Shown here: piece by piece, positions 1 through 64,000 of the stretch
Layout: each line of letters opens with the position of its first letter
Numbering within the stretch: the stretch's first letter is position 1
Source: Methylocystis sp.
GTDB lineage: Bacteria > Pseudomonadota > Alphaproteobacteria > Rhizobiales > Beijerinckiaceae
Reading direction: 5' to 3'
DNA length: 64,000 bases
Assembly: GCA_002929055.1 (NCBI GenBank)
Contig: PERY01000003.1
Span: 124,001-188,000 of the forward strand
Made by a program: the position numbers and the translations under genes
The notes under the pieces: generated by a model
The model's database searches: none
What the model was told of the DNA's origin: nothing
What the model saw: the letters and a program-made list of their open reading frames with translations, nothing else

Positions 1-69
1 GACGGCGCCTCACTCCGCGGCGATGCCGATTTTCTTTTCTTAGGTCGTCGCATGCGCGGATTGTCGCGG
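1..69. other. Window edge, no gene supported
   Basis: This short stretch lies beyond the putA stop. A minus-strand ATG at 53 opens a basic reading frame that runs off the window edge after about 17 codons. It has no ribosome-binding site and is too short to judge. Nothing else is seen here. Confidence 0.3.
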
Positions 70-3000
70 CTATTCATCGAGAGAGAGCAGCCCGGCGTCG
101 CCGCCGAAGGAGGCGGTGTTGAGCGTCACCGTCGTCTCGCGGAGGAAGCGGCGCAGATATTCCGGCCCGCCCGCCTTCGGACCCGTGCCGGAAAGTCCGA
201 AGCCGCCGAAAGGCTGCCCGCCGACGACGGCCCCGATCATATTCCGGTTGATGTAAATGTTTCCGGCCGGCGCGCGCCGCGCAAGTCCAAGAATGCGCGC
301 CTCGATGCGCGTATGCAGCCCCATGGTGAGGCCGAAGCCGCTCGACGCGATTTCCTCGACCAGCGCCTCGAACCGTCCCGCGCGCCAACTCGCGACATGC
401 AGGACGGGACCGAATATCTCGTCGCGCAAATCGGACGGGCGATCGAGTCGGATGACGCAGGGCGGAACGAAACTTCCCTGTCCCGGGACGTCGCCCGCAT
501 AAAGCAGGCGGCCGGCGGCGCGCTGTTTCGCGACATAGGCGTCAAGCTTTGCTTTCGCCTCGAGGTCGATCACCGGCCCCATATGCACGCCAGCTTCGCG
601 CGGATCGCCGATGCGCAGTTCCATCGCCGCGCCGATGACCGCCTCGATCAAAGATGGCGCGATCTCCTCCTGCACGCAGAGGAGCCGCAGGGCGGAGCAG
701 CGCTGGCCCGCCGAGCGAAAGGCGGAGGCGAGAACGTCGTCGACCACCTGCTCGATGAGCGCGGTCGAATCCACGATCATGGCGCTGATCCCGCCCGTCT
801 CGGCGATGAGCGGCGCAATGGCGCCTTCGCGCGCGGCCAGCGCGCGGTTGATGCGCTGCGCGACCTCGACAGAACCGGTGAAGACGACGCCCGCCGTGAG
901 CGGATCAGCGACGAGCGCGGCGCCGACATCTCCCCCGCCCGGCGCCATTCGCAGGACTTCGCCAGGAACGCCGGCTTCATGCAGCAGCGCGGCGGCCATC
1001 GCGGCGATGAGCGGCGTCTGCTCGGCGGGCTTGGCGACGACGACGTTGCCCGTGACCAGCGCCGCTGCGACCTGTCCAAGGAAGATCGCCAGCGGAAAAT
1101 TCCACGGCGAGATGCAGACGAAGACGCCGCGCCCGCCGTAACCGAGGCGATTGTCTTCCCCAGTTGGGCCGGGAAGCTTCGCTTCTGCGCAGACGAGCCG
1201 GGCCTGCCCCGCATAGTAGCGGCACATGTCCGCAGCCTCGCGCACTTCGGCGAGCGCGTCGTCCAGCGTCTTACCGGCTTCGCTCTGCAGAAGCGCAATG
1301 AAGGCGCCGCGCCGCGCCTCGATGAGATCGGCCGCCTGTTCCAGCATTCGGGCGCGCGTTTCGACGGGCGCGGCGTTCCAGCGCGGAAAGGCCTTTGCGG
1401 CGGTGAGCATCATGGCGCGCGCGTCCTTCGCCTCCGTCTCGCAGACTTTGCCGACGACGGCGCCGTCTATCGGCGAAATAGCGTCGCGCAGCGCATTCCG
1501 GGACGCTGCGCCGGGCCGCGCTTCATGTGGCCCCTGCGCGGCGGCGATCTCATCGCAGAGCGCCGCAAGCGCCTTGCGGTCGCCGAACTCGACGCCCTGC
1601 GAATTGGCGCGCAGCGGCTGATAGATCTGTGCTGGCATGAGCAGGCGCGGATGGCGCGCGTGGGCGGCGTCGCCGATCATCTTGAGAGGATCGAAGATCA
1701 AAGCCGCCTCGGGTGCGTCGGGATCGGCGGCGCGGGCGACGAAAGAGGAATTGGCGCCGTTCTCGATGAGGCGGCGCACGAGATAGGCGAGAAGATCGCG
1801 ATGCGGCCCGACCGGCGCATAGACGCGCACGGGCGCGTCGCTCATCCCGGCGAGCGCCTCGTACAGCGCATCGCCCATGCCGTGCAGTCGCTGGAATTCG
1901 TAGTCCCGGCGCCCGCCGGCGCTCGTCAGGATCTCCGCAACGCTACGGGCGTTATGGGTCGCAAATTGCGGATAGATGCGCGTTTCATCCAGCAGCTTCG
2001 CCGCGCAGGCGTCGTAGTTGAGGTCCGTCATCGCCTTGCGCGTGAAGACCGGATAATCGGCGAGCCCGCGCTCCTGCGCGCGCTTGATCTCGCTGTCCCA
2101 ATAGGCGCCCTTCACCAGCCGCAGCATGAAGCGGCGGCCATGCGCCGTGGCGAGCGCGGACACGTAGTCGATCACCGCGCCTGCCCGCTTCTGATACGCC
2201 TGCACGGCGAGGCCGAAACCCTCCCATCCTGCGAGCGATGCGTCCGCGACAACGCGCGCGATCACGTCGAGAGAGAGCTCCAGCCTGTCGGCCTCCTCCG
2301 CGTCGATGGTGAAGGCCAGATCGCGCGCCTTGGCGAGGTGCGCAAGCTCCAGAACGCGCGGCGGCAGTTCCCGCAGCACGCGCTCGCGCGAGATCGCCTC
2401 ATAACGAGGATGCAGGGCCGAAAGCTTGACCGAAATGCCGGGACGGCCCGGCAGCGGCGCCTCGCCCGCTTGCGCGCCTATGGCCCGGATGGCGTTTGCG
2501 TAAGCCTCGAAATAGCGCTCCGCATCCCTGGCGCTGCGCGCGCCCTCGCCCAGCATGTCGAAGGAGAAGCGCTCGCGGCGGTCCTGCGCACGCGCGAGCG
2601 CGTCCTCGATCGTCTCGCCGAAGACAAAATGCGCGCCCATGAGCCGCATGGCCTGACGCGCGGCGACGCGCAGCGCGGGAAGGCCGATGCGCCGGGCAAG
2701 ATCGGCGACGAGGCTGTGGGGTTCGCCCTGCCCCACCAGCCGCGCCGAGAAGCCGAGAGCGAAGGCGCAAGCCTGCACGAGCACCGTGTCGGACGACGAC
2801 TCGTGATGCGAAAAATCTCCGGCCGTGAGTTTGTCTGCGATGAGCGCGTCGGCCGTCGCATCGTCCGGGACGCGCAGGAGCGATTCCGCCAGCGCCATGA
2901 CCGCGAGGCCTTCTCGCGAGGAGAGCGAGAATTCGTGCAGGAAATCCTCGACGCCGCCGAGCGCGCTGTGCTCGGCGCGCATGCCGCGAACCAGCGCCAG

Positions 3001-3120
3001 CGCCTTCGCCTCGACCGTACCGGGCGATCCGCCGTCGCCGCGCGCCTGCAGGAAGGCGGAAGCAAAGGCTTCGTCCGGCGGCGCATAGGTTGCGGCGAAA
3101 GGCTGCGGTATTGGGTTCAT
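70..3120 (-). CDS. putA: Bifunctional proline dehydrogenase / pyrroline-5-carboxylate dehydrogenase PutA
   Basis: PutA oxidises proline to glutamate in two coupled steps: FAD-dependent proline dehydrogenase, then NAD-dependent P5C dehydrogenase. The 1016-residue protein has a TIM-barrel proline dehydrogenase half (about residues 60-450, with FSFDMLGEGAR) and an aldehyde dehydrogenase half (about 520-1000). The catalytic Glu sits in IAETGG near residue 773 and the catalytic Cys in SAGQRCSALR near 807. The length matches the short PutA class without the N-terminal ribbon-helix-helix DNA-binding domain, so it probably does not autoregulate as the E. coli protein does. The ATG at 3120 leads directly into a sequence typical of short PutAs. 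Divergent from the META-domain gene. Confidence 0.95.
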   Translation of the reverse strand: MNPIPQPFAATYAPPDEAFASAFLQARGDGGSPGTVEAKALALVRGMRAEHSALGGVEDFLHEFSLSSREGLAVMALAESLLRVPDDATADALIADKLTAGDFSHHESSSDTVLVQACAFALGFSARLVGQGEPHSLVADLARRIGLPALRVAARQAMRLMGAHFVFGETIEDALARAQDRRERFSFDMLGEGARSARDAERYFEAYANAIRAIGAQAGEAPLPGRPGISVKLSALHPRYEAISRERVLRELPPRVLELAHLAKARDLAFTIDAEEADRLELSLDVIARVVADASLAGWEGFGLAVQAYQKRAGAVIDYVSALATAHGRRFMLRLVKGAYWDSEIKRAQERGLADYPVFTRKAMTDLNYDACAAKLLDETRIYPQFATHNARSVAEILTSAGGRRDYEFQRLHGMGDALYEALAGMSDAPVRVYAPVGPHRDLLAYLVRRLIENGANSSFVARAADPDAPEAALIFDPLKMIGDAAHARHPRLLMPAQIYQPLRANSQGVEFGDRKALAALCDEIAAAQGPHEARPGAASRNALRDAISPIDGAVVGKVCETEAKDARAMMLTAAKAFPRWNAAPVETRARMLEQAADLIEARRGAFIALLQSEAGKTLDDALAEVREAADMCRYYAGQARLVCAEAKLPGPTGEDNRLGYGGRGVFVCISPWNFPLAIFLGQVAAALVTGNVVVAKPAEQTPLIAAMAAALLHEAGVPGEVLRMAPGGGDVGAALVADPLTAGVVFTGSVEVAQRINRALAAREGAIAPLIAETGGISAMIVDSTALIEQVVDDVLASAFRSAGQRCSALRLLCVQEEIAPSLIEAVIGAAMELRIGDPREAGVHMGPVIDLEAKAKLDAYVAKQRAAGRLLYAGDVPGQGSFVPPCVIRLDRPSDLRDEIFGPVLHVASWRAGRFEALVEEIASSGFGLTMGLHTRIEARILGLARRAPAGNIYINRNMIGAVVGGQPFGGFGLSGTGPKAGGPEYLRRFLRETTVTLNTASFGGDAGLLSLDE

Positions 3121-3194
3121 GGCGGCGGCCCGGGCGAATGCCTACATGCAGCATATGGGAAGCGGCGGCGCGTCCGGCAAATGGAGGGGATTTT

Positions 3195-3602
3195 ATGAGC
3201 GCAATGCGTTTTGCGGCTCTCGTCGGGGCTCTGGCGTTTCTAAGCACACCGGCGGCGGCGCAGACAATCTCGTGGGACGGCGCGACCTGGCTTGTCGAGG
3301 ACATCGCGGGGCGCGGCGTCATCGACAATGCGCAGACGACCCTGGTCATCGGCCCTGATGGGAAAACATCGGGTTCGACAGGCTGCAACCGCTTCATCGG
3401 AAAGGCGACGATCGCGGGGGATCGCATTCGCTTCGGACAGATGGGCGTCACGCTGCGCGCCTGTCCGCCAGCGCTCGGCGATCAGGAACGCAAATTCCTG
3501 ACCGCGCTGAAGCAGGCCCGCGCGGCGCGATTAGACGCGATGGGCCGACTGCAGATCCTCTCGGAAAGCGGCGAGGCGCTGCTGACCCTTACAAGACTGT
3601 GA
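3195..3602 (+). CDS. Secreted META/HslJ-like domain protein
   Basis: A 135-residue protein with a signal peptide (hydrophobic residues about 5-20, cleavage after TPAAA) followed by a single META domain. The family hallmark G-S-T-G-C-N-R-F is present (KTSGSTGCNRF), as is a second conserved Cys in LRACPP. META/HslJ domains are found in heat-shock and envelope lipoproteins; their biochemical role is unsettled. The ATG at 3195 follows GGAGGGG with good spacing, so an in-frame upstream extension to 3090 is not used. It probably acts in the periplasm. It has no signal-peptidase-II lipobox. Confidence 0.8.
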   Translation: MSAMRFAALVGALAFLSTPAAAQTISWDGATWLVEDIAGRGVIDNAQTTLVIGPDGKTSGSTGCNRFIGKATIAGDRIRFGQMGVTLRACPPALGDQERKFLTALKQARAARLDAMGRLQILSESGEALLTLTRL

Positions 3603-3605
3603 GCG

Positions 3606-3821
3606 CTAGATCTTGTCGCCCTCGGCGCCAGGCGTCACGCAGCGCCAGCGGGTGACCTGCACATTGGGGTGCTCGCCCGACCACTGGGCGATGTAAGGCA
3701 TGGCCTGCATCATGCAGTTGCGCGTGGAGCCGGTGCGGGATTCGAGCATGAGCTTGCGCTCGTCACAGGCGGCGGGTTGAGCCAGCGTGCAGACAGTGAG
3801 GATGAGTTCGACGAAATTCAT
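3606..3821 (-). CDS. Small conserved protein, 71 aa, unknown function
   Basis: A 71-residue protein starting MNFVELILTVCTLAQPAAC. The ATG at 3821 is chosen because AAGGGG lies just upstream. The N-terminal 18 or so residues are hydrophobic and contain a Cys. The rest has three more Cys residues (Cys in AACDE, NCMMQ and RWRCVTP), spaced in a way that suggests disulfides in a periplasmic or membrane-bound protein. I recall similar short proteins in other Rhizobiales but know no function. It lies 66 bp upstream of fhcC's stop region on the same strand and is not part of the fhc operon. Confidence 0.7.
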   Translation of the reverse strand: MNFVELILTVCTLAQPAACDERKLMLESRTGSTRNCMMQAMPYIAQWSGEHPNVQVTRWRCVTPGAEGDKI

Positions 3822-3887
3822 CGGCAACCCCTTGCATGAGCGCCGCCAAAACCGGCGGCGCTTGACTTGAAGCAAGGGTAATGCCGA

Positions 3888-4697
3888 TCAGAGGGGCGTC
3901 AATATCTCGCCCTTGCCATAGACCGCCGTATCGCCGCCAAAACGCCGAAGCTTTACCGAGAGAAGCGATGCAGCGGCGGCGCTGTCTGCCTTCAGGCTGC
4001 GGGCGAGAAGGCGCGCAAAAGTAAGCTCTTGCGGACCGCAGTCGAGGTATGTCGCGGAGAGCTTAGGATGCTTGGCCAGCACCAGCGAGCCGCGCTTGTT
4101 GAGGTAGCCGACGCGGCCCGCCGTCTTGCCCAGCGCGATGATCGTGCCAGCGATGAGGCGCGAGCCCAAATCTTCGCCAGCGTCGCCTTCGATAATCAGA
4201 ATGCCGCGCCGCAGCCGGTCGCCCGCCCGCGCGCCGGCCTTGCCGCGCACCACGACACGGCCGCCCGACATGCCGGCGAGTTCGCCCGCGAGCGGCGCGG
4301 CGAGAAGCTCACACGCGTCGCCCTTGATCTCGATATGCGCGCCCTCATTGCCGGAAGCCGCATAGGCGCCAGCGCTGCCCGCGACCGTGATCTTGCCGCC
4401 CTTGGCGAGGCGACCGAGCTGCAAGCCGACGTCGCCATCGACATGGAGGGAGAAGCCAGGCAGCAGCTTCGCGCCAACGAGATCGAAGCGCGATGAGCCG
4501 CCCTCATAGCGCAGCGTCTTCAGATCGCCTTGGGCAATCTTGAACAGGTCGCCTACCTTGATCGAGGCGCGCGTCGTGCCGATCTCGATCTTCTCGATGT
4601 CGGCGAGCGATTTGCCGGCGAGACGGTCGGGCGTGAGCGCGGAAAGATCGACGCGCTGCGGCGGCTCCTGACGGAGCGTGAAGGTGAAAGCCGTCAC
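3888..4697 (-). CDS. fhcC: Formyltransferase/hydrolase complex subunit C
   Basis: FhcC is the structural beta-helix subunit of the Fhc complex, which takes the formyl group from formyl-tetrahydromethanopterin and releases formate. It is homologous to archaeal formylmethanofuran dehydrogenase subunit C (FmdC/FwdC), which also shares its fold with the GltS C-terminal domain. The 269-residue protein has the G-rich repeat pattern of that fold (GGRVVVRGKAGARAGDRLRRG, then IIEGDAGEDLGSRL). The start is GTG at 4697, giving a GTGA overlap with the fhcD stop, and so the last gene of a translationally coupled operon. A much longer in-frame upstream extension belongs to no gene. Confidence 0.92.
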   Translation of the reverse strand: MTAFTFTLRQEPPQRVDLSALTPDRLAGKSLADIEKIEIGTTRASIKVGDLFKIAQGDLKTLRYEGGSSRFDLVGAKLLPGFSLHVDGDVGLQLGRLAKGGKITVAGSAGAYAASGNEGAHIEIKGDACELLAAPLAGELAGMSGGRVVVRGKAGARAGDRLRRGILIIEGDAGEDLGSRLIAGTIIALGKTAGRVGYLNKRGSLVLAKHPKLSATYLDCGPQELTFARLLARSLKADSAAAASLLSVKLRRFGGDTAVYGKGEILTPL

Positions 4698-5602
4698 GGC
4701 AGCAAATCCTTCAGATGATAGTGGAACGGGCCTAGCTTGCCGCCGTAGTTGCCGGCGCCGACGCGCTTGGCGCCCTTTTCCGGCCCCATGTCGATGATCG
4801 CCTTCAGACCCGCGCGCATGGCGACGCGAACCGCCTCGTCGGTGAGGCCGTCGATCACGATTTCGAGCGTGCAGCCGATGTCGTCCTCGAGCGCCGTCCT
4901 GGTCACGCCCTTCAGCGTCGGGCAATAGGCGTCGTTGGTGGAGGCGCTCATGCCCTTGTATTGCGAACCGACCTTGGAGCCCGAGCGAACGATGCCGCCG
5001 GGAAACGGCATGATCGCGTCCGGCACGGCGTGGATCGCCTCGACGCCCGCTTCCGTCGCGCGCATGGTCGATTCCCAATCGGCGCCCATGATCAGCAGAT
5101 TGCCGCCGCCGACGCATTTCTTCAGCACGCCGACCTGGCTCTCGACGAAGAACTCTCCGTCCATCACCGGCACGCGCCAGAAGCGGCGTCCGTCGATCGC
5201 CTTCGACATCTGCCATTTGTCGCCGAACTGGCGCATGGAGTCGCCGACCTTGATCTTCAGATCGCCGTCGAACGCCGAATAGAGCGCCGTGCCGGGGCAC
5301 GTCAGAATGCACTGGCCGACGCGATTGACGAGCGCCTTCTCGGCGCCCTTGGCGGAGAAGGCGAAAAACAGCAGGCGCACGCCGGGGCGGCCATCCGGCG
5401 TCTCGTCTTCGGAGAGCTCCGCGTCAATGCCCGCCTCGCAATCGCAGCCGATGACGGAGGTGGCGTAGCCCGTCGCCGTGGCGGCGGCCTGATTGGCCCA
5501 TTTGCGCGTGGGGGCCGTGATGATCAGCCCCGTCGCAGCCATGGGGAACGCTTCGGCGAAACTGTCGTCGATGCGCACGCCATTGCGAACTATTCCTTGC
5601 AT
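4694..5602 (-). CDS. fhcD: Formylmethanofuran:tetrahydromethanopterin formyltransferase
   Basis: FhcD (Ftr homologue) transfers the formyl group between tetrahydromethanopterin and the methanofuran analogue in the cytoplasmic Fhc complex. The 302-residue length fits the family. Recognisable stretches are the N-terminal IDDSFAEAFPM, the NRVGQCILTCPGT region, FFVESQVGVLKKCVGGGN and the C-terminal GAGNYGGKLGPFHYHL. The ATG at 5602 overlaps the 3' end of fhcA by 13 bp. Together with fhcA, B and C this marks a methylotroph using the tetrahydromethanopterin route of formaldehyde oxidation. Confidence 0.96.
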   Translation of the reverse strand: MQGIVRNGVRIDDSFAEAFPMAATGLIITAPTRKWANQAAATATGYATSVIGCDCEAGIDAELSEDETPDGRPGVRLLFFAFSAKGAEKALVNRVGQCILTCPGTALYSAFDGDLKIKVGDSMRQFGDKWQMSKAIDGRRFWRVPVMDGEFFVESQVGVLKKCVGGGNLLIMGADWESTMRATEAGVEAIHAVPDAIMPFPGGIVRSGSKVGSQYKGMSASTNDAYCPTLKGVTRTALEDDIGCTLEIVIDGLTDEAVRVAMRAGLKAIIDMGPEKGAKRVGAGNYGGKLGPFHYHLKDLLP

Positions 5603-7224
5603 GCAACCTCCGCAAAGGCGTCCTTGTGCGGCAGAGCGGCGTCGGGCACGTCGAAGATGCCGCGCGGCAGGCCGTAAAGCTCGGCGTAATAGGCGTCGAG
5701 ACGCTTGTTGATGTTGTTGTCGAAGCGCGGCGCGATGTGCAGCGTCTTGCCGCGCTTGTAATGCGACACCTCGCCATTCTTCACGACGAGATCGCCGTCC
5801 TTGTAGACGTAAGCCGCCTTGCGGAACATGCCGGCGACGTCGCGGCTCTTCTTGTAGACGGCGATGTCCGCGATGGCGCCCGGCGCCAGGGAGCCGCGAT
5901 CCGTGAAGCCGAAAAGCTTCGCGGCGCCGGAGCGGCTCATCTGCGCGATCTCGTAATAATTGTACTCGCGCTTGAGCGAGGGCAGCGTCGTGTGCTCGAG
6001 AGCCTCGGCCGGCAGACGCGACATCATCTCGGCGCGCAGCTCGGCGCTCATCAGCAGCGCGAAAAGCTCCGGATAGGCCGTGAAGGGCCCGCCATTGGGA
6101 TGGTCGGTCGTGAAGAACACCTGCTCGGGATTCTTGATCAGCAGGAACAGCTCCAGGCCCGCCGCCCACTGGATCGCGTTGTAGTAGTTCGAGATCTTGT
6201 AGGCGTAAGGCACGACGCCGCCGCCATTGGCGTCGCCGTCGAAGATCGCGCCCTTCCTGGGGCTGCCACCGGGCATGCTGTTGAACTGCTTCAGCACGTC
6301 GGAGGAGATCGTCACCGTCTGCGAGAACATCACCTGCCCCACATCGACCGTGATGTTGGGATTGGCGTTGATCTTCTCGGCGAAAACGGCCGCGGCGGAG
6401 GAGAAGGCGTTCGAGCCTTCCTTGCCATAGGCGTAGAACTGCACATGGGCGAGATGCATCGGCAGGCCCTGCGCCGCGTCGATCGTGTCGAGCGCGGTCT
6501 GGACGTTGCCGGCGATGCCGAGATTGTTCATGTGCAGATGCAAAGGATGGGGAATGCCCACCGCCTGCGTCGCCTTCTGCAACGTCTGGAAAATCTGGCG
6601 CGAGGTGAGGCCGTAGAACGGCACCTCGTCGTCGAGCCCGAAGGCGCGCATATTCTCCTTGAACGACTCGCAGCCGCCGGGATTGATGCACTTCAGACCC
6701 AGCGAGCGCACGCTGCCGACCGTCTGCGCCACATAGTCGTTGATCGCGCTTTCCGGCTCGCGCGCGCGGATTTGGCGCAGCAGGAAGTCGTCATTGCCCA
6801 GAACCGTCAGCGCGCCCTTGTCGATGATCGGCACGTCGTTGAGTTCGAGATGCGTCTGCAGCGAATGATGCGGCGCCATCGCCGGTTCGATGACCGTCGT
6901 GAAGCCCATCTGCGCATAGAGGCGCCCGGTCTCATAGGTCGACCATTTGGCGGTCGAGAGCGGCGTGTTGGCGAGGCGCGCGCGAATGCCGCGATGCAGC
7001 TCGGGGAGCAGCAGGCGCGCGGTGTTCACATTACCGCCGGCGATGTGCGAGTGAATGTCGATCGCGCCCGCCATGACGACATGGCCCGAGCAGTCGATGT
7101 CCTCATCGGCCTTGCCGCCCGCCGGGGGCGCAACGATCTTTCCGTCCTCGAACCAGACGTCGCCGACGCTGTCCTTGCCCGTCGCCGGATCGACGACATG
7201 GCCGCCACGCAGAACTGTCAGCAC
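5590..7224 (-). CDS. fhcA: Formyltransferase/hydrolase complex subunit A (amidohydrolase)
   Basis: FhcA hydrolyses formylmethanofuran to formate. It belongs to the amidohydrolase superfamily and is homologous to archaeal FmdA/FwdA. The 544-residue protein opens with a typical urease-alpha/dihydroorotase beta-sandwich (MLTVLRGGHVVDPATG), then the metal-binding HxH in AIDIHSHIAGG (about residues 55-65). Further metal-ligand candidates lie in HLHMNNLG, MHLAHVQ and TTDHPNGGPF. The start codon is GTG at 7224, seven bases after GGAGG, overlapping the fhcB stop by 7 bp. The gene is second in the fhcBADC operon. Confidence 0.95.
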   Translation of the reverse strand: MLTVLRGGHVVDPATGKDSVGDVWFEDGKIVAPPAGGKADEDIDCSGHVVMAGAIDIHSHIAGGNVNTARLLLPELHRGIRARLANTPLSTAKWSTYETGRLYAQMGFTTVIEPAMAPHHSLQTHLELNDVPIIDKGALTVLGNDDFLLRQIRAREPESAINDYVAQTVGSVRSLGLKCINPGGCESFKENMRAFGLDDEVPFYGLTSRQIFQTLQKATQAVGIPHPLHLHMNNLGIAGNVQTALDTIDAAQGLPMHLAHVQFYAYGKEGSNAFSSAAAVFAEKINANPNITVDVGQVMFSQTVTISSDVLKQFNSMPGGSPRKGAIFDGDANGGGVVPYAYKISNYYNAIQWAAGLELFLLIKNPEQVFFTTDHPNGGPFTAYPELFALLMSAELRAEMMSRLPAEALEHTTLPSLKREYNYYEIAQMSRSGAAKLFGFTDRGSLAPGAIADIAVYKKSRDVAGMFRKAAYVYKDGDLVVKNGEVSHYKRGKTLHIAPRFDNNINKRLDAYYAELYGLPRGIFDVPDAALPHKDAFAEVACKE

Positions 7225-8321
7225 GGCGAAACCTCCGAAACTTGCGCCATGATGGCGTCGATGACTTGCGCGACGGTGGGCGCGTCCGACGGCGCCGTGG
7301 CCGTGCGCAGCGTCATGCCGCCCGTCTCCTGGGCCATGAGCACGGCGTCATGGGTGACGCCGGGCTGGCCGACTTCAATGAATAGACCGCGCGCGGGGGC
7401 GGCGCCCGCGGGGGCGAGCGTGATGAGAGGAATGTCGCTGCGCGTCCACGACGGCGCCTCGCCGTCGAAGGCGGAAATCCACATCGCCGCGTCGGCCTCG
7501 CCGCTGTCGATGAGGCGGCTCGCCTCGAAGCGCCAGGGATCGTGCTCGGGATAGCCGCGGCCGAAGCCCGTGCGCGGCGGAAAGCCCGTCATCCAGCCGG
7601 ACGCCTGGGTGACGCCCGCAGCGCCGGCGCGCGCGCCGATATGGAGGCCGGTGAAGCGCGTCGTGACGTTGAGATCGGTGACGAGCGCCTGCATCATCTC
7701 GATCGCGAGCGCGTCGAGGCCCACGGCCGACGCCCAGACGAAACAGCCAAACTTCGCGTCCTTCAGAGTCTGCGCGAGGCCGTCGACAAGTTCGAGCTTG
7801 GCGGCCTCGAGATTGACGCGACGGCCGCCGACGCGGGCGCGCCACACGGCGAGAACGCCAGAAATTTCCTCAAGCGTCGCGGGAATGATCCTGGCGCCGG
7901 GGACGGCTTTCGCCTCCTCCGCATCGGGTCCGAGCCAGATGACCTGGCGCGGCTTGCCGGCGTGCGTCCCATGAACCGGCGCCTGCTCCAGCGCGAGGCG
8001 CTCCAGCATGCCCGGCCATTGTTTGGTCAGACCGGGGCCGACAAGGATCACGACGTCGGCGCGCACGCGCGCTTCATTGGCGGTCGTCGTGAACATGCCG
8101 AAGGAGCGCTTCACGTCGAGATCGGCCAGCAGATCTCGCGAGGCCAGATGGTCGAAGGCGCCGCGCAGCCGCTCGGCCAGAAGAATCGCCGCCCGGGCGC
8201 CGGGGACGTCCGCGCCAAGCCCCGCGACAAGCGGAAATTTCGCGCCACTCAAAATGCTCGCCGCCTGCCTGTAGGCGTCGTCGAGCGCAATCGCCTTGCC
8301 GTCGAGCGTGGCTTTGCTCAT
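7218..8321 (-). CDS. fhcB: Formyltransferase/hydrolase complex subunit B
   Basis: FhcB descends from the molybdopterin-binding FmdB/FwdB subunit but in bacterial methylotrophs has lost the redox role and serves in complex assembly. The 367-residue protein shows the molybdopterin-oxidoreductase-like fold segments (PLVAGLGADVPG, VVILVGPG, TRFTGLHIG) but no iron-sulfur Cys motif, as in other bacterial FhcB. The ATG at 8321 is preceded by AGGAAG. It is the first gene of the coupled operon fhcB-fhcA-fhcD-fhcC. A 280-bp gap separates it from the upstream molbindin gene on the same strand. Confidence 0.92.
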   Translation of the reverse strand: MSKATLDGKAIALDDAYRQAASILSGAKFPLVAGLGADVPGARAAILLAERLRGAFDHLASRDLLADLDVKRSFGMFTTTANEARVRADVVILVGPGLTKQWPGMLERLALEQAPVHGTHAGKPRQVIWLGPDAEEAKAVPGARIIPATLEEISGVLAVWRARVGGRRVNLEAAKLELVDGLAQTLKDAKFGCFVWASAVGLDALAIEMMQALVTDLNVTTRFTGLHIGARAGAAGVTQASGWMTGFPPRTGFGRGYPEHDPWRFEASRLIDSGEADAAMWISAFDGEAPSWTRSDIPLITLAPAGAAPARGLFIEVGQPGVTHDAVLMAQETGGMTLRTATAPSDAPTVAQVIDAIMAQVSEVSPC

Positions 8322-8444
8322 CCGCTTCCTGCCCCGTGCCGCCGTTGCGGTCGTTATCTTCACCGCGCGCGTTTGACGCCGCGCGGGCCGGAGTCGCCCT
8401 CGCATCGCCGTCAGCCCGAGGAAAACTCAAGGATTTTTGCTTGA

Positions 8445-8475
8445 CGCGCTTCCGAACAAGCTGCCGGAAGGCGCG
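8445..8475. repeat. Imperfect inverted repeat in the fhcB leader
   Basis: CGCGCTTCCG is matched by CGGAAGGCGCG across a 10-base loop, with one bulged base. It lies about 125 bp upstream of the fhcB start, inside the 280-bp gap (8322-8601) between mop and fhcB. On the minus strand it is followed by an A-rich rather than T-rich run, so it is not a standard terminator for mop. It may be a leader structure. The rest of the gap holds no gene. Confidence 0.4.
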
Positions 8476-8601
8476 CTATGCCTAGCAGCCGTCACGCCCT
8501 GTGTCGAGACGGCAGGCCGTCGCAACCATCAAGGCCGGGAAGTTATGCCCGTCAGGATAAGCAGGCGTGGTGGCGAGATTTACGCGCCACGTGGGGGGAG
8601 G

Positions 8602-8808
8602 TCAGTCCACGGCCACGATCACGTCCGAGGATTTGACGATCGCCTTGACCTTGGCGCCCGGGACAAGCCCAAGATCCTCAACCGACTCATTGGTGATCGA
8701 GGCGGTGACGATGAGGCCCTTCACGTCGATCGTGACATGGGCGGTCGTGGTCCCCTTCTTCACTTCCGTGACGACGCCATCGAATGCGTTACGGGCCGAA
8801 ATCTTCAT
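8602..8808 (-). CDS. Molbindin, TOBE-domain molybdate-binding protein
   Basis: A 68-residue single TOBE/Mop domain, the classic size of molbindins, which oligomerise to bind molybdate or tungstate in the cytoplasm. Family signatures are the opening MKISARNAFDGVV, the central GTTTAHVTIDVKG and the closing GAKVKAIVKSSDVIVAVD. The ATG at 8808 sits behind a strong AGGAGGAAGG. A longer in-frame extension upstream to 9258 is not credible. It lies upstream of fhcB on the same strand. Bacterial Fhc does not use molybdenum, so the link may be to a formate dehydrogenase elsewhere. Confidence 0.9.
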   Translation of the reverse strand: MKISARNAFDGVVTEVKKGTTTAHVTIDVKGLIVTASITNESVEDLGLVPGAKVKAIVKSSDVIVAVD

Positions 8809-9205
8809 GACCTTCCTCCTATGAAATCCACGGCGGCGCGCCGGCTTCTCCGCAGGTCGAACAAGCAAGAACGGAGCCTCGACCGGCGCCGCTGAAGCTG
8901 GACCCGCTATATAAAGCAAATTCCGAACCAATATCCGGCTCGGCGGAAGGTTTTGCAACACAAGGCGCAATGCAGCCGCCTCATGCTGTCGGAACATGTT
9001 CTTCGTGTCGGAAAGCGCACCCTTCTTATGTCTGGCCGACCCGCTTCCGCTCAGGAAATGGCGGCGCCGGACTCCCAATTGCGCACCCCACACGTTCATG
9101 ATAATGCTCTCGCCGAGCTTGAACCTGCCTCCATCGCCCGGCCCCAGAAGTCGGGACAAAAGAGCAGGAAACAGCCGACGAAGTTCCAAACCGGAGGAAA
9201 TGACA
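8809..9205. other. 397-bp divergent intergenic region between mop and pqqA
   Basis: No protein-coding gene is supported here. On the minus strand a TATATA box (about 8909-8914) lies roughly 100 bp upstream of mop and could be its -10 element, but no good -35 match is visible. On the plus strand the pqqA promoter must lie in the last 150 bp; no clear consensus was found. The reading frames that cross this region lack ribosome-binding sites. Confidence 0.4.
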
Positions 9206-9283
9206 ATGGCCTGGACCACGCCCGTGATCGTCGAAGTCTGCGTTGGCATGGAAGTCACCGCTTACTCGTCCGCCGAAATCTAA
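9206..9283 (+). CDS. pqqA: PQQ precursor peptide PqqA
   Basis: PqqA is the ribosomal precursor from which pyrroloquinoline quinone is excised. The 25-residue peptide is MAWTTPVIVEVCVGMEVTAY followed by SSAEI. It carries the invariant E-x-x-x-Y (Glu16, Tyr20) whose side chains PqqE crosslinks. GGAGG ends eight bases before the ATG at 9206; an ATG at 9200 is too close to it to be the start. None of pqqB, C, D or E is nearby, so this copy is separate from the biosynthetic operon. It is followed by a dihaem peroxidase and the lanthanide-uptake genes. Confidence 0.95.
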   Translation: MAWTTPVIVEVCVGMEVTAYSSAEI

Positions 9284-9431
9284 GATTTCGCCCGAGTCGC
9301 CCCCGCTCCTGAAGCGGCGGACCTCACCAAAAATCGAGCCGGTAGGAGCGTCGCCGCGAAATGCAGGCGGTTCTTACTCGGCTCGTTTTTTTTGCCTGAT
9401 TTCGAAAATGCAGCCTATGCGGAGGCCGGCG

Positions 9432-10466
9432 ATGCCTAGATCGACGCTCATCCTTTCCTTGACCGCCGCCTTCTTCGCAGCGCCAGCCTTTGCCGAGGCG
9501 CTGGACTCCGGGAAGCTTCTCACGGACGCGCAGGCGGTGCTTGCGCCCTTGTCGCCCCCGCCTGTCGCGAAAGATTCGCTGCAAGCGGTCCGCGCAGAGC
9601 TCGGTCGGCGGCTCTTCTTTGAAAATCGCGTTTCGATGGACGGCAATGTTAGCTGCTCGCACTGTCACCATGCGGACAAGCAGGCGACCGACGGGCTGCC
9701 CAAGGCCATAGGCGTCTTTGGCAAGGAGAACCCGCGCAATGCGCCCTCGATCTTCAACGCGGCGCTGAACTTCAAGCAACACTGGCGCGGCGACCGCGAA
9801 TCGCTCGAGGAGCAGGCTGAGAAGTCGCTCCTGGGGCCCGCGAGCTTCGGCAATCCCGACCAGGCGACGGCGATGGGCAAGCTGAAGGCGATTCCCGCCT
9901 ATGCGGACGCATTCGCCAAAGCCTTTCCGGGAGAGCAGGATCCGATCAACTCGAAGAATTGGGGCACCGCCGTCGCCGCCTTTGAATGGACGCTGCTGAC
10001 GCCCTCCAGATTCGACGCATTTCTCGCCGGCGACGCCAAGGCGCTGTCGCCGCAAGAGCAGGCGGGGCTGCGCACGTTCATCGATGCGGGCTGCGGCTCA
10101 TGCCACAATGGCGCTGGCCTCGGCGGCAATTCTTTCCAGAAATTCGGCGTGACCGGCGACTACTGGAAAGAGACCGGCTCCAGGACGCCGGACAAGGGTC
10201 GCGCCGACGTCACGAAGAACGACACCGATCTTTACGTCTTCAAGGTCGCGAGCCTGCGCAATGTCGCAAAGACCTCGCCCTATTTCCACGACGGCTCGGT
10301 CGAGGATTTGACCAGGGCCGTGAAGATCATGGGCAAGGTCCAGCTCGGCAAGACGCTCTTGGACAATCAGGCGGCTGATATCGTCGCTTTTCTGGGAAGT
10401 CTGACGGGCGGCGTTCCGGCGAATTATTCCGCGCCGGAGCCTTATCCCGACGCGCCAGCGAAGTAA
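9432..10466 (+). CDS. Dihaem cytochrome c peroxidase / MauG family protein
   Basis: A 344-residue periplasmic protein with a signal peptide (cleavage near residue 21) and two haem c sites, CSHCH (residues 75-79) and CGSCH (221-225). Other family signatures are LGRRLFFENRVSMDG, SLLGPASFG and SLRNVAKTSPYFHDGS, with a conserved His near 286. Met300 is a possible axial ligand, which would favour a cytochrome c peroxidase over a MauG-type enzyme with Tyr, but this is not certain. It could detoxify peroxide or oxidise an unknown protein partner. The ATG at 9432 follows GGAGG. It lies between pqqA and the two-component pair. Confidence 0.88.
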   Translation: MPRSTLILSLTAAFFAAPAFAEALDSGKLLTDAQAVLAPLSPPPVAKDSLQAVRAELGRRLFFENRVSMDGNVSCSHCHHADKQATDGLPKAIGVFGKENPRNAPSIFNAALNFKQHWRGDRESLEEQAEKSLLGPASFGNPDQATAMGKLKAIPAYADAFAKAFPGEQDPINSKNWGTAVAAFEWTLLTPSRFDAFLAGDAKALSPQEQAGLRTFIDAGCGSCHNGAGLGGNSFQKFGVTGDYWKETGSRTPDKGRADVTKNDTDLYVFKVASLRNVAKTSPYFHDGSVEDLTRAVKIMGKVQLGKTLLDNQAADIVAFLGSLTGGVPANYSAPEPYPDAPAK

Positions 10467-10484
10467 GCGCCGGCGCGCACCGGA

Positions 10485-11108
10485 TCACGCCAGCTTCTGC
10501 TCCAGCGCAATCTTCATCAGCTCCATCGGCGTGCGGGCCCCGAGCTTGCGCTTCATGATGGAGCAGGAATTGGCGATGGTCTTGTAGGAGACCTGCGTGG
10601 CGTCGGCGATCTCGGCCATGCCGAGGCCGGCTCCGAGCATGCGCAGTATCTCCAGCTCCCGCGCGGTGAGCGCCGCCAGCGGGCTGACCGCCGCGCCGCC
10701 GCTTTTCTCGAAAGCGAGCTGGTTGGCGATCCTGGGCATCAGGAACACGCCGCCCTCCCCGACCTCTCGCACCGCCTGCAAGAGCAGATAGGGATCGTCG
10801 TTCTTCGTCACATATCCCTTCGCGCCCGCTTCGATCGCGCGCGCCGCGAAGATCGGATCGTCATTCATGCTGAAGACGACGATGCGCGCTTCGGCGTCCG
10901 TCTCCAGAATGCGCCGCGTGAGCTCAAGCCCCGAAACGCCGGGCATGGAGATGTCGACAACCGTGACGTCCGGCCGGTGCGCGAGAAAGGCGGCGAGACC
11001 CGTTTCCGCGTCGCGCGCGTCAAAGACCTCGATGTCGCCTTCGCTCGAGAGCATTGCGCCGCATCCGGCGACAATGATCGGATGGTCGTCGACGATAAGA
11101 ACGCGCAT
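10485..11108 (-). CDS. NarL/FixJ-type response regulator
   Basis: A 207-residue two-component response regulator. The receiver domain (residues 1-120) has the acidic pair in VDDHP, the phosphoacceptor Asp52 in VVDISMPG and Lys in GYVTKND. The C-terminal LuxR-type helix-turn-helix (about 145-205) includes LTARELEILRMLGAG and SYKTIANSCSIMKRKL. It is transcribed away from the adjacent histidine kinase, and together they form a likely pair. The ATG at 11108 is preferred over the one at 11111 because of its spacing from GGGAGG. The position beside a lanthanide-uptake receptor makes metal or methanol response a plausible but unproven input. Confidence 0.9.
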   Translation of the reverse strand: MRVLIVDDHPIIVAGCGAMLSSEGDIEVFDARDAETGLAAFLAHRPDVTVVDISMPGVSGLELTRRILETDAEARIVVFSMNDDPIFAARAIEAGAKGYVTKNDDPYLLLQAVREVGEGGVFLMPRIANQLAFEKSGGAAVSPLAALTARELEILRMLGAGLGMAEIADATQVSYKTIANSCSIMKRKLGARTPMELMKIALEQKLA

Positions 11109-11298
11109 CATGTCCTCCCGGCGCGCTTTCCACGCGCAAGGAACCGTGCGAGCGGAAGAAAATCGCGCCATATGATAAGCATAAGGCCGACCAAGCGCAG
11201 CAGTCCGACTTTTGCGATAAAGGGCTCGACCGTAAAGAGCGCGCAGATTGACCGCTGACGGCGCATTCGTAAAGTTTGCCCCCCAAGGAAAATTTCCC

Positions 11299-12609
11299 AT
11301 GTTCCAACTGTCGCTGCGCGCGCGGCTTTCACTCCTGCTGGGCGGCGTTCTGGCGACGGGCCTCGCCTTCGGCGTTGGGCTGCTGATCCTGCACGCCGGG
11401 ACGCGCGTGCGCACGGAAGCGGAGGCCGCCACGCGCCTCGCCCGCGAACTCGTCGAGGCGACATTGCCGCAGCTTTCCACGCCTCGCGGCCCGGAAGCTC
11501 TCGCGGGGCTCATGGAAGATGCAAGGCGGCTGCGCCATGTACGCGTCGCCGTCGCAGGCGCCGCCGCCCCCGCCCTCACGGGAGAGCGGCGCGCGCCGGA
11601 GTGGTTCGCTGCGCTTGTGTTTCGCGCGCCGGCCCCGGAGCGCATCGCCTCGCCGCTTGGCGCGATTGCAATCTCCGCCAATCCGAGCGATGAAATTGCT
11701 GAAATCTGGGAGGAGATCGTCTGGCTCACGATCGGGGCCACAGGGATGGCGGCGCTCGGCTTCGCCCTTGTCGCATTCGCGGTCTCGCGCACGCTCGCGC
11801 CCATCGGGACGCTTTCGCAGGCTCTGGAGCGCCTCGAACGGGGCGATTTTTCAGTGCGCGCGCCAGCCGACGGCTCGCCGGAGCTTGTCGTGATCGCCGA
11901 GCGGATCAACGCACTAGCGGCGACGCTGCAGCAACTGGATGACGAAAACCGCCAGCTCGTGCGGCGCATGATCCATGTGCAGGACGAAGAGCGGCGTGAC
12001 ATTGCGCGCGATCTCCACGACGAGATCGGGCCATTTCTCTTCACGGTGCGCGCGGGCGTCGGCGCGCTGGCGCGCAAGGCGCAAAGCCCCGGCGTCGACC
12101 CGGCGCGCCTCGCGGAGGACTGCGCAAAAATCGATACGCAGATCGCCACCCTGCAACAGATCAACAGGGGCATTCTCGGGCGCCTTCGCCCCGCCGCGCT
12201 TGAGGAAATGGGCCTTGCCGATGCGATAGATGCGCTGGCGCGGCGCTGGCGCGAAGGCCAGGAAGGGATCGAAATCGCGCTGGCGCTGGACGGCGCGCGT
12301 GGCGACATCGACGAAACGACGGCGCTCACCGCTTATCGCGTCGTGCAGGAGGGCCTCACCAACGCCTTCCGACACTCCGGCGCGAGCCGCATCGAGGTGA
12401 AGGTCACGAGAGACCGCGACATGCTTCGCATCGACATCAGCGACGACGGCGCGGGACTGCCGCAGCCACCCGCAAGCAGCGGACTGGGTCTGCGAGGCAT
12501 GAGCGAAAGAATAGATGCCCTGGGCGGAACGCTGGCCATTGTGAACAACCCCGGCGGGGGGGCGCGGCTTTCGGCGACGCTGCGTCTCGACGCCAATTCG
12601 AAAGTATAG
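11299..12609 (+). CDS. Membrane sensor histidine kinase, HisKA_3 (NarX-type)
   Basis: A 436-residue sensor kinase. It has a first membrane helix (residues about 8-32), a periplasmic sensor of about 100 residues with no recognised domain, a second membrane helix (about 140-165) and a HAMP linker. The dimerisation/phosphoacceptor motif is DIARDLHDEIG with His240. The ATP-binding domain ends DDGAGLP and SGLGLRGMSERIDALGG. It is divergent from the response regulator at 10485 and directly upstream of the TonB receptor gene, 194 bp away. No SD-like motif is strong; the ATG at 11299 gives the expected membrane-anchor start. Confidence 0.9.
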   Translation: MFQLSLRARLSLLLGGVLATGLAFGVGLLILHAGTRVRTEAEAATRLARELVEATLPQLSTPRGPEALAGLMEDARRLRHVRVAVAGAAAPALTGERRAPEWFAALVFRAPAPERIASPLGAIAISANPSDEIAEIWEEIVWLTIGATGMAALGFALVAFAVSRTLAPIGTLSQALERLERGDFSVRAPADGSPELVVIAERINALAATLQQLDDENRQLVRRMIHVQDEERRDIARDLHDEIGPFLFTVRAGVGALARKAQSPGVDPARLAEDCAKIDTQIATLQQINRGILGRLRPAALEEMGLADAIDALARRWREGQEGIEIALALDGARGDIDETTALTAYRVVQEGLTNAFRHSGASRIEVKVTRDRDMLRIDISDDGAGLPQPPASSGLGLRGMSERIDALGGTLAIVNNPGGGARLSATLRLDANSKV

Positions 12610-12803
12610 ACGCATATTCGGGAGATTTTCCCGAAGCAGGCAGGACGTCATCCCCTGTAAATCGTTATTTTTCAGAACTGTAGCGAGGGCGCAACAGGTC
12701 GGGAATATCGTCGCAAAGCGGTCACCGAAGGGGGACGGGAAGCTTTTGTTGAGGCTATAACTCCGCTCGACGAAGATGCACTGAACCATCGGGCTGGGGG
12801 ACT

Positions 12804-15242
12804 ATGAACATCAACAAGCAAGTTTCGCTTGTGGCTCTCGCCGCGGCGCTATCGGCAGGCGGCGCGTCCGCTCAGCAATCCTTGCCGACAATCGAGGTTG
12901 GCGGCGCGCCGCTGCGTTCCGTCTCGCGTCCGTCGACGGCGGCGAGCGCGGCGCGCGCGACGCCTGTCGCGGCTCCCGCCGCATCCGTCCGCTCCGCCGC
13001 CCGCAGCGCCCGTTCTCCTGCGGCCCCGGCCCCGGCGGCCGCGCCGCCGGTCTCGCCGGTGGTCGTGAAATATGCGGTCCCTTCCGCGACCTACACGCTC
13101 GACGCCAAGGAATTGCAGAACACACGCGCCTTCGACCTCGTCGGCAATTTGCAGCGTCAGGCGCCCGGCGTCATCGTCAACGACGTCGGCGGCAATCCGC
13201 ACCAGCCGGAAGTCGATTACCGCGGCTTCCTCGCCTCGCCGATCGCGGGCACGCCGCAAGGCCTCGCCGTCTATCAGAACGGCATTCGAATCAACGAAGC
13301 CTGGGGCGACAACGTCTATTGGGACATGATCCCCAATATCGCCATCGACCGCTCGACGATCGTCACCGGCAACCCGCTCTTCGGCCTCAACGCCATCGGC
13401 GGCGCGATCACGCTCGATATGAAGAACGGCTTCACCTATCAGGGCTTCGAAGCCGACGCGCGCGGCGGCAGCTTCAGCCGCCGTCAGGGCTATGCCCAAT
13501 ATGGCGTGCAGTCGGGCAATTTCGGCGGCTACCTCGCCATGGAGGCGCTGGGCGACAAGGGCTATCGCCAGTTCTCGGGCGCCAACATCAAACGCCTTTA
13601 CGGCGATATCGGCTATCGCGGCGAGAGCGGTGAAATCCATGCGACGGCGACGCTGGCGCATAACAAGGTCGGCGCCTCCGGTCCCGCGCCCGTGGAACTT
13701 GCCGCGATCGACGAGAGCGCTGTCTTCACCACGCCGCAGACGCTGAAAAACTCGCTTTCCATGTTCGGCCTCAACGGCACGTTCCAGCCGGCGCCGGCGT
13801 GGAAGCTGCTGGGCGACGTTCATTATCGCGCCTTCGATCAGGCCCGCGTCGACGGCAACACGACCGAGTTCGAATGCGAGACCGGCGAGGACTTCTGCGA
13901 GAACGACAACGGCGGCGAGACCTCGATCCCGAACTACTTCAACGGGCTCCTGCCGCTCGGCGCGGTCGACCGCACCTGGACGCGCTCGCGCACTGTGGGC
14001 GGCACGGTGCAGGTGACGAACGAAGACAATTATTTCGGTTTCCACAACAAGATCACTGTCGGAGCGAGCCTCGACAAGGGCTGGACCGGCTTCCAGGCCA
14101 ATCAGGAGCTGGGCGTCGTTCTGCCCAATCTCGTCGTCGGGGGCATTGGCCATATCGTGGAGGAGCAGGCCAGCGCGATCGCAAGCGTCAATGTGCGCGC
14201 CTCGAACTCCTATCTTGGCGTCTATGCGCTCGACACGCTCGACGTGACGGATCGGCTGAAAGTGACCGCGGGCGCCCGCTTCAATCGCGCAGGCATCAGC
14301 CTCTACGACCTGCGCGGCACGGCCCTCAATGGCGCTGGCGTCTTCACGCGCATCAATCCCGTCGCGGGCCTCACTTACGAAGTGCTGCCGAATACCTTCT
14401 TCTACGGCAGCTATTCAGAAGCCAACCGCGCGCCGACGCCGCTCGAACTCGGCTGCTCCGATCCGGCGCGGCCCTGCCTCATCGACACCTTCCTCGTCGC
14501 CGACCCGCCGCTGAAGCAGGTGGAATCCAATACGGTCGAAGCGGGTTTGCGCGGCAACGCGCAGATCGCCGCTCTTCTGCCGCAGGCGGGCGACTATCTG
14601 CCTGGCCAGTTGACGTGGAGCGGCGGCGTCTTCCGCACCAACAACTTCAACGACATTCTGGCGGTGCCGAGCACGATCAACGGCCGCGGCTATTTCACCA
14701 ACGCCGGCTCGACGCGGCGCGAGGGCGTGGAAGTCTCGCTGCGCTACGCGGATGAGCGGCTGCAGGCCTACGCCAACTACACGATGACCTACGCGACCTT
14801 CCGCTCGACGATCGTGCTGGGCGCGCCGGACAATCCGCTGGCGCAACTCATCGGCGGCGGCTCCATCGTAGTGACGCCCGGCGCCAATCTGTCGTCCGTC
14901 GCCCCGCATCGCTTCAAGGCCGGCGCCGACTATGCCGTGACTCCACAATGGAGAGTCGGCGGCGACATCCTCTACAGCGCGGGCTCGTTCATCCGCGGCG
15001 ACGAGATCAACATCGGCGGACGGCTGCCCTCCTACGCCGTCCTGAACCTGCGCAGCTCTTATCAGATCACGCCGAACATTCAGGTCTACGGCCTTCTGGA
15101 GAACGTGACGAACACCCGCACGCGCAATTTCGGCGTGTGGTTCGACACGGGCGACATCTCCTTCCTTTCCTTCAACAATCCGCGCATGGTCTCGCTCGGG
15201 CCGCCGCTCGGCCTCTATGGCGGCGTTAAAGTGACTTACTGA
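12804..15242 (+). CDS. lutH: TonB-dependent outer-membrane receptor, LutH-like (lanthanide uptake)
   Basis: An 812-residue outer-membrane receptor. In order it has a signal peptide (to about residue 23), a TonB-box-like LPTIEVGG, a long Ala/Pro spacer (about 40-85), a plug domain (about 95-220; RQAPGVIVNDVGG and NPLFGLNAIGGAIT) and a beta-barrel ending in Tyr. An acidic, Cys-containing stretch (about residues 352-372, with ETGEDFCENDNGGE) is probably an external loop. The assignment to lanthanide-complex uptake rests on the following lanM and lutA/E/F-like genes, as in Methylobacterium extorquens, not on the receptor sequence alone. GGGGGAC precedes the ATG, and a hairpin terminator follows the gene. 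Confidence 0.85.
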   Translation: MNINKQVSLVALAAALSAGGASAQQSLPTIEVGGAPLRSVSRPSTAASAARATPVAAPAASVRSAARSARSPAAPAPAAAPPVSPVVVKYAVPSATYTLDAKELQNTRAFDLVGNLQRQAPGVIVNDVGGNPHQPEVDYRGFLASPIAGTPQGLAVYQNGIRINEAWGDNVYWDMIPNIAIDRSTIVTGNPLFGLNAIGGAITLDMKNGFTYQGFEADARGGSFSRRQGYAQYGVQSGNFGGYLAMEALGDKGYRQFSGANIKRLYGDIGYRGESGEIHATATLAHNKVGASGPAPVELAAIDESAVFTTPQTLKNSLSMFGLNGTFQPAPAWKLLGDVHYRAFDQARVDGNTTEFECETGEDFCENDNGGETSIPNYFNGLLPLGAVDRTWTRSRTVGGTVQVTNEDNYFGFHNKITVGASLDKGWTGFQANQELGVVLPNLVVGGIGHIVEEQASAIASVNVRASNSYLGVYALDTLDVTDRLKVTAGARFNRAGISLYDLRGTALNGAGVFTRINPVAGLTYEVLPNTFFYGSYSEANRAPTPLELGCSDPARPCLIDTFLVADPPLKQVESNTVEAGLRGNAQIAALLPQAGDYLPGQLTWSGGVFRTNNFNDILAVPSTINGRGYFTNAGSTRREGVEVSLRYADERLQAYANYTMTYATFRSTIVLGAPDNPLAQLIGGGSIVVTPGANLSSVAPHRFKAGADYAVTPQWRVGGDILYSAGSFIRGDEINIGGRLPSYAVLNLRSSYQITPNIQVYGLLENVTNTRTRNFGVWFDTGDISFLSFNNPRMVSLGPPLGLYGGVKVTY

Positions 15243-15254
15243 CCTCGACAGACT

Positions 15255-15280
15255 GGCGGCCCCACGGGGCCGCCTTTTTT
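15255..15280 (+). terminator. Rho-independent terminator after lutH-like gene
   Basis: GGCGGCCC and GGGCCGCC form a GC-rich stem with a four-base loop, followed by six T residues. It starts 13 bp after the receptor stop and separates it from lanM, which must have its own promoter or depend on read-through. Confidence 0.9.
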
Positions 15281-15357
15281 GTCGGAACAGGCGCGCTGGC
15301 AAATCGGGAGAGTCTTGCCTATATCTGCGGGCGTTCTTCCCGATTCAGGAGGCTGAC

Positions 15358-15759
15358 ATGAACAAGACATTTATCGCCGCCGCTCTCAGCGTTGCAGCGC
15401 TGATGGCGATGCCCGTTTCGCCGGCGCTGGCCAGGAAGCCCGCGCCCGTCGCGGCGCTCGACACGGACAATGACGCGACGGTCGATCTCAACGAGATCAA
15501 CAAATCCGCCGAGGCGCTTTTCGGCAAGCTCGAAAAGGACAATGACGGCACCATCGAGCCGAAGGAGCTTCAGGGCCGCCTCTCGAAGAAGGAATTCAAG
15601 GCCGCCGATCCCGACAATGACGGGACGCTGGACAAGAACGAATTTCTCGCCGCCATTGCAAGCCTCTTCAAGGCGGCTGACCCGGACAATGACGGGACGC
15701 TCGACGAAAAAGAGTTCAAAACCAAAGAGGGCAAGGCGCTGCTGCGCGTCGTCCGCTGA
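15358..15759 (+). CDS. lanM: Lanmodulin, periplasmic EF-hand lanthanide-binding protein
   Basis: A 133-residue protein with a signal peptide (cleavage near residue 25) and four EF-hand loops. EF1 is D35-E46, EF2 is E59-E70, EF3 is D84-E95 and EF4 is D108-E119. The loops start 24-25 residues apart, much closer than in calmodulin and typical of lanmodulin. EF3 and EF4 read DPDNDGTLD with the lanmodulin-specific Pro at loop position 2. EF1 (DTDNDATVD) and EF2 (EKDNDGTIE) lack it, and EF2 starts with Glu. The neighbours (TonB receptor, lutA/E/F-like genes) match the lut-lanM locus of M. extorquens. AGGAGG precedes the ATG. Confidence 0.93.
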   Translation: MNKTFIAAALSVAALMAMPVSPALARKPAPVAALDTDNDATVDLNEINKSAEALFGKLEKDNDGTIEPKELQGRLSKKEFKAADPDNDGTLDKNEFLAAIASLFKAADPDNDGTLDEKEFKTKEGKALLRVVR

Positions 15760-15820
15760 CGTCTCCGGCGCGCGGGCTCTCGACTTGATCCCGCGCGTCA
15801 AAGCGGCCATTTAGAAGACC

Positions 15821-16999
15821 ATGAAACGCCTCGCCGCCGCTTTCTGTCTCATCCTTGCCGCCGGCCCGGCCGCAGCCGACGCCATGAACGTCAAGGTCGG
15901 CGTGCTGCGCGAACAGCACTCGCGTGAGACCCTTTCCATCCTCGATATTCCAGCATCGGACGACACGCTCGCGGGCGCCCTTCTCGGCGCCGCCGACAAC
16001 AACACGACCGGCAAATTCACCAACCAGAGCTTCGAAGCGATCGACGAGAAGCTCGACGAGAGCACGGATGTCGTCGCTGCCATTAATGCGCTGACCGAGA
16101 AGGGCGCGCTCTTCATCATCGCCGATCTCTCGCCGGACCGCCTCATCGCCGCGGCTGATCGCACCAGGGCGAAAGGCGCCCTGCTCTTCAACGTCTCGGC
16201 GCCTGACGAACGGCTGCGAGAAGAGGATTGCCGCGCCAATGTCGTGCATGTCGCGCCGTCGCGCGCGATGCTCGCCGATGGACTTGCGCAATATCTCGTC
16301 TGGAAGCAGTGGCGCAAATGGCTGCTGATCAAGGGCACGCACCCCAACGACGAACTTCTCGCGCAGGCCTATCGCCGCGCGGCGAAGAAATTTGGCGCCA
16401 GGATCGTCGAAGAACGCGTCTATGAAGACACCGGCGGCGGACGGCGCAGCGACTCCGGCTCCGTACAGACGCAACGCCAGATGCCGGTGCTTACGCAAAC
16501 CGCCCCGGCCTATGACGCGCTCCTCGCCATTGACGAGAGCGAGGTTTTCGCCGGCTATCTTCCCTATCGCACATGGGATCCCCGTCCGGTCGCGGGCTCG
16601 GCGGGGCTCTATCCCACGAGTTGGGATCCTGCGCATGAGCAGTGGGGCGCGCATCAATTGCAGAACCGTTTCATGGCCACCTTTCGCCGGCAGATGAACG
16701 CGCGCGACAACAACGCCTGGCTCGCCATGCGCATGGTCGGGGAAGCCGCCACCCGCGCGGGAACCAATGCGCCGGAGAAGCTGCGTGCGTTCATGCTCGG
16801 CCCGGACTTCTCCATCGCGGCCTTCAAGGGCGTGCGCCTCACCCTGCGCTCATGGAACCAGCAATTGCGCCAGCCGATCCTTCTCTCCGACGGACGCATG
16901 ACCGTCTCCGTCTCGCCGCAGGAAGGCTTCCTGCATCAGGTGACGGAACTCGACACGCTCGGGCTCGATCAGCCCGAAACAAAATGCAGGTTGAAATGA
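15821..16999 (+). CDS. lutA: Periplasmic substrate-binding protein of PQQ/lanthanide-associated ABC system, LutA-like
   Basis: A 392-residue protein with a signal peptide (MKRLAAAFCLILAAGPAAA) and a type-I periplasmic-binding fold. Recognisable parts are VGVLREQHSRETLSILD, an ABC-type second lobe around WKQWRKWLLIKGTHPND and the C-terminal SWNQQLRQPILLSDGR. It fits the family annotated as the binding component of a PQQ-dependent alcohol dehydrogenase-associated ABC system, which in M. extorquens includes LutA of the lanthanide-uptake cluster. It follows lanM by 61 bp, and its stop overlaps the next start in ATGA, so the two are translated together. The ligand cannot be read from the sequence. 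Confidence 0.85.
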   Translation: MKRLAAAFCLILAAGPAAADAMNVKVGVLREQHSRETLSILDIPASDDTLAGALLGAADNNTTGKFTNQSFEAIDEKLDESTDVVAAINALTEKGALFIIADLSPDRLIAAADRTRAKGALLFNVSAPDERLREEDCRANVVHVAPSRAMLADGLAQYLVWKQWRKWLLIKGTHPNDELLAQAYRRAAKKFGARIVEERVYEDTGGGRRSDSGSVQTQRQMPVLTQTAPAYDALLAIDESEVFAGYLPYRTWDPRPVAGSAGLYPTSWDPAHEQWGAHQLQNRFMATFRRQMNARDNNAWLAMRMVGEAATRAGTNAPEKLRAFMLGPDFSIAAFKGVRLTLRSWNQQLRQPILLSDGRMTVSVSPQEGFLHQVTELDTLGLDQPETKCRLK

Positions 17000-17961
17000 A
17001 GAGAACCGCTCTGGCGCTCGTCCTGTCGACGTCGCTCGCCTCCCCCGCTCTCGCCTATACGGCGTACATCAGCAATGAGAAGGGCAATTCCATCACCGTC
17101 ATCGACACGGAAAAGATGGAGGCGACTGCGACGATCAAGGTCGGTCGGCGCCCGCGCGGCATTGCGCTCAACAAGGATGGCTCGGAACTCTACATCTGCG
17201 CCGGCGACGACGACGCCATTCAGGTGCTCGACACGAAGACCTTGAAGCTCACCGGCAAGCTGCCGTCCGGCCCCGATCCAGAGCTTCTCGCGCTCAGCCC
17301 GGGCGGCGAGACGATCTATGTTTCGAATGAAAACGACAATCTCGTCACGCTCATCGACGTGAAGCGCAAGGAGCAGATCGGCGACATTCCCGTCGGCGTC
17401 GAGCCCGAAGGCATGGCCGTCAGCCCGGATGGCAAGATTCTCGTGAATACGTCCGAAACGACGAATATGGCGCATCTCATCGACACGCAGACGAAGGCGA
17501 TCATCGCCAATATCCTCGTCGACGGTCGCCCGCGCTTCGCCGAGTTCAAGAAGGACGGCTCCGAGCTTTGGGTGTCGTCGGAAGTCGGCGGCACGGTCGC
17601 GATCATCGATCCGGCGAAGAAGGAACTGAAGCAGAAGATCAGCTTCGAAATACCCGGCATGTCCAAGGAGGCGATCCAGCCCATCGGCATTTCGATCACC
17701 GGCGACGGCAAGCGCGCCTTCGTCGCGCTCGGCCCCGCCAACCGCGTGGCGGTGATCGACGCCGAAACGAAGAAGATCGAAAAATATCTTCTCGTCGGCC
17801 AGCGCGTGTGGCATCTCGCCTTCACGCCGGACGAGAAATATCTCATCACAGCGAACGGTGTGTCGAACGACGTGTCGATCATCGACGTGGCGAATCTGAA
17901 GGTGCTCAAATCGATCCCCGTCGGCTCCTTCCCCTGGGGCGTGGTGGTGGCGCCCAAATGA
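16996..17961 (+). CDS. Secreted YVTN beta-propeller repeat protein of the PQQ/lut-type cluster
   Basis: A 321-residue exported protein with a signal peptide (to about residue 20) followed by seven-bladed-propeller repeats of the YVTN type, such as AYISNEKGNSITVIDTEK, IYVSNENDNLVTLIDVKR and LITANGVSNDVSIIDVAN. The family is known as a companion of the PQQ-associated ABC system; an exported protein of this kind occurs in the M. extorquens lut cluster. It probably acts in the periplasm as a binding or scaffold protein, but no activity is established. The ATG at 16996 overlaps the lutA-like stop by four bases. A start at 16984 would also be in frame. Confidence 0.85.
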   Translation: MKRTALALVLSTSLASPALAYTAYISNEKGNSITVIDTEKMEATATIKVGRRPRGIALNKDGSELYICAGDDDAIQVLDTKTLKLTGKLPSGPDPELLALSPGGETIYVSNENDNLVTLIDVKRKEQIGDIPVGVEPEGMAVSPDGKILVNTSETTNMAHLIDTQTKAIIANILVDGRPRFAEFKKDGSELWVSSEVGGTVAIIDPAKKELKQKISFEIPGMSKEAIQPIGISITGDGKRAFVALGPANRVAVIDAETKKIEKYLLVGQRVWHLAFTPDEKYLITANGVSNDVSIIDVANLKVLKSIPVGSFPWGVVVAPK

Positions 17962-17967
17962 GAATGT

Positions 17968-18050
17968 CGTCATTGCGAGCGAAGCGAAGCAATCCAGGGG
18001 CGGCAGCACGGCTCTGGATTGCTTCGTCGATAACGCTCCTCGCAATGACG
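17968..18050. repeat. Palindromic repeat, REP-like, copy 1
   Basis: The ends CGTCATTGCGAG and CTCGCAATGACG are exact inverted repeats, and internal arms built on GCAATCCAG and CTGGATTGC also pair, forming a long hairpin. A related copy lies at 25648-25729. It fills the gap between the beta-propeller gene and the ABC ATPase gene inside the lut-like operon. Repeats of this look are dispersed in many alphaproteobacterial genomes. It may stabilise or attenuate mRNA at this junction. Confidence 0.85.
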
Positions 18051-18064
18051 GCGGGAGCGCCGTC

Positions 18065-18805
18065 ATGACTGACGCTCTCTCCATCCGCGGTCTCTCGCAC
18101 TCTTACGGCGCGCGCAAAGCGCTCGATGATGTGAGCTTTTCCGTCGCGCCCGGCAGCTTCACCGTGCTGCTCGGGCTGAACGGCGCCGGCAAGAGCACGC
18201 TCTTCTCGCTTGTCACACGACTTTATGCGGCGCGCAGCGGCGAGATCGAGATCTTCGGCGCCAATGTCATGCGCGATCCCGGCCCGGCGCTGCGCGAACT
18301 CGGCGTCGTCTTTCAGGCGCGCACGCTCGATCTCGAACTCTCGCTGATGCAGAACCTTGTCTATCACGCGTCGCTGCATGGCATCGGCCCGCTGGAGGCG
18401 CGCCGTCTCGGACTCGCCGCGCTCACCCGCGCGGGGCTCGCCGAGCGCGCAAACGACAAGGCGCGCGCGCTCTCCGGCGGCCAGATGCGGCGGGTGGAAA
18501 TCGCCCGCGCCCTGCTTCACGCGCCAAAGCTTCTCCTTCTCGACGAGCCGACTGTTGGCCTGGACATCAAGGCGCGCGCCGATCTTCTTGCGCATGTGCG
18601 CGGCCTCGTGCGCGACGAGGGGCTCGGCGTGCTCTGGACGACGCATCTCATCGACGAGATCGCCGACGAGGATCAGGTGGTGATACTGCATCACGGCAAG
18701 GTGCTGACGATGGGCGTTGCGCGAGAGATCGTCGCGGCGCAGGGCGTCGAGAATATCGGCGCCGCCTTTTCATCCATCACCGGCGCCGAAAAGATATCCG
18801 CATGA
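18065..18805 (+). CDS. lutE: ABC transporter ATP-binding protein, LutE-like
   Basis: A 246-residue ABC ATPase. It has Walker A GLNGAGKST, signature ALSGGQMRRVEIARAL, Walker B LLLLDEPTVGLD and the switch His in WTTHLIDE. It fits the family of ATPases paired with PQQ-dependent dehydrogenase-associated ABC systems, which includes LutE. Its stop overlaps the permease start in ATGA. It energises the permease encoded next, probably for movement of a lanthanide, lanthanide chelate or related ligand at the inner membrane. Confidence 0.9.
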   Translation: MTDALSIRGLSHSYGARKALDDVSFSVAPGSFTVLLGLNGAGKSTLFSLVTRLYAARSGEIEIFGANVMRDPGPALRELGVVFQARTLDLELSLMQNLVYHASLHGIGPLEARRLGLAALTRAGLAERANDKARALSGGQMRRVEIARALLHAPKLLLLDEPTVGLDIKARADLLAHVRGLVRDEGLGVLWTTHLIDEIADEDQVVILHHGKVLTMGVAREIVAAQGVENIGAAFSSITGAEKISA

Positions 18806-19635
18806 GCGCGACAACGAAGGATTTGAAAGCGGGCTTCACCCCCCGCCAATATCTCATCTGCCTCTGGGGCGTGGTCTGGCGCGAGGGCTTGCGCTTCCTG
18901 CATCAGCGCGAGCGTTTCGTCTCGGCGCTGGTGCGCCCGCTCGTGTGGCTCTTCATCTTCGCGGCGGGGTTCCGGCAGGTGCTCGGCATTTCGATCATCC
19001 CGCCCTACGAAACCTATATCCTCTACGAGGTCTATATCGCGCCCGGCCTCATGGCGATGATCCAGCTCTTCAACGGCATGCAGTCCTCGCTCTCGATGGT
19101 CTACGACCGCGAGATGGGCAATATGCGTACATTGCTGGTTTCGCCCTTCCCGCGATGGTTCCTGCTCGGCGCCAAGCTTTTCGCCGGCGTCGCCGTGTCG
19201 ATCCTTCAGGTCTACGCTTTTTTGCTGATCGCGTATTTCTGGGAGATCGAGCCGCCGACGAAATGGGGCTATCTCACCGTGCTGCCCGCGCTGGCGCTCG
19301 CCGGCCTCATGCTCGGCGCGCTCGGCATGCTGCTGTCGTCGCTCATCAAGCAGCTCGAGAATTTCGCCGGCGTGATGAACTTCGTCATCTTCCCCATGTT
19401 CTTCGCGTCGAGCGCGCTCTATCCGCTCTGGCGCGTGAAAGAGTCGAGTCCCTGGCTCTATTACGCCTGCCTGGCGAATCCCTTCACGCATGCGGTGGAG
19501 CTGATCCGCTTCGCCTTTTATCAGCAGGTGGAATGGACCTCGCTGCTCGTCGTCGTCGCCTATACGAGCGTCTTTCTGGTCGCGGCGATGATTGCTTACG
19601 ATCCGGCGCGCGGGATGCTGATGCGGAAGGGCTAG
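18802..19635 (+). CDS. lutF: ABC-2 type permease, LutF-like
   Basis: A 277-residue inner-membrane protein with about six helices (around 47-65, 82-98, 125-150, 160-185, 190-210 and 245-265) and the ABC-2 permease pattern (LVRPLVWLFIFAAGFRQV, MVYDREMGNMRTLLVSPFPR). ABC-2 permeases are mostly exporters, yet this cluster also encodes a periplasmic binding protein, so the transport direction is unresolved. In M. extorquens the corresponding LutF is needed for lanthanide transport into the cytoplasm. It is the last gene of the cluster; its stop overlaps the convergent acetyltransferase gene by four bases. Confidence 0.88.
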   Translation: MSATTKDLKAGFTPRQYLICLWGVVWREGLRFLHQRERFVSALVRPLVWLFIFAAGFRQVLGISIIPPYETYILYEVYIAPGLMAMIQLFNGMQSSLSMVYDREMGNMRTLLVSPFPRWFLLGAKLFAGVAVSILQVYAFLLIAYFWEIEPPTKWGYLTVLPALALAGLMLGALGMLLSSLIKQLENFAGVMNFVIFPMFFASSALYPLWRVKESSPWLYYACLANPFTHAVELIRFAFYQQVEWTSLLVVVAYTSVFLVAAMIAYDPARGMLMRKG

Positions 19636-20945
19636 CCCAAGTGACGCGTCAGTAGCGACACGAGTGGAACGCTGACGCCGATGAGGGCGAGCGCAACGGC
19701 GAGCCTGCGGGCGTTTGCGCTCGCAGAGGCGATCTCTGCGCCGCTCCTTAGGAGCGCCTTGGCGCGCTCCCGAGCGGCGGAGGCGAGCCGCAGCCGGCCC
19801 GCGAGCGTCTCCGCTACGCCGGCCTGCGCGGAAAGCGCGAGGACATAGCGGCCGATCGGCTCCTCCTGGCGCCACACGCCTTCCTGCGCGATTTCCGTCT
19901 GAGCAAGCGAGTCGAGCCGCGCGATCTCGAAGCCTTCGCCGATGCATGCCGCGGTATGCGCGTCGAGCGTGAGGCCGGGCGCATGCCTTGCAAAGGCTGG
20001 GTCATAGGCGGCCTTGAATGCGTAGGCGACATTCTGGGACTCGAGATCGAGCGCCATTGCGATCGGGCGGCCGTCGAGCGTCAGCGAGCGAATGCGAACC
20101 TTCGGCGCGCCATCCGCGCCGCCAAACGCCTCATAAGCGAAATTGAGCGTCTCTTCCTTGCTGAGCAGCGCGGTCGCCGCCTCGCCCTTCCAGCCAAGGC
20201 CCTCCATCCGCAGGAAGGCCTCGAGCGCCTCGCGGCCGCCAGGCTTATGCGCCAGAACGTCCTCAAAACCCACCGTTCCGACATCGCTGAGGCGGCGCAT
20301 CCGCCGCTCGGTGTTCGAGCGACGGTTTTTTCGCACATAGGTGCGGGCATAGCAGTCGCCGCTCGCGCCGGGCTCCGGCTCGATCGCCGGCCGGCGCAGA
20401 CCGTCGACACGCGCCAGCTCAAGGCCCTCGGCGGCGGCGATGTCGTTCAGAACCGAAACAAAGCCGCGCTTCTCGGCAAGGTAGGGGAAAAGCAGCGACG
20501 GGCGGCCCTCCTGCGCAAGGAAGCACAGAAGCGCTTTCAGGATCTCGGGGGCGTCCTCGCGCCGGACCAACGGGTGCGTGAGCGAAGTGTATGGATTGAC
20601 GAAGAGTCGAAGGCCCTTGCCGGAGAGGCCTTCCAATAGTCCGAGCGGCTCCAGCGGCGCCAAAGCCGCAAGCGCGCCATTTCGCGACTGGTCACGCACG
20701 ACAAGCACCGGTATCGGCCGCCCGGCGCGCAGGCGCCTTTCCGCCGCAACAAGAATGTTTGGACCGTAAAGTGGGTTGGGTTCGATAGCCGTATCGGCGA
20801 GTTCGCGCCAGCTCGCGCGCTCCTCGGCGAGCCGACCCGCGGTCGTCCAACTGGCGATATAGCGCTTGGGGAGACTTGCGGCGTCCGATCGGCGTGCATG
20901 AGAAGTAGCCATAGTGACGCCGACCGCAGAGAAATGAGCGATCAT
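19632..20945 (-). CDS. GNAT-family acetyltransferase, CelD/BioF2-like, with C-terminal membrane helix
   Basis: A 437-residue protein with the BioF2-like (Acetyltransf_6) GNAT fold also found in CelD of cellulose clusters and in FemAB-like enzymes. Characteristic parts are YVRKNRRSNTERRMRRL, the MEGLGWKGEAATALL segment and the acyl-CoA-binding region GRPIAMALDLES with AYDPAFARHAPG. A hydrophobic stretch near residues 412-432 suggests membrane attachment. The substrate is unknown; an envelope polysaccharide or lipid is plausible. The start at 20945 is tentative because no ribosome-binding site is clear. MATSHARR at 20912 is the alternative. Confidence 0.75.
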   Translation of the reverse strand: MIAHFSAVGVTMATSHARRSDAASLPKRYIASWTTAGRLAEERASWRELADTAIEPNPLYGPNILVAAERRLRAGRPIPVLVVRDQSRNGALAALAPLEPLGLLEGLSGKGLRLFVNPYTSLTHPLVRREDAPEILKALLCFLAQEGRPSLLFPYLAEKRGFVSVLNDIAAAEGLELARVDGLRRPAIEPEPGASGDCYARTYVRKNRRSNTERRMRRLSDVGTVGFEDVLAHKPGGREALEAFLRMEGLGWKGEAATALLSKEETLNFAYEAFGGADGAPKVRIRSLTLDGRPIAMALDLESQNVAYAFKAAYDPAFARHAPGLTLDAHTAACIGEGFEIARLDSLAQTEIAQEGVWRQEEPIGRYVLALSAQAGVAETLAGRLRLASAARERAKALLRSGAEIASASANARRLAVALALIGVSVPLVSLLTRHLG

Positions 20946-21007
20946 CGAGGTTTATTGAAGAGTCGTGAATACAAACTTAAGTTTGGCGAGAGGCGCAGCG
21001 TGGGCGC

Positions 21008-21928
21008 TCACCTCTTTCCTTTGGTCTTTGCAGCCGCTTCCTCGGCCGCGGCCGCCTCGGCATAGCCCTCGGGAAGCTTCACGCCGGCGGCGAGCTGGGC
21101 GCCGAGAGCGATGGCCCGTGCTTCGGTCAGGCGCAGGGCGCAATAGCCGAACTCGGATTCCTTGAAGTAGGAACGGCACACCTCTTCCCGCCACGAGGAA
21201 AAGCTCGCCTGCTTCTCCACGACGAAATCGCGGATGAGCTTCTCTTTCTTGTTGCGATCGTAAAGCACCCGAAAATCCGAGCGCACGGTTTTTTCCACCT
21301 TGGCGCGGGCGCCGAGCATTTCCTCGGCCTTCTTGGGGTCGAACTCGGATTCCTGCATGCCCCACAGGCCGCTCGGGTCGGCGCGGCAATCGGCCTCTTT
21401 GAGTTCGCAGGCCTTGCCATCGTTCGTGACGAGGATCGCGCCGTCGAGAACGTCGAGGGTGAAGGCGCAGGCGGGGAAAGAAATCTGGTAGCGCCGCAGG
21501 CCGGAGCCGCTGTCACGGGTGGTAAGTTTGAGAGGCATTCCGGCGACCTCCACCCGGCAGGCCTCGCCAGACCGCGTGAGCCGGTCGCCCGCAAGGGACA
21601 GCTTGGCCACCTGCAGATCAGCGCCATCGCGGGAGAATTCTATCGCGCTGCCGTTGCCGTCGAGCTTGAGCGTCTTGCCGACGACCGTGTCCTCGGACGG
21701 GGCCTTGGGCATGACGGCATGGCCGCTCGATTCCCCCATCTCGCCACTGGTGACGCGCTTCTTCTTCGGCTTCGGCGCGCCGCTCGGGCCCGTGACCGTG
21801 CCCTCCGGTGTCGGCGCGACCGCTCCCGGCAACGACATCTGTGCGCGCGCCGGTGTTCCGATCATCAGATAAAGCGCAAGACCGGATGCGGCCGCCGCCC
21901 AAAAAATTGCGCTCGACGTAGTCGGCAA
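21008..21928 (-). CDS. Exported conserved hypothetical protein
   Basis: A 306-residue protein with an N-terminal signal or anchor segment (AIFWAAAASGLALYLMIGTPARA), then a low-complexity Pro/Lys linker (about 40-60). A compact domain contains Cys in SGEACRVE, FPACAFTL, GKACELKEADCRAD, EEVCRSYF and FGYCALRL. The Cys content and signal sequence suggest a disulfide-bonded periplasmic protein. The Ala/Glu-rich C-terminus is probably disordered. I do not recognise a family with a known activity. It lies downstream of infC on the same strand but 52 bp away, so co-transcription is possible and no functional link is implied. Confidence 0.7.
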   Translation of the reverse strand: MPTTSSAIFWAAAASGLALYLMIGTPARAQMSLPGAVAPTPEGTVTGPSGAPKPKKKRVTSGEMGESSGHAVMPKAPSEDTVVGKTLKLDGNGSAIEFSRDGADLQVAKLSLAGDRLTRSGEACRVEVAGMPLKLTTRDSGSGLRRYQISFPACAFTLDVLDGAILVTNDGKACELKEADCRADPSGLWGMQESEFDPKKAEEMLGARAKVEKTVRSDFRVLYDRNKKEKLIRDFVVEKQASFSSWREEVCRSYFKESEFGYCALRLTEARAIALGAQLAAGVKLPEGYAEAAAAEEAAAKTKGKR

Positions 21929-21979
21929 GGCCCCAGCCCCTTCCCAAAGACCCCCGGCGTCGCCGCGGGCGAAACGCCC

Positions 21980-22519
21980 TCAGCGCGGCGCCAGAACCAT
22001 GACCATCTGCCGGCCTTCCATGGACGGCTCGAGCTCGACCTTGGCGACCGTCGCGGTCTCGGCCTTAACCCGCGTCATCAGGCGGTAGCCAATGTCCTGA
22101 TGCGCGATCTCACGCCCGCGGAAACGCAGGGTCACCTTGACCTTGTCGCCTTCCTCGAAGAAGCGAAGGACCGCCTTCATCTTCACGCCATAGTCATGCT
22201 CGTCGATGCCGGGACGCAGCTTGATTTCCTTGACCTCGACTACCTTCTGCTTCTTGCGGGCCTCGGCGGCCTTCTTCTGCTCGGCGAAGCGGAAACGCCC
22301 GTAGTCGAGGATCTTGCAGACGGGAGGGACGGAATTCGGCGCGATTTCGACAAGGTCGAGCCCCGCCTGCTCGGCTATCCCCAGGGCGTCCGGCAATTGG
22401 ACGACGCCATGATTCTTGCCTTCGGAATCGATCAGTTGCACTTCACGCGCGCGAATTTCACGATTGGTGCGCGGTCCTTCTTTCTGGGGAGCCGCGGTGC
22501 TCTTCATTGGCCTGCGAAT
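21980..22519 (-). CDS. infC: Translation initiation factor IF-3, AUU start
   Basis: IF-3 binds the 30S subunit, blocks premature 50S joining and proofreads start codons. The N-domain (about 15-85, with GPRTNREIR and [20 protein letters not shown]), lysine-rich linker and C-domain ([15 protein letters not shown]) are all typical. The start is set at an in-frame ATT at 22519. It is eight bases downstream of AAGGAG (22528-22533), and it gives MRRPMKS, matching the common alphaproteobacterial N-terminus. The ATG at 22507 is 20 bases from that SD, too far. AUU is the known infC start codon in E. coli and lets IF-3 repress its own synthesis. This gives 179 residues. Confidence 0.93.
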
Positions 22520-22527
22520 GGATCAAT

Positions 22528-22533
22528 CTCCTT
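22528..22533 (-). promoter_or_regulatory. Ribosome-binding site that fixes the infC AUU start
   Basis: AAGGAG on the minus strand, eight bases before ATT at 22519-22517. The only ATG of the frame is 12 bases further downstream and badly placed. This spacing is the main reason for choosing the rare start codon. Confidence 0.85.
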
Positions 22534-22692
22534 AAAGAGGCCGAGCGGGTCGGCCTTATGATGGCGTCGGGCACACGGCGCGTGAAAGGCGCTGCCGGGC
22601 GGAGTCCGAATTTTGGGACAGATTCCCATTCCCGCGCAACAAGTCAACTATCGAAAGCCGACTATAGAGCATTATTCACGCCAAAGCGCGCG

Positions 22693-23565
22693 TCATAGGA
22701 AATCATCGATGAGCGCAACGACCTCCGTGGGGGCGGTCTCTGGCGAGAAGTGGCTCACGCCCGGAAGCCTTGCGATATGCAGATTCGTGACGTAGCGATC
22801 CGTTCCGTCGAGGCAGGCCTCGCCCAGGGCGACGTCCGCGAGCCCCCAGATGATCAGGGTCGGCGTCTCCAGGGGGCGACCCAGATCATTGGCCGCCAGC
22901 AGATCAGCCCCCGCCGCGCGATACCAGTTCAGCATGGCGGTAGCTGCGCCCGGGGAGGCGGCGTTCCGCCGATAGACATCCAGGACCGACGAGGGGATCG
23001 CGCCCGCGCCGCCGCCGGCCATGCGGATCATGAGGCCGGTCAGATACCCCCCGCCTACCGAGAGGAGCCAATCGGGCAGCGCTGGAATCTGGAAGATGGC
23101 GGCATATGACGAGCGCAGCTTCTGGGCGAGGCCGCCCAGCGCGCGCCGGAAGGAGAGCGGATGCGGAATGTTGATGATGACCAGCCGCGCGAGCGGCCGC
23201 AGGCGGCGGATCGCGAAAACCCAGGCGACAAAGCCGCCCCAGTCGTGGCCGATGAGGGTGATTGATGTGGCGCCAGAGGCGTCGATCAGTCCGGCCACGT
23301 CTCCGGTCAGCGCCTCGAGCGAATAATTTTCCTTGCCTTCGGGGCGGCTCGACGCCCCGTAGCCCCGCTGATTGACGGCCCAGACGCGGTAGCCCTTGGC
23401 GACGAGCGGCGCGACCAGATGGCGCCAGACCACGGCGTGCTGGGGAAAGCCGTGGAGCAGCAGCGCGAGCTTCTCCCCCTCCCCGGCCTCGAACACCTCG
23501 AATTCGAGCCCATTGGCCGGCACGATGATCCGGCGGGCGCCGAGAAGGGCCTCGGGGCTGGTCAA
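22693..23565 (-). CDS. Alpha/beta hydrolase, epoxide-hydrolase-like
   Basis: A 290-residue alpha/beta hydrolase. The oxyanion motif is HGFPQHAVVW (about 38-47), the nucleophile elbow is GHDWGG with Asp108, and the catalytic His lies in LPGVSHFSPE near residue 270. An Asp nucleophile in GHDWGG is typical of epoxide hydrolases and haloalkane dehalogenases rather than esterases. The best start is TTG at 23565, which overlaps the stop of the FmdB gene in TTGA; a GTG about 36 bases later is possible. In a methanotroph, epoxides made by methane monooxygenase from alkenes could be substrates; this is speculative. Confidence 0.8.
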   Translation of the reverse strand: MTSPEALLGARRIIVPANGLEFEVFEAGEGEKLALLLHGFPQHAVVWRHLVAPLVAKGYRVWAVNQRGYGASSRPEGKENYSLEALTGDVAGLIDASGATSITLIGHDWGGFVAWVFAIRRLRPLARLVIINIPHPLSFRRALGGLAQKLRSSYAAIFQIPALPDWLLSVGGGYLTGLMIRMAGGGAGAIPSSVLDVYRRNAASPGAATAMLNWYRAAGADLLAANDLGRPLETPTLIIWGLADVALGEACLDGTDRYVTNLHIARLPGVSHFSPETAPTEVVALIDDFL

Positions 23566-23780
23566 CTGGCCAACGCCGGGCAACTCGGACAGGGCGCTCC
23601 GCCAGACATGGCCCCGCAGGTCTCGCCCGCATCGCCGCCGGCGGCGGGCCGCGCGATCAGCGCGAGCTGGCGCTCCACATGGGCGCTCCCGCAAGCAGGA
23701 CATTCCGGCGTCTCCTCGAAACGGGCGAGCGTCTCGAAGTCTTGGGCGCAATCCTGGCAATGAAAGGCGTAAAGGGGCAT
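23562..23780 (-). CDS. FmdB-family zinc-ribbon protein
   Basis: A 72-residue protein of the FmdB putative regulatory family. It has the typical MPLYAFHCQDCAQDFE opening, with one CxxC (residues 8-11) and a second CPAC knuckle that together bind zinc. The C-terminal third, with further Cys, is variable in the family. The name derives from a formamidase operon in Methylophilus; a DNA- or protein-binding role is assumed but not shown. It is upstream of, and overlaps, the hydrolase gene, so the two are probably one operon. Confidence 0.85.
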   Translation of the reverse strand: MPLYAFHCQDCAQDFETLARFEETPECPACGSAHVERQLALIARPAAGGDAGETCGAMSGGAPCPSCPALAS

Positions 23781-23928
23781 GGGCCTCGTCCGTTGAAGCG
23801 ATCAGGCCAATCTACCGCCTTCGACGAGTTGCGGAAAGCGCGGCTTCACGTCGCGCCCGCGCGCGGCGTCGCGCGAAAGAGGCCGAGGCGCACTAGATTG
23901 AGGCGACGATTCGTTTGCCGAGGCTGAA

Positions 23929-25644
23929 ATGACGACCTACCGCGCGCCGCTCCCTGACATTCTCTTCTCGCTCCGGCTCGCCGCGGGCGCCGACGCCGAG
24001 GAGCTCTACGCCGACATAGCCGGGGGCGTCGCCGAGCAGACGCTGACCGAGGCCGCCAAATTCGCCGAGGAGCAGCTTCTGCCGCTGGACCGCAAGGGCG
24101 ATCTTGCGGGCGTGCGCTACGCCGACCGCGCCGTGACGACTGCGCCCGGCTGGCGCGAAGCCTATGCCGGGTGGCGCGACGGCGGCTGGAACGCCATCGC
24201 AGCGAAGCCAGAATATGGCGGCGTGGGTCTGCCCGCGCTGCTCAACGCCGCCTGCACGGAAATCTGGAACGCTGCGAACATCTCCTTCGCCCTCTGCCCG
24301 CTGCTCGGCCACGGCGCCATCGAGGCGCTCGAGGCCCATGCGAGCGAGGCGCTCAAGGAAACCTATCTGCGCAAGCTGGTCAGCGGCGAATGGACCGGGA
24401 CCATGAATCTCACCGAACCGCAGGCGGGCACCGATCTCGCGCTGCTGCGCACCCGCGCCGAGCGTAACGTAGACGGCTCCTACCGGCTGACGGGCCAGAA
24501 GATTTACATCACCTATGGCGAGCACGATCTTGCCGACAACATCGCGCATCTCGTGCTCGCCCGCCTGCCGGACGCGCCGGCGGGGGTGAAGGGCATTTCG
24601 CTCTTCCTTGCCCCGAAATTCCTGCCAGACGAAGCAGGCGCCTTCACGCGCCGCAATGCGCTGCACTGCGCGGGCGTCGAACACAAACTCGGCATCCACG
24701 CCGCGCCGACCTGCACCATGATTTACGAGGACGCCATCGGCTTCCTCATCGGCGAAGAAAACAACGGGCTCGCCTGCATGTTCACCATGATGAACAATGC
24801 GCGGCTGTCAGTGGGCGTTCAGGGCGTGGCGCTGGCCGAACGCGCGACCCAGGCGGCGCTGGCCTATGCGCGCGAACGCAAGCAGGGACGAGCGCCAGGC
24901 GCCGCCGGGACGAGCGCCATCATCGAACATCCGGATGTCGCGCGCATGCTGCTGACGATGGCGAGCCTCACCGCCGCGTCGCGCCTCATCTGCTTCGAGA
25001 CGGCCGCATCGCTCGACCGTGCGCATCGCGCCAAGTCGCAAGAAGCGGACGAACGCGCGAGCCTGCTCACGCCTGTCGCCAAGGCTTTCGCGACCGACAT
25101 CGCCAATGAGGTCACGTCGCTGGCCGTGCAGGTCTTCGGCGGCATGGGCTACGTCGAGGAAACAGGCGTCGCCCAGCTCATGCGCGACGCGCGCATCTGC
25201 GCCATCTACGAAGGCACGAACGGCATACAGGCCATCGACCTTGTAGGTCGCAAATTGCTCATGTCCGGCGGCGCGGCGTTGACGCGCGAGATTCAGGACA
25301 TGCGCGCGCTCGCGCGGGAAAGCCATTACGCGGCGGTGGCCGAAGCGGTCGAGGCTCTGGCGCAGGCGAGCGTCTACATGGCGGGCGCGATGACGTCGTC
25401 TCCCGCCGAGGCCCTCGCCGGCGCAACGCCCTATCTGCGGCTCTTCGCGCTCGCGCGCGGCGCGACGCTGCTCGAGAAAGCCGCCCGGCTCGCGCGCCGC
25501 GAGAATGACGCCAACGCCGCGCGCTACGAGATGCTTGCGCATTTCTTCGCAAGGAACATCGTCGTCGCGGCGCCGGGACTGGCGAAAATGGTGACGGAGG
25601 GGGCGGCTTCGGTGACGGACGGAAAGGCGGCTTTTTCAGCCTGA
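23929..25644 (+). CDS. Acyl-CoA dehydrogenase
   Basis: A 571-residue flavin-dependent acyl-CoA dehydrogenase of the long type that carries an extra C-terminal domain; such proteins are often annotated as DmdC-like, although DMSP metabolism is not implied. The FAD/substrate motif GTMNLTEPQAGTDLALLRTRA, the KIYITYGEHDL segment and the C-terminal YEGTNGIQAIDLVGRK are present. The Glu of YEGTNG (near residue 430) is the likely catalytic base. The ATG at 23929 follows GAGGCTGAA. Probable role: an oxidation step in fatty-acid or short branched acyl-CoA breakdown. It stands alone, with a palindromic repeat downstream. Confidence 0.9.
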   Translation: MTTYRAPLPDILFSLRLAAGADAEELYADIAGGVAEQTLTEAAKFAEEQLLPLDRKGDLAGVRYADRAVTTAPGWREAYAGWRDGGWNAIAAKPEYGGVGLPALLNAACTEIWNAANISFALCPLLGHGAIEALEAHASEALKETYLRKLVSGEWTGTMNLTEPQAGTDLALLRTRAERNVDGSYRLTGQKIYITYGEHDLADNIAHLVLARLPDAPAGVKGISLFLAPKFLPDEAGAFTRRNALHCAGVEHKLGIHAAPTCTMIYEDAIGFLIGEENNGLACMFTMMNNARLSVGVQGVALAERATQAALAYARERKQGRAPGAAGTSAIIEHPDVARMLLTMASLTAASRLICFETAASLDRAHRAKSQEADERASLLTPVAKAFATDIANEVTSLAVQVFGGMGYVEETGVAQLMRDARICAIYEGTNGIQAIDLVGRKLLMSGGAALTREIQDMRALARESHYAAVAEAVEALAQASVYMAGAMTSSPAEALAGATPYLRLFALARGATLLEKAARLARRENDANAARYEMLAHFFARNIVVAAPGLAKMVTEGAASVTDGKAAFSA

Positions 25645-25647
25645 AGC

Positions 25648-25729
25648 CGTCATTGCGAGGAACGAAGCGACGCAGCGTTTCAGACCAACCTCCGCTGCTC
25701 TGGATTGCTTCGCTTCCCTCGCAAGGACG
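25648..25729. repeat. Palindromic repeat, REP-like, copy 2
   Basis: It begins CGTCATTGCGAGGAACGAAGC and ends with CTGGATTGCTTCGC and CTCGCAAGGACG, related to the copy at 17968-18050 but more diverged at its 3' end. It lies between the acyl-CoA dehydrogenase and convergent glpD genes, where it could act as a bidirectional hairpin. Confidence 0.8.
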
Positions 25730-25731
25730 CG

Positions 25732-27195
25732 TCACCCGTCCATGTGATCGCGTAACGCCGCCTGCTGCTCTGCGCTCATATGCAAGCCCAGCTTCGAGCG
25801 GCGCCACAGCACGTCATCCGCCGTTCGCGCCCATTCGTTTTCGACGAGGTAACGCAGTTCCGCTTCGGTGAGGCCGCTGCCGAAATCGCGGCCGAGATCG
25901 TCCATCGAGCGCGCGCCCTTCAGCCAAAGCTGCGCGCGCGTTCCATAGGCGCGGGCGAGACGCAACGCGAGCGCATCGCCGAGGAAAGGCTTCGACGCTT
26001 TGAGCGCGACGAGATATTCCTCGAAGGAATCCATCTCGCCGCCCGGGAGAGCCGCGGCCTCCGTCCAGGCCTCTCCATGCGCCGGCAGGAAGCGGCGCAA
26101 TTCGTCCAGCGCATGTTCGGCGAGGCGGCGGGCCGTGGTGATCTTGCCACCGAAGATGGAAAGAACCGGCGCGCCCTCCTCCGGCGCATCGAGATCGAAA
26201 GCATAGTCGCGCGTGATGGTGGAGGCCTTCAGCGCGCCGTCGTCATAGAGCGGCCGCAGGCCGGCGTAACTCCAGACGATGTCGCCCCGCGCAACCGGCC
26301 TGCGCAGAAAATGATTGATCGAGCCAAGTAGATAATCCGTCTCCGCCTCGCTGATCGCAACCGGCCCCGGCTCGCCCTCGTAAGGAACGTCCGTTGTGCC
26401 AATGAGGGTGAAGTCGCGCTCATATGGAATGGCGAAAACGATGCGCCCGTCCGGGTTCTGGAGAATATATGCCTGTTCGCCCTCGAAGAGCTTGCGCGTG
26501 ACGAGATGCGATCCCTTCACCAGCCGCACGTGCTTTCGCGAATGAACATGCAGCGCGCCTTCGATCACGTCCGAAACCCACGGCCCGGCGCCGTTGACCA
26601 GCGCGCGCGCCTCGATCTGTGCGCCGCCTTCCAAAGTCGCGACCCAATGTTCGCCCTTGCGCCTGGCCTGCGTCAGCCTTGTCCCGACGCTGATCGCCGC
26701 GCCGCGCTCCTTCGCGTCTAGCGCGTTGAGCACGACGAGGCGCGAATCCTCCACCCAGCAGTCCGCGTAAGTGAAGCCGACGCTGTAGCTGTTGCGCAAG
26801 GGCGCGCCGAGCGCATTGCCCTTGAGCGACACCATATGCGAGCCCTCCAGCCGCTTGCGGCGCGCAAGGTGGTCGTAAAGGAAGAGCCCGAGCCGCAGCA
26901 TCCACACGGGGCGCAGGCCCTTTTCGTGCGGCAGGACGAATTTCAGCGGCCAGATGATGTGCGGCGCGGCGGCGAGCAGCAATTCGCGCTCGGCCAGCGC
27001 CTCATGGACGAGGCGGAACTCGTAGAGTTCGAGATAGCGCAGGCCGCCGTGGATGAGCTTCGTGGAGGCGGAGGACGTGCCGCTCGCGAGATCGTTCTGC
27101 TCGACGAGGCGGACAGAAAGCCCCCGCCCCGCGGCGTCGCGCGCAATGGCGCAGCCGTTGACCCCGCCGCCGATGATGAGAAGATCGTATAACAT
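25732..27195 (-). CDS. glpD: Aerobic glycerol-3-phosphate dehydrogenase
   Basis: GlpD oxidises sn-glycerol 3-phosphate to dihydroxyacetone phosphate at the inner membrane with FAD and passes electrons to quinone. The 487-residue protein has the N-terminal FAD motif DLLIIGGGVNGCAIARDAAGRG cut here to its core GGGVNG (about 9-14), SGTSSASTKLIHGGLRYLE and IGTTDVPYEGE. The C-terminal cap includes LSIFGGKITTARRLAE and NEWARTADDVLWRRSKLG. The ATG at 27195 is chosen; MGQSERR at 27216 is the alternative. No glpK or glpF is adjacent, so it probably serves phospholipid turnover rather than growth on glycerol. Confidence 0.93.
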   Translation of the reverse strand: MLYDLLIIGGGVNGCAIARDAAGRGLSVRLVEQNDLASGTSSASTKLIHGGLRYLELYEFRLVHEALAERELLLAAAPHIIWPLKFVLPHEKGLRPVWMLRLGLFLYDHLARRKRLEGSHMVSLKGNALGAPLRNSYSVGFTYADCWVEDSRLVVLNALDAKERGAAISVGTRLTQARRKGEHWVATLEGGAQIEARALVNGAGPWVSDVIEGALHVHSRKHVRLVKGSHLVTRKLFEGEQAYILQNPDGRIVFAIPYERDFTLIGTTDVPYEGEPGPVAISEAETDYLLGSINHFLRRPVARGDIVWSYAGLRPLYDDGALKASTITRDYAFDLDAPEEGAPVLSIFGGKITTARRLAEHALDELRRFLPAHGEAWTEAAALPGGEMDSFEEYLVALKASKPFLGDALALRLARAYGTRAQLWLKGARSMDDLGRDFGSGLTEAELRYLVENEWARTADDVLWRRSKLGLHMSAEQQAALRDHMDG

Positions 27196-27271
27196 GCGCC
27201 GCTCTGATTGGCCCATGCTCAATCTAAGGCGGAAGCGGGCGCGCGCAAGGAAAGACGCTGCTGTCGAGGCC

Positions 27272-27303
27272 AAAGAAAAAGCCGCCCCGAAACCGGGACG
27301 GCT
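27272..27303 (-). terminator. Terminator after rhlE-like helicase gene
   Basis: On the minus strand AGCCGTCCCG pairs with CGGGGCGGCT (one G-U pair) around a GTTT loop, followed by TTTTTCTTT. It lies just after the helicase stop and upstream of glpD. Confidence 0.85.
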
Positions 27304-27311
27304 CTGATTGC

Positions 27312-28661
27312 TTAAGCCTGCGGGCGGCTGCCCTGTGGACGATTTCCGCCGCCGCTGGCCCGGCGCTTCTGGCCGTTGGCCGGACCGCCCGGACGCTGAG
27401 CGCCGGGACGTTGTCCGTCGCGATGCGGACCACCCTCGCGGCGCGGCTGACCGTTGCGGCCGGCGTTCGCCTTGGGCGCGCCGCCTCTCGGAGGCGCGCG
27501 GCGCACCGGCGTTTCATCGTCGTTGCGCGAATGGACGCTGCGGCGATCGGTGAAGGCCAGCGTCTGGCGCGTGAGCTTCTCGATCTGGCGGAGCAACGGG
27601 CGCTCGGCGTTGTCGCACAGCGAAATCGCGCGGCCCGAAGCGCCGGCGCGGGCCGTGCGGCCAATGCGATGAACGTAAGCCTCCGGGACTTCCGGCAGTT
27701 CGTAATTCACCACATGCGACACGCCATCGACGTCGATGCCGCGCGCGGCGATGTCGGTCGCGACGAGCACGCGCGTCTGGCCCTTGCGGAAGCTGTCGAG
27801 GGCGCGGATGCGCTGGCTCTGGCTCTTGTTGCCGTGGATCGCCTCGGCGCCGACTCCGGCGGCGTCGAGATGCTCCGCCACGCGATCGGCCCCGCGCTTG
27901 GTGCGGGTGAAGACGATGGCGCGGGAGATGTCCGCGTTTTTCATCAGTTCGATCAGCAGTTCGCGCTTGGCGCCGCCGTCGACGAGAAACACATGCTGGT
28001 CAACGCGCTCGGCGGTCGTGGCGACAGGCGTCACGGCGACCTCAGCGGGGTTGTGGAGCATGTCGTTCGCGAGCCCGGCGATCTCCTTCGGCATGGTGGC
28101 CGAGAAAAGCAGCGTCTGGCGCTTCTTGGGAAGCTTGGCGACGATCTGGCGGATCGGGACGATGAAGCCGAGATCCAGCATATGATCGGCTTCGTCGAGG
28201 ACGAGCACTTCGGTCATCGGCAGCTTGAGGCGGCCGCTGGCGACATGGTCGAGCAGGCGGCCCGGCGTCGCGACGAGAACGTCGAGGCCGCGCGAGAGCA
28301 TGTCGATCTGCGGGCGATGCGACACACCGCCGACGATCACGCCGACGCTCGGCCGCATGAACTTGCCATAGGCGCGGAAGCTGTCGGCGATCTGCGCCGC
28401 AAGCTCGCGCGTCGGCGCCAGCACCAGAACGCGCGTCGTGAAGGGCGCGGGGCGGCGCCTGTCGGCGGCGAGTCGCTCCAGAATCGGCAGCGCGAAGGCC
28501 GCCGTCTTGCCGGTGCCCGTCTGCGCGATGCCGAGAAGATCGCGGCCCTGCAGCAGGTAGGGGATCGCCTGCTCCTGGATGGAGGTGGGGGTCTCATAGC
28601 CTTCGCTCGCGAGGGCGCGAAGGAGAATCTCGGCGAGGCCGAGATCGGAAAATTTGGTCAC
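27312..28661 (-). CDS. rhlE: DEAD-box RNA helicase, RhlE-type
   Basis: A 449-residue ATP-dependent RNA helicase. Motif Q (FSDLGLAEILLRAL), motif I AQTGTGKT, Ia PTRELAAQ, motif II DEAD in LDEADHMLDLGF, motif III SAT, and the C-lobe motifs ATDIAARGIDVDGVSHV and HRIGRTARAG are all seen. The last 75 or so residues are rich in Arg, Gly, Pro and Asn, the basic tail usual for RhlE-like helicases that binds RNA. Probable roles are ribosome assembly and mRNA decay, including in the cold. The 256 bp upstream contain no gene. Confidence 0.92.
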   Translation of the reverse strand: MTKFSDLGLAEILLRALASEGYETPTSIQEQAIPYLLQGRDLLGIAQTGTGKTAAFALPILERLAADRRRPAPFTTRVLVLAPTRELAAQIADSFRAYGKFMRPSVGVIVGGVSHRPQIDMLSRGLDVLVATPGRLLDHVASGRLKLPMTEVLVLDEADHMLDLGFIVPIRQIVAKLPKKRQTLLFSATMPKEIAGLANDMLHNPAEVAVTPVATTAERVDQHVFLVDGGAKRELLIELMKNADISRAIVFTRTKRGADRVAEHLDAAGVGAEAIHGNKSQSQRIRALDSFRKGQTRVLVATDIAARGIDVDGVSHVVNYELPEVPEAYVHRIGRTARAGASGRAISLCDNAERPLLRQIEKLTRQTLAFTDRRSVHSRNDDETPVRRAPPRGGAPKANAGRNGQPRREGGPHRDGQRPGAQRPGGPANGQKRRASGGGNRPQGSRPQA

Positions 28662-28917
28662 GTAGCGTCTTTCATGAACGATCGCGCGCCGCAGCCTTTG
28701 CGCAGGCGCGGTTGGTTCGATCCGGTAAAAAGGGAGACTTGCCCCGCGTATCGGGCCGTCGTTTGAAACGGTAAGGGAGGCTCGACAGCAGGTCGATCGT
28801 GCTAATGAGCAATGACCGAATTACGCGGCTGGAGCGCCTCATGCTGCGGCGCAGCGCATCTTGACTACAGGAAACGCAACCTGCGGTCAATGACGGCGTT
28901 GTCGCACAGCCGGGCCG

Positions 28918-30699
28918 TCACCAATAGACCTGGGCGCGCGCCTCGAAGATATCGGGATGCGCCCCATTGAAGTAGAAGCCCTGGCGCTGCGGAAGGAAAG
29001 AGCCGACGATGTTGTAGTCGTTGAGCGGCGCCGACACATGCAGAACATGCGTCCAGTTGAACTGAAGATGGACGCCCCGCTCCGGAAACCAACTGAAGCC
29101 GAGCAGCACGTTTTCCTGTCGCCCGCCGACGACTCCGGCGTTCGCTACGACAGCCGTCGCGACCGGGTCCGGCTGAACATAGGTCGTATAAGCGAGCAGA
29201 TTGGCGAGGCCCGAACCGGAATAGGGACCGCTATTGAGATTGAAGGCGCTGTAGCGCGCGACGAGCGAGAAAGCTCCGAAACCGCCGGCGCTGACGGGCT
29301 TCCTGATCTTGGGCTCGCCGAAATTGGCGCCGTTCCTGTCCTTCACGTCGTATGTGGCGGCGCGCTCCTCGCCCGTCAGCCAATATTGGCCGAGAAGGTA
29401 ATAGCCGCTGAATCGATGGTGCGCGCCGCCGGGCGCGAAGACTCCAGAGGCGCGGGCCTGCAGCACCTTGTCCATATTGCGGTGATAGTCGGTCGCCAGA
29501 TACTCGGCCTGGAAGTCGAGCGGGCCGTATGCGCCGGCGACTTCGAGGCCGTAGGAGGTCACGTCCCGCGTGCAATGGCCTGCGGCCGCGGTGGTCGGAA
29601 TCGCCGCGAAGAGTCCGCCGAGCGCATAGGAGCCGCAAGACAGGTCAGGCGCGCCGAGCAGGCCCTGCCCGAGAATATTCGCCTCGGAGCGGATGCGGTT
29701 GCCGATCCTCAAGACCTGATCATTGCTGGCGCCTGTGGAGTCGTTCGGACGGTGATAGCGGCCGGAGACGCCGACATGCAGCAGATTGTGCTCGTCCTTG
29801 ATAGGCGCGTAAGTGGCCCTGCCCGTAAAGTCGACATATTGCGCGCCGCCGGTGGAGACCCAGCCTGCAGCTTTGGGAACCCCCCAGGTGGCGGGCGTAT
29901 TTTGCGCGGGCGAGAGAGCGGCGTCCTGAAAACTTGTCGAGAAGACGCCGACCTTGGCTGACCAGTCGTCGCCATATGCCCCCGCCGCGACGCCGAGATG
30001 GCGGGCCGGCGCGATCGCGTCGACAGCCATGGCGCGCTCGATCGTCGGGCGCCATTTCGTCGCCTGTATCGCCTCGATGCTGAAGGGCTCGAACATGTTG
30101 CCGACCATCAGATAGATCGGCGCGTTCGCGAAAGGCAGCGTGAGAGCCGGATGCTGGACCCCGAAGAAAGCGTCGCGAATGCCGCCGAGCACCTGATTGT
30201 TGCCGGTGATCTGCGCCTGGCCGGCAAAGTCGTACTGCAGCTTGTAGAACCAGACATTCGCGGCCTTGCCCTCCACCTCGAGGCGGATCTGGCGGATGCC
30301 GATGTCGTTCGAACGGCCGTTGAGCGGCTGCGTGACGCCGCCCCCGTCGACGATGACGCGGCCGCCAAACTTGAAGCTGTACGCCTTGTCCTCCGTCTCG
30401 ACGAAAAGGCCGTTTCTGAAGCTGACGAAAACCGGCGGCGGGGGCGGCGCTGCGCGCGAGTCGGCCTTGCCCTTGGCGGCATTGGCGACATTCGTCGCCT
30501 TGTCGGCGGACGTCGTGGCCGCCCTGGCCTGCGCCTTCGCCTCGCGCGCTTCCTTGCGAAGCTTGGCGATCTCGGATTCAAGCGCGCGGAGCCGCGCTTC
30601 GATGGCGTTGACGCTGGTTGCAGCCTCGGCCGTCGTCGCCGCCAAAAGAATGCCGAGAGCGCCAACGAGGGCGATCCGATTCTTTGTCAACGACGACAT
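28918..30699 (-). CDS. OprO/OprP-like outer-membrane porin
   Basis: A 593-residue porin with a signal peptide (cleavage after TTAEA), a short coiled coil (residues about 30-75, Ala/Lys/Glu-rich) that trimeric porins of this type use in the periplasm, a Pro stretch (PPPPP), and a beta-barrel starting FVETEDKAYSFKFGGRVIVDGGG. It ends in an aromatic residue (QVYW), as outer-membrane proteins do for BAM recognition. It resembles the phosphate-selective OprO/OprP family, but anion selectivity cannot be concluded from sequence. A second porin of the same kind lies at 31590-33173 with a Sel1 protein between them. Confidence 0.85.
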   Translation of the reverse strand: MSSLTKNRIALVGALGILLAATTAEAATSVNAIEARLRALESEIAKLRKEAREAKAQARAATTSADKATNVANAAKGKADSRAAPPPPPVFVSFRNGLFVETEDKAYSFKFGGRVIVDGGGVTQPLNGRSNDIGIRQIRLEVEGKAANVWFYKLQYDFAGQAQITGNNQVLGGIRDAFFGVQHPALTLPFANAPIYLMVGNMFEPFSIEAIQATKWRPTIERAMAVDAIAPARHLGVAAGAYGDDWSAKVGVFSTSFQDAALSPAQNTPATWGVPKAAGWVSTGGAQYVDFTGRATYAPIKDEHNLLHVGVSGRYHRPNDSTGASNDQVLRIGNRIRSEANILGQGLLGAPDLSCGSYALGGLFAAIPTTAAAGHCTRDVTSYGLEVAGAYGPLDFQAEYLATDYHRNMDKVLQARASGVFAPGGAHHRFSGYYLLGQYWLTGEERAATYDVKDRNGANFGEPKIRKPVSAGGFGAFSLVARYSAFNLNSGPYSGSGLANLLAYTTYVQPDPVATAVVANAGVVGGRQENVLLGFSWFPERGVHLQFNWTHVLHVSAPLNDYNIVGSFLPQRQGFYFNGAHPDIFEARAQVYW

Positions 30700-30790
30700 G
30701 ACTGAACCTCATTCAGGAAAGCGACGTTCATATTCGGGCAAAATGTGGCGAAAAGGCGCGCCCGATCGCGGCCGACGCGCCGGCTTTTCG

Positions 30791-31501
30791 TCAGCCGCAA
30801 TCCTTGAACTTCGATTCCTTGCACTTTTTAGCCATCGCCTGAGCCTTGGCGATGTCCTCGGCGGACAGCCCCTTTCCGGCCATGTCCTGAGCGGCTTTCT
30901 TCTCGGTCAGGCTCATCGGCAGGGACTCCAGCCCGAGGCTCGTCCACATGAATCCACGCAGCGCGTCGGGATCGACGCCCTGGCCGACGACATACATGGT
31001 TCCAAGGTTGAGCTGCGATTCAGGGTCGCCCTGCACTGCGGCAAGGCGCATCCACTTGATGGCTTCCTTGTAGTCTTGAGGAACGCCGTCGCCCTCGTAG
31101 AACATGGTGGCGACATTGGCCTGCGCCGCCGCGACGCCCTGCCCCGCCGCAGCAAGGTTCCATTTCATCGCTTCCTTGTAGTCGCGCTGAACGACCTGGC
31201 CTTCGAGATACATGGTGCCGAGATTCGCCTGCGCCGCGGCATTGCCATGCTCGGCCGCGAGCTTGGTCCATCTCAGCGACTCCTTGGGGTCGGCCGGAAC
31301 GCCCTTGCCCACGGCGTAGATTGCGCCGAGCTCGGCCTGCGCCCGTGCGTCGCCCTTCTCGGCCAGCGGCTTGAGCAGCTTCAAAGCCGCCGCGTAATCG
31401 CCCTTCTGGGCCGCCGCGGTCGCCGCCGCGTAATCGTCCGCAAGCGCGGCCCCTGAGAACGCCATCAGGAGAAGCGCGGCGGCGTAATTGCGTATCGACA
31501 T
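30791..31501 (-). CDS. Periplasmic Sel1-like repeat protein
   Basis: A 236-residue protein with a signal peptide (cleavage after GAALA) and four to five Sel1-type TPR repeats, for example AAALKLLKPLAEKGDARAQ, SLRWTKLAAEHGNAAAQ and AIKWMRLAAVQGDPESQ. The C-terminus is Lys- and Cys-rich (KKCKESKFKDCG). Sel1 proteins act as scaffolds for protein complexes at the envelope or in signalling. It is flanked by two porin genes on the same strand, with a hairpin between it and the upstream porin, so co-transcription is uncertain. Confidence 0.85.
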   Translation of the reverse strand: MSIRNYAAALLLMAFSGAALADDYAAATAAAQKGDYAAALKLLKPLAEKGDARAQAELGAIYAVGKGVPADPKESLRWTKLAAEHGNAAAQANLGTMYLEGQVVQRDYKEAMKWNLAAAGQGVAAAQANVATMFYEGDGVPQDYKEAIKWMRLAAVQGDPESQLNLGTMYVVGQGVDPDALRGFMWTSLGLESLPMSLTEKKAAQDMAGKGLSAEDIAKAQAMAKKCKESKFKDCG

Positions 31502-31525
31502 TCGCTGGACCCTTTGAAAGCAGCA

Positions 31526-31552
31526 GAACGCCCCCGGCTGCCGGGGGCGTTC
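31526..31552 (-). terminator. Hairpin between porin and Sel1 genes
   Basis: A 12-bp perfect stem, GAACGCCCCCGG with CCGGGGGCGTTC, around a three-base loop. It lies after the stop of the minus-strand porin at 31590. The T content after the stem is modest on both strands, so it may terminate only partly. Confidence 0.7.
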
Positions 31553-31589
31553 TTCATTCTTGCACTCAAGCTGGCCTTTTCAAGACAGC

Positions 31590-33173
31590 TTAGTAGTTCC
31601 ACTGGAGCTGCATGCGCAGCAGGTCGGCGTTGAACTGGCGGTAGGGCGCCGCGCCGACGTTGGTGCGAGACATCTTGACGTAAGCCGCAGTGAACTCGAC
31701 TTCCGGCAGCGGCTGCCATTCGACGCCGACATCAAGCTCATGCAGGCGCTGCAGCGGCGCGTTGGTCTCGAACTTCGAGCCGCCGTTGTAGTACTGCCAC
31801 TGGACGTAGGGGAAGAAGGTGCCGAGACCGAACTCGTGGTCGTCGTATTTATAGTTCGCGAGGAAGTAGCCGCCGTTGAGGTTGCCAGTCTTGATGAACA
31901 TCTGGGTCTGGTCGAGCACCGGCCCGCGACCCCAGTTCCACTCAGCCTGGAAACCGAAGGGCTGGGGATAGATGACCGCCGTGACTGCGACGCGCTCGTC
32001 CTTGATGCCCTGACAGCCGTTGACGCAGCTCGGACCCCAGGCGCCGGCGGCCGGATAGTTGCCAAGCACGAAGTTCGAGAGGTTGTTGTAGCCCGGCGCG
32101 TTGACGAAGGGCGTCAGCGCGGCGGGATACCCGGCCGGACGGAAGCCCGCGGTCGACGTCGCCATCCCGAGCGACGGCGTGATGGAGCCCGTCACCGGCA
32201 TGAAGCGGCCCGTGTAGGCCTGGATCGAGGCTTCGACGACCTGACCATTTTCGAAGACGTAGGGATAGGTGAAGCGGCCGACGATATGAACGTTGCGGTT
32301 CAGATCGATACGGTTCGCGCCCTGGCCGTTGTAGATGCCCAGCGCGAACATGCCGTAGTCGCCGGAACCCTTCAGATTGTTCTTCACGAGGTCGCGGAAC
32401 AGCTTCCGCATGTGCTCGGGCGCATAGTAGAAGAAGATGCCCAGATCACGTTCGTCGCGGCAGCAGCTGTTGATCGCATCCGGACGATCGAGCGTCAGAC
32501 GATTCTGAGACGACTGCATGTTGGTGAAGCCGTACGGAATCTTCGACTGACCGACGCGGAAGCGGAACTCCTTCTTCTCGTCGATCGAGATGTCGGCGTA
32601 GGCGTCGCGAAGCTGCGCGAAATAGCCCGCGGCGTTGCCGTAGGTGCCCACCTGGTTGTTGTAGAAGAAATAACGCGCGTCCGTGACGTTCGTCGGATTC
32701 GGGCTGAAGGAGTTCGGCGGGCTCGAGGCCAGATCGGGCTGGATGTAGATGTAGAGATGATCCGTCACGTCGCCGCTGAAGATCAAACGCATCCGGCGGA
32801 TCAGGAAGTTCTGCCGCGGACCGAGCGAGCGGTCGCCGGTGCTGAAGATGTCGTTATACTGGGTGCCGCTGATGATGTTGTTATAGCGCATCTGCGTATA
32901 GCCGCGCAGACTGATCTTCTCATACCAGTGCTTGGGCGCATCCGGCGCATGACCGGCGACGGCGGCCGGCGCGGCGTGAGCGGCGGCGGCATGCGCCGCA
33001 GCCTCGGCCTTCGCGGCGCGTCGGGCGGCGCTCTCCTCGGCCTCGAGCTTGTTCAGTCGCGCCTTGAGCGCGCGGATTTCAGCGGAGGTGTCCGCCGCCG
33101 CAGGAGCGGCGAAGGCGGCAGCGAGACCGAACGCCGCAAGGGCGAGGGCTCGAGGTTTTACTCGGAAATTCAT
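31590..33173 (-). CDS. OprO/OprP-like outer-membrane porin
   Basis: A 527-residue porin with a signal peptide (cleavage after PAAA near residue 27), a coiled coil (EIRALKARLNKLEAEESAARR), an Ala/His-rich linker and a barrel beginning WYEKISLRGYTQMRYNN. Barrel strands of the phosphate-selective porin type follow (FRFRVGQSKIPYGFTNMQSSQ). It ends MQLQWNY with the terminal aromatic. The ATG at 33173 gives a proper signal sequence and follows GGGGAAAGAG. An in-frame extension to 33299 is rejected. It is probably an abundant general or anion porin. It is divergent from the MFS gene over a 297-bp region in which I see no further gene. Confidence 0.88.
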   Translation of the reverse strand: MNFRVKPRALALAAFGLAAAFAAPAAADTSAEIRALKARLNKLEAEESAARRAAKAEAAAHAAAAHAAPAAVAGHAPDAPKHWYEKISLRGYTQMRYNNIISGTQYNDIFSTGDRSLGPRQNFLIRRMRLIFSGDVTDHLYIYIQPDLASSPPNSFSPNPTNVTDARYFFYNNQVGTYGNAAGYFAQLRDAYADISIDEKKEFRFRVGQSKIPYGFTNMQSSQNRLTLDRPDAINSCCRDERDLGIFFYYAPEHMRKLFRDLVKNNLKGSGDYGMFALGIYNGQGANRIDLNRNVHIVGRFTYPYVFENGQVVEASIQAYTGRFMPVTGSITPSLGMATSTAGFRPAGYPAALTPFVNAPGYNNLSNFVLGNYPAAGAWGPSCVNGCQGIKDERVAVTAVIYPQPFGFQAEWNWGRGPVLDQTQMFIKTGNLNGGYFLANYKYDDHEFGLGTFFPYVQWQYYNGGSKFETNAPLQRLHELDVGVEWQPLPEVEFTAAYVKMSRTNVGAAPYRQFNADLLRMQLQWNY

Positions 33174-33470
33174 AGGCTCTTTCCCCACAGTTAACTTCCG
33201 GGAGCGACTGAAGCCGTCTGGACATGACAGCTCCGTGACAAACTGGACCGTACGCAAACTGTGACAGCAGACTCGAACCTTGCTGTGTCTCATATGCAAC
33301 AGTTTTAACGCTTACACCGCTGATTCGGGTGGCGAAACAGCCACAGTATCCTGTCATGTTAACGTTGCGGAGGAGGTTTTCGGCGCCGTTTCGCCACAAT
33401 CGCCTCGCGCCTTGCCGGGCGGTTGCGTTGCCGCTATCGGAAGGGCGACCCTTCAACCTCAAGGCCGATC

Positions 33471-34685
33471 ATGACCCCCGCGCCCAAGCCTCCGAGAGAG
33501 GCGGCGTTTCTCTTCATCCTCATCACGGTCGCTCTGGACATGCTGGCGCTCGGCGTCGTGATCCCGGTGCTGCCGAAGCTCATCGCGCAATTCGAGGGCG
33601 GGGATTTGCGCTCGGCGGCGCGCATCGTGGGCGTCTTCGGCTTCGCCTGGGCGGCGATGCAGTTCCTCTTCCAGCCGGTGCTGGGCGCCTTGTCGGACCA
33701 TTTCGGACGGCGGCCGGTCGTGCTCGCCTCCAACCTTGGCCTCGGGCTCGACTATGTGTTCATGGCGCTGGCGCCGTCGCTGCCGTTTCTGTTCGTCGGC
33801 CGTCTGATCTCCGGCATGACGGCGGCGAGCATCTCCACGGCCAACGCCTATATCAGCGACATCACACCGCCCGAGAAGCGCGCCGGACGTTTCGGCCTCA
33901 TCGGCGCCGCCTTCGGGCTGGGCTTCATTCTCGGCCCAGCGATCGGCGGCGCGCTGGGCGACTATGACCTGCGCTTCCCCTTCTGGGCGGCGGCCGGATT
34001 CAGCCTGACGAATTTTCTTTACGGCTATTTCGTGCTGCCTGAGTCGCTCGCGCCCGAAAAGCGCACGCCCGGGATCGTCTGGCGCAGCGCCAATGTCTTT
34101 GGCTCGATGGAGTTGCTGAGCAGCCAACCGAAGCTGACGCTCTTCGCGACGGCGCTGTTTCTTTCCTATCTCGCGCATGAATCCATGCCGGCGCTGTTCG
34201 TGCTCTACACGCAGAGCCGCTACAACTGGGATCCCAGCGCCACGGGCTGGGCGCTGGCGATCGTCGGCGTCTCCCAGACGGTCGTCTCGGGCGGGCTGGT
34301 GCGCCCGGCGGTCGCGCGCCTCGGCGAAAAGAAGACGCTGACGATCGCGCTCGTCTGCGGCGCGCTCGGGCTGCTCGCCTACGCCTTCGCGCCCACCGGC
34401 GCGATCTTCATGGCCGCGCCGCCGCTTATCGCGCTGTGGGGCATGGCCAACCCCTCCTTCCAGGGCCTCGCGACGCGCCTCGCCGGCGGCTCCGAGCAGG
34501 GCCGGCTGCAAGGCGCGCTGGGCAGCCTGCGCGGCGTCTCCGGAATGGTGGGGCCGCTGGTGTTCTCGCAGATATTCGCGCTGTCGCTGTCGTTCGACTT
34601 TTTCCTCGGCGCGGGTTTCTTCATCGCCGCGCTGCTGCTGGCGGCCAGTCTGTGGCTGGGGCTGAGGGCGATTGAGCGGGAGTGA
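33471..34685 (+). CDS. MFS exporter, TetA/TCR-type
   Basis: A 404-residue major facilitator protein with 12 predicted helices. The conserved loop 2-3 motif [12 protein letters not shown] and the TetA-like N-terminus [15 protein letters not shown] are present, as is the helix 5 motif [13 protein letters not shown] of drug:proton antiporters. It is related to class TCR/Tet proteins of environmental Alphaproteobacteria. The substrate is unknown, and tetracycline resistance should not be assumed. The ATG at 33471 gives the standard short N-terminus. It directly precedes the restriction-modification operon but is separated from it by 121 bp. Confidence 0.85.
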
Positions 34686-34806
34686 GCCCCCTTCCAAGGT
34701 GTCTTGCGTCCTCGAGCGAGAAGAACACACAAGGAACATATTGCCGCATGGCCCCCGGTCGTGCGATTGTCAAACAACAATTTTGCCGCCCCGTCGATTC
34801 GAGCCC

Positions 34807-35853
34807 ATGTCGAGTAGCTTCACCTTCATCGATCTGTTCGCGGGCATTGGCGGCCTGCGACGGGGATTCGAGAGCACCGGGGGCCGCTGCGTCTTCACCA
34901 GCGAGTGGGATCGTTTCAGCAAGATCACCTACGAGTTGAACCATCGGGACAATCGCGAGGTCAAGGGCGACATCCGCCCGTTCGCTGAGAACCCGGACCT
35001 GATCCCGGAGCACGATGTCCTCCTCGCCGGGTTCCCCTGCCAGCCCTTTTCGATCGCCGGGGTCAGCAAGAAGAACGCGCTCGGTCGCCCGCACGGCTTC
35101 CTCTGCGATGCCCAAGGCACGCTGTTCTTTGACACCGCCCAGATCATCGCGCACCACCGCCCGGCGGCGTTCCTGCTCGAGAATGTCAAGAACCTCGAGT
35201 CGCATGACGGAGGCCGAACCTTCAAGACGATCATGGGGGTGCTCGAGCACGACCTCAAATATCACGTCACGCACAGGGTGATCTCGTCCGAACCGTGGGT
35301 GCCGCAGAAACGCCGTCGCATCTTCATCGCCGGTTTCCGCGACCCGTCGAAGTTTGATCTCCACGAACTGAATATCCCGGACGAGCCTGGGCCAACACTC
35401 GGCTCGATCCTCGATGACGAGGTAGATCCGAAATATACGCTGACGGAACATCTCTGGACGTACCTCCAGAACTACGCGAAGAAGCACCAGGCGGCGGGCA
35501 ACGGTTTCGGGTGCAGCGTTTTTGGCCCGGACGACGTCACCCGGACGCTCTCGGCTCGCTATTACAAGGATGGCAGCGAGATCCTCGTCGATCAGGGCAA
35601 GGGGAAGCGTCCCCGGCGCCTCACCCCAAGGGAATGCGCGCGCCTGATGGGTTATCCGGACTCGTTCAAGATTGAGGTTTCCGACACGCAGGCCTATCGC
35701 CAGTTCGGCAACAGCGTCGTTGTCCCGGTCGTGAAGTTCGTGGCCAACGGCATGAAGCCGCATATCATCAAGGCACTTGAGACGGAGAAGCCCGCTGCGG
35801 CGGCAGCGCGCATCGTGACCCGCCCGGACCGCGCCATGGCGGTCAATGGCTGA
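34807..35853 (+). CDS. DNA (cytosine-5) methyltransferase, EcoRII/Dcm-type
   Basis: A 348-residue 5-methylcytosine methyltransferase. Motif I is FIDLFAGIGGLRRGF, motif IV has the catalytic Cys in GFPCQPFS, motif VI is LLENVKNL, motif VIII is QKRRRIFIAG, and motifs IX-X run RECARLMGYPDSF and YRQFGNSVVVPV. It protects the host DNA from the nuclease encoded two genes downstream. Pairing with Vsr and an EcoRII-like nuclease suggests a CCWGG-like or CCNGG-like target, which is an inference. It overlaps vsr by 8 bp. Confidence 0.93.
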   Translation: MSSSFTFIDLFAGIGGLRRGFESTGGRCVFTSEWDRFSKITYELNHRDNREVKGDIRPFAENPDLIPEHDVLLAGFPCQPFSIAGVSKKNALGRPHGFLCDAQGTLFFDTAQIIAHHRPAAFLLENVKNLESHDGGRTFKTIMGVLEHDLKYHVTHRVISSEPWVPQKRRRIFIAGFRDPSKFDLHELNIPDEPGPTLGSILDDEVDPKYTLTEHLWTYLQNYAKKHQAAGNGFGCSVFGPDDVTRTLSARYYKDGSEILVDQGKGKRPRRLTPRECARLMGYPDSFKIEVSDTQAYRQFGNSVVVPVVKFVANGMKPHIIKALETEKPAAAAARIVTRPDRAMAVNG

Positions 35854-36301
35854 CGTTGTCCCGCCGGATGTCCGTTCGCGGATGATGGCGGGGATTCGCG
35901 GCAAGGACACCAAGCCGGAAATGACGCTGCGGCGCGGAATGCACGCGCTCGGGTTCCGCTATCGACTTCATGTGAAGGATCTACCCGGCAAGCCAGATCT
36001 CGTCTTCCCTGGGTGCCGTGCCGTCCTATTCGCGCACGGCTGCTTCTGGCACGGGCACGACTGCCATCTGTTCAAATTGCCATCGACGCGGGTCGACTGG
36101 TGGCGAGCAAAGATCGAGCGCAACCACGCTATTGACGCGCACGCCGTCGAGGCCCTTGCTGCAAATGGATGGCGTGTCGGCGTCGTCTGGGAATGCGCGC
36201 TCAAGGGTCGATCGCGCCGCCCTATCGAATCGGTTATCGACTCTTGCGTTGACTGGCTCCGCTCGGACGCGCCTGATCTCGAAATACGGGGATTTGAATG
36301 A
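35846..36301 (+). CDS. vsr: Very short patch repair endonuclease Vsr
   Basis: Vsr nicks 5' of the T in T:G mismatches that arise when 5-methylcytosine deaminates at the cognate methylation site. The 151-residue protein shows MMAGIRGKDTKPEM, the catalytic Asp in LPGKPDLVFP, the zinc-binding region AHGCFWHGHDCHLF, and WWRAKIERNHAID with the conserved aromatic pair. It lies between methylase and nuclease genes, overlapping both (8 and 4 bp), as is common where methylases of the Dcm/EcoRII type occur. Confidence 0.95.
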   Translation: MADVVPPDVRSRMMAGIRGKDTKPEMTLRRGMHALGFRYRLHVKDLPGKPDLVFPGCRAVLFAHGCFWHGHDCHLFKLPSTRVDWWRAKIERNHAIDAHAVEALAANGWRVGVVWECALKGRSRRPIESVIDSCVDWLRSDAPDLEIRGFE

Positions 36302-37524
36302 CGATACGGCGGGGGCTTCTATCCGACCTCTTCACCGGCGTGGTTGCCAAGCGATTGACGCTTGTGGAGACCGTGACGAAGAAATCCAACCAGCACGAAT
36401 TCCAGGGGACCAAGCCTTTCAAAGCCCTGTTCGGATTCGACGACCAAGCAGGGATACCCACGCGTTTTGTAATGCTGACTGGGGAGCAGGAGGGCATCAC
36501 GGAGGACGGTTTCGTCTCGTGGAGCAATGTCCGCAAAGGCAAGCCCCGCGCGCCTGAATACCACCTCTACTACTCGGGGAACAACGTAACAGAGGCTATG
36601 CACGTCGACGATACGATGTTCCTTGCGCGTCGTCCGAACGGTTCGATCCTCGTCGTCATCGCCCCGAAGGAAAGCACCTTGGACGCGCAGTTGCGATGGC
36701 TGTTCGGTCTTGATTACCGGCCTACTCCCGACGAAGAGTTCAAGGACATCGCCCACGACCAGGCGGCTGAACTCGACTTCGCGGCGCGCTACATTCTCGA
36801 CGAGCTCGGAATCGAGATCGAGGAGGCGGAAGTCGACGTGCTCGACGCCATCCTCGCTCCGCTGGAAAACAAGTTCCCTACGACCGCGGCATTCTCCGCG
36901 CTCGCCCGCGAGTCATTGCCTGACGTCAACCCGCTCGACAGCGTCGATGCCGCGCTGATGGCTTGGCTAGAGCGCGAAGAGGCGATGTTCCGGAGGCTGG
37001 AGAGAAGCATCGTATCGGAGCGGCTGAGGACAGGGTTCCTCTCTGACGAAGAGGCCGACGTCGATGGCTTCATCGACTTCTCCTTGAGCGTCCAGAACAG
37101 GAGGAAATCGCGGGCCGGATATTCGCTGGAACACCATCTGGGCGCCATCTTCGCCGCGCATCATCTGCCGTTCGACCGCAAACCCAAGACAGAGGGAAAG
37201 GCGGAACCAGACTTCCTGTTTCCCGGTGGAAAGCAGTATCATGACGCCTCGTTCCCCTCCGAGAGGCTGACGCTGCTCGGGTCCAAGTCGACATGCAAAG
37301 ACAGATGGAGGCAGGTAGTGCTGGAGGGTGCCCGCGTGGAGAAAAAACACCTGATCACTCTCGAGCCGTCGATCAGCGAGCACCAAACGAACGAGATGCA
37401 GGCGCACAAGCTGCAACTGATTTTGCCGAAGCTTCTGCACGCGACCTACAAGCCGGCCCAGCAGGGATGGCTCATGGATCTGGAGGGCTTCGTGAACCTA
37501 GTGCGCTCCCGGCAGGCACCATAG
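36298..37524 (+). CDS. EcoRII-like type II restriction endonuclease
   Basis: A 408-residue restriction enzyme with two domains as in EcoRII: an N-terminal effector DNA-binding domain (about 1-170) and a C-terminal PD-(D/E)xK catalytic domain. The C-terminal domain carries YSLEHHLGAIFAAHHL, PDFLFPGGKQYHD (around 303-315) and the catalytic KSTCKDRWRQVV (around 330-341). These match the EcoRII C-terminal signature with its Lys and Arg active-site residues. EcoRII-type enzymes need two target sites (type IIE). Its start overlaps the vsr stop by 4 bp. It completes a three-gene restriction-modification operon probably acquired by transfer. Confidence 0.92.
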   Translation: MTIRRGLLSDLFTGVVAKRLTLVETVTKKSNQHEFQGTKPFKALFGFDDQAGIPTRFVMLTGEQEGITEDGFVSWSNVRKGKPRAPEYHLYYSGNNVTEAMHVDDTMFLARRPNGSILVVIAPKESTLDAQLRWLFGLDYRPTPDEEFKDIAHDQAAELDFAARYILDELGIEIEEAEVDVLDAILAPLENKFPTTAAFSALARESLPDVNPLDSVDAALMAWLEREEAMFRRLERSIVSERLRTGFLSDEEADVDGFIDFSLSVQNRRKSRAGYSLEHHLGAIFAAHHLPFDRKPKTEGKAEPDFLFPGGKQYHDASFPSERLTLLGSKSTCKDRWRQVVLEGARVEKKHLITLEPSISEHQTNEMQAHKLQLILPKLLHATYKPAQQGWLMDLEGFVNLVRSRQAP

Positions 37525-37606
37525 GCAACATCTCGGCGCTCATCGGGCTCGACTAGGGGCTAACTTAACTCGACCGTCCAAGTCTGGAATAACCAGACTA
37601 GCCCCC

Positions 37607-40600
37607 TCATCCAAACCCCGCCGCGCGCAACCGCACGACGCTCACGCCGCCGCCGCGGCGCTCCACGCTGATCTTGGTCGAGATGCGTTGCTGCATCGAC
37701 TCGACATGGCTGATGACGCCGACCTTGCGCCCCTGCCCCTGCAAATTCTCCAGCGCGTCGATGGCGACGTCGAGCGTCGCGGCGTCGAGCGCGCCGAAGC
37801 CCTCGTCGATGAAAAGCGTATCGACGAAGGAGTCGCGTCCCTCGAGCCCCGCGAGCGCCAGCGCCAAGGCGAGCGAGGCGAGAAAACGCTCTCCGCCTGA
37901 AAGCGAGCGCGTCGACCGGCGCTCGTCGCCAAGGTCGCGGTCGACGATCTGCAACCCGAGCGAACCGATTTCGCCCGCGCGCTCCAGAAGGTAGCGCGGC
38001 GCGAGCAGCGCGAGGCGCCGGTTGGCGAGCGCGACGAGTTGCTCCAGCGTCACGCTTTGCGCGAAGCGGCGGAACTTGTCGCCCTCCTTCGAGCCGATCG
38101 CCGCGTTGATCTCGTCCCAGAGCTTGCGCGTCGCGGCGGCGCGCGCGATCTCGGCCGAGAGCGCGTCGGCTCGCCCGCGCGCCGCGTCGTCCTGACGGAG
38201 TCTTTCCGCAAGCGCGCCGAGCCGGCCGGTCGCATCGTCGAGCGCGCCCGCCAGTTCGGCCTCGCGGGCGGCGAGCGTTTCACGCGGCGTCTCGGGGAGA
38301 CCGGCGGCCTGCGCCTCCGCGACATCGGCGCGGCGTTGCGCGAGCGCGGCCTGCGCTGCGCGAAGCGCCGTCTGCGCAGACTCGACCGTGTCGCGCATCG
38401 CCGATGCTTCCTCTCTGGAGAAAGCGAGAAGCGACGCCTCGTCTCCCGAAAACCCGCGGGTCGCGAGAGCTTCTGTAAAGACGACGCGCGCAGCGTCCAA
38501 CGCGCCCTGTGCAGCCTCGAGCGCTGTGGCGGTTGCGGCGCCGCGTTCGTCGCTGGCCGCCGCGCCATTGCCCGCCTCGGCCAAAACGCCGCGCGCCGCC
38601 TCCTGGGCCGCGCGCAGGGCCTTCTCATGCGCTTCATGGCGCGCGCGATGCGCAGCGGTCGCCTCGCCGCAAAGGAGTTCGGCGCGGGCCGCGCGCGTCG
38701 TTGCGAGATCATCAGCGCGCGCGGCATGTGCGCTTGCCGCGGCCTTCGCATGTTCCGCGAGCGAATGCGCCTGCGCGTCGAGCCCCGCGATTTTCGGAAT
38801 GAGTTCGGCGCAGCGCGCCTCCGCCTGTTCGCACGCCTGCCAGGCGGCCCCAAAGCGCGCGCCCGCCTCTTCGAGCCAACGTCGCGCGCCATTCGGGTCG
38901 CGATCGAGATCGGCTGTCGATAGATCGCAAAGAGCCAGAAACGGCGAGAGCGAGCGGTCGAGCGAGCCGATGCGCTCCTTCAGGCCGGCGAGCCCCTGCT
39001 CCAGCGCGGCGCGCTTTTCCGCCGCGGCGCGGGCGGCCGTCTCGGCGCCATCGCGCAGCGTCCGCCGCGCTTCGATAGCGTCTCGCCTGTCGTCAGCGGC
39101 CTTTCGCAACCGCTCGACGTCCTCCTGCAAACGCCGCGCGGTCGTGCGAAGGTTCATGAGCGCCTCGCGCTTCGCATTCAAATCCTGCTGGAGCGCGGCG
39201 ATCGTCGCGGCCGCTTGCGCGACGCCCTCCGGCGTCCCGGCGGGCGGACCCTGCGCATGGAGCGCGGCATAGTCGCGCGCTGCGGTCTGCGCCGCCGTCT
39301 CCGCTTCAAGGAGCCGCCGCCGTGCGTCCTCCTGCAGCGCGCGCGCCCGCGCCTCGCGCTCAGACGCTTCGGCGATTTCCTTATCCGTTAGCGCAACCGC
39401 ATGACGCGCGGCGGCGCGCCTTTCCCGCAACGCCTCGACAAGCCTTTGCGCGGCGTCGTCCGAATGCGCAAAAGGATGGTCGGTCGCCCCGCAGACAGGA
39501 CATGGCTCGTCATCTTCGAGCGCCTGACGCAGCCGCAGCGCCTGCGCATCCGCAGTCGCGTCCGCGAGTTCGCCAAGCCTCTCGGCCTCTTCCTTTTGCG
39601 CAGCCTGCGCCTCGCGCGCTACGCGCAATCGCGCGAGCAGCGTGGCGAGCGCTTCGCCTTCCGCGCCGACGCGCAAGTGATCGTCGCGCGCTCCGGCCGC
39701 CGCCGCCTGCGCCGCGTCGTGATCTCGTGCGGCGCGCGCCATCGCCTGCAGCAGATCATGCGCGCGGGACGCTACGTCGAGGCGCTGCTGGATCGCCGGC
39801 GCGTCAAGCGCCAGAAGCGCCGCTTCGCGCTCTCGCATCTGCGCCAGAACGGCGCCTAGCGCTTCGCGATCATTCTCATCCTGCGCGTCGAAAGATGTGC
39901 GCATGTCGCCGGCGCGCGTCAGCTCGGCTAGCGCCGTCTCATGCGCGCGCGAGGCCTCAATCCTTTCTTTCGTGATCTCCGCGCGCTTGGCCAGCCAGTC
40001 CTCTATCTCCCCCCATCGCTCGCTCAACGGCCGCGCGGAGGCGAGCGCTTCGAGAGCAGCGCGTGCGGCGTCGCGCGACGCCCGTTCCGTCGCTTCCATC
40101 GCGCGCGCTTGCGTCAGTCTTGTCTGCGCCTGAGCGAAACGCTCCGCCGCGAGTTGCGCGCCGGCAAGCGCGGTCGCCTCTTCCTGGATTTGCGCGTCGA
40201 GCCGCGCGTCGAGCGAAGACGCCTGCTCCCAGAGCGGCTGGAACCTATCGATCTCGCTGCTTGCGGCTTGCAGCGCATAAAACGCGGCGCGCTCGCCTCG
40301 CTGAGCGGCCTCGAGCGCCGCCCGCGCCGCGTCTTGCTGCTGCGAGGCGCGCGTTGCAGCCGTCTGCGCGTCGGCGAACGACGACTCCGCTCTTCGCATT
40401 TCCGCCTGGGGCGCGCGAAGAGGCTCGACGCGCGCGAGGTCGGCGAGGAGCTGGCGTTCATTCGAAAGCCCGGCGAGCGTCCCTTCGGCCATCGTGCAAT
40501 CGGCCTGCGCGAATGCAAGCTTCTCCTGCGCCTGCGCGAGCGCATCGAGACGCTGCAACGCCGCGACGCTTTCCTTATGCTCCCCGCTCAGCCGCGCGCG

Positions 40601-41353
40601 GGCTTCCTCGCTTTCCTTGCACCGGGCGAGGAGCGCATCGCGTTCCTCGCCCGGCATCACGCCGATTTCCTTGCGACGCTCCTCCAGCGCGGCAAGCGCC
40701 GTCACCGCATCCTTCCAGCGCTCATATGCGCGCTTCGAAAGGCTGCCGTAGATTTCCGAGCCCGTGATTTTTTCGAGGAGGTCGGCGCGTTCTCTGGCGT
40801 CCGCGCGCAGAAAGGCGTCGAAATCGCCCTGCGCCAGAAGGGCCGTGCGCCGGAATTGATCGAAAGTGAGATCGGTCAGTTCGAGGATGCGGCGATTGAC
40901 TGCCTCGACGCCCGACTCCACAGCCTCGAGGATGGCGCCGCCCTCGTCGATAAGCCACAGGCTGCGGCTTCGATTTTGCAGCTTGCCCGCCGCCCTGCCG
41001 CGCGCCCGCATCAGTTCGCAGCGCGCCCGATAGCGCCTGCCGTCCCGCGCGACGAAATCAGCCTCGGCATAGCCGCGGCCGGCGCCACGCCGCAATATCG
41101 TGCGCGGGTCATGTTCCTTGATGGAGGCGCCGGACGGATCAGGCATGTCGTCGCGCGAGCCCGGCGCGACGACGCGCGGAAACTCGTCGTAAAGCGCGAG
41201 GCAGAGCGCGTCGAGAATGGTCGACTTCCCGGCGCCTGTTTCACCGGTGATCGCGAAGAGGCCCGCGGAGCGCAAAGGCTCGCGCTCGAACTCTATGGCG
41301 AAGGGTTCCGCGAGACTTGCGAGGTTTTCGCCCCTGATCGCGAGGACGCGCAT
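37607..41353 (-). CDS. sbcC: Exonuclease subunit SbcC, SMC-like ATPase
   Basis: A 1248-residue SbcC, the Rad50-like ATPase of the SbcCD nuclease that cleaves hairpins and processes double-strand ends. It has N-terminal Walker A TGETGAGKST, two very long Ala/Arg/Glu-rich coiled-coil arms, a central zinc hook CPVCGATDHP, and the C-terminal signature LSGGERFLASLALALALA followed by Walker B with FIDEGFGALD. The ATG at 41353 shares one base with the sbcD stop and follows GGAGGATGA. GTG at 41356 is an alternative. The large size is within the family range. Confidence 0.95.
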   Translation of the reverse strand: MRVLAIRGENLASLAEPFAIEFEREPLRSAGLFAITGETGAGKSTILDALCLALYDEFPRVVAPGSRDDMPDPSGASIKEHDPRTILRRGAGRGYAEADFVARDGRRYRARCELMRARGRAAGKLQNRSRSLWLIDEGGAILEAVESGVEAVNRRILELTDLTFDQFRRTALLAQGDFDAFLRADARERADLLEKITGSEIYGSLSKRAYERWKDAVTALAALEERRKEIGVMPGEERDALLARCKESEEARARLSGEHKESVAALQRLDALAQAQEKLAFAQADCTMAEGTLAGLSNERQLLADLARVEPLRAPQAEMRRAESSFADAQTAATRASQQQDAARAALEAAQRGERAAFYALQAASSEIDRFQPLWEQASSLDARLDAQIQEEATALAGAQLAAERFAQAQTRLTQARAMEATERASRDAARAALEALASARPLSERWGEIEDWLAKRAEITKERIEASRAHETALAELTRAGDMRTSFDAQDENDREALGAVLAQMREREAALLALDAPAIQQRLDVASRAHDLLQAMARAARDHDAAQAAAAGARDDHLRVGAEGEALATLLARLRVAREAQAAQKEEAERLGELADATADAQALRLRQALEDDEPCPVCGATDHPFAHSDDAAQRLVEALRERRAAARHAVALTDKEIAEASEREARARALQEDARRRLLEAETAAQTAARDYAALHAQGPPAGTPEGVAQAAATIAALQQDLNAKREALMNLRTTARRLQEDVERLRKAADDRRDAIEARRTLRDGAETAARAAAEKRAALEQGLAGLKERIGSLDRSLSPFLALCDLSTADLDRDPNGARRWLEEAGARFGAAWQACEQAEARCAELIPKIAGLDAQAHSLAEHAKAAASAHAARADDLATTRAARAELLCGEATAAHRARHEAHEKALRAAQEAARGVLAEAGNGAAASDERGAATATALEAAQGALDAARVVFTEALATRGFSGDEASLLAFSREEASAMRDTVESAQTALRAAQAALAQRRADVAEAQAAGLPETPRETLAAREAELAGALDDATGRLGALAERLRQDDAARGRADALSAEIARAAATRKLWDEINAAIGSKEGDKFRRFAQSVTLEQLVALANRRLALLAPRYLLERAGEIGSLGLQIVDRDLGDERRSTRSLSGGERFLASLALALALAGLEGRDSFVDTLFIDEGFGALDAATLDVAIDALENLQGQGRKVGVISHVESMQQRISTKISVERRGGGVSVVRLRAAGFG

Positions 41354-42573
41354 CACTCATCCTCCAGAAGGCCGTTGAAGCAGGCGACATGCTCTTGCGT
41401 CGGCTGGGCGCCATGCGTCGTCTCGAAAGCGTCGCGGAAGAGATCGAGCGGCAGGCGCTCGGCGAGTCGCAGCGGAGCGACATGCGGGGCGTCGCTTCTT
41501 TGCGGGCGTTCGACGGCGAGCGAGACAAGCCGGATCGGGAACTTTTCGCAGATCGCGTCGATCTCGGCCTTCAGCCCGGCCGCGGCGGCATCGACCTTCA
41601 CGGCGAGATGCACGAAAGGCCGGGCGTCCTGCGGCGTTGCGGGGTCGATTGCGAGTTTGCAAAGCGCTGCGTCAATCTCGTCCATCGCCAGCGCGCCGCG
41701 TTCCGGCACGCGCAGATGCTCCACGGCGCGCGTTAAGGAGACCCGGTCGCTGGCCACGCCGCCGTCGTCGCCGATCTCCACGATGGTGACGCCATGCGCA
41801 TAGCCGATTTCGGTTTTCGACATCGGGATCAGCGCGCCCGAGTATCGGATCGTCTCGCGGCCCACATGCTGAGGGCGGTGGAGATGCCCCAGCGCGACAT
41901 AAGCAGCGTCTGCGGGGAAAATGTCGGGCGGTGCGGCGTGCTCGCCCCCAACGAGAATGCGCCGCTCCGCGCCTTCGGATTCGAGACCGCCCGCGACATG
42001 GAGATGACCGGTCAGGATGAGCGGAGCGGCGCCGATCCGGGCGCGCGCGGCCGCCGTCGCTTCGCGATAAAGTTCGCGTACGCTCCAGACGACGCCCGAT
42101 CCAGAAAGATCGGAGGGCGCAACCGGCAGGTCGGCGGCGCGCGGATAGGGCAAGGCGAGGATGTGCGCGGCGACGGCGCCAGAGGCGTCACGCACGGGCA
42201 GCAGATGTGTGTCGAGATCGAACGCACCCTCACGGCGCGCCACCACGCCGATCGAATGCACGCCCGCGATCTCGAAAAGCGCACGCGGCGCCTCCAATCG
42301 TCCAGCGGCGTCGTGATTGCCGGCAAGAAGCGCGATCGTCGCGCGCGGACAGGCTCCGCGCAGATCCCGCAACGTGTCAAAGAGGAGGCGCTGGGCGTCG
42401 GCCGATGGATTGAGGCTGTCGAAGACGTCCCCCGCGATGATGACGGCGTCGACGTCACGCGCTTTCGCGACGGCGACGAGCTGCGACAGGGCGGCCCTAT
42501 GCTCGGGCTCTCGCGACCAGCCTTGCAGCGCGGCGCCCAGATGCCAGTCGGCGGTGTGGAGGAAACGAATCAC
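41353..42573 (-). CDS. sbcD: Exonuclease subunit SbcD, metallophosphoesterase
   Basis: A 406-residue nuclease subunit, Mre11-like. Metal-binding motifs are HTADWHLG (near the N-terminus), IIAGDVFDS, LLAGNHDAAG and, later, LILTGHLHVAGG and ALGHLHRPQ. With SbcC it forms an ATP-dependent Mn-requiring nuclease in the cytoplasm. The start is taken as GTG at 42573, giving the family-typical VIRFLHTADWHLG opening; an ATG seven codons upstream (42594) is possible. Upstream lies an inverted repeat. Confidence 0.94.
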   Translation of the reverse strand: MIRFLHTADWHLGAALQGWSREPEHRAALSQLVAVAKARDVDAVIIAGDVFDSLNPSADAQRLLFDTLRDLRGACPRATIALLAGNHDAAGRLEAPRALFEIAGVHSIGVVARREGAFDLDTHLLPVRDASGAVAAHILALPYPRAADLPVAPSDLSGSGVVWSVRELYREATAAARARIGAAPLILTGHLHVAGGLESEGAERRILVGGEHAAPPDIFPADAAYVALGHLHRPQHVGRETIRYSGALIPMSKTEIGYAHGVTIVEIGDDGGVASDRVSLTRAVEHLRVPERGALAMDEIDAALCKLAIDPATPQDARPFVHLAVKVDAAAAGLKAEIDAICEKFPIRLVSLAVERPQRSDAPHVAPLRLAERLPLDLFRDAFETTHGAQPTQEHVACFNGLLEDE

Positions 42574-42594
42574 GGCGAGGCAGTTTAACGTCAA

Positions 42595-42644
42595 GCGGCA
42601 GGCGCGGGGAAAGCGATACGCTACCTGCTTCCCCGGCCTGCCGC
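42595..42644. repeat. Inverted repeat between sugar transferase and sbcD
   Basis: GCGGCAGG is matched by CCTGCCGC, and inside these GCGGGGAA is matched by TTCCCCGG with small bulges, forming a long GC-rich stem. It lies just after the sugar-transferase stop on the minus strand. No T-run follows, so it may be a factor-independent terminator of reduced strength or a barrier to read-through. Confidence 0.6.
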
Positions 42645-42662
42645 CCCCAGCCCCTCAGCTCG

Positions 42663-44204
42663 TCAGACCGCGTTTCGGTAAGCTTTCCGCGAGAAGACGG
42701 TGAGGAACATGATCCAGACGTCGAAGAACAGCGACCAGTTGTCGATGTAATAAAGGTCGTGCTCGATCCTCAGTCTGATCTTTTCGGGCGAGTCGATTTC
42801 GCCGCGCAGCCCGTTGACCTGCGCCCATCCCGTGATGCCGGGCTTGACGTTGTGGCGGCGCGCGTAAAGCGCGATGCGCCTCTCGAAGAGCTGGTCATGC
42901 GCCAGCGCGTGCGGGCGCGGACCCACCAGCGACATTTCGCCCCGCAGCACATTGAGCAACTGCGGCAATTCATCGATGTTGGTGCGGCGCAGGAAGCGGC
43001 CGACGCGCGTCACGCGCTTGTCGCCGACCGTCGCCTGCTTGATGTCGCGGCCATCGTCCATCGTCGTCATCGTGCGGAACTTGACGATGCGGAAGGTCTC
43101 TCGATTGAAGCCGTAACGGCGCTGAAAGAAGAACGCCGGCCCATCGCTTTCCAGCCTGATCAGCAGGGCGCAGATCAGGAAAAGGGGCGACAGGGTCACG
43201 AGCGCCAGCGTCGAGACGACGATGTCGAACATTCGCTTGGCGGCGATCTCCAGCAGATTGAGCGAATGGCCGGAGAGGCTGAGGCTCGAAATCGCGCCAA
43301 CCTTGTCGATATGGGCGTCGACGAAGCGGTCGAGAACACGCTCTGGCCCAAGATGGAGGCGCGCCGGAACCGGCAGAAAGGCTGTGACGCAGGAATCGAT
43401 CACGTCGGTGCGCGACCAGGGCGCAAGGATGAAGACGTCGTCAGGCCGCAGCATGCGCGCCGACGCCGCAGCCAGCGCCAGATCGTCGTCGATGGTGCTC
43501 TCCGAGTCGCGCAGCACGACCGCGGCGACGACGTCCATGCCGCAGGTCCAGGGCTTGTAGCGATAGGTAAAGGCTTCGACGTCCCTCTCGAAGCCAACGA
43601 GAAACAGTCGCCGCGCGGAAACGCCGCCCGTCGCCGCGCTGGAGCGCACGAAATGCGAAAGCGTCGCGCGCTCAGCGAAGATCGCGGCGAAGCTCGAGAG
43701 ATAAACGAGCAGGAAGGCGGCTCGCGACGTTTCCTCGGTCGCCTTTGTGAGGAAGCCGATGGCGACGGCGAGCAGGCTGACGAGCGTCCAGAGGCTGAAA
43801 CAGCGCCAGGCGTGGCCGCGGATCTGAAGGTAATTGGCGAAGGAATATTCATGGCGGACCGCATTGGCGAGCACGAAGGTAGTGCCCGCAGCAAGGCTCA
43901 CCTGAAGATTCGAGGGGTCGAGACCGCTCCAGCCATAGCCATAGACAGCCATGTGATATGCGGTCTGCACGGCCAGGCTGACGAGCATGATCGCCGCAAA
44001 GTCGAGCATAGCGGCGACGACGGAGAAGAAGGCCCTCACAACCGCAGTATTGCGATGGGAAACCCAGCTCCCCCAGTTCCGTTGCGCCTGCGTGCGATGT
44101 CGCCGTGTTGTATGAGGCCTCTTGAGGCGCGGACGTACGCTTGGGCCCTCGTAATCGACCTGCTGAGACAAGTTGTCACCCCACACAGGCTCAGCTTGTC
44201 TCAC
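42663..44204 (-). CDS. Undecaprenyl-phosphate sugar phosphotransferase (WcaJ/ExoY family)
   Basis: A 513-residue membrane enzyme that starts exopolysaccharide repeat units by moving a sugar phosphate from a UDP-sugar to undecaprenyl phosphate. It has four or five N-terminal helices (about 57-190), a CoA-binding-like middle domain with [14 protein letters not shown], and a further helix (about 320-345) before the catalytic bacterial sugar transferase domain. That domain contains [52 protein letters not shown] and the C-terminal [17 protein letters not shown]. The start is GTG at 44204. No other polysaccharide genes are adjacent, so it stands away from its pathway. Confidence 0.9.
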
Positions 44205-44509
44205 ATTGGGACAAAGATGAGCCTCACGATACCACTTGCCCGGTTACTGCAATTCATAAGCCCTCAATATCCGAATACACGGGAAAAAGTCGCGCCTGCG
44301 GCAGAAACTGGCGTAATTACAACACGCTAATACTATTGACTTCATAAATGACAACCAGATTCCGACTTTCTTCCGCGCTGCGCAAATGATTTGAGGTCGG
44401 CGCCTTCACAAGCGCGTCATCCTGCCTGTAAAATAATCGGAGTCGCAAAAGGCCCCTGGACCTTGGCGCGGTCCATCAGGCCCTTCTCAGAAAGCGAGAG
44501 GCTGGCAGG
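44205..44509. other. 305-bp AT-richer divergent intergenic region
   Basis: No gene is supported. The region (especially 44260-44380) is clearly less GC-rich than its surroundings, as expected for divergent promoters serving the sugar transferase (minus) and the HNH gene (plus). TTGACT at about 44336 could be a -35 element, but no good -10 follows at the right distance. Confidence 0.4.
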
Positions 44510-45082
44510 GTGACCGCTCACTTCCGTCAACAGAATGTTTCGCCGCAGGCGTGTCCCGCGCTGGTTCTCAACGCGGACTTTCGGCCACTGAGCTATTATC
44601 CCCTTTCGCTATGGGGATGGCAGGACGCGATCAAGGCGGTGTTTCTCGATCGGGTCAACATCGTCTCGGAATACGACAAGACAGTCAAAAGCCCGAGTTT
44701 CGAGATGCGGCTGCCTTCGGTCGTCTCCTTGAAGGAATATGTGCGGCCGGCGCGTCAGCCGGCCTTCACCAGATTTAACGTCTTTCTGCGCGACCGCTTC
44801 ACCTGCCAATATTGCGGCGCGCATGACGAACTGACCTTCGACCATGTCATCCCCCGCTCGAAGGGCGGAGCGACGACCTGGGAGAATGTCGTGGCGGCCT
44901 GCTCCCCCTGCAATCTGCGCAAGGGCGACCGGCTGCCGCATGACGCGCACATGACTCCCTGGCAAACGCCCTTCCAGCCGAGCATTGCGGATCTGCATCG
45001 AAACGGCCGCCTGTTCCCGCCGAATTATCTGCACGAAAGCTGGATGGATTACCTCTACTGGGATTCGGTGCTCGAGCCGTAA
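44510..45082 (+). CDS. HNH endonuclease
   Basis: A 190-residue protein with a zinc-bound HNH nuclease domain: two CxxC knuckles (FTCQYCG and ACSPCN) enclose LTFDHVIPRSKGG and TWENVVAAC, with the final N-L-R-K-G-D. Conserved flanks such as ALVLNADFRPLSYYPLSLWGWQDA and the C-terminal PPNYLHESWMDYLYWD are typical of a family found singly in most Alphaproteobacteria and Cyanobacteria. Its role is unknown, but it is chromosomal and not part of a mobile element. The start codon is GTG at 44510, with a GGCAGG close upstream. Confidence 0.88.
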   Translation: MTAHFRQQNVSPQACPALVLNADFRPLSYYPLSLWGWQDAIKAVFLDRVNIVSEYDKTVKSPSFEMRLPSVVSLKEYVRPARQPAFTRFNVFLRDRFTCQYCGAHDELTFDHVIPRSKGGATTWENVVAACSPCNLRKGDRLPHDAHMTPWQTPFQPSIADLHRNGRLFPPNYLHESWMDYLYWDSVLEP

Positions 45083-45103
45083 GGCCTGTGCGCGGAACGC
45101 CAC

Positions 45104-45649
45104 ATGCTGAGACGTCTCGTCGTCATGATCTTCGGCTTTGTGATCGCCTCCGGCGTGGGGGCGATCTTTCTCGTCGTGTCCGCGCTCTTCGATCCCACCA
45201 CGCGGGAGGCCGGCCTGACGGCGACGATGGCCGGCGTTTTCGCCGTGATCGACGAGGTGCTGCGCGACGGCGATCCAGAACAGGCCGCGGCGGCGCTCGG
45301 CTTCGTTATATGGGCGGTCGTCATCGCCACCTGCGTGGCGCCGCTCGCCATCGCGGCGCTGATCGGCGAAGCGGCGGGGGTGCGCTCCTTCGTCTGGTAT
45401 TCCGGCGCCAGCGGCGTGCTCGCGGGCGCCTCGCCCTGGATCGCGCGGGCGGCGAAGGGGCTCGATCGGGCGCAAAGCGCCAGCGAGGCGGAAGGGCGTC
45501 TGGCGCTGCTCTTTTTCCTGACCGGCGCTCTAACTGGGGCGATTTACTGGCTCATCGCCGCGCCGACGCGGCCAACCCCGCCGCCACCTCGGGGAGCCCG
45601 CACGCCCGCGCCGCCGCGTCAGCTCAGCGGCCCGGCGGACCCGGGATAA
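45104..45649 (+). CDS. Integral membrane protein, unknown
   Basis: A 181-residue protein with four hydrophobic helices (around 5-27, 65-90, 96-113 and 132-151) and a Pro/Arg-rich cytoplasmic tail (PTPPPPRGARTPAPPRQ). No family is recognised. It starts 21 bp after the HNH gene and could be co-transcribed with it. The shadow frame at 45088 is not coding. The following gene is convergent. Confidence 0.65.
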   Translation: MLRRLVVMIFGFVIASGVGAIFLVVSALFDPTTREAGLTATMAGVFAVIDEVLRDGDPEQAAAALGFVIWAVVIATCVAPLAIAALIGEAAGVRSFVWYSGASGVLAGASPWIARAAKGLDRAQSASEAEGRLALLFFLTGALTGAIYWLIAAPTRPTPPPPRGARTPAPPRQLSGPADPG

Positions 45650-45658
45650 ACGCCGGGA

Positions 45659-46258
45659 TCAGATGCGCCGCCGCGCGCCTTTGACCTCGCCATTGCTGTG
45701 CCGCCAGTAAGCGAACACCGCGCCTGCCAGAAAGACGCCAGCGAGAAAAGCCGTCGCGTAAAACTGCAGCGGCCCACCGACCGAGAAGCCAAAGCGCGTC
45801 GTGCGCCTCGTCCCCGAGGCTTCGGTCGCCGTGATGAACATGGCGTAGTCGCCGGTCTCGGTGAAATCATGCTCGACCGTCACCGCGCCGCCGGGGTAAC
45901 GGCGTGGCGAAAAGGTCGCGATCGTGAAGGGCGCGAGATCGTCCTCCTCCGTCAAAGACCTGCCCGCGGGCTCCTTCACGATCCGCACGTCGATCGGCAA
46001 TTCGCGCAGACGCTCGGCGATGAGATCGATGGTGAGGATGATGCGGCCGGTCGACGGGAAGTCGCCGCAAAAGCGATCCCTCGAGCGGTCGGGCATATAG
46101 GCGACGACGCCGATGAGATCGGGTCCGATCGATATCTCGCATTGATCGCGGATGGTCGACGACTTGTCCATGCTGATCGCGCCAGCCGGCGCCGGCGCAA
46201 GAAAAGCAAGGAGCGCACACGCCATGAGGATGCGCGGCGGCCAGCCTGTAAACGACAT
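45659..46258 (-). CDS. Membrane-anchored periplasmic protein, unknown
   Basis: A 199-residue protein with a signal peptide (cleavage near residue 27 after PAGA), a periplasmic beta-rich domain with a likely disulfide (Cys in RDQCEI and DRFCGDF), and a C-terminal membrane helix (about 168-188) followed by a positively charged tail. Sequence stretches such as GDYAMFITATEASGTRRT suggest an immunoglobulin-like or Fn3-like fold. I do not know its function. The ATG at 46258 gives the signal peptide. Confidence 0.65.
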   Translation of the reverse strand: MSFTGWPPRILMACALLAFLAPAPAGAISMDKSSTIRDQCEISIGPDLIGVVAYMPDRSRDRFCGDFPSTGRIILTIDLIAERLRELPIDVRIVKEPAGRSLTEEDDLAPFTIATFSPRRYPGGAVTVEHDFTETGDYAMFITATEASGTRRTTRFGFSVGGPLQFYATAFLAGVFLAGAVFAYWRHSNGEVKGARRRI

Positions 46259-46388
46259 GAATTCTCTCCAACAAATGCTCGGCCGCGGGGATGAGAATAG
46301 CCGATAAGCTGACTGATTTCCCGGGTTTTTCTTGAGTTGGCAAGGGGTCAGGATTGACGCTTTCGGCGGGAAGTGCTCTTAACCGGTT

Positions 46389-47612
46389 ATGGCTGATTAT
46401 TATTCTTTGATCTCCCGCGCCATTGCCGCTCTTCCCCAGCAGACGCCCGACACCCGGCAGGCTGTCTACGAAAGAGCGCGCAAAGCGCTGTACAATCAGT
46501 TGCGCAGCATTCAGCCGCCTGTCGCGGAGGCCGACATCGCCGCGGAAGGCCGGGCGCTCGAAGAAGCCATCACCCGCCTCGAATTAGAATCCACTGGAAA
46601 AGGCGCGCCCGAACCGCAGACGGGGGCGCCGCCCGCCCCCGCGAAGCCGACCGATTCCAGCGCCGCTGCGGACAAGCGCCAGCGACCCCAGGAGCCAAGC
46701 AAGAAGATCGCTCCGAACGGCCCCGGTGCGCGCACGGCTGAAGAAGCCTGGCGTGAGACGCTCGACGACGCATCGCAGACGGCGGATTCCTCCCGGAGCG
46801 AGCCGCAGCGTCCCGCGGCGCCGCTGCCCTTGCCGCCACAGTCGAAGCGGCCCTCCAAACGCACATTGGCGCTTGCGGGCGTCTTTCTCGCGCTCATCGC
46901 CGTGGTGGGCGGGCTCGCCTGGTGGCTGCGCGAGCGGCCCGAAGATCTCGCGAAGCTGAAGCCCGAGGAAACGGCGCCACTCGAAGGCGAGGATGCAGGG
47001 AAATTTGGCGACCGCGTCGAAGGCGGCGCTTCGGCTCCCGCGCCCTCCAGCAGGCGCGCGACTTCCGTGCCGGTCGCGCAGAAGGCGGAGCTATGGGTCG
47101 CTTCGGCGCAGGAGCCCAACAAGGTGGACCGCATTTACAATGCGACGGTCATCTGGCGGCTTGAAAACGTGGGCAGCCCGGGCGAAACATTGGGCTCTGC
47201 GATCCGCGGCGACGTCGACGTCCCCGAAGCGAAGATGAAGATGAGCCTCATCTTCCGCAAGAACACCGACTCGGCGCTCTCCGCCTCGCACACGATCAAC
47301 GTCTCTTTCAAGCCGGCGGCTGACAGCCCGCTCGGCGGCGTGAAGGCCATCGGCCCAATTCAGATGCGCCGCGCCGACGCCCAGGCGGGCGAGAAGGTCA
47401 TCGGCATTCCGGTGCCGATCACGGCGAACAACTTCCTGATCGGACTGATGCGCGGCGACCGCGAGGCGCGCAACATCCAGCTCCTGCGTTCGCTTGCCGT
47501 GCTCGACCTGCCGCTCCAGCTCAACGACGGCCGCGCTGCGACCATCAACATGGAAAAAGGCCCGACCGGCGAGCGCGTCTTCGCCGACGCGATCGACTCC
47601 TGGAGCAAGTGA
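46389..47612 (+). CDS. Conserved Rhizobiales membrane protein, unknown function
   Basis: A 407-residue protein. The N-terminal 65 residues (MADYYSLISRAIAALPQQTP, then ARKALYNQLR and LEEAITRLE) form a conserved helical cytoplasmic module that I have seen in many Rhizobiales proteins of unknown role. A disordered Pro/Ser/Ala linker (about 70-155), a single membrane helix (about 157-176) and a periplasmic beta-rich domain (about 235-405) follow. The topology suggests transfer of information or force across the membrane, but no enzymatic motif is present. The ATG at 46389 matches the conserved N-terminus. Confidence 0.75.
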   Translation: MADYYSLISRAIAALPQQTPDTRQAVYERARKALYNQLRSIQPPVAEADIAAEGRALEEAITRLELESTGKGAPEPQTGAPPAPAKPTDSSAAADKRQRPQEPSKKIAPNGPGARTAEEAWRETLDDASQTADSSRSEPQRPAAPLPLPPQSKRPSKRTLALAGVFLALIAVVGGLAWWLRERPEDLAKLKPEETAPLEGEDAGKFGDRVEGGASAPAPSSRRATSVPVAQKAELWVASAQEPNKVDRIYNATVIWRLENVGSPGETLGSAIRGDVDVPEAKMKMSLIFRKNTDSALSASHTINVSFKPAADSPLGGVKAIGPIQMRRADAQAGEKVIGIPVPITANNFLIGLMRGDREARNIQLLRSLAVLDLPLQLNDGRAATINMEKGPTGERVFADAIDSWSK

Positions 47613-47632
47613 GCCTTCAGATCAGCTAAGGC

Positions 47633-47923
47633 TCAAACGAAGACGAGCCGGTAGACGAAGGAATTTGCGCCCTTGCGGCTCACCCAGTCGCATTCGGGCG
47701 GCAAGTCTCCCTGATCTTCGATCGCAATCTCCCAGGGCCGGCCCATGAGCGCCTTGTCCTGCGCATCCCAGACGATCCAGCCGAACTTCTCGTCGCGCAA
47801 AATCCAGATGTCCTTGTCGGCGCGCTTGAAGCGCGGCAGGCCGTCGAGGCCCGAAGGCTGCGCCTCGAAGCGATAGACGGCGCCGTCAGAGAGGCGGCGC
47901 ATTTCGATAGTCTTTCCAATCAT
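47633..47923 (-). CDS. Small conserved protein, 96 aa, unknown
   Basis: A 96-residue soluble protein rich in aromatic and charged residues (WILRDEKFGWIVWDAQ, CDWVSRKGANSFVYRLVFV). The ATG at 47923 shares one base with the stop of the upstream helicase gene (TGATG), so the two are co-translated. The in-frame extension to 48034 belongs to the helicase region and is rejected. No function is known; the coupling suggests a role alongside the helicase. Confidence 0.65.
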   Translation of the reverse strand: MIGKTIEMRRLSDGAVYRFEAQPSGLDGLPRFKRADKDIWILRDEKFGWIVWDAQDKALMGRPWEIAIEDQGDLPPECDWVSRKGANSFVYRLVFV

Positions 47924-49020
47924 CACATCACCAGCGTCAGCGTCTTCGCCGCGCGCGTCACGCCCGTATAGAGCCAGCGGGCGCGATGTTCGCGGAAGGC
48001 GAAGGACTCGTCGAAGAGCGCGACATTGTCCCATTGCGAGCCCTGCGCCTTGTGCACGGTCAGCGCATAGCCGAAATCGAATTCGTCCGAGTCCTTGCGC
48101 AGCGCATAGGGGATTTCGCCCTCGCCGCCCTCGAAGAACTGCGGAATGACGGCGACGCGCTGGAACTTGCCCGTTTCACCCTCCTCCGGCGTCACCAGCA
48201 TCCTGATCTTGCCGCGCCGCAGAGCGCCCGCGCTCTTGACCGTAAAGAGCGCGCCGTTCAGCAGCCCCTTCTTGCGATTGTTGCGCAGGCAGACGAGTTT
48301 CTCTCCCGATAGCGGGAACTGCCCAGTGAAGCCGCGCAGCGTACGCAAGCGGCTGTTGTAAGCGCGGCGCGTCTTGTTCAGCCCCACGAGAACCTGATCC
48401 GCCCCGGTGACGAGCGCCGGGTCCAGACCCTCGCGCGCGACGACGCGCGTTTCGCCATAGTCTCCATAGTCCAGCCGCCCGCCCTCGCGGATGAGCATCG
48501 AGAGGCGGATGATCGGGTTGTCGGCGGCCTGGCGGTGCACCTGCGTCAGCATCACGTCGGGCTCGGCCTCGGTGAAGAAGCCGCCGCCCTTCACTGGCGG
48601 TAACTGAGCGGGGTCGCCCAGCACCAGCACTTTCTTGCCGAAGGAGAGAAGATCCCGGCCGAGTTCTTCGTCCACCATCGAGCATTCGTCGATCACGATG
48701 AGCGTTGCATGGGCGGCGTCGCTCTCGTCGTTGAGGACGAAGGATGGTTCTTCCGTCTCCGTATCGGTGGCGCGATAGATCAGGCTGTGGATGGTGCGCG
48801 CGTCCTTGCAGCCCTTCGCGCGCATGACGAGCGCCGCCTTGCCGGTGAAAGCCGCAAAGGCCACATCGCCATCGACATGGTCGGCAAGATGTTGCGCGAG
48901 CGTGGATTTTCCAGTTCCGGCGAAGCCGAAAAGGCGAAATACCTGCTGGCCGCGCGGCGCTTCCAGCCAGCGCGCGACGTCTGACAGCGCCTTATCCTGC
49001 TCGGGGGTCCAGACGGGCAT
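47923..49020 (-). CDS. RecD2-like SF1 DNA helicase
   Basis: A 365-residue superfamily 1 helicase. Walker A is GFAGTGKSTLAQHL, motif Ia AFTGKAALVMRAKG, Walker B VIDECSMVDEEL, motif III LGDPAQLPPV and Gln/Arg motif LTQVHRQAADNP. The C-terminal UvrD-like part has GYALTVHKAQGSQWD and LYTGVTRAAKTL. It lacks the N-terminal domains of full RecD, resembling the short ATP-dependent exonuclease-type helicases common in Alphaproteobacteria. The likely role is DNA repair or replication-fork processing. It heads a two-gene unit with the small protein at 47633. Confidence 0.88.
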   Translation of the reverse strand: MPVWTPEQDKALSDVARWLEAPRGQQVFRLFGFAGTGKSTLAQHLADHVDGDVAFAAFTGKAALVMRAKGCKDARTIHSLIYRATDTETEEPSFVLNDESDAAHATLIVIDECSMVDEELGRDLLSFGKKVLVLGDPAQLPPVKGGGFFTEAEPDVMLTQVHRQAADNPIIRLSMLIREGGRLDYGDYGETRVVAREGLDPALVTGADQVLVGLNKTRRAYNSRLRTLRGFTGQFPLSGEKLVCLRNNRKKGLLNGALFTVKSAGALRRGKIRMLVTPEEGETGKFQRVAVIPQFFEGGEGEIPYALRKDSDEFDFGYALTVHKAQGSQWDNVALFDESFAFREHRARWLYTGVTRAAKTLTLVM

Positions 49021-49102
49021 GTGTCCCTAGATAGATCGAATCGGGAACATGCACGATGGAGAAGCGAGCCCGCCACCACAAGCGCGCGGCTGTGAAAAAG
49101 CT

Positions 49103-49234
49103 CTACTGCCCGAGTTGCGTCAGCAGGTTAATCTTCTCGTAGATGTTGACGAGAGCGAGGACGAAGCCGGCCCATGTCGCCAGCCAGATCGCAACAAACT
49201 TGGGGTTTCCGAAGAGTTCACGCGCCTCGTCCAT
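49103..49234 (-). CDS. Small single-helix membrane protein, 43 aa
   Basis: A 43-residue protein MDEARELFGNPKFVAIWLAT and onward, with one hydrophobic helix (about 13-32) and a short C-terminal KINLLTQLGQ. The ATG at 49234 follows AAGGAAAAGG at good spacing, which is the main evidence that it is a real gene. Similar very short membrane proteins are often unannotated. Function unknown. Confidence 0.6.
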   Translation of the reverse strand: MDEARELFGNPKFVAIWLATWAGFVLALVNIYEKINLLTQLGQ

Positions 49235-49351
49235 AGCCTTTTCCTTCCTTACGCGGGATGCGTGAAGCTGCGCCTTCACGAACAACGTTTATCGCCTCCC
49301 GCTTCTCGGCAGGACAGTGAAAATCCTGACAAAGACCGGCCGATCTGCGCC

Positions 49352-49741
49352 CTATTCGATGAAACCGCCCAGGACCAGCGCCGCGCCGAGCGTCGAGGAA
49401 ACGGCCGCATAAAGCGGAAGGTGATCCTTGAAGCGCACCCGGTCCGTAATGCGCCGAAGCGTTCCCGGAGGCAGGAACATGGTGGACAGTCCGCTGGCGA
49501 GGCCGATCCAGGCGAGAACAGAAATCAAGGCCGCGAGCCAATTGTCCCAGTAGGGATGGGCGATGATTATCGCGAGGCCCGCCGCGGCGCGCAGCACGCC
49601 TACGAAGGATTCGATGACGGGGTCGTGTGTGATGCGGTCGACCAGCGCGACAGCGGCGTCGCGCCGAAAATACAGCCAGGCGCCCGCCAGGAGAGCATAG
49701 ACGCCGACAAACTTCGCGAGATAAACAGTCATGGGGGACAT
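49352..49741 (-). CDS. Integral membrane protein, unknown
   Basis: A 129-residue protein with four predicted helices (about 5-24, 45-62, 66-88 and 108-126). The ATG at 49741 follows AGGAGGCTTGA. A shift to MTVYLAKF at 49732 is possible. No family was recognised with confidence; the size and layout resemble small integral membrane proteins of the DUF type. It lies 32 bp downstream of hemN on the same strand. Confidence 0.65.
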   Translation of the reverse strand: MSPMTVYLAKFVGVYALLAGAWLYFRRDAAVALVDRITHDPVIESFVGVLRAAAGLAIIIAHPYWDNWLAALISVLAWIGLASGLSTMFLPPGTLRRITDRVRFKDHLPLYAAVSSTLGAALVLGGFIE

Positions 49742-49773
49742 TCAAGCCTCCTGAAGGCGACCCCGCCCCGGCC

Positions 49774-51120
49774 TCACACGGCCGCGGAGTGCCGCGCGGC
49801 GTCAGCCCTCAGGTAGGAGTCGAAGGCGGCTGCGGCAAGCCGAACGAAAGGCCGCCCCCTCTCTGTGACGTTCACGCGCCGCGCTTCCAATGTAACAACC
49901 CCGTCGGCTGCGAGTTCGCGCAGGGGAGCGCGGGCGTCGTCGAAAGCGTCGGCGTGAAACCCATGCTCGAGAGCGATGGCGCCGAAATCGACGGTGAAGT
50001 CGCACATGAGCCGCTCGATGACCTCGCCGCGCGCAAGATCCTCGACCGAGAAAGCGAGGCCGCGCGTGACCGGGAAGCGGTCAGCCTCGACGGCGCGGCG
50101 CCAGCCGGCAAGATCGGTGGCGTTGCCGACAAAGCCCTGCGGCAGCCGCCCGATGGACGACACGCCGAACGGCAGCAGCGCCGAAGCGGCATCGACTGTG
50201 TAACCCTGGAAATTGCGCCGCATGCGCCCGTCGCGCGCGGCTAAAGCGAGCGGATCGTCCGGCCGCGCGAAATGGTCGAGCCCGATGGCGACGTAGCCGA
50301 AGCGCTCCAGCGTGTTGCGCACGGCGGCGCCTTGCGCCAGACGCTCCGCCGCGCCGGGAAGCGCCGCGGCGTCGATGAGCTTCTGATTGGCCTTGAACCA
50401 GGGCACATGCGCATAGCCGAACACCGCGAGCCGCTGCGGCTCCAGAGCGGCGGCGAGAGCGGCCGAGCGGGCGGCGTCATCGACGCTCTGCCTCGGCAGG
50501 CCATACATCAGGTCGAGATTTATCGCGCTGACGCCCGCGGCGCGCAGCATCGAGACGCCGCGCCTGACGACCTCATAGGGCTGGATGCGGCCCGCCGCCT
50601 CCTGAACGTGTTCGTTCAGATCCTGCACGCCAAAGGAGGCGCGGTTGATGCCCGCCTGCGCCAGCGCCTCGACCATCGGCGCATCGAGTATGCGCGGGTC
50701 GATCTCGATCGCATGTTCCGTTTCATGCGTGACGCTGAAGAGGTCGCGCACGCGCGCGACGATCTCGGAGAAGCGCGCGGGGCCGAGGATGCTTGGCGTG
50801 CCGCCGCCCCAGTGAATGCTGGAAACGCTTTTCGCCTTTGTCGCCTGCGCCGTCATCTCGACTTCGCGCAGCAGCGTCTCTTTATAGGCGGTGAGCGGCG
50901 CCTCCTGCCGCACGGCTTTCGTATGGCAGCCGCAATAGGCGCAAATCTCCCGGCAGAAGGGCACATGGAAATAGAGCGAGAGAGAGCTGTGGGGGTCGAG
51001 CGCCGCCAGCCAGTGGCGCATCTCCCTATCGCCGACCTCAGCAGTGAAATGCGGAGCCGTGGGGTAGCTCGTGTAGCGAGGAGCGGCGCGTTCAGCGAGG
51101 GCGAGAGAGGCAGCGTCCAT
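49774..51120 (-). CDS. hemN: Oxygen-independent coproporphyrinogen III oxidase
   Basis: HemN is a radical-SAM enzyme that decarboxylates coproporphyrinogen III to protoporphyrinogen IX without oxygen, for haem synthesis under low oxygen. The 448-residue protein has RYTSYPTAPHF at the N-terminus, the 4Fe-4S/SAM motif FCREICAYCGCHT (CxxxCxxC plus the extra Cys seen in true HemN), WGGGTPS and YGLPRQSVDD. Length and the extra Cys favour HemN over HemW. No FNR-type box was found upstream. Low-oxygen haem supply would suit a methanotroph living at oxygen gradients. Confidence 0.94.
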   Translation of the reverse strand: MDAASLALAERAAPRYTSYPTAPHFTAEVGDREMRHWLAALDPHSSLSLYFHVPFCREICAYCGCHTKAVRQEAPLTAYKETLLREVEMTAQATKAKSVSSIHWGGGTPSILGPARFSEIVARVRDLFSVTHETEHAIEIDPRILDAPMVEALAQAGINRASFGVQDLNEHVQEAAGRIQPYEVVRRGVSMLRAAGVSAINLDLMYGLPRQSVDDAARSAALAAALEPQRLAVFGYAHVPWFKANQKLIDAAALPGAAERLAQGAAVRNTLERFGYVAIGLDHFARPDDPLALAARDGRMRRNFQGYTVDAASALLPFGVSSIGRLPQGFVGNATDLAGWRRAVEADRFPVTRGLAFSVEDLARGEVIERLMCDFTVDFGAIALEHGFHADAFDDARAPLRELAADGVVTLEARRVNVTERGRPFVRLAAAAFDSYLRADAARHSAAV

Positions 51121-51305
51121 CTTGCTCAGACTTCCAGGCGACTTCTATGGAATGAGAGCTTAGCGCGCTTCCCGCCGCCGCGCCAAAGGAGCCGCCTGCT
51201 TCACATTACCGCGCCCCGACGGCGAGAAGCTGACAATTCCCTTGGCCGCACCGTGCGAAAAGGGCACACTGACCTATGATTCTTCAACATCTGGAGTTCG
51301 GGTCG

Positions 51306-51671
51306 ATGTCCACTCGTACCTTGTGCGCCGCGAAAATGCGGCGCCTGGGCCTTGCGGCGCTCGTTCTGGCCGGCGCGCCGCTGACGCATGCGCTTGCCGG
51401 CGACGCCACGGCGGGCCGCTATTCGATCCTTCGAGATGACAAGGACACCGGTTGCATGCTCACGCTCTCGGGCGGCAGCAGGGCGCAGCTCGCGCCCGCG
51501 TGCCGGGACAATGGCATCGTCGTCTTCGATCCGGTGCGTTGGTCCCTCGACCACGGCCATCTCGTTCTCGTCGCGCGAAAGGGCCACAAGGCGCATTTCG
51601 AACGCGATGCGGGCGGCGTCTGGCGGCGCGACCCCAGCGAAGGCAAATCGCTCGCCTTCAAGCCGATTTAG
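51306..51671 (+). CDS. AprI/Inh-family metalloprotease inhibitor-like secreted protein
   Basis: A 121-residue exported protein with a signal peptide (cleavage after THALA) and one Inh-like beta-barrel domain: GRYSILRDDKDTGCMLTLSG, a second Cys in LAPACRDNG forming the family disulfide, and a C-terminal VWRRDPSEGKSLAF. Members inhibit secreted serralysin-type metalloproteases in the periplasm, or have unrelated roles. No protease gene is nearby. The ATG at 51306 is preferred over upstream 51276 because GGAG lies about ten bases before it. Confidence 0.75.
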   Translation: MSTRTLCAAKMRRLGLAALVLAGAPLTHALAGDATAGRYSILRDDKDTGCMLTLSGGSRAQLAPACRDNGIVVFDPVRWSLDHGHLVLVARKGHKAHFERDAGGVWRRDPSEGKSLAFKPI

Positions 51672-51675
51672 CAAC

Positions 51676-51706
51676 TTAAAAAGCCTCCCGGATCGCTCCG
51701 GGAGGC
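51676..51706 (-). terminator. Terminator for the Gly-rich protein gene
   Basis: AGCCTCCCGG and CCGGGAGGCT form a perfect 10-bp stem around a six-base loop. On the minus strand the stem is followed by TTTTT, about 100 bp after the stop of the Gly-rich protein gene. On the plus strand it could also end the AprI-like transcript, though without a T-run. Confidence 0.8.
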
Positions 51707-51806
51707 TCGTTGTCCGTCGCCACGCGAGAGGGGCGGGAGGCAGCGACGGAAACACGACACGCGCGCGACTCGTTACGCTTGCGCGCAATCGCGGAGTTAG
51801 CCTCCG

Positions 51807-52148
51807 CTAATCGCAGACCTGGGTTCTGCGATATTCGATGACCTGTCCCCAATCGTCCGTAACGGGGCGGTCGACCGCATAGCAGTCCCCATATCCGCCG
51901 CCATAGCCGGGCTGAGACGCTGCGCCGGCGACCGCGCCAAGCGCAAATCCGCCGAGAGCTGCCGCCGCAGCGGCTCCGCCGCCGTTCCAGTGCGCGCCGC
52001 GGTCCCAATGACCGCCGCCCCAGCCTTGACGGCCCCAGCCGTGATGGCCGCCCCAGCCCCAACCATCGGCGGCCGCCGGGGTTGCGAGGCTGGCGCCAAA
52101 GAAGCCGGCCAGAATAGCCAGCGTGAGGGGAACGCGGAGGTGGCGCAT
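51807..52148 (-). CDS. Exported glycine-rich small protein
   Basis: A 113-residue protein with a signal peptide (cleavage after ATPAAA), a Gly/Trp/His-rich middle (WGWGGHHGWGRQGWGGGHWD), an Ala/Gly hydrophobic stretch (about 57-80) and a C-terminal module GDCYAVDRPVTDDWGQVIEY with TQVCD. The last module, with two Cys, is common in short envelope proteins of Rhizobiales. The His/Gly-rich part could bind metal, but this is not shown. The ATG at 52148 follows GGGAGC. Confidence 0.75.
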   Translation of the reverse strand: MRHLRVPLTLAILAGFFGASLATPAAADGWGWGGHHGWGRQGWGGGHWDRGAHWNGGGAAAAAALGGFALGAVAGAASQPGYGGGYGDCYAVDRPVTDDWGQVIEYRRTQVCD

Positions 52149-52314
52149 CTTTAGCTCCCGTAATCTCGGGCCCTGCATCGAGGCGAGCCCATGAACGCAA
52201 GGATGGCGCGGCGCGCCTGAACGGAAGGTGGCCACGGCGTTCAGCCTGCAGTCAGCTTTTGCGTGGCCGCGCGATTGCTTCTATTGTTGGAACGGTCCCT
52301 TCAGAGAGACGGAT

Positions 52315-52971
52315 TTGGACGCGCAAAAAACGATACGCCTCATGATCGCCGAGGATCAGACCGTGATCCGCAAGGCGCTCGTCGCGCTGCTGGCGCTGGA
52401 GGAGGACATCGACGTCGTCGCGACCGCCGCGGACGGAGAACAGGCCGTGAGCGTGGCCTGCGCCTATGCTCCCGACGTCATCCTCATGGACGCGAAAATG
52501 CCACGTATGGACGGCGTTGCGGCGATGCGTGCGATCCTCCAGAAAAGCCCCGACATCCGCATCGTGATGCTCACGACCTTCGATACCGACGACCTAGTCT
52601 TCGAGGCCATCTCGGCTGGCGCTCACGGCTATCTGCTCAAAGACGCCGAAGAGAGCGAAATTCTTGCCGCCATACGCTCGGCCGCTCGGGGCGAACCGCG
52701 CCTTTCTCCGACGATCGCGACCAAAATCCTCGCTGAGTTCCGGCGCGTGAAGGCGCCCAGGCGCCCCTCTCCCGCCAGGGAGGAAGAGCCTTTGACCGAG
52801 CGCGAGAATGAAGTGCTGCGCCTCGTATCGGCAGGCAAGAACAACCGCGACATCGCTCGCGAGATGGGGCTCGCCGAAGGCACGGTGAAGAATCACGTCT
52901 CCACCATTCTCGCAAAGCTTCATCTGAGAAGTCGGACCGAGCTTGCGATCCGCGCGCTCCTGGATCGCTGA
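52315..52971 (+). CDS. NarL-family response regulator (orphan)
   Basis: A 218-residue response regulator. Its receiver domain has the acidic pair in IAEDQT, phosphoacceptor Asp59 in [12 protein letters not shown] and Lys in GYLLKDAEE. The C-terminal LuxR helix-turn-helix has [22 protein letters not shown] and [14 protein letters not shown]. The start is uncertain. TTG at 52315 gives a normal short N-terminus, whereas the GTG at 52228 would add 29 atypical residues. No histidine kinase gene is adjacent. It is convergent with the GTPase operon. Confidence 0.85.
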
Positions 52972-53466
52972 TCAGCGGCTGCGACGCAGGATCGCGTGGC
53001 CGAGCGCAAGAAACATCTCGGCGACCCCCTGCCCGGTCTTGGCGCTTGTATAGAGAATCTCATGCGGCGCGCCCGCGCCATTGTCTGGCTGCGGCGAAAG
53101 ATCGACCTTGTTGACGATGGCGACGACCGGACGGCCGGGAAGGCGCTCGTCGAACTGCGCAACCAGCGCAGCCATCTTCACCAGCGTCGCCGGGCGCGTG
53201 GCGTCGCCCACCACGATCGCCGCCGAAGCGCCCAGAAGATAAACCGTTTCGAAGATCCGGGCGCCGAAGTCCCCGTCCGTATCCCACAGGACGAAGCGCA
53301 GCTTCTCATGGTTCGCAGCCGCGCCGAGGTCGACGTCATGGGTCAGCACGTCGACGCCGATCGTCGTCTTGTACTCGCTGTCGAAGCGATCGAAGACGAA
53401 GCGGCGGGCGAGCGACGACTTGCCGACGCCAATGTCTCCAAGCAGCATGACCTTCGCGGAAATCAT
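52972..53466 (-). CDS. Rab/Ras-like small GTPase
   Basis: A 164-residue small GTPase that closely resembles eukaryotic Rab proteins: G1 GDIGVGKSS (10-18), switch I with TTIGVD (34-39), G3 WDTDGD (61-66), G4 NKVD (119-122) and G5 TSAK (140-143). The position of the catalytic Gln of Rab WDTAGQ is occupied by Asp66, so hydrolysis may be slow or depend on a partner. There is no C-terminal lipidation Cys. It overlaps the OmpA-domain membrane protein gene in ATGA, so it probably acts on that protein's cytoplasmic part. It is the last gene of the operon. Confidence 0.9.
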   Translation of the reverse strand: MISAKVMLLGDIGVGKSSLARRFVFDRFDSEYKTTIGVDVLTHDVDLGAAANHEKLRFVLWDTDGDFGARIFETVYLLGASAAIVVGDATRPATLVKMAALVAQFDERLPGRPVVAIVNKVDLSPQPDNGAGAPHEILYTSAKTGQGVAEMFLALGHAILRRSR

Positions 53467-55127
53467 CGCACCTCGAACTCCCCCGCATAGGGCACCTCGA
53501 AGGAGACGCGGCGGCTGCGGATCGTATCGAGAGTCGAATCCGCAATGGGGTTGAGCGTCGAGCGCGAGACGAGGGACAACCGGTTTCGCGGCACGCCGCG
53601 CTCGACAAGCATGCCGACGATCTTGTCGGCGCGCTTGCGGGACGCAGAGCGGCTCGAGACCGTCGCGCCGATGTCGTCGGCGTAGCCGACGACGCGCAAG
53701 CCGCTGTCGCTGGCCTTCACCAGCGCGGCGAGTTCGTCGAGGCCGGCGGAGGCGGCCGCGGGGTTCAGGAGGATGTCGGAGTCAGAAAAGAACACGGCGA
53801 AACCGTCTACGAAGCGCCGCAGCCTGGCGGAAGGCGCCTCCTCCAGCGCAGAGAGCCTTTCGATCGTCCCGCGCGCGTCCTTCAGTTCGCTGCGCAGCGT
53901 TTCGATCTGCGCCTGCGCCTCCTGCAGGGTCGCAGCGGCGCGCGTCTCTCCGGCGCGCAGATCCTGCGTCTGGGCCGCGAGCGCGACGATCGAGATGTCG
54001 CGATCCACCGTGTATGGCTCCGAAGCGCTCGCGATCGCTTCCAGAACCGCCAGCGGCTCGGCCTCATTAGCGGCAAGGCCGCGCAGGACCACGCGGCCAT
54101 TCGCGTGGTCGACTTCGAGACGCAGGGGATATTGCATGAGCGCCGGATGACCGGACATGGCGGTCGTGTAGGCGCCTTTGATCCGCCACTCGCGAACTGC
54201 GTGCAGCACCGGGTTCCATGAGAACCAGATGGCGAGCCCCGCCAGCGCCGCGCCGAGGATCATCACCGGCGTCTTGCTTTTCTGCTTGGCGGGCTCGGCC
54301 AGCGCAGGGTCGAGAAGTTGGCCTATCGCATCGGGCGTGCAGGCGGCTTCGTCGCCCTCGTGCAGTTCCACGATCTTCAGGAAGGCTTCGTCGAGCCGGC
54401 GTTCGCGCTGCCGCGAAAGATCGCCGCCGAATTCGCCAGCGACGATCACCTGTGGCGAGGCGCGAAGGAAAACCTTGCCCGAGCCGATGTCCAGCATGCG
54501 CAACTCGCCGCCCTTGTCGGCGTAGACGTTCGTCGCGAACTCGGTGATCGCGGCGATCATGCCGCTCTCGAGATCCGCGTTCTCCTTGTCCGCGGCCTGC
54601 TCCTCGATCTTCTCCTTCCCGGGCCAGACGGCGAGGAGACGGCCGCTGCCGCGCTCCAGCAACAGCGCGCGTTTCAGATTGCCGGCCTCTGCTTCCGCGA
54701 GCGCGACTTCAGCCAGCGTCCGCCCGGTCGCCATCGCGCGCATGCGCAGGCGCCAGGAGTTCGCGGACATCATCGCATCGATGCGGGCGTTGAGGCTCTC
54801 GACGAGATCGCGGAAGGCGCCGGCGACCGCCGCAGTGACGAGACGGCCCATGATCGGATACAGCGCTTCGATCAGCATCTCTTTCGAGTTCTTGATCTCG
54901 GAGCGAATGATCGACACGACGGAGGGCGCCAGCGCGCCGGTCAACTCCCTGGGGCGCGTCTCCTCCGCACGCTTGAGCGCGCCGACAAGCGCGTCGCCGT
55001 CGCTGACGCGCGCGTCGATCTTTTCGACACGGTCGGCCGTCTCGTCGAGTTTGCGGGTCGTGTCGCCGAGCAGCAGCGACTTGATTTTCTCGAAGGCTTC
55101 CGCGCCCCCCGCGGGCAGCTCAGACAT
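53463..55127 (-). CDS. Membrane protein: roadblock/longin-like domain, TM helix and OmpA-like periplasmic domain
   Basis: A 554-residue protein. Residues 10-130 are helical. Residues about 150-255 (LKRALLLERGSGRLLAVWPG, ITEFATNVYADKGGELRMLD, VIVAGEFGGDLSRQRERRLD) look like a roadblock/longin-type domain, the usual partner of small GTPases. A membrane helix (287-306), a BON-like stretch (316-370), a coiled coil (395-430) and an OmpA C-terminal-like domain (440-545) follow; the last has the peptidoglycan-binding pattern RSASRKRADKIVGMLVERGV. Topology should be cytoplasm to periplasm. The ATG at 55127 overlaps the upstream gene by 8 bp. The domain names are my reading, not database hits. Confidence 0.8.
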   Translation of the reverse strand: MSELPAGGAEAFEKIKSLLLGDTTRKLDETADRVEKIDARVSDGDALVGALKRAEETRPRELTGALAPSVVSIIRSEIKNSKEMLIEALYPIMGRLVTAAVAGAFRDLVESLNARIDAMMSANSWRLRMRAMATGRTLAEVALAEAEAGNLKRALLLERGSGRLLAVWPGKEKIEEQAADKENADLESGMIAAITEFATNVYADKGGELRMLDIGSGKVFLRASPQVIVAGEFGGDLSRQRERRLDEAFLKIVELHEGDEAACTPDAIGQLLDPALAEPAKQKSKTPVMILGAALAGLAIWFSWNPVLHAVREWRIKGAYTTAMSGHPALMQYPLRLEVDHANGRVVLRGLAANEAEPLAVLEAIASASEPYTVDRDISIVALAAQTQDLRAGETRAAATLQEAQAQIETLRSELKDARGTIERLSALEEAPSARLRRFVDGFAVFFSDSDILLNPAAASAGLDELAALVKASDSGLRVVGYADDIGATVSSRSASRKRADKIVGMLVERGVPRNRLSLVSRSTLNPIADSTLDTIRSRRVSFEVPYAGEFEVR

Positions 55128-55437
55128 CGCGCTTCGCACCAATCTTCTTTATGGCCGCGCCGAGTTCGCCGATGGCGTCGCCGATCGCCTCGAGCGACGC
55201 GGCCTGACTCTTTTGTGATTCCAGAGCGACTTCCACGAGGCGGCTCTCGAGCGCCTCAAATCGCGCGAGAAACTCCTTGCGCATCTCGTCCACCTTCGCG
55301 TCGACCGCGTTAAGTTGGCCGTCTGTCTCGCGTTTTGTGGCGCCGAAGAGCAGTTCCCGCATCTGTTCCATAGGATCGAACAGCATAGGGATCGTTGGAA
55401 TATCCACTTTCTGTTTTTCGTCCTGGCCGCCGCTCAT
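55120..55437 (-). CDS. Small coiled-coil protein heading the GTPase operon
   Basis: A 105-residue cytoplasmic protein. After a short polar N-terminus it has a conserved-looking PTIPMLFDPMEQMRELLFGA, then a long helical stretch (about 38-100) predicted as a coiled coil (VDAKVDEMRKEFLARFEALE). The ATG at 55437 is chosen because GGGGAG lies five bases upstream; a GTG at 55470 is possible. Its coiled-coil character resembles the N-terminal helical part of the following protein, with which it could interact. No family is recognised. Confidence 0.7.
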   Translation of the reverse strand: MSGGQDEKQKVDIPTIPMLFDPMEQMRELLFGATKRETDGQLNAVDAKVDEMRKEFLARFEALESRLVEVALESQKSQAASLEAIGDAIGELGAAIKKIGAKRDV

Positions 55438-55688
55438 GCCGACTCCCCGCAACTCGTTTTGGTTGGCCACGAATTTCGCTCAGCCCTTGAAAATCCGACC
55501 AAAACTGAACCTGTCTAGCACGCGCTGCGCCTGAAGACGAGCACAGATGGTGACCAAAGTAATTCTCGCTGATGACCAACAGCACTTTTGCGTCGGGTCA
55601 ATGGTGCGCAATTTCGGCAATGTTCCGTAACCGCAACTGGTTAACGAGCAGGCGGGATGCGGGAATTTCATTTGCAGGCGTTCCGAAA

Positions 55689-56141
55689 ATGTCCAGCGGC
55701 GACACCAGGGAGACAAAGACGTTGACGAAAGGCTCGGCGGGCGGCGGCTCGAAGCCCTCGCGTGGGACGTTGACGCGTCAGGATATTGCACTCGCGATTT
55801 ACGAGCGTCTCACCGGAGTTTCGCGTCGAGAGGCGAAGCGTCTGACTGATGGCGTCATCGACGAGATCGTCGAAACGCTCATCTCGGGAGAAAATCTCAA
55901 ACTCCACGATTTCGGCTCTTTCGTCGTGCGTGACAAGCATCAACGCGCCGGCCGCAATCCGCGCACCGGGGAGCCTGTTCCGATCGACGCGCGCCGCGTC
56001 GTCGTCTTCAAGGCGTCCCCCAATATGAAGGCCGCCGTCAACGGCGAAGTGGATCAGCCGAAGCGCAAGAAGGCCGCGCGCAGCAAAGCGCAGAGAGCGG
56101 GCGGCATGCCTCATCTCGTTCCGGCGATGGAAGAATCGTAA
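55689..56141 (+). CDS. IHF-alpha-like DNA-binding protein with N- and C-terminal extensions
   Basis: A 150-residue HU/IHF-family protein. The core (about 27-125) carries TLTRQDIALAIYERLTGVSR, LISGENLKLHDFGSFVVRDK and the beta-arm RAGRNPRTGEPVPIDARRVVVF with Pro at the DNA-intercalating tip. It matches IHF-alpha more than HU. About 25 extra residues precede it (MSSGDTRETKTLTKGSAGGG) and about 25 basic residues follow it (PKRKKAARSKAQR). A normal ihfA is about 100 residues, so this is probably a paralogue. The ATG at 55689 is likely; an internal TTG at 55719 is an alternative. Divergent from the GTPase operon. Confidence 0.8.
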   Translation: MSSGDTRETKTLTKGSAGGGSKPSRGTLTRQDIALAIYERLTGVSRREAKRLTDGVIDEIVETLISGENLKLHDFGSFVVRDKHQRAGRNPRTGEPVPIDARRVVVFKASPNMKAAVNGEVDQPKRKKAARSKAQRAGGMPHLVPAMEES

Positions 56142-56175
56142 AAACGTCCGTCCGCCTGCCCCGCGACGGATGTGA

Positions 56176-56217
56176 GGGCTCGATCGCGTTGACCTGCCCC
56201 GATACGCGATCGAGCCC
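56176..56217. terminator. Bidirectional hairpin between convergent genes
   Basis: GGGCTCGATCGCG and CGCGATCGAGCCC form a perfect 13-bp inverted repeat around a 16-base loop, between the IHF-like gene (plus) and the acyl-CoA ligase gene (minus). T-runs are poor on both sides, but position and stem strength favour a terminator. Confidence 0.65.
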
Positions 56218-56225
56218 GCCCTTCT

Positions 56226-57746
56226 TCAGGGCAGATCCTTCCGATTGAGCTTGCCGTTCGCGTTGCGCGGCAGCGACTCCAGAAACACGATTGACCGCGG
56301 CCGCTTGTACGCTGCGAGATGCTCGTGGCAATGCGCGAGGATCGCCGCCTCGTCATGCGCCGCGCCGTCGCGCATCACCACATAGGCCTTGATGATCGTC
56401 GCGTCCGCGTCGCGTCCGGGTCGCTCCGCCGCGGCCGCCTCGGCGACCTGGTCGAAGGCGAGAAGACATTTCTCCACCTCGGCGGGAGAAACCCGAAAGC
56501 CGCCTGCGTTCATCACCTCGTCGGCGCGGCCGTGGTGATGCATGTAGCCTTCGGCGTCGAAGGCGACGAGATCGCCCGAGACGAACCAGTCGCCGCGAAA
56601 GGCCTCGCGCTCTTCGTCCGGCCGGTTCCAGTAGCCGAGCATCAGACCGGGGTCGTCGCGCCTCACCGCCAGCACGCCGGTCTCGCCCGGCGGGAGCGGC
56701 GTCTCGCCGCCCTCCTGCGGCAGGGCGGCGACCACCCTGCCCGGCTGCGGACGGCCGGGGGAGCCCGGATGCACCGGCGTCGTCGGGCCGCTGGAAATGA
56801 AGGTAGAGCATTCGCTCATCCCAAAGGCCTCGAAAATGTCCTTGCCGGTGCGCGCCCGCCATTCCTCGAGGAGGCTCGGCGCAAGCGCGGCGCCCGCCGA
56901 AAGCCCGTGGCGCAGGCTGGAGAGATCCGCCGTCTCCGGCGTGGCGTATTTGAGCATCTGCCGGTAGACGCCTGGCACGGCGGCGAAGACCGTGGCGCGG
57001 TGTTCCAGAATGAGACGCAGCCAGACATTGGGGTCGGGATGGCCGTTGTAAAGCACGGCCGAACCGCCCGCCGAGAGCGGATCGACGACGCCGACGCCGA
57101 GCGTATAGGTCCAGTTGATCGCGCCCGCGTGCAGCATCACGTCGCCGGGGCCGAGCCCGGTCCAATGCGCGCGCATCGGCCTGCGTCCCCAGGCGGCGCG
57201 ATGGGCGTGGAGCACGCCCTTCGGACGGCTCGTGGTGCCGGAGGTGTAGACGAGATAGGCCGGATCATCAGCGGCCGTGTCGGCGTATTCCGCGATCGGC
57301 GCGGCCTGCGCGAGGCGCGCCAGATCGGCGCCCCGCAGGACGATGGCGCCGCTCTCATGCGCCTCGCTCTCGAAGGCGGCGCCGAGCGCCAGCGCAGACG
57401 CGCCGCAGTCCTTAAGCAGAAAATCCGCTTCCTCGAAGGTGAGCTGCGAGGAGGCGAGCAGCGGCACATAGCCTGCCGCGATCGCCGCGAAATAGCTCAG
57501 CGCCGCATTGGCTTCATTGCCCATGCGGATCATCACCCGAGCGCCCGGCGCGAGTGAAAGCCCGCGCAACCCCGCCGCGAGGCGGCGCACGTCGAGATCG
57601 AGTTGCGCATGCGTCCAGCGCTGCGCGCCGGCGTCGCCGACGATTGTGATGGCCGTGACGTCCGGGCGCACGCGGGCGTTCTCCGCGAGGCAATAGCGGG
57701 CCAGATTGAAGCGGACGGGGACGGGTTCGCGGGCGCTTTCGTTCAT
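56226..57746 (-). CDS. AMP-forming acyl-CoA / benzoate-CoA ligase family protein
   Basis: A 506-residue ANL-superfamily adenylating enzyme that activates a carboxylic acid with ATP and CoA. It has the P-loop YTSGTTSRPKGVLHAH, AGAINWTYTLG typical of the benzoate-CoA ligase/acetyl-CoA synthetase-like group, FEAFGMSECSTF, GDWFVSGDLVAFD, the hinge GRADEVMNAGGFRVSPAEVE, and the catalytic Lys in NANGKLNRKDL. Substrate is not evident; benzoate, medium-chain or short acids are possible. The ATG at 57746 follows the in-frame upstream extension that is not coding. Only one ligase stands here, with no beta-oxidation genes beside it. Confidence 0.85.
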   Translation of the reverse strand: MNESAREPVPVRFNLARYCLAENARVRPDVTAITIVGDAGAQRWTHAQLDLDVRRLAAGLRGLSLAPGARVMIRMGNEANAALSYFAAIAAGYVPLLASSQLTFEEADFLLKDCGASALALGAAFESEAHESGAIVLRGADLARLAQAAPIAEYADTAADDPAYLVYTSGTTSRPKGVLHAHRAAWGRRPMRAHWTGLGPGDVMLHAGAINWTYTLGVGVVDPLSAGGSAVLYNGHPDPNVWLRLILEHRATVFAAVPGVYRQMLKYATPETADLSSLRHGLSAGAALAPSLLEEWRARTGKDIFEAFGMSECSTFISSGPTTPVHPGSPGRPQPGRVVAALPQEGGETPLPPGETGVLAVRRDDPGLMLGYWNRPDEEREAFRGDWFVSGDLVAFDAEGYMHHHGRADEVMNAGGFRVSPAEVEKCLLAFDQVAEAAAAERPGRDADATIIKAYVVMRDGAAHDEAAILAHCHEHLAAYKRPRSIVFLESLPRNANGKLNRKDLP

Positions 57747-57903
57747 GGCGCGCTTTCTCGCACCGCCCGCTCGGGGAGAGCAAGAGGGCGCGGGGAGAAC
57801 CTGCGTTAACGCTTCGTCAACCACGCTCGCGAGCCGCGCTTTCATCCTTAACAGGATGCGCCATGCTTCCCCGCAGATTCGATTCAAATGTCGGAGTTGC
57901 GGC

Positions 57904-58701
57904 GTGGCGAAGAAGAAATCCCAATCCTCGAGAGGCGCTTCCGCTTCCTCGGGCAAATCGGCGGGGCTGGTGATCGCCGTCGGGCTCGCCTGCGCGGGCG
58001 GCGGCTATTTCGCCGGCAAGAACAGCGAGGCGATCGAGCCGAAGTTTACGGCGCTCTTCTCCAGAGAGAAATCGGACTCCGCCCCGGCCAAGCCTGCGGC
58101 TGAGGCCAGGCATGCAGATGCGCCGACCCATGCCGTGAAGCCCGCCGACAAGTTCGAACTTGCGCGCATCCTGAAGGGCGGCGACTCCAGAAGCGCCGAG
58201 AAAAGCTCTGAACCGAAAGCGGCCGCGGACATCCCCATGCCGCCCGCCAAGCCGGAGACTGCGGCGGCCGAGGCCCCAAAGGCGGAACCTGTCGCTGCAA
58301 GACCCGTCGTTTCCGAGCAACCGGCGCCTCTTGCCTTTGCGCTTGTCGACCGGGACATCGCCGAGAGCGCTGAAGATGGCGAGCGGGTCACTCTCTCCCT
58401 GAATTTCGAGAACCTCGCCGGCAAGCCGATCCGCGCCTTTGAAGGCGTCGTGAAATTCACCGACCCGCAGGACAACGCAATCTACAGCTCGAAGATTTCG
58501 GTGAGTGCGTTGATCTCGGAGAATGGGACGCTGCATTGGGAGCAGCACGTCGACGCGAAAAGGCTCGACGGAAAGGGCAAGCGGCTGGTTTCGGAGGACA
58601 AGGCGAATCTGCGCGCGGTTTTCCTGCTGAAGAGAATCTTCTTCGTCGACGGCAGCGTGCAGAGATACGCGATGCCGGCGAAGGCCGCGCAGGCGGGGTG
58701 A
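57904..58701 (+). CDS. Membrane-anchored protein with FxLYD-like periplasmic domain, unknown
   Basis: A 265-residue protein with a basic N-terminus (VAKKKSQSSRG), one membrane helix (about residues 23-42), a long Ala/Pro/Glu-rich periplasmic linker (about 60-145) and a C-terminal beta-domain (VTLSLNFENLAGKPIRAFEG, YSSKISVSALISENGTLHWE) resembling FxLYD-type domains. The start is set at GTG 57904 because GGAG lies eight bases upstream; an ATG at 57856 would also be in frame. Function unknown. Its layout echoes the membrane protein at 46389. Confidence 0.65.
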   Translation: MAKKKSQSSRGASASSGKSAGLVIAVGLACAGGGYFAGKNSEAIEPKFTALFSREKSDSAPAKPAAEARHADAPTHAVKPADKFELARILKGGDSRSAEKSSEPKAAADIPMPPAKPETAAAEAPKAEPVAARPVVSEQPAPLAFALVDRDIAESAEDGERVTLSLNFENLAGKPIRAFEGVVKFTDPQDNAIYSSKISVSALISENGTLHWEQHVDAKRLDGKGKRLVSEDKANLRAVFLLKRIFFVDGSVQRYAMPAKAAQAG

Positions 58702-58717
58702 GGCCGCCCGGGTCTGC

Positions 58718-59659
58718 TCAGTCAAACAAGCTCGACACGCTCTCCTCCCGCGCCGTGCGTGCGATGGCTTCGCCGATCAGCTGGCCGATGGGGATGACGC
58801 GGATATTGTGGGCGGCCTGCACGGCCTCCGTCTCGCGAATCGTGTCGGTGATGACGAGTTCCTTGAGCTTGGAGGCCGCGATGCGCTCGCAAGCGGCGCC
58901 CGAGAGGACGCCGTGGGTGATATAGGCGTGGACCGACTCGGCGCCCGCCGCGAGCAGCGCCTCGGCGGCGTTGCAGAGCGTGCCGCCCGAATCAACGATG
59001 TCGTCGACGAGGATGCAGTTGTGCCCCCGAACGTCGCCGATGATGTTCATGACTTCCGATTCGCCGGCCCGCTCGCGGCGCTTGTCGACGATGGCGAGCG
59101 GCGCGTCGATGCGCTTGGCGAGAGCACGGGCGCGCACCACGCCGCCGACGTCCGGCGAGACCACCATGACATTCTTCAGAAGCCGGTGGGCCTTGATGTC
59201 CGCCACCATGACCGGCGCGGCGAACAGATTGTCGGTGGGGATGTCGAAGAAGCCCTGCACCTGTCCGGCGTGGAGATCGACCGTCAGCACGCGGTCCGCC
59301 CCGGCGCGGGTGATCAGATTGGAGACGAGTTTCGCCGAGATAGGGGTGCGCGGCCCCTGTTTGCGATCCTGCCGGGCGTAGCCGAAATAGGGAATGACCG
59401 CGGTGATGCGACGGGCTGACGCGCGGCGCAGCGCATCGGTCATGATCAGGAGTTCCATCAGGTGGTCGTTCGCCGGGTAGGAGGTGGACTGGATCACGAA
59501 AGCGTCCTGCCCGCGGACGTTCTCCAGAACCTCGACCCAGATTTCCTGATCGGCGAAGCGGCGCACATGGGCCCGGCAGAGCGAGACCTTCAGATGCGCC
59601 GCAATTGCCTCCGCGAGCGCCCGGTTCGAGTTGCCCGCCAGAAGTTTCATCGCCGCCAT
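58718..59659 (-). CDS. prs: Ribose-phosphate pyrophosphokinase
   Basis: Prs makes PRPP from ribose 5-phosphate and ATP for purine, pyrimidine, histidine and NAD synthesis. The 313-residue protein starts [20 protein letters not shown] and contains [41 protein letters not shown] and the PRPP loop [15 protein letters not shown] at 59659 is preferred for its spacing from GGGGAC; MKLLAG at 59650 is a close alternative. It is divergent from mnmA across 220 bp. Confidence 0.95.
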
Positions 59660-59882
59660 CGACTTGTCCCCGCAACCCCGCCAAAGCTCGCGGCGTCTTA
59701 GCAGCCATGCCGCAAAGGAACAATATGACGCGGTTATGGCGGGCCGGGAGACGGGGGCCTGCGCCTTCCTTCGCAGATGCGATTGCCTCGCGGACCCGTA
59801 TTGCTCTAAATGGCATTGTCGGCCTCCTGCAAATGCCGAGCGAGGCCTGCGCCGTGTCACTCCAATTGCGTAAATTCCCCAA

Positions 59883-61124
59883 ATGACGGTCTGCCCCAGC
59901 GTTTTGGACAAGCTCCCGGCCTTGCCAGCGTCGCCGGGAGAAACCCGCGTCGTCGTCGCAATGTCGGGCGGCGTCGATTCGAGCGTCGTCGCCGCCCTCA
60001 TGAAGGAGCAGGGCTACGACGTCATCGGCGTCACGCTTCAGCTCTATGACCACGGCCAGGCGACCCACCGCAAGGGCGCCTGCTGCGCCGGGCAGGACAT
60101 TCAGGACGCCCGCGCGGTCGCCGCGCGGCTCGGAATCCCTCATTTCGTGCTCGACTACGAGCGGCGCTTCCAGGAGAAGGTGATCGACGAATTCGCCGCC
60201 TCCTACGCCAGCGGCGAGACGCCGGTCCCCTGCATCGCCTGCAACCAGTTCATCAAATTCGCGGATCTCTTCGAGACCGCGAAGGATCTGGGCGCGCAGG
60301 TTCTGGCGACGGGCCATTACATTTCGTCGCGCGACGACGGCGCGGGCGGCCGCGCCCTCTACAGGGCGAAGGACGCCGGGCGCGACCAGAGCTACTTCCT
60401 TTTCGCCACCACCAGCGAGCAGCTCCAGATGCTGCGCTTCCCGCTCGGCGACTTCACAAAGGCCGAAGTGCGGGAGATGGCTCGCCGCTACTCGCTCGAA
60501 GTGGCCGACAAGCCGGATAGCCAGGACATCTGCTTCGTCCCCAGCGGCCGCTATACAGACGTCGTGCAGCGTCTTGCGCCGGAGGCGGTGGTGCCGGGCG
60601 ACATCGTCCATGTGGACGGCCGCGTGCTCGGACGGCACGCCGGCGTGGTTCATTACACGATCGGCCAGCGGCGCGGTCTCGGTCTTGGCACGGCGGTCGC
60701 GGGCCGCGACGCCCAGCCGCTTTTCGTCGTCAGGCTCGACGCCGCCAGGGCGCAGGTCGTCGTAGGCCCGCGGGAGGCGCTCGAAACGCGCGCTGTCGCC
60801 TTGCGCGACGTGAACTGGATCGGCCCCGGGGAGTTCAGGAAGCTTCCGGCCCAGGGGATCGACATCATGGCCCGCGTCCGCTCCACCCGCCCGCCGGTTC
60901 CGGCGCGGCTCATTCCGGCGGATGGCCGGGAAGCGACCGTGGTCTTCGCCGCGGGCGAGTTCGGCGTGTCCCCGGGACAGGCATGCGTCTTCTATGACCG
61001 CGCCGATGACGAAGCCAGGGTTCTGGGCGGCGGCTTCATTGCCGCCGTAGAACCAGCAAAAACAATGATTTACGTCATGGCGCCGCAACCGCGCGCCATC
61101 ACAGCGCGAGGGGCGCCCAGATGA
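59883..61124 (+). CDS. mnmA: tRNA-specific 2-thiouridylase
   Basis: MnmA puts sulfur on the wobble uridine of tRNA Lys, Glu and Gln. The 413-residue protein has the PP-loop [16 protein letters not shown], the catalytic Cys region [28 protein letters not shown] and the second Cys in [13 protein letters not shown]. The length is at the upper end for the family because of short terminal extensions. Its stop overlaps the methyltransferase start in ATGA. Confidence 0.95.
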
Positions 61125-61843
61125 GCGAAGCGACAGATTACAGCCGCGACACGGACTCCCTCGACAATTGCGACGTCGAGGCGGCCTATGCGCGCTGGGC
61201 TCCAATCTACGACCTGACGTTCTCGGCTGTGTTTCGACCGGGCAGAAGAGCGCTCGCGGCGGCCGCCAGCAAGGCGGATGGCCCGATCCTCGACGTCGGC
61301 GTCGGCACCGGGCTCGAACTCCCCATGTTCGAGCCGCATACGCAAGTCTATGGCGTCGATCTCTCAGAGCATATGCTGCGCCGCGCGGCTCAGCGGGTGA
61401 CGCGCGAGGGCCTCGGCCATGTCGCGGGCCTCTCCAAAATGGACGCTACGCGGATGGCCTTCGCAGACGCGTCCTTCGCCTGCGTCTGCGCGCCCTACGT
61501 CCTCACCGTGGTGCCGGAGCCTGAGGCCATGCTCGATGAACTCGCCCGCGTCGTGCGGCCCGGCGGAGAGATCATCCTCGTCAACCATGTGAGCCGCAAG
61601 GACGATCCGCTCGCGGTGCTGGACACCTGGCTCGACCGTCATGTCGCGCCGCGGCTGGGCTGGCGTCCGCAGTTCCCCTGGTCGATCATAGGCGACTGGA
61701 TCGACGGTCGTCCTGAAATGCAGTTGGTGGAGCGTCGGCTGCTGGCGCCCTTCGGCCTCTTCACCATCACCCGCATCCAGCGGCTGCCGATTGTGCAGGC
61801 AGAGAGTCGCGAAGCGGCTCCGCAGGAAATGGAATACGCCTGA
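61121..61843 (+). CDS. SAM-dependent methyltransferase, PmtA-like
   Basis: A 240-residue class I methyltransferase with motif [43 protein letters not shown] and the post-motif [12 protein letters not shown]-like region seen here as [18 protein letters not shown] and [12 protein letters not shown]. The N-terminus [18 protein letters not shown] and overall pattern resemble Rhodobacter/Sinorhizobium PmtA, which methylates phosphatidylethanolamine toward phosphatidylcholine. PC is common in methanotrophs. The overlap with mnmA is positional and need not mean shared function. Confidence 0.82.
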
Positions 61844-61920
61844 GCGCACTGGCGCGAACTGACGCGCCGCGCTACATTTCCAACGCGGCGCTGCGGGGTG
61901 CGTGCAGGACTATTATTCCC

Positions 61921-62040
61921 CGGGGCCTTATCGATCTCCAAGGGAGCTGTCCCTGTCCTCGCCCGTGGGCTTGGGCACACGGCGCCCACCTACGTTGTAG
62001 GTTCCCGGGATCGATGTCCCACGGCTCATGTGGCCCGCGC
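61921..62040 (+). ncRNA. ssrS: 6S RNA (ssrS)
   Basis: A noncoding stretch immediately upstream of the 5-formyl-THF cyclo-ligase gene, the conserved neighbour of 6S RNA in Proteobacteria. ATCGATC near the 5' end pairs with GATCGAT near the 3' end, and GGGCC pairs with GGCCC to close the stem. Between them lies the typical GC-rich double-stranded region with a large internal bubble. TATTAT at 61911-61916 is a plausible -10 element and fits a start near 61922. 6S RNA binds sigma70 RNA polymerase and lowers transcription in stationary phase. Exact ends are estimates. Confidence 0.82.
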
Positions 62041-62078
62041 TTTCATTTCGTCTCTTCGCTTTCCCGGCCGGCCTCTCG

Positions 62079-62666
62079 ATGACCGATGTAAAAACCGACC
62101 TGCGCCGGCATGCGCTGGCGCGCCGCGATCTCGTCTCCCCGCAAGAAGCCCACGCCGCCGCCGCCGCCGTCGCGGCGCGCGGCCTGGCGCTTGTGATGGA
62201 CATCGCCGCCGGGACCGGACACGCGGCCCCGATCGTATCGGTCTATTGGCCGATACGCAGCGAGGTCAACACGCGCCCGCTGATAGAGGCGCTCGCGGGC
62301 AAGGGCTATCGCGTCACGCTGCCCGTGATGCACAAGGTGCGTCATCCCTTGGTTTTCCGCGACTTCGCGCCCGGAGACGATCTGGTGAAAGGGCCCTATG
62401 GCCTCTCAGAGCCAGCGGACGACAAGCCGGCGCGCGACCCCGACATCATCTTCGCGCCGCTCGCCGCCTTCGACCGGCGCGGCTACCGGCTCGGCTATGG
62501 CGGCGGGATTTACGACGCCACGCTCGCCGAACTGCGCCCGAAGAAGAAAGTGACCGTCATCGGCGTGGCCTATGCGACGCAGGAAGCCGACCATGTGCCG
62601 ACCGAGCCGCATGACCAGCGGCTCGACTATCTGCTGACGGAACGTGAATTGATTGTGGCGGGCTGA
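62079..62666 (+). CDS. 5-formyltetrahydrofolate cyclo-ligase
   Basis: A 195-residue enzyme that converts 5-formyl-THF to 5,10-methenyl-THF with ATP, recycling a by-product of folate C1 metabolism. Signatures are the N-terminal KTDLRRHALARRDLVS, VYWPIRSEVNTRPLIEAL, and the C-terminal LAAFDRRGYRLGYGGGIYD, VGVA-type VIGVAYATQ and TEPHDQRLDYLLTE. The ATG at 62079 directly follows the 6S RNA; it is the ygfA/fau family. The start avoids the in-frame extension into the RNA gene. Confidence 0.92.
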   Translation: MTDVKTDLRRHALARRDLVSPQEAHAAAAAVAARGLALVMDIAAGTGHAAPIVSVYWPIRSEVNTRPLIEALAGKGYRVTLPVMHKVRHPLVFRDFAPGDDLVKGPYGLSEPADDKPARDPDIIFAPLAAFDRRGYRLGYGGGIYDATLAELRPKKKVTVIGVAYATQEADHVPTEPHDQRLDYLLTERELIVAG

Positions 62667-62812
62667 AACGCCCGCGCATTTACGGTTTCTTTGCAGGCGA
62701 AAAGCCCGAATCGCGAGCCCCTGATTCGCTCATGGTTTGTGCTCATCCTGTGCCCGCGTTCCAGCTTTGGCGCACCGCTGCGCGCAGTGCGCTTTACCTT
62801 TCCTCAATCACC

Positions 62813-63721
62813 CTACCGCTTCGCCGGCGGCTCCGGCAGAGCGACGACCTGCCCCGCCTTGAGGCGGACGCCGGGCTTCAGGCCGGGGTTGGCGCTGGCG
62901 AGGGCGCGCCATTTGTCGGGCTTGCCGTAAATCTTCTTGGCGATGGTCTTCAGCGTGTCGCCGGCGAGGGCCGTGTAAGAGTTCGCGGCGGCAGGTTCAG
63001 CCGGGGCAGGTTCAGCCGGGGCCGCCTGCGCCGGCTCCGCAGCTTCAGGCTCCTTAGCGGCGGTCTCGACCGGGGCGGATTCGCTCGCGCCAGAACCGGA
63101 CTGCGTCGACGCCTCGGGTTCGGCAGTCGGCGTCTCGGCGGAAGCCTGCTCCGCAGGCGGCGTCGCGGCGACCGGGGCTTTGCCCATTCCGGCTGTGAAA
63201 ACATAGACCATCGCCGCCGCCACGCCAGCGAGGGCGATCTCGCTCAGGCCGCGGATGGGCTTGGGCGGAATCAGCGGCGGACGACGCTTGTCGTCGTCGG
63301 CCTCCGGCGCAGGCTGCCGCCCTCTGATCCAACCCGCCGCTTCGATGACGAAGTAGAGGAGGAACAGCGCCGCGAGCGGCGGCTTCCAGTAATTTGCGGG
63401 CGCCCACATATAGGCCATGCCGGCAAATTGGATCATCAGGGAGGCAACGGGGATGCCGATCGCGTTCCGCCGGATCAGGGCGACCGCAACGACTGCGACG
63501 AAGAGCAGGGCGTAGAGACCGAACAGCGCCTCTCGCGGGATGAAGCTCCAGCCGAAGGCGGCCGAGCCGAACAGGTAGAAGAGCCCGGCGGCCGTCGCGG
63601 CGTAAGCTGCGTGAAGGAAGCGGTCCGGACCGGCGATCCGGGTAAGATGCGCGAGCAGCGCAGCGGCGACAATCGCCATGAAGGCCATGGAGACGGTGGC
63701 GGACAGAAGGTCCGGGTTCAT
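62813..63721 (-). CDS. Multi-helix membrane protein with C-terminal LysM domain
   Basis: A 302-residue protein with about five membrane helices (about 8-27, 37-58, 66-83, 90-108 and 113-128), a further helix (about 160-178), a long Pro/Ala/Glu linker (about 185-248, repeats such as AEPAPAEPAAAN) and a C-terminal LysM domain (SYTALAGDTLKTIAKKIYGK through LKAGQVVALP). LysM binds peptidoglycan, so the C-terminus should be periplasmic. Function unknown; related LysM-tailed membrane proteins are present in Rhizobiales. Confidence 0.8.
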   Translation of the reverse strand: MNPDLLSATVSMAFMAIVAAALLAHLTRIAGPDRFLHAAYAATAAGLFYLFGSAAFGWSFIPREALFGLYALLFVAVVAVALIRRNAIGIPVASLMIQFAGMAYMWAPANYWKPPLAALFLLYFVIEAAGWIRGRQPAPEADDDKRRPPLIPPKPIRGLSEIALAGVAAAMVYVFTAGMGKAPVAATPPAEQASAETPTAEPEASTQSGSGASESAPVETAAKEPEAAEPAQAAPAEPAPAEPAAANSYTALAGDTLKTIAKKIYGKPDKWRALASANPGLKPGVRLKAGQVVALPEPPAKR

Positions 63722-63795
63722 ACGTTAAAGCTCCTGTTAGCTCGGAAGAGCCTGCGCACGCGGATGTGACAGTTTTTTTGGCCTCCGGCGCCTCA

Positions 63796-64000
63796 TCACG
63801 ATTTCCCGCTCACCCCCGCGCTTTCGAATGTCGCCATCCCGCTGTGGCAGGCGAGCGCCGTCTTGATGATCGCAATCGCGAGCCCGGCGCCGGACCCCTC
63901 CCCCAGCCGCATGCCGAGATCGAGCAGGGGCTTCTTGCCGAGCCGCAGGAGAACCTCCGCATGGGCGCCCTCCGCCGACAGATGCCCGGCGACGCAATGG
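63796..64000 (-). CDS. cobT: Nicotinate-nucleotide-dimethylbenzimidazole phosphoribosyltransferase, 3' part
   Basis: The C-terminal 67 or so codons of a gene that continues past the window edge. The frame reads [20 protein letters not shown], then [39 protein letters not shown] and a TGA at 63798. The [15 protein letters not shown] motif is diagnostic of CobT, which attaches the lower-ligand base precursor in cobalamin synthesis. A start codon is not in the window, so the length cannot be judged. Confidence 0.9.

Follow-up and report, generated by a model that had tools for sequence, protein, structure and literature searches.

A Group-1-Rup-type GTPase operon in Methylocystis encodes an OmpA membrane protein with a predicted longin-like domain and may signal through an unlinked histidine kinase

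The window analyzed here is a stretch of 64,000 nucleotides from a Methylocystis sp. contig. It contains a minus-strand operon of three genes that adjoins a plus-strand response regulator gene. The coordinates of all three open reading frames bear out the 8- and 4-bp overlaps given in the original prediction. The genes and the parts of the largest product are as follows:

52972-55437, minus strand: three-gene operon, ORFs overlapping by 8 and 4 bp
55120..55437, minus strand: gene 1, coiled-coil protein of 105 aa, recognized as an ORF and by its recurrence beside the OmpA gene
53463..55127, minus strand: gene 2, membrane protein of 554 aa (helical N-terminus, longin-like domain, TM helix, BON-like domain, coiled coil, OmpA domain)
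54726..55106, minus strand: helical cytoplasmic region, residues 8-134, from predicted helices and conserved columns
54291..54680, minus strand: predicted longin-like domain, residues 150-279, from predicted elements and PDB matches, with weak sequence support
54207..54269, minus strand: probable TM helix, around residues 287-307, by eye, within a predicted helix of residues 286-325
53988..54146, minus strand: BON-like periplasmic domain, around residues 328-380, from a weak Pfam BON match
53514..53786, minus strand: OmpA peptidoglycan-binding domain, residues 448-538, Pfam 2e-9
52972..53466, minus strand: gene 3, Rab/Ras-like GTPase of 164 aa, Pfam Ras/Roc, G3 motif WDTDGD without the catalytic Gln
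52228..52971, plus strand: LuxR-type response regulator, convergent with the GTPase gene, Pfam Response_reg and GerE

Upstream of the operon lies a gene that by eye resembles an acyl-CoA ligase (56226-57956), and its cluster recurs upstream in the Methylocystis loci L031 and L033.

The predicted structure of the helical region of the 554-aa protein has pLDDT values of 50-87 by blocks, and alignment columns show an ALYP..G motif at residues 88-94 that is conserved across relatives. The BON match is weak in the window protein (0.048) and above cut-off in its Nostoc relative. The periplasmic OmpA-like C-terminus that had been anticipated is borne out by Pfam, and the fold predicted for this domain matches Pal, YfiB and MotB entries in the PDB. 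The receptors of the rhizobial plasmids (1021 aa; L128 4924-7989, L129 4923-7988) carry by eye several near-identical periplasmic repeats between the TM helix and the OmpA domain. Genome G235 has two distinct OmpA-type receptors of 885 and 557 aa (L023, L027), with matches about 2 kb apart on one contig, which suggests receptor duplication.

The coiled-coil protein gave no Pfam family above cut-off. It shares an LLFG-plus-coil motif with the N-terminal part of that protein's OmpA-bearing neighbor (hhalign Prob 90, score 31.3), and the highest score obtained with 60 shuffles of seven-column blocks was 27.7. This shared sequence motif may point to co-assembly of the two proteins.

The third gene product was rightly called a Rab-like GTPase: it matches Pfam Ras (1.7e-21) and Roc (2.3e-21), and its closest relatives of solved structure are Rab proteins. 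The Gln that would follow DxxG in the G3 motif is absent in each of the 74 loci where the motif can be read. In a tree of 47 rows, thinned from 71, the window GTPase clusters with other alphaproteobacterial proteins (12 rows, 98/94), and the GTPase of a Nostoc four-gene set joins 24 alphaproteobacterial and 2 gammaproteobacterial proteins at 99/98. The nearest named GTPase is that of Methylocystis sp. KS32, with 66% identity. Seven MglA-like proteins, drawn from roadblock loci and hence labelled by neighborhood, form a separate branch at 100/100, and an identity as MglA was rejected for the window GTPase on this ground.

The gene set recurs widely, as the original prediction had proposed to check. 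A search of genome contigs with a 12-row alignment gave 239 relatives, and 80 loci were kept. An ORF matching the coiled-coil profile lies beside or overlaps the OmpA gene in 79/80 loci, and a GTPase gene directly follows the OmpA gene in 71 of the 74 loci with enough flank under the strict rule, both counts being obtained with profiles built partly from the same 80 loci. A stricter distance rule lowers the coiled-coil count to 67/80, probably due to overlapping or over-extended ORF starts. The three GTPase misses comprise two matches inside an over-extended ORF (L035, L061) and one locus with none (L074). Within the Gammaproteobacteria, to which the Granulosicoccaceae genome taken as center belongs, 24/274 genomes, this center included, encode the N-terminal part of the OmpA protein; of 15 regions taken from those 24, the GTPase adjoins in 14 and a separate coiled-coil match is present in 13. 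Four plasmid records were found, and the three that were read (Nostoc, Mesorhizobium and Rhizobium) all hold the same gene set, the Nostoc OmpA protein matching the N-terminal profile at 8.8e-41. The system with the predicted longin-like partner is present in alpha- and gammaproteobacteria and in one cyanobacterium. It is patchy, since only 6 of 289 evenly drawn genomes of the class have a match at 1e-10 with the window protein alone as query.

Longin folds serve as platforms for GTPases. The original prediction had named a roadblock/longin-like domain in the cytoplasmic part of the membrane protein and had suggested structure prediction for residues 150-255. The longin part of this assignment stands in the predicted structure, where residues 150-279 have elements that match the longin order b1-b2-a1-b3-b4-b5-a2-a3 and find PDB matches. 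The roadblock part was not borne out: roadblock PF03259 had no match in the window protein or elsewhere in its genome, and among relatives it appeared once in 30 proteins (0.059) and once in 46 domain segments (0.12), none above cut-off. Alignment by hhalign to 25 roadblock proteins gave Prob 8-10, and when gap-rich columns were dropped the score was 15.8, below the 16.6 reached by the best of 60 shuffles. Sequence evidence for a longin-like fold is itself weak. No longin family model scored above cut-off in the window protein; Fuz_longin_1 matched one of 30 relatives at 0.0031, at a position within the protein that the match does not show, and did not recur in a separate scan of 46 domain segments. 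Against the PDB, the whole N-terminal profile matched only a ferritin (0.41), and the top match of the domain profile was a roadblock protein, not a longin (0.087).

Many alphaproteobacterial loci have as fourth gene a histidine kinase with a common N-terminal domain, which is encoded in 46 of the 55 loci with sufficient flank. The window operon has no neighboring kinase of this kind. A profile search detected the domain on another contig of the same genome, in a protein of 466 aa (G000:C1; L122 5899-7299) with HisKA_3, HATPase_c and a PAS domain at residues 148-251 according to Pfam. The first 140 residues of this kinase matched no Pfam family and are PAS-like by eye only. Other products occupy the fourth position elsewhere. 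On the Mesorhizobium plasmid it is a guanylate cyclase (5.1e-50), and the Rhizobium version encodes a near-identical protein; in both (L128 8499-9569, L129 8499-9569) a class III nucleotide cyclase stands instead of the kinase, as assigned by Pfam on the L128 protein. In the gammaproteobacterial loci L184, L186 and L193 the fourth gene product resembles by eye an HD-GYP protein. In many Hyphomicrobium-type loci the kinase is followed by a short protein, receiver-like and about 155-235 aa long (e.g., L101 11754-12221; cluster 5, in 17 loci).

Within the genus, the 5 of 25 genomes that have the kinase domain are exactly those with the operon (Fisher 1.9e-5). Among 297 genomes of the order, the OmpA protein N-terminus is found in 27 and the kinase domain in 18, all of which are within the 27 (Fisher 1.6e-22); these Fisher values are not true probabilities, because the genomes are related, the candidates are limited to the best 8 or 13 of a first look in each genome, and linked kinases match partly by construction, the profile having been built from 21 operon-linked domains. 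The informative observations are the 270 genomes lacking both operon and kinase domain, and the genus copies that are unlinked. Of the 27 OmpA-bearing genomes of the order, nine have no kinase domain at E 1e-6 among the best 13 candidates scored per genome (G110, G031, G810, G370, G388, G435, G480, G844 and G959). In 15 of the 18 genomes with both, the OmpA and kinase matches are within about 5 kb; the exceptions are G000 and G010, where they are unlinked, and G040, where the kinase is on another contig.

HisKA_3 kinases usually pair with LuxR-type regulators, and the regulator adjoining the operon (Response_reg 1.5e-27, GerE 6.1e-19) is therefore the probable cognate of the unlinked kinase. 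A close relative of this regulator is encoded in the fetched stretch of 9.5-11 kb in all four other operon-bearing genomes of the genus, with other ORFs intervening between it and the operon in two of them.

The operon had been thought to match no described system, but the gene set was already outlined in 2014 as the neighborhood of Group 1 Rup GTPases, which in the passages covered consists of a rup GTPase, a coiled-coil protein, a protein with a domain of 'unknown function', a TM helix and an OmpA domain, and an output module (Wuichet and Sogaard-Andersen, 2014; PMC4316618). The same passages describe the Rup family as lacking the G3 glutamine and having no experimentally characterized member, and mention Mesorhizobium loti as a single alphaproteobacterial member of Group 1. 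The Methylocystis operon has the Group 1 traits of a Gln-less Ras-type GTPase with coiled-coil and domain-TM-OmpA genes beside it, and its putative output protein likewise has its own N-terminal region. It differs in having an unlinked output kinase, a LuxR-type regulator gene next to the operon, and a longin-like fold predicted for the 'unknown' domain. Neither the longin-like assignment nor the unlinked kinase nor the shared LLFG motif was found in the literature passages covered. At the position in the output N-terminal domain that bears a Gln, by eye, in the Hyphomicrobium, Nostoc and two gammaproteobacterial kinases, the five kinases of the genus have D, E or G. For this genus, that reading lends no support to the 2014 suggestion that the absent Gln comes from the output, whose N-terminal region is reported to carry an invariant one.

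MglA-MglB and the actinobacterial conservons also combine a small GTPase with a partner of the roadblock/longin class, the conservons together with a histidine kinase (PMC4316618, passages covered), whereas here the GTPase belongs to a separate branch and the partner is membrane-anchored, OmpA-bearing and predicted longin-like rather than Robl_LC7. The longin Rab exchange factors TRAPP (Trs23/Bet5) and Mon1-Ccz1 share the longin-like fold and a Rab-like GTPase (PMC10933270, passages covered), but the present protein is a bacterial single-chain TM receptor with 8% structural-alignment identity, and an exchange role for it is putative.

We consider it reasonably likely that the operon encodes a Group-1-Rup-type signaling module that, with the unlinked kinase, turns envelope state into transcription. 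In the scheme that follows we infer the physical interactions, the direction of signaling and the kinase-regulator pairing, next to the gene order, families, co-occurrence and predicted fold obtained by computation. The 554-aa protein would cross the inner membrane, with its BON and OmpA parts reaching the periplasm and peptidoglycan and sensing periplasmic or wall conditions. Its cytoplasmic longin-like domain would be a docking platform for the GTPase, and probably a nucleotide-exchange or GTPase-activating factor. The coiled-coil protein would join the 554-aa protein through the common N-terminal motif and, with the longin-like domain, hold the GTPase. The GTPase, without a catalytic Gln of its own, would act on the N-terminal domain of the unlinked HisKA_3-type kinase, which would phosphorylate the adjoining LuxR-type regulator. 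The net effect would be a path from envelope state to transcription.

The original interpretation keeps its wide co-occurrence, its longin-like domain (as predicted) and its OmpA C-terminus, but the system is not undescribed, and its proposal that GTP state governs wall attachment or the force exerted on the wall found no support of its own. Such an outward action, in which GTP state alters the grip or load of the OmpA protein on peptidoglycan and the kinase is a mere modulator, could draw on the clear OmpA domain and on a coiled coil and long helices that could carry force. We regard it as quite unlikely, however: the usual fourth gene encodes a histidine kinase, a guanylate cyclase or, by eye, an HD-GYP protein, which make signals and not force, and because the usual partner is a signaling output, the direction from envelope to output fits better.

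The fold and the kinase each admit another reading. The longin resemblance may be convergent, the domain being a PAS/profilin-related scaffold for receptor dimerization that makes no contact with the GTPase. The sequence similarity of the domain to roadblock is marginal; longin, roadblock and profilin are described as having a common core (PMC10933270), and longin as a PAS-like fold (PMC3521125), in the passages covered. We judge this reading unlikely. The unlinked kinase could also belong to a parallel system that co-occurs only through common lineage, in that the counts are of related genomes and the five in the genus may have one history, but with matches about 5 kb apart in 15 of 18 genomes of the order and the kinase in the locus in most well-flanked loci, this seems very improbable.

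If the module works as proposed, it would connect two-component and cyclic-nucleotide signaling with the cell wall, and it would provide a GTPase family called uncharacterized in the passages covered of the 2014 paper (PMC4316618) with a candidate regulator. That paper places the eukaryotic Rab, Ran, Ras and Rho proteins nearest the Group 1 Rup GTPases. Roadblock/longin proteins are thought to be archaeal in origin (PMC10933270) and eukaryotic longins to derive from prokaryotic roadblock domains (PMC3521125), again in the passages covered; a longin-like domain in a protein that partners a bacterial Rab-like GTPase would be relevant to both ideas and would open the origin of the Rab-longin pair to tests in simple bacteria. 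A wider proposal, which we hold to be rather unlikely, is that true bacterial longin domains on a wall-anchored receptor regulate the GTPases nearest to eukaryotic Rab and Ras, that the Rab-longin pairing predates or was passed to eukaryotes, and that its bacterial role is the gating of histidine kinases and nucleotide second messengers.
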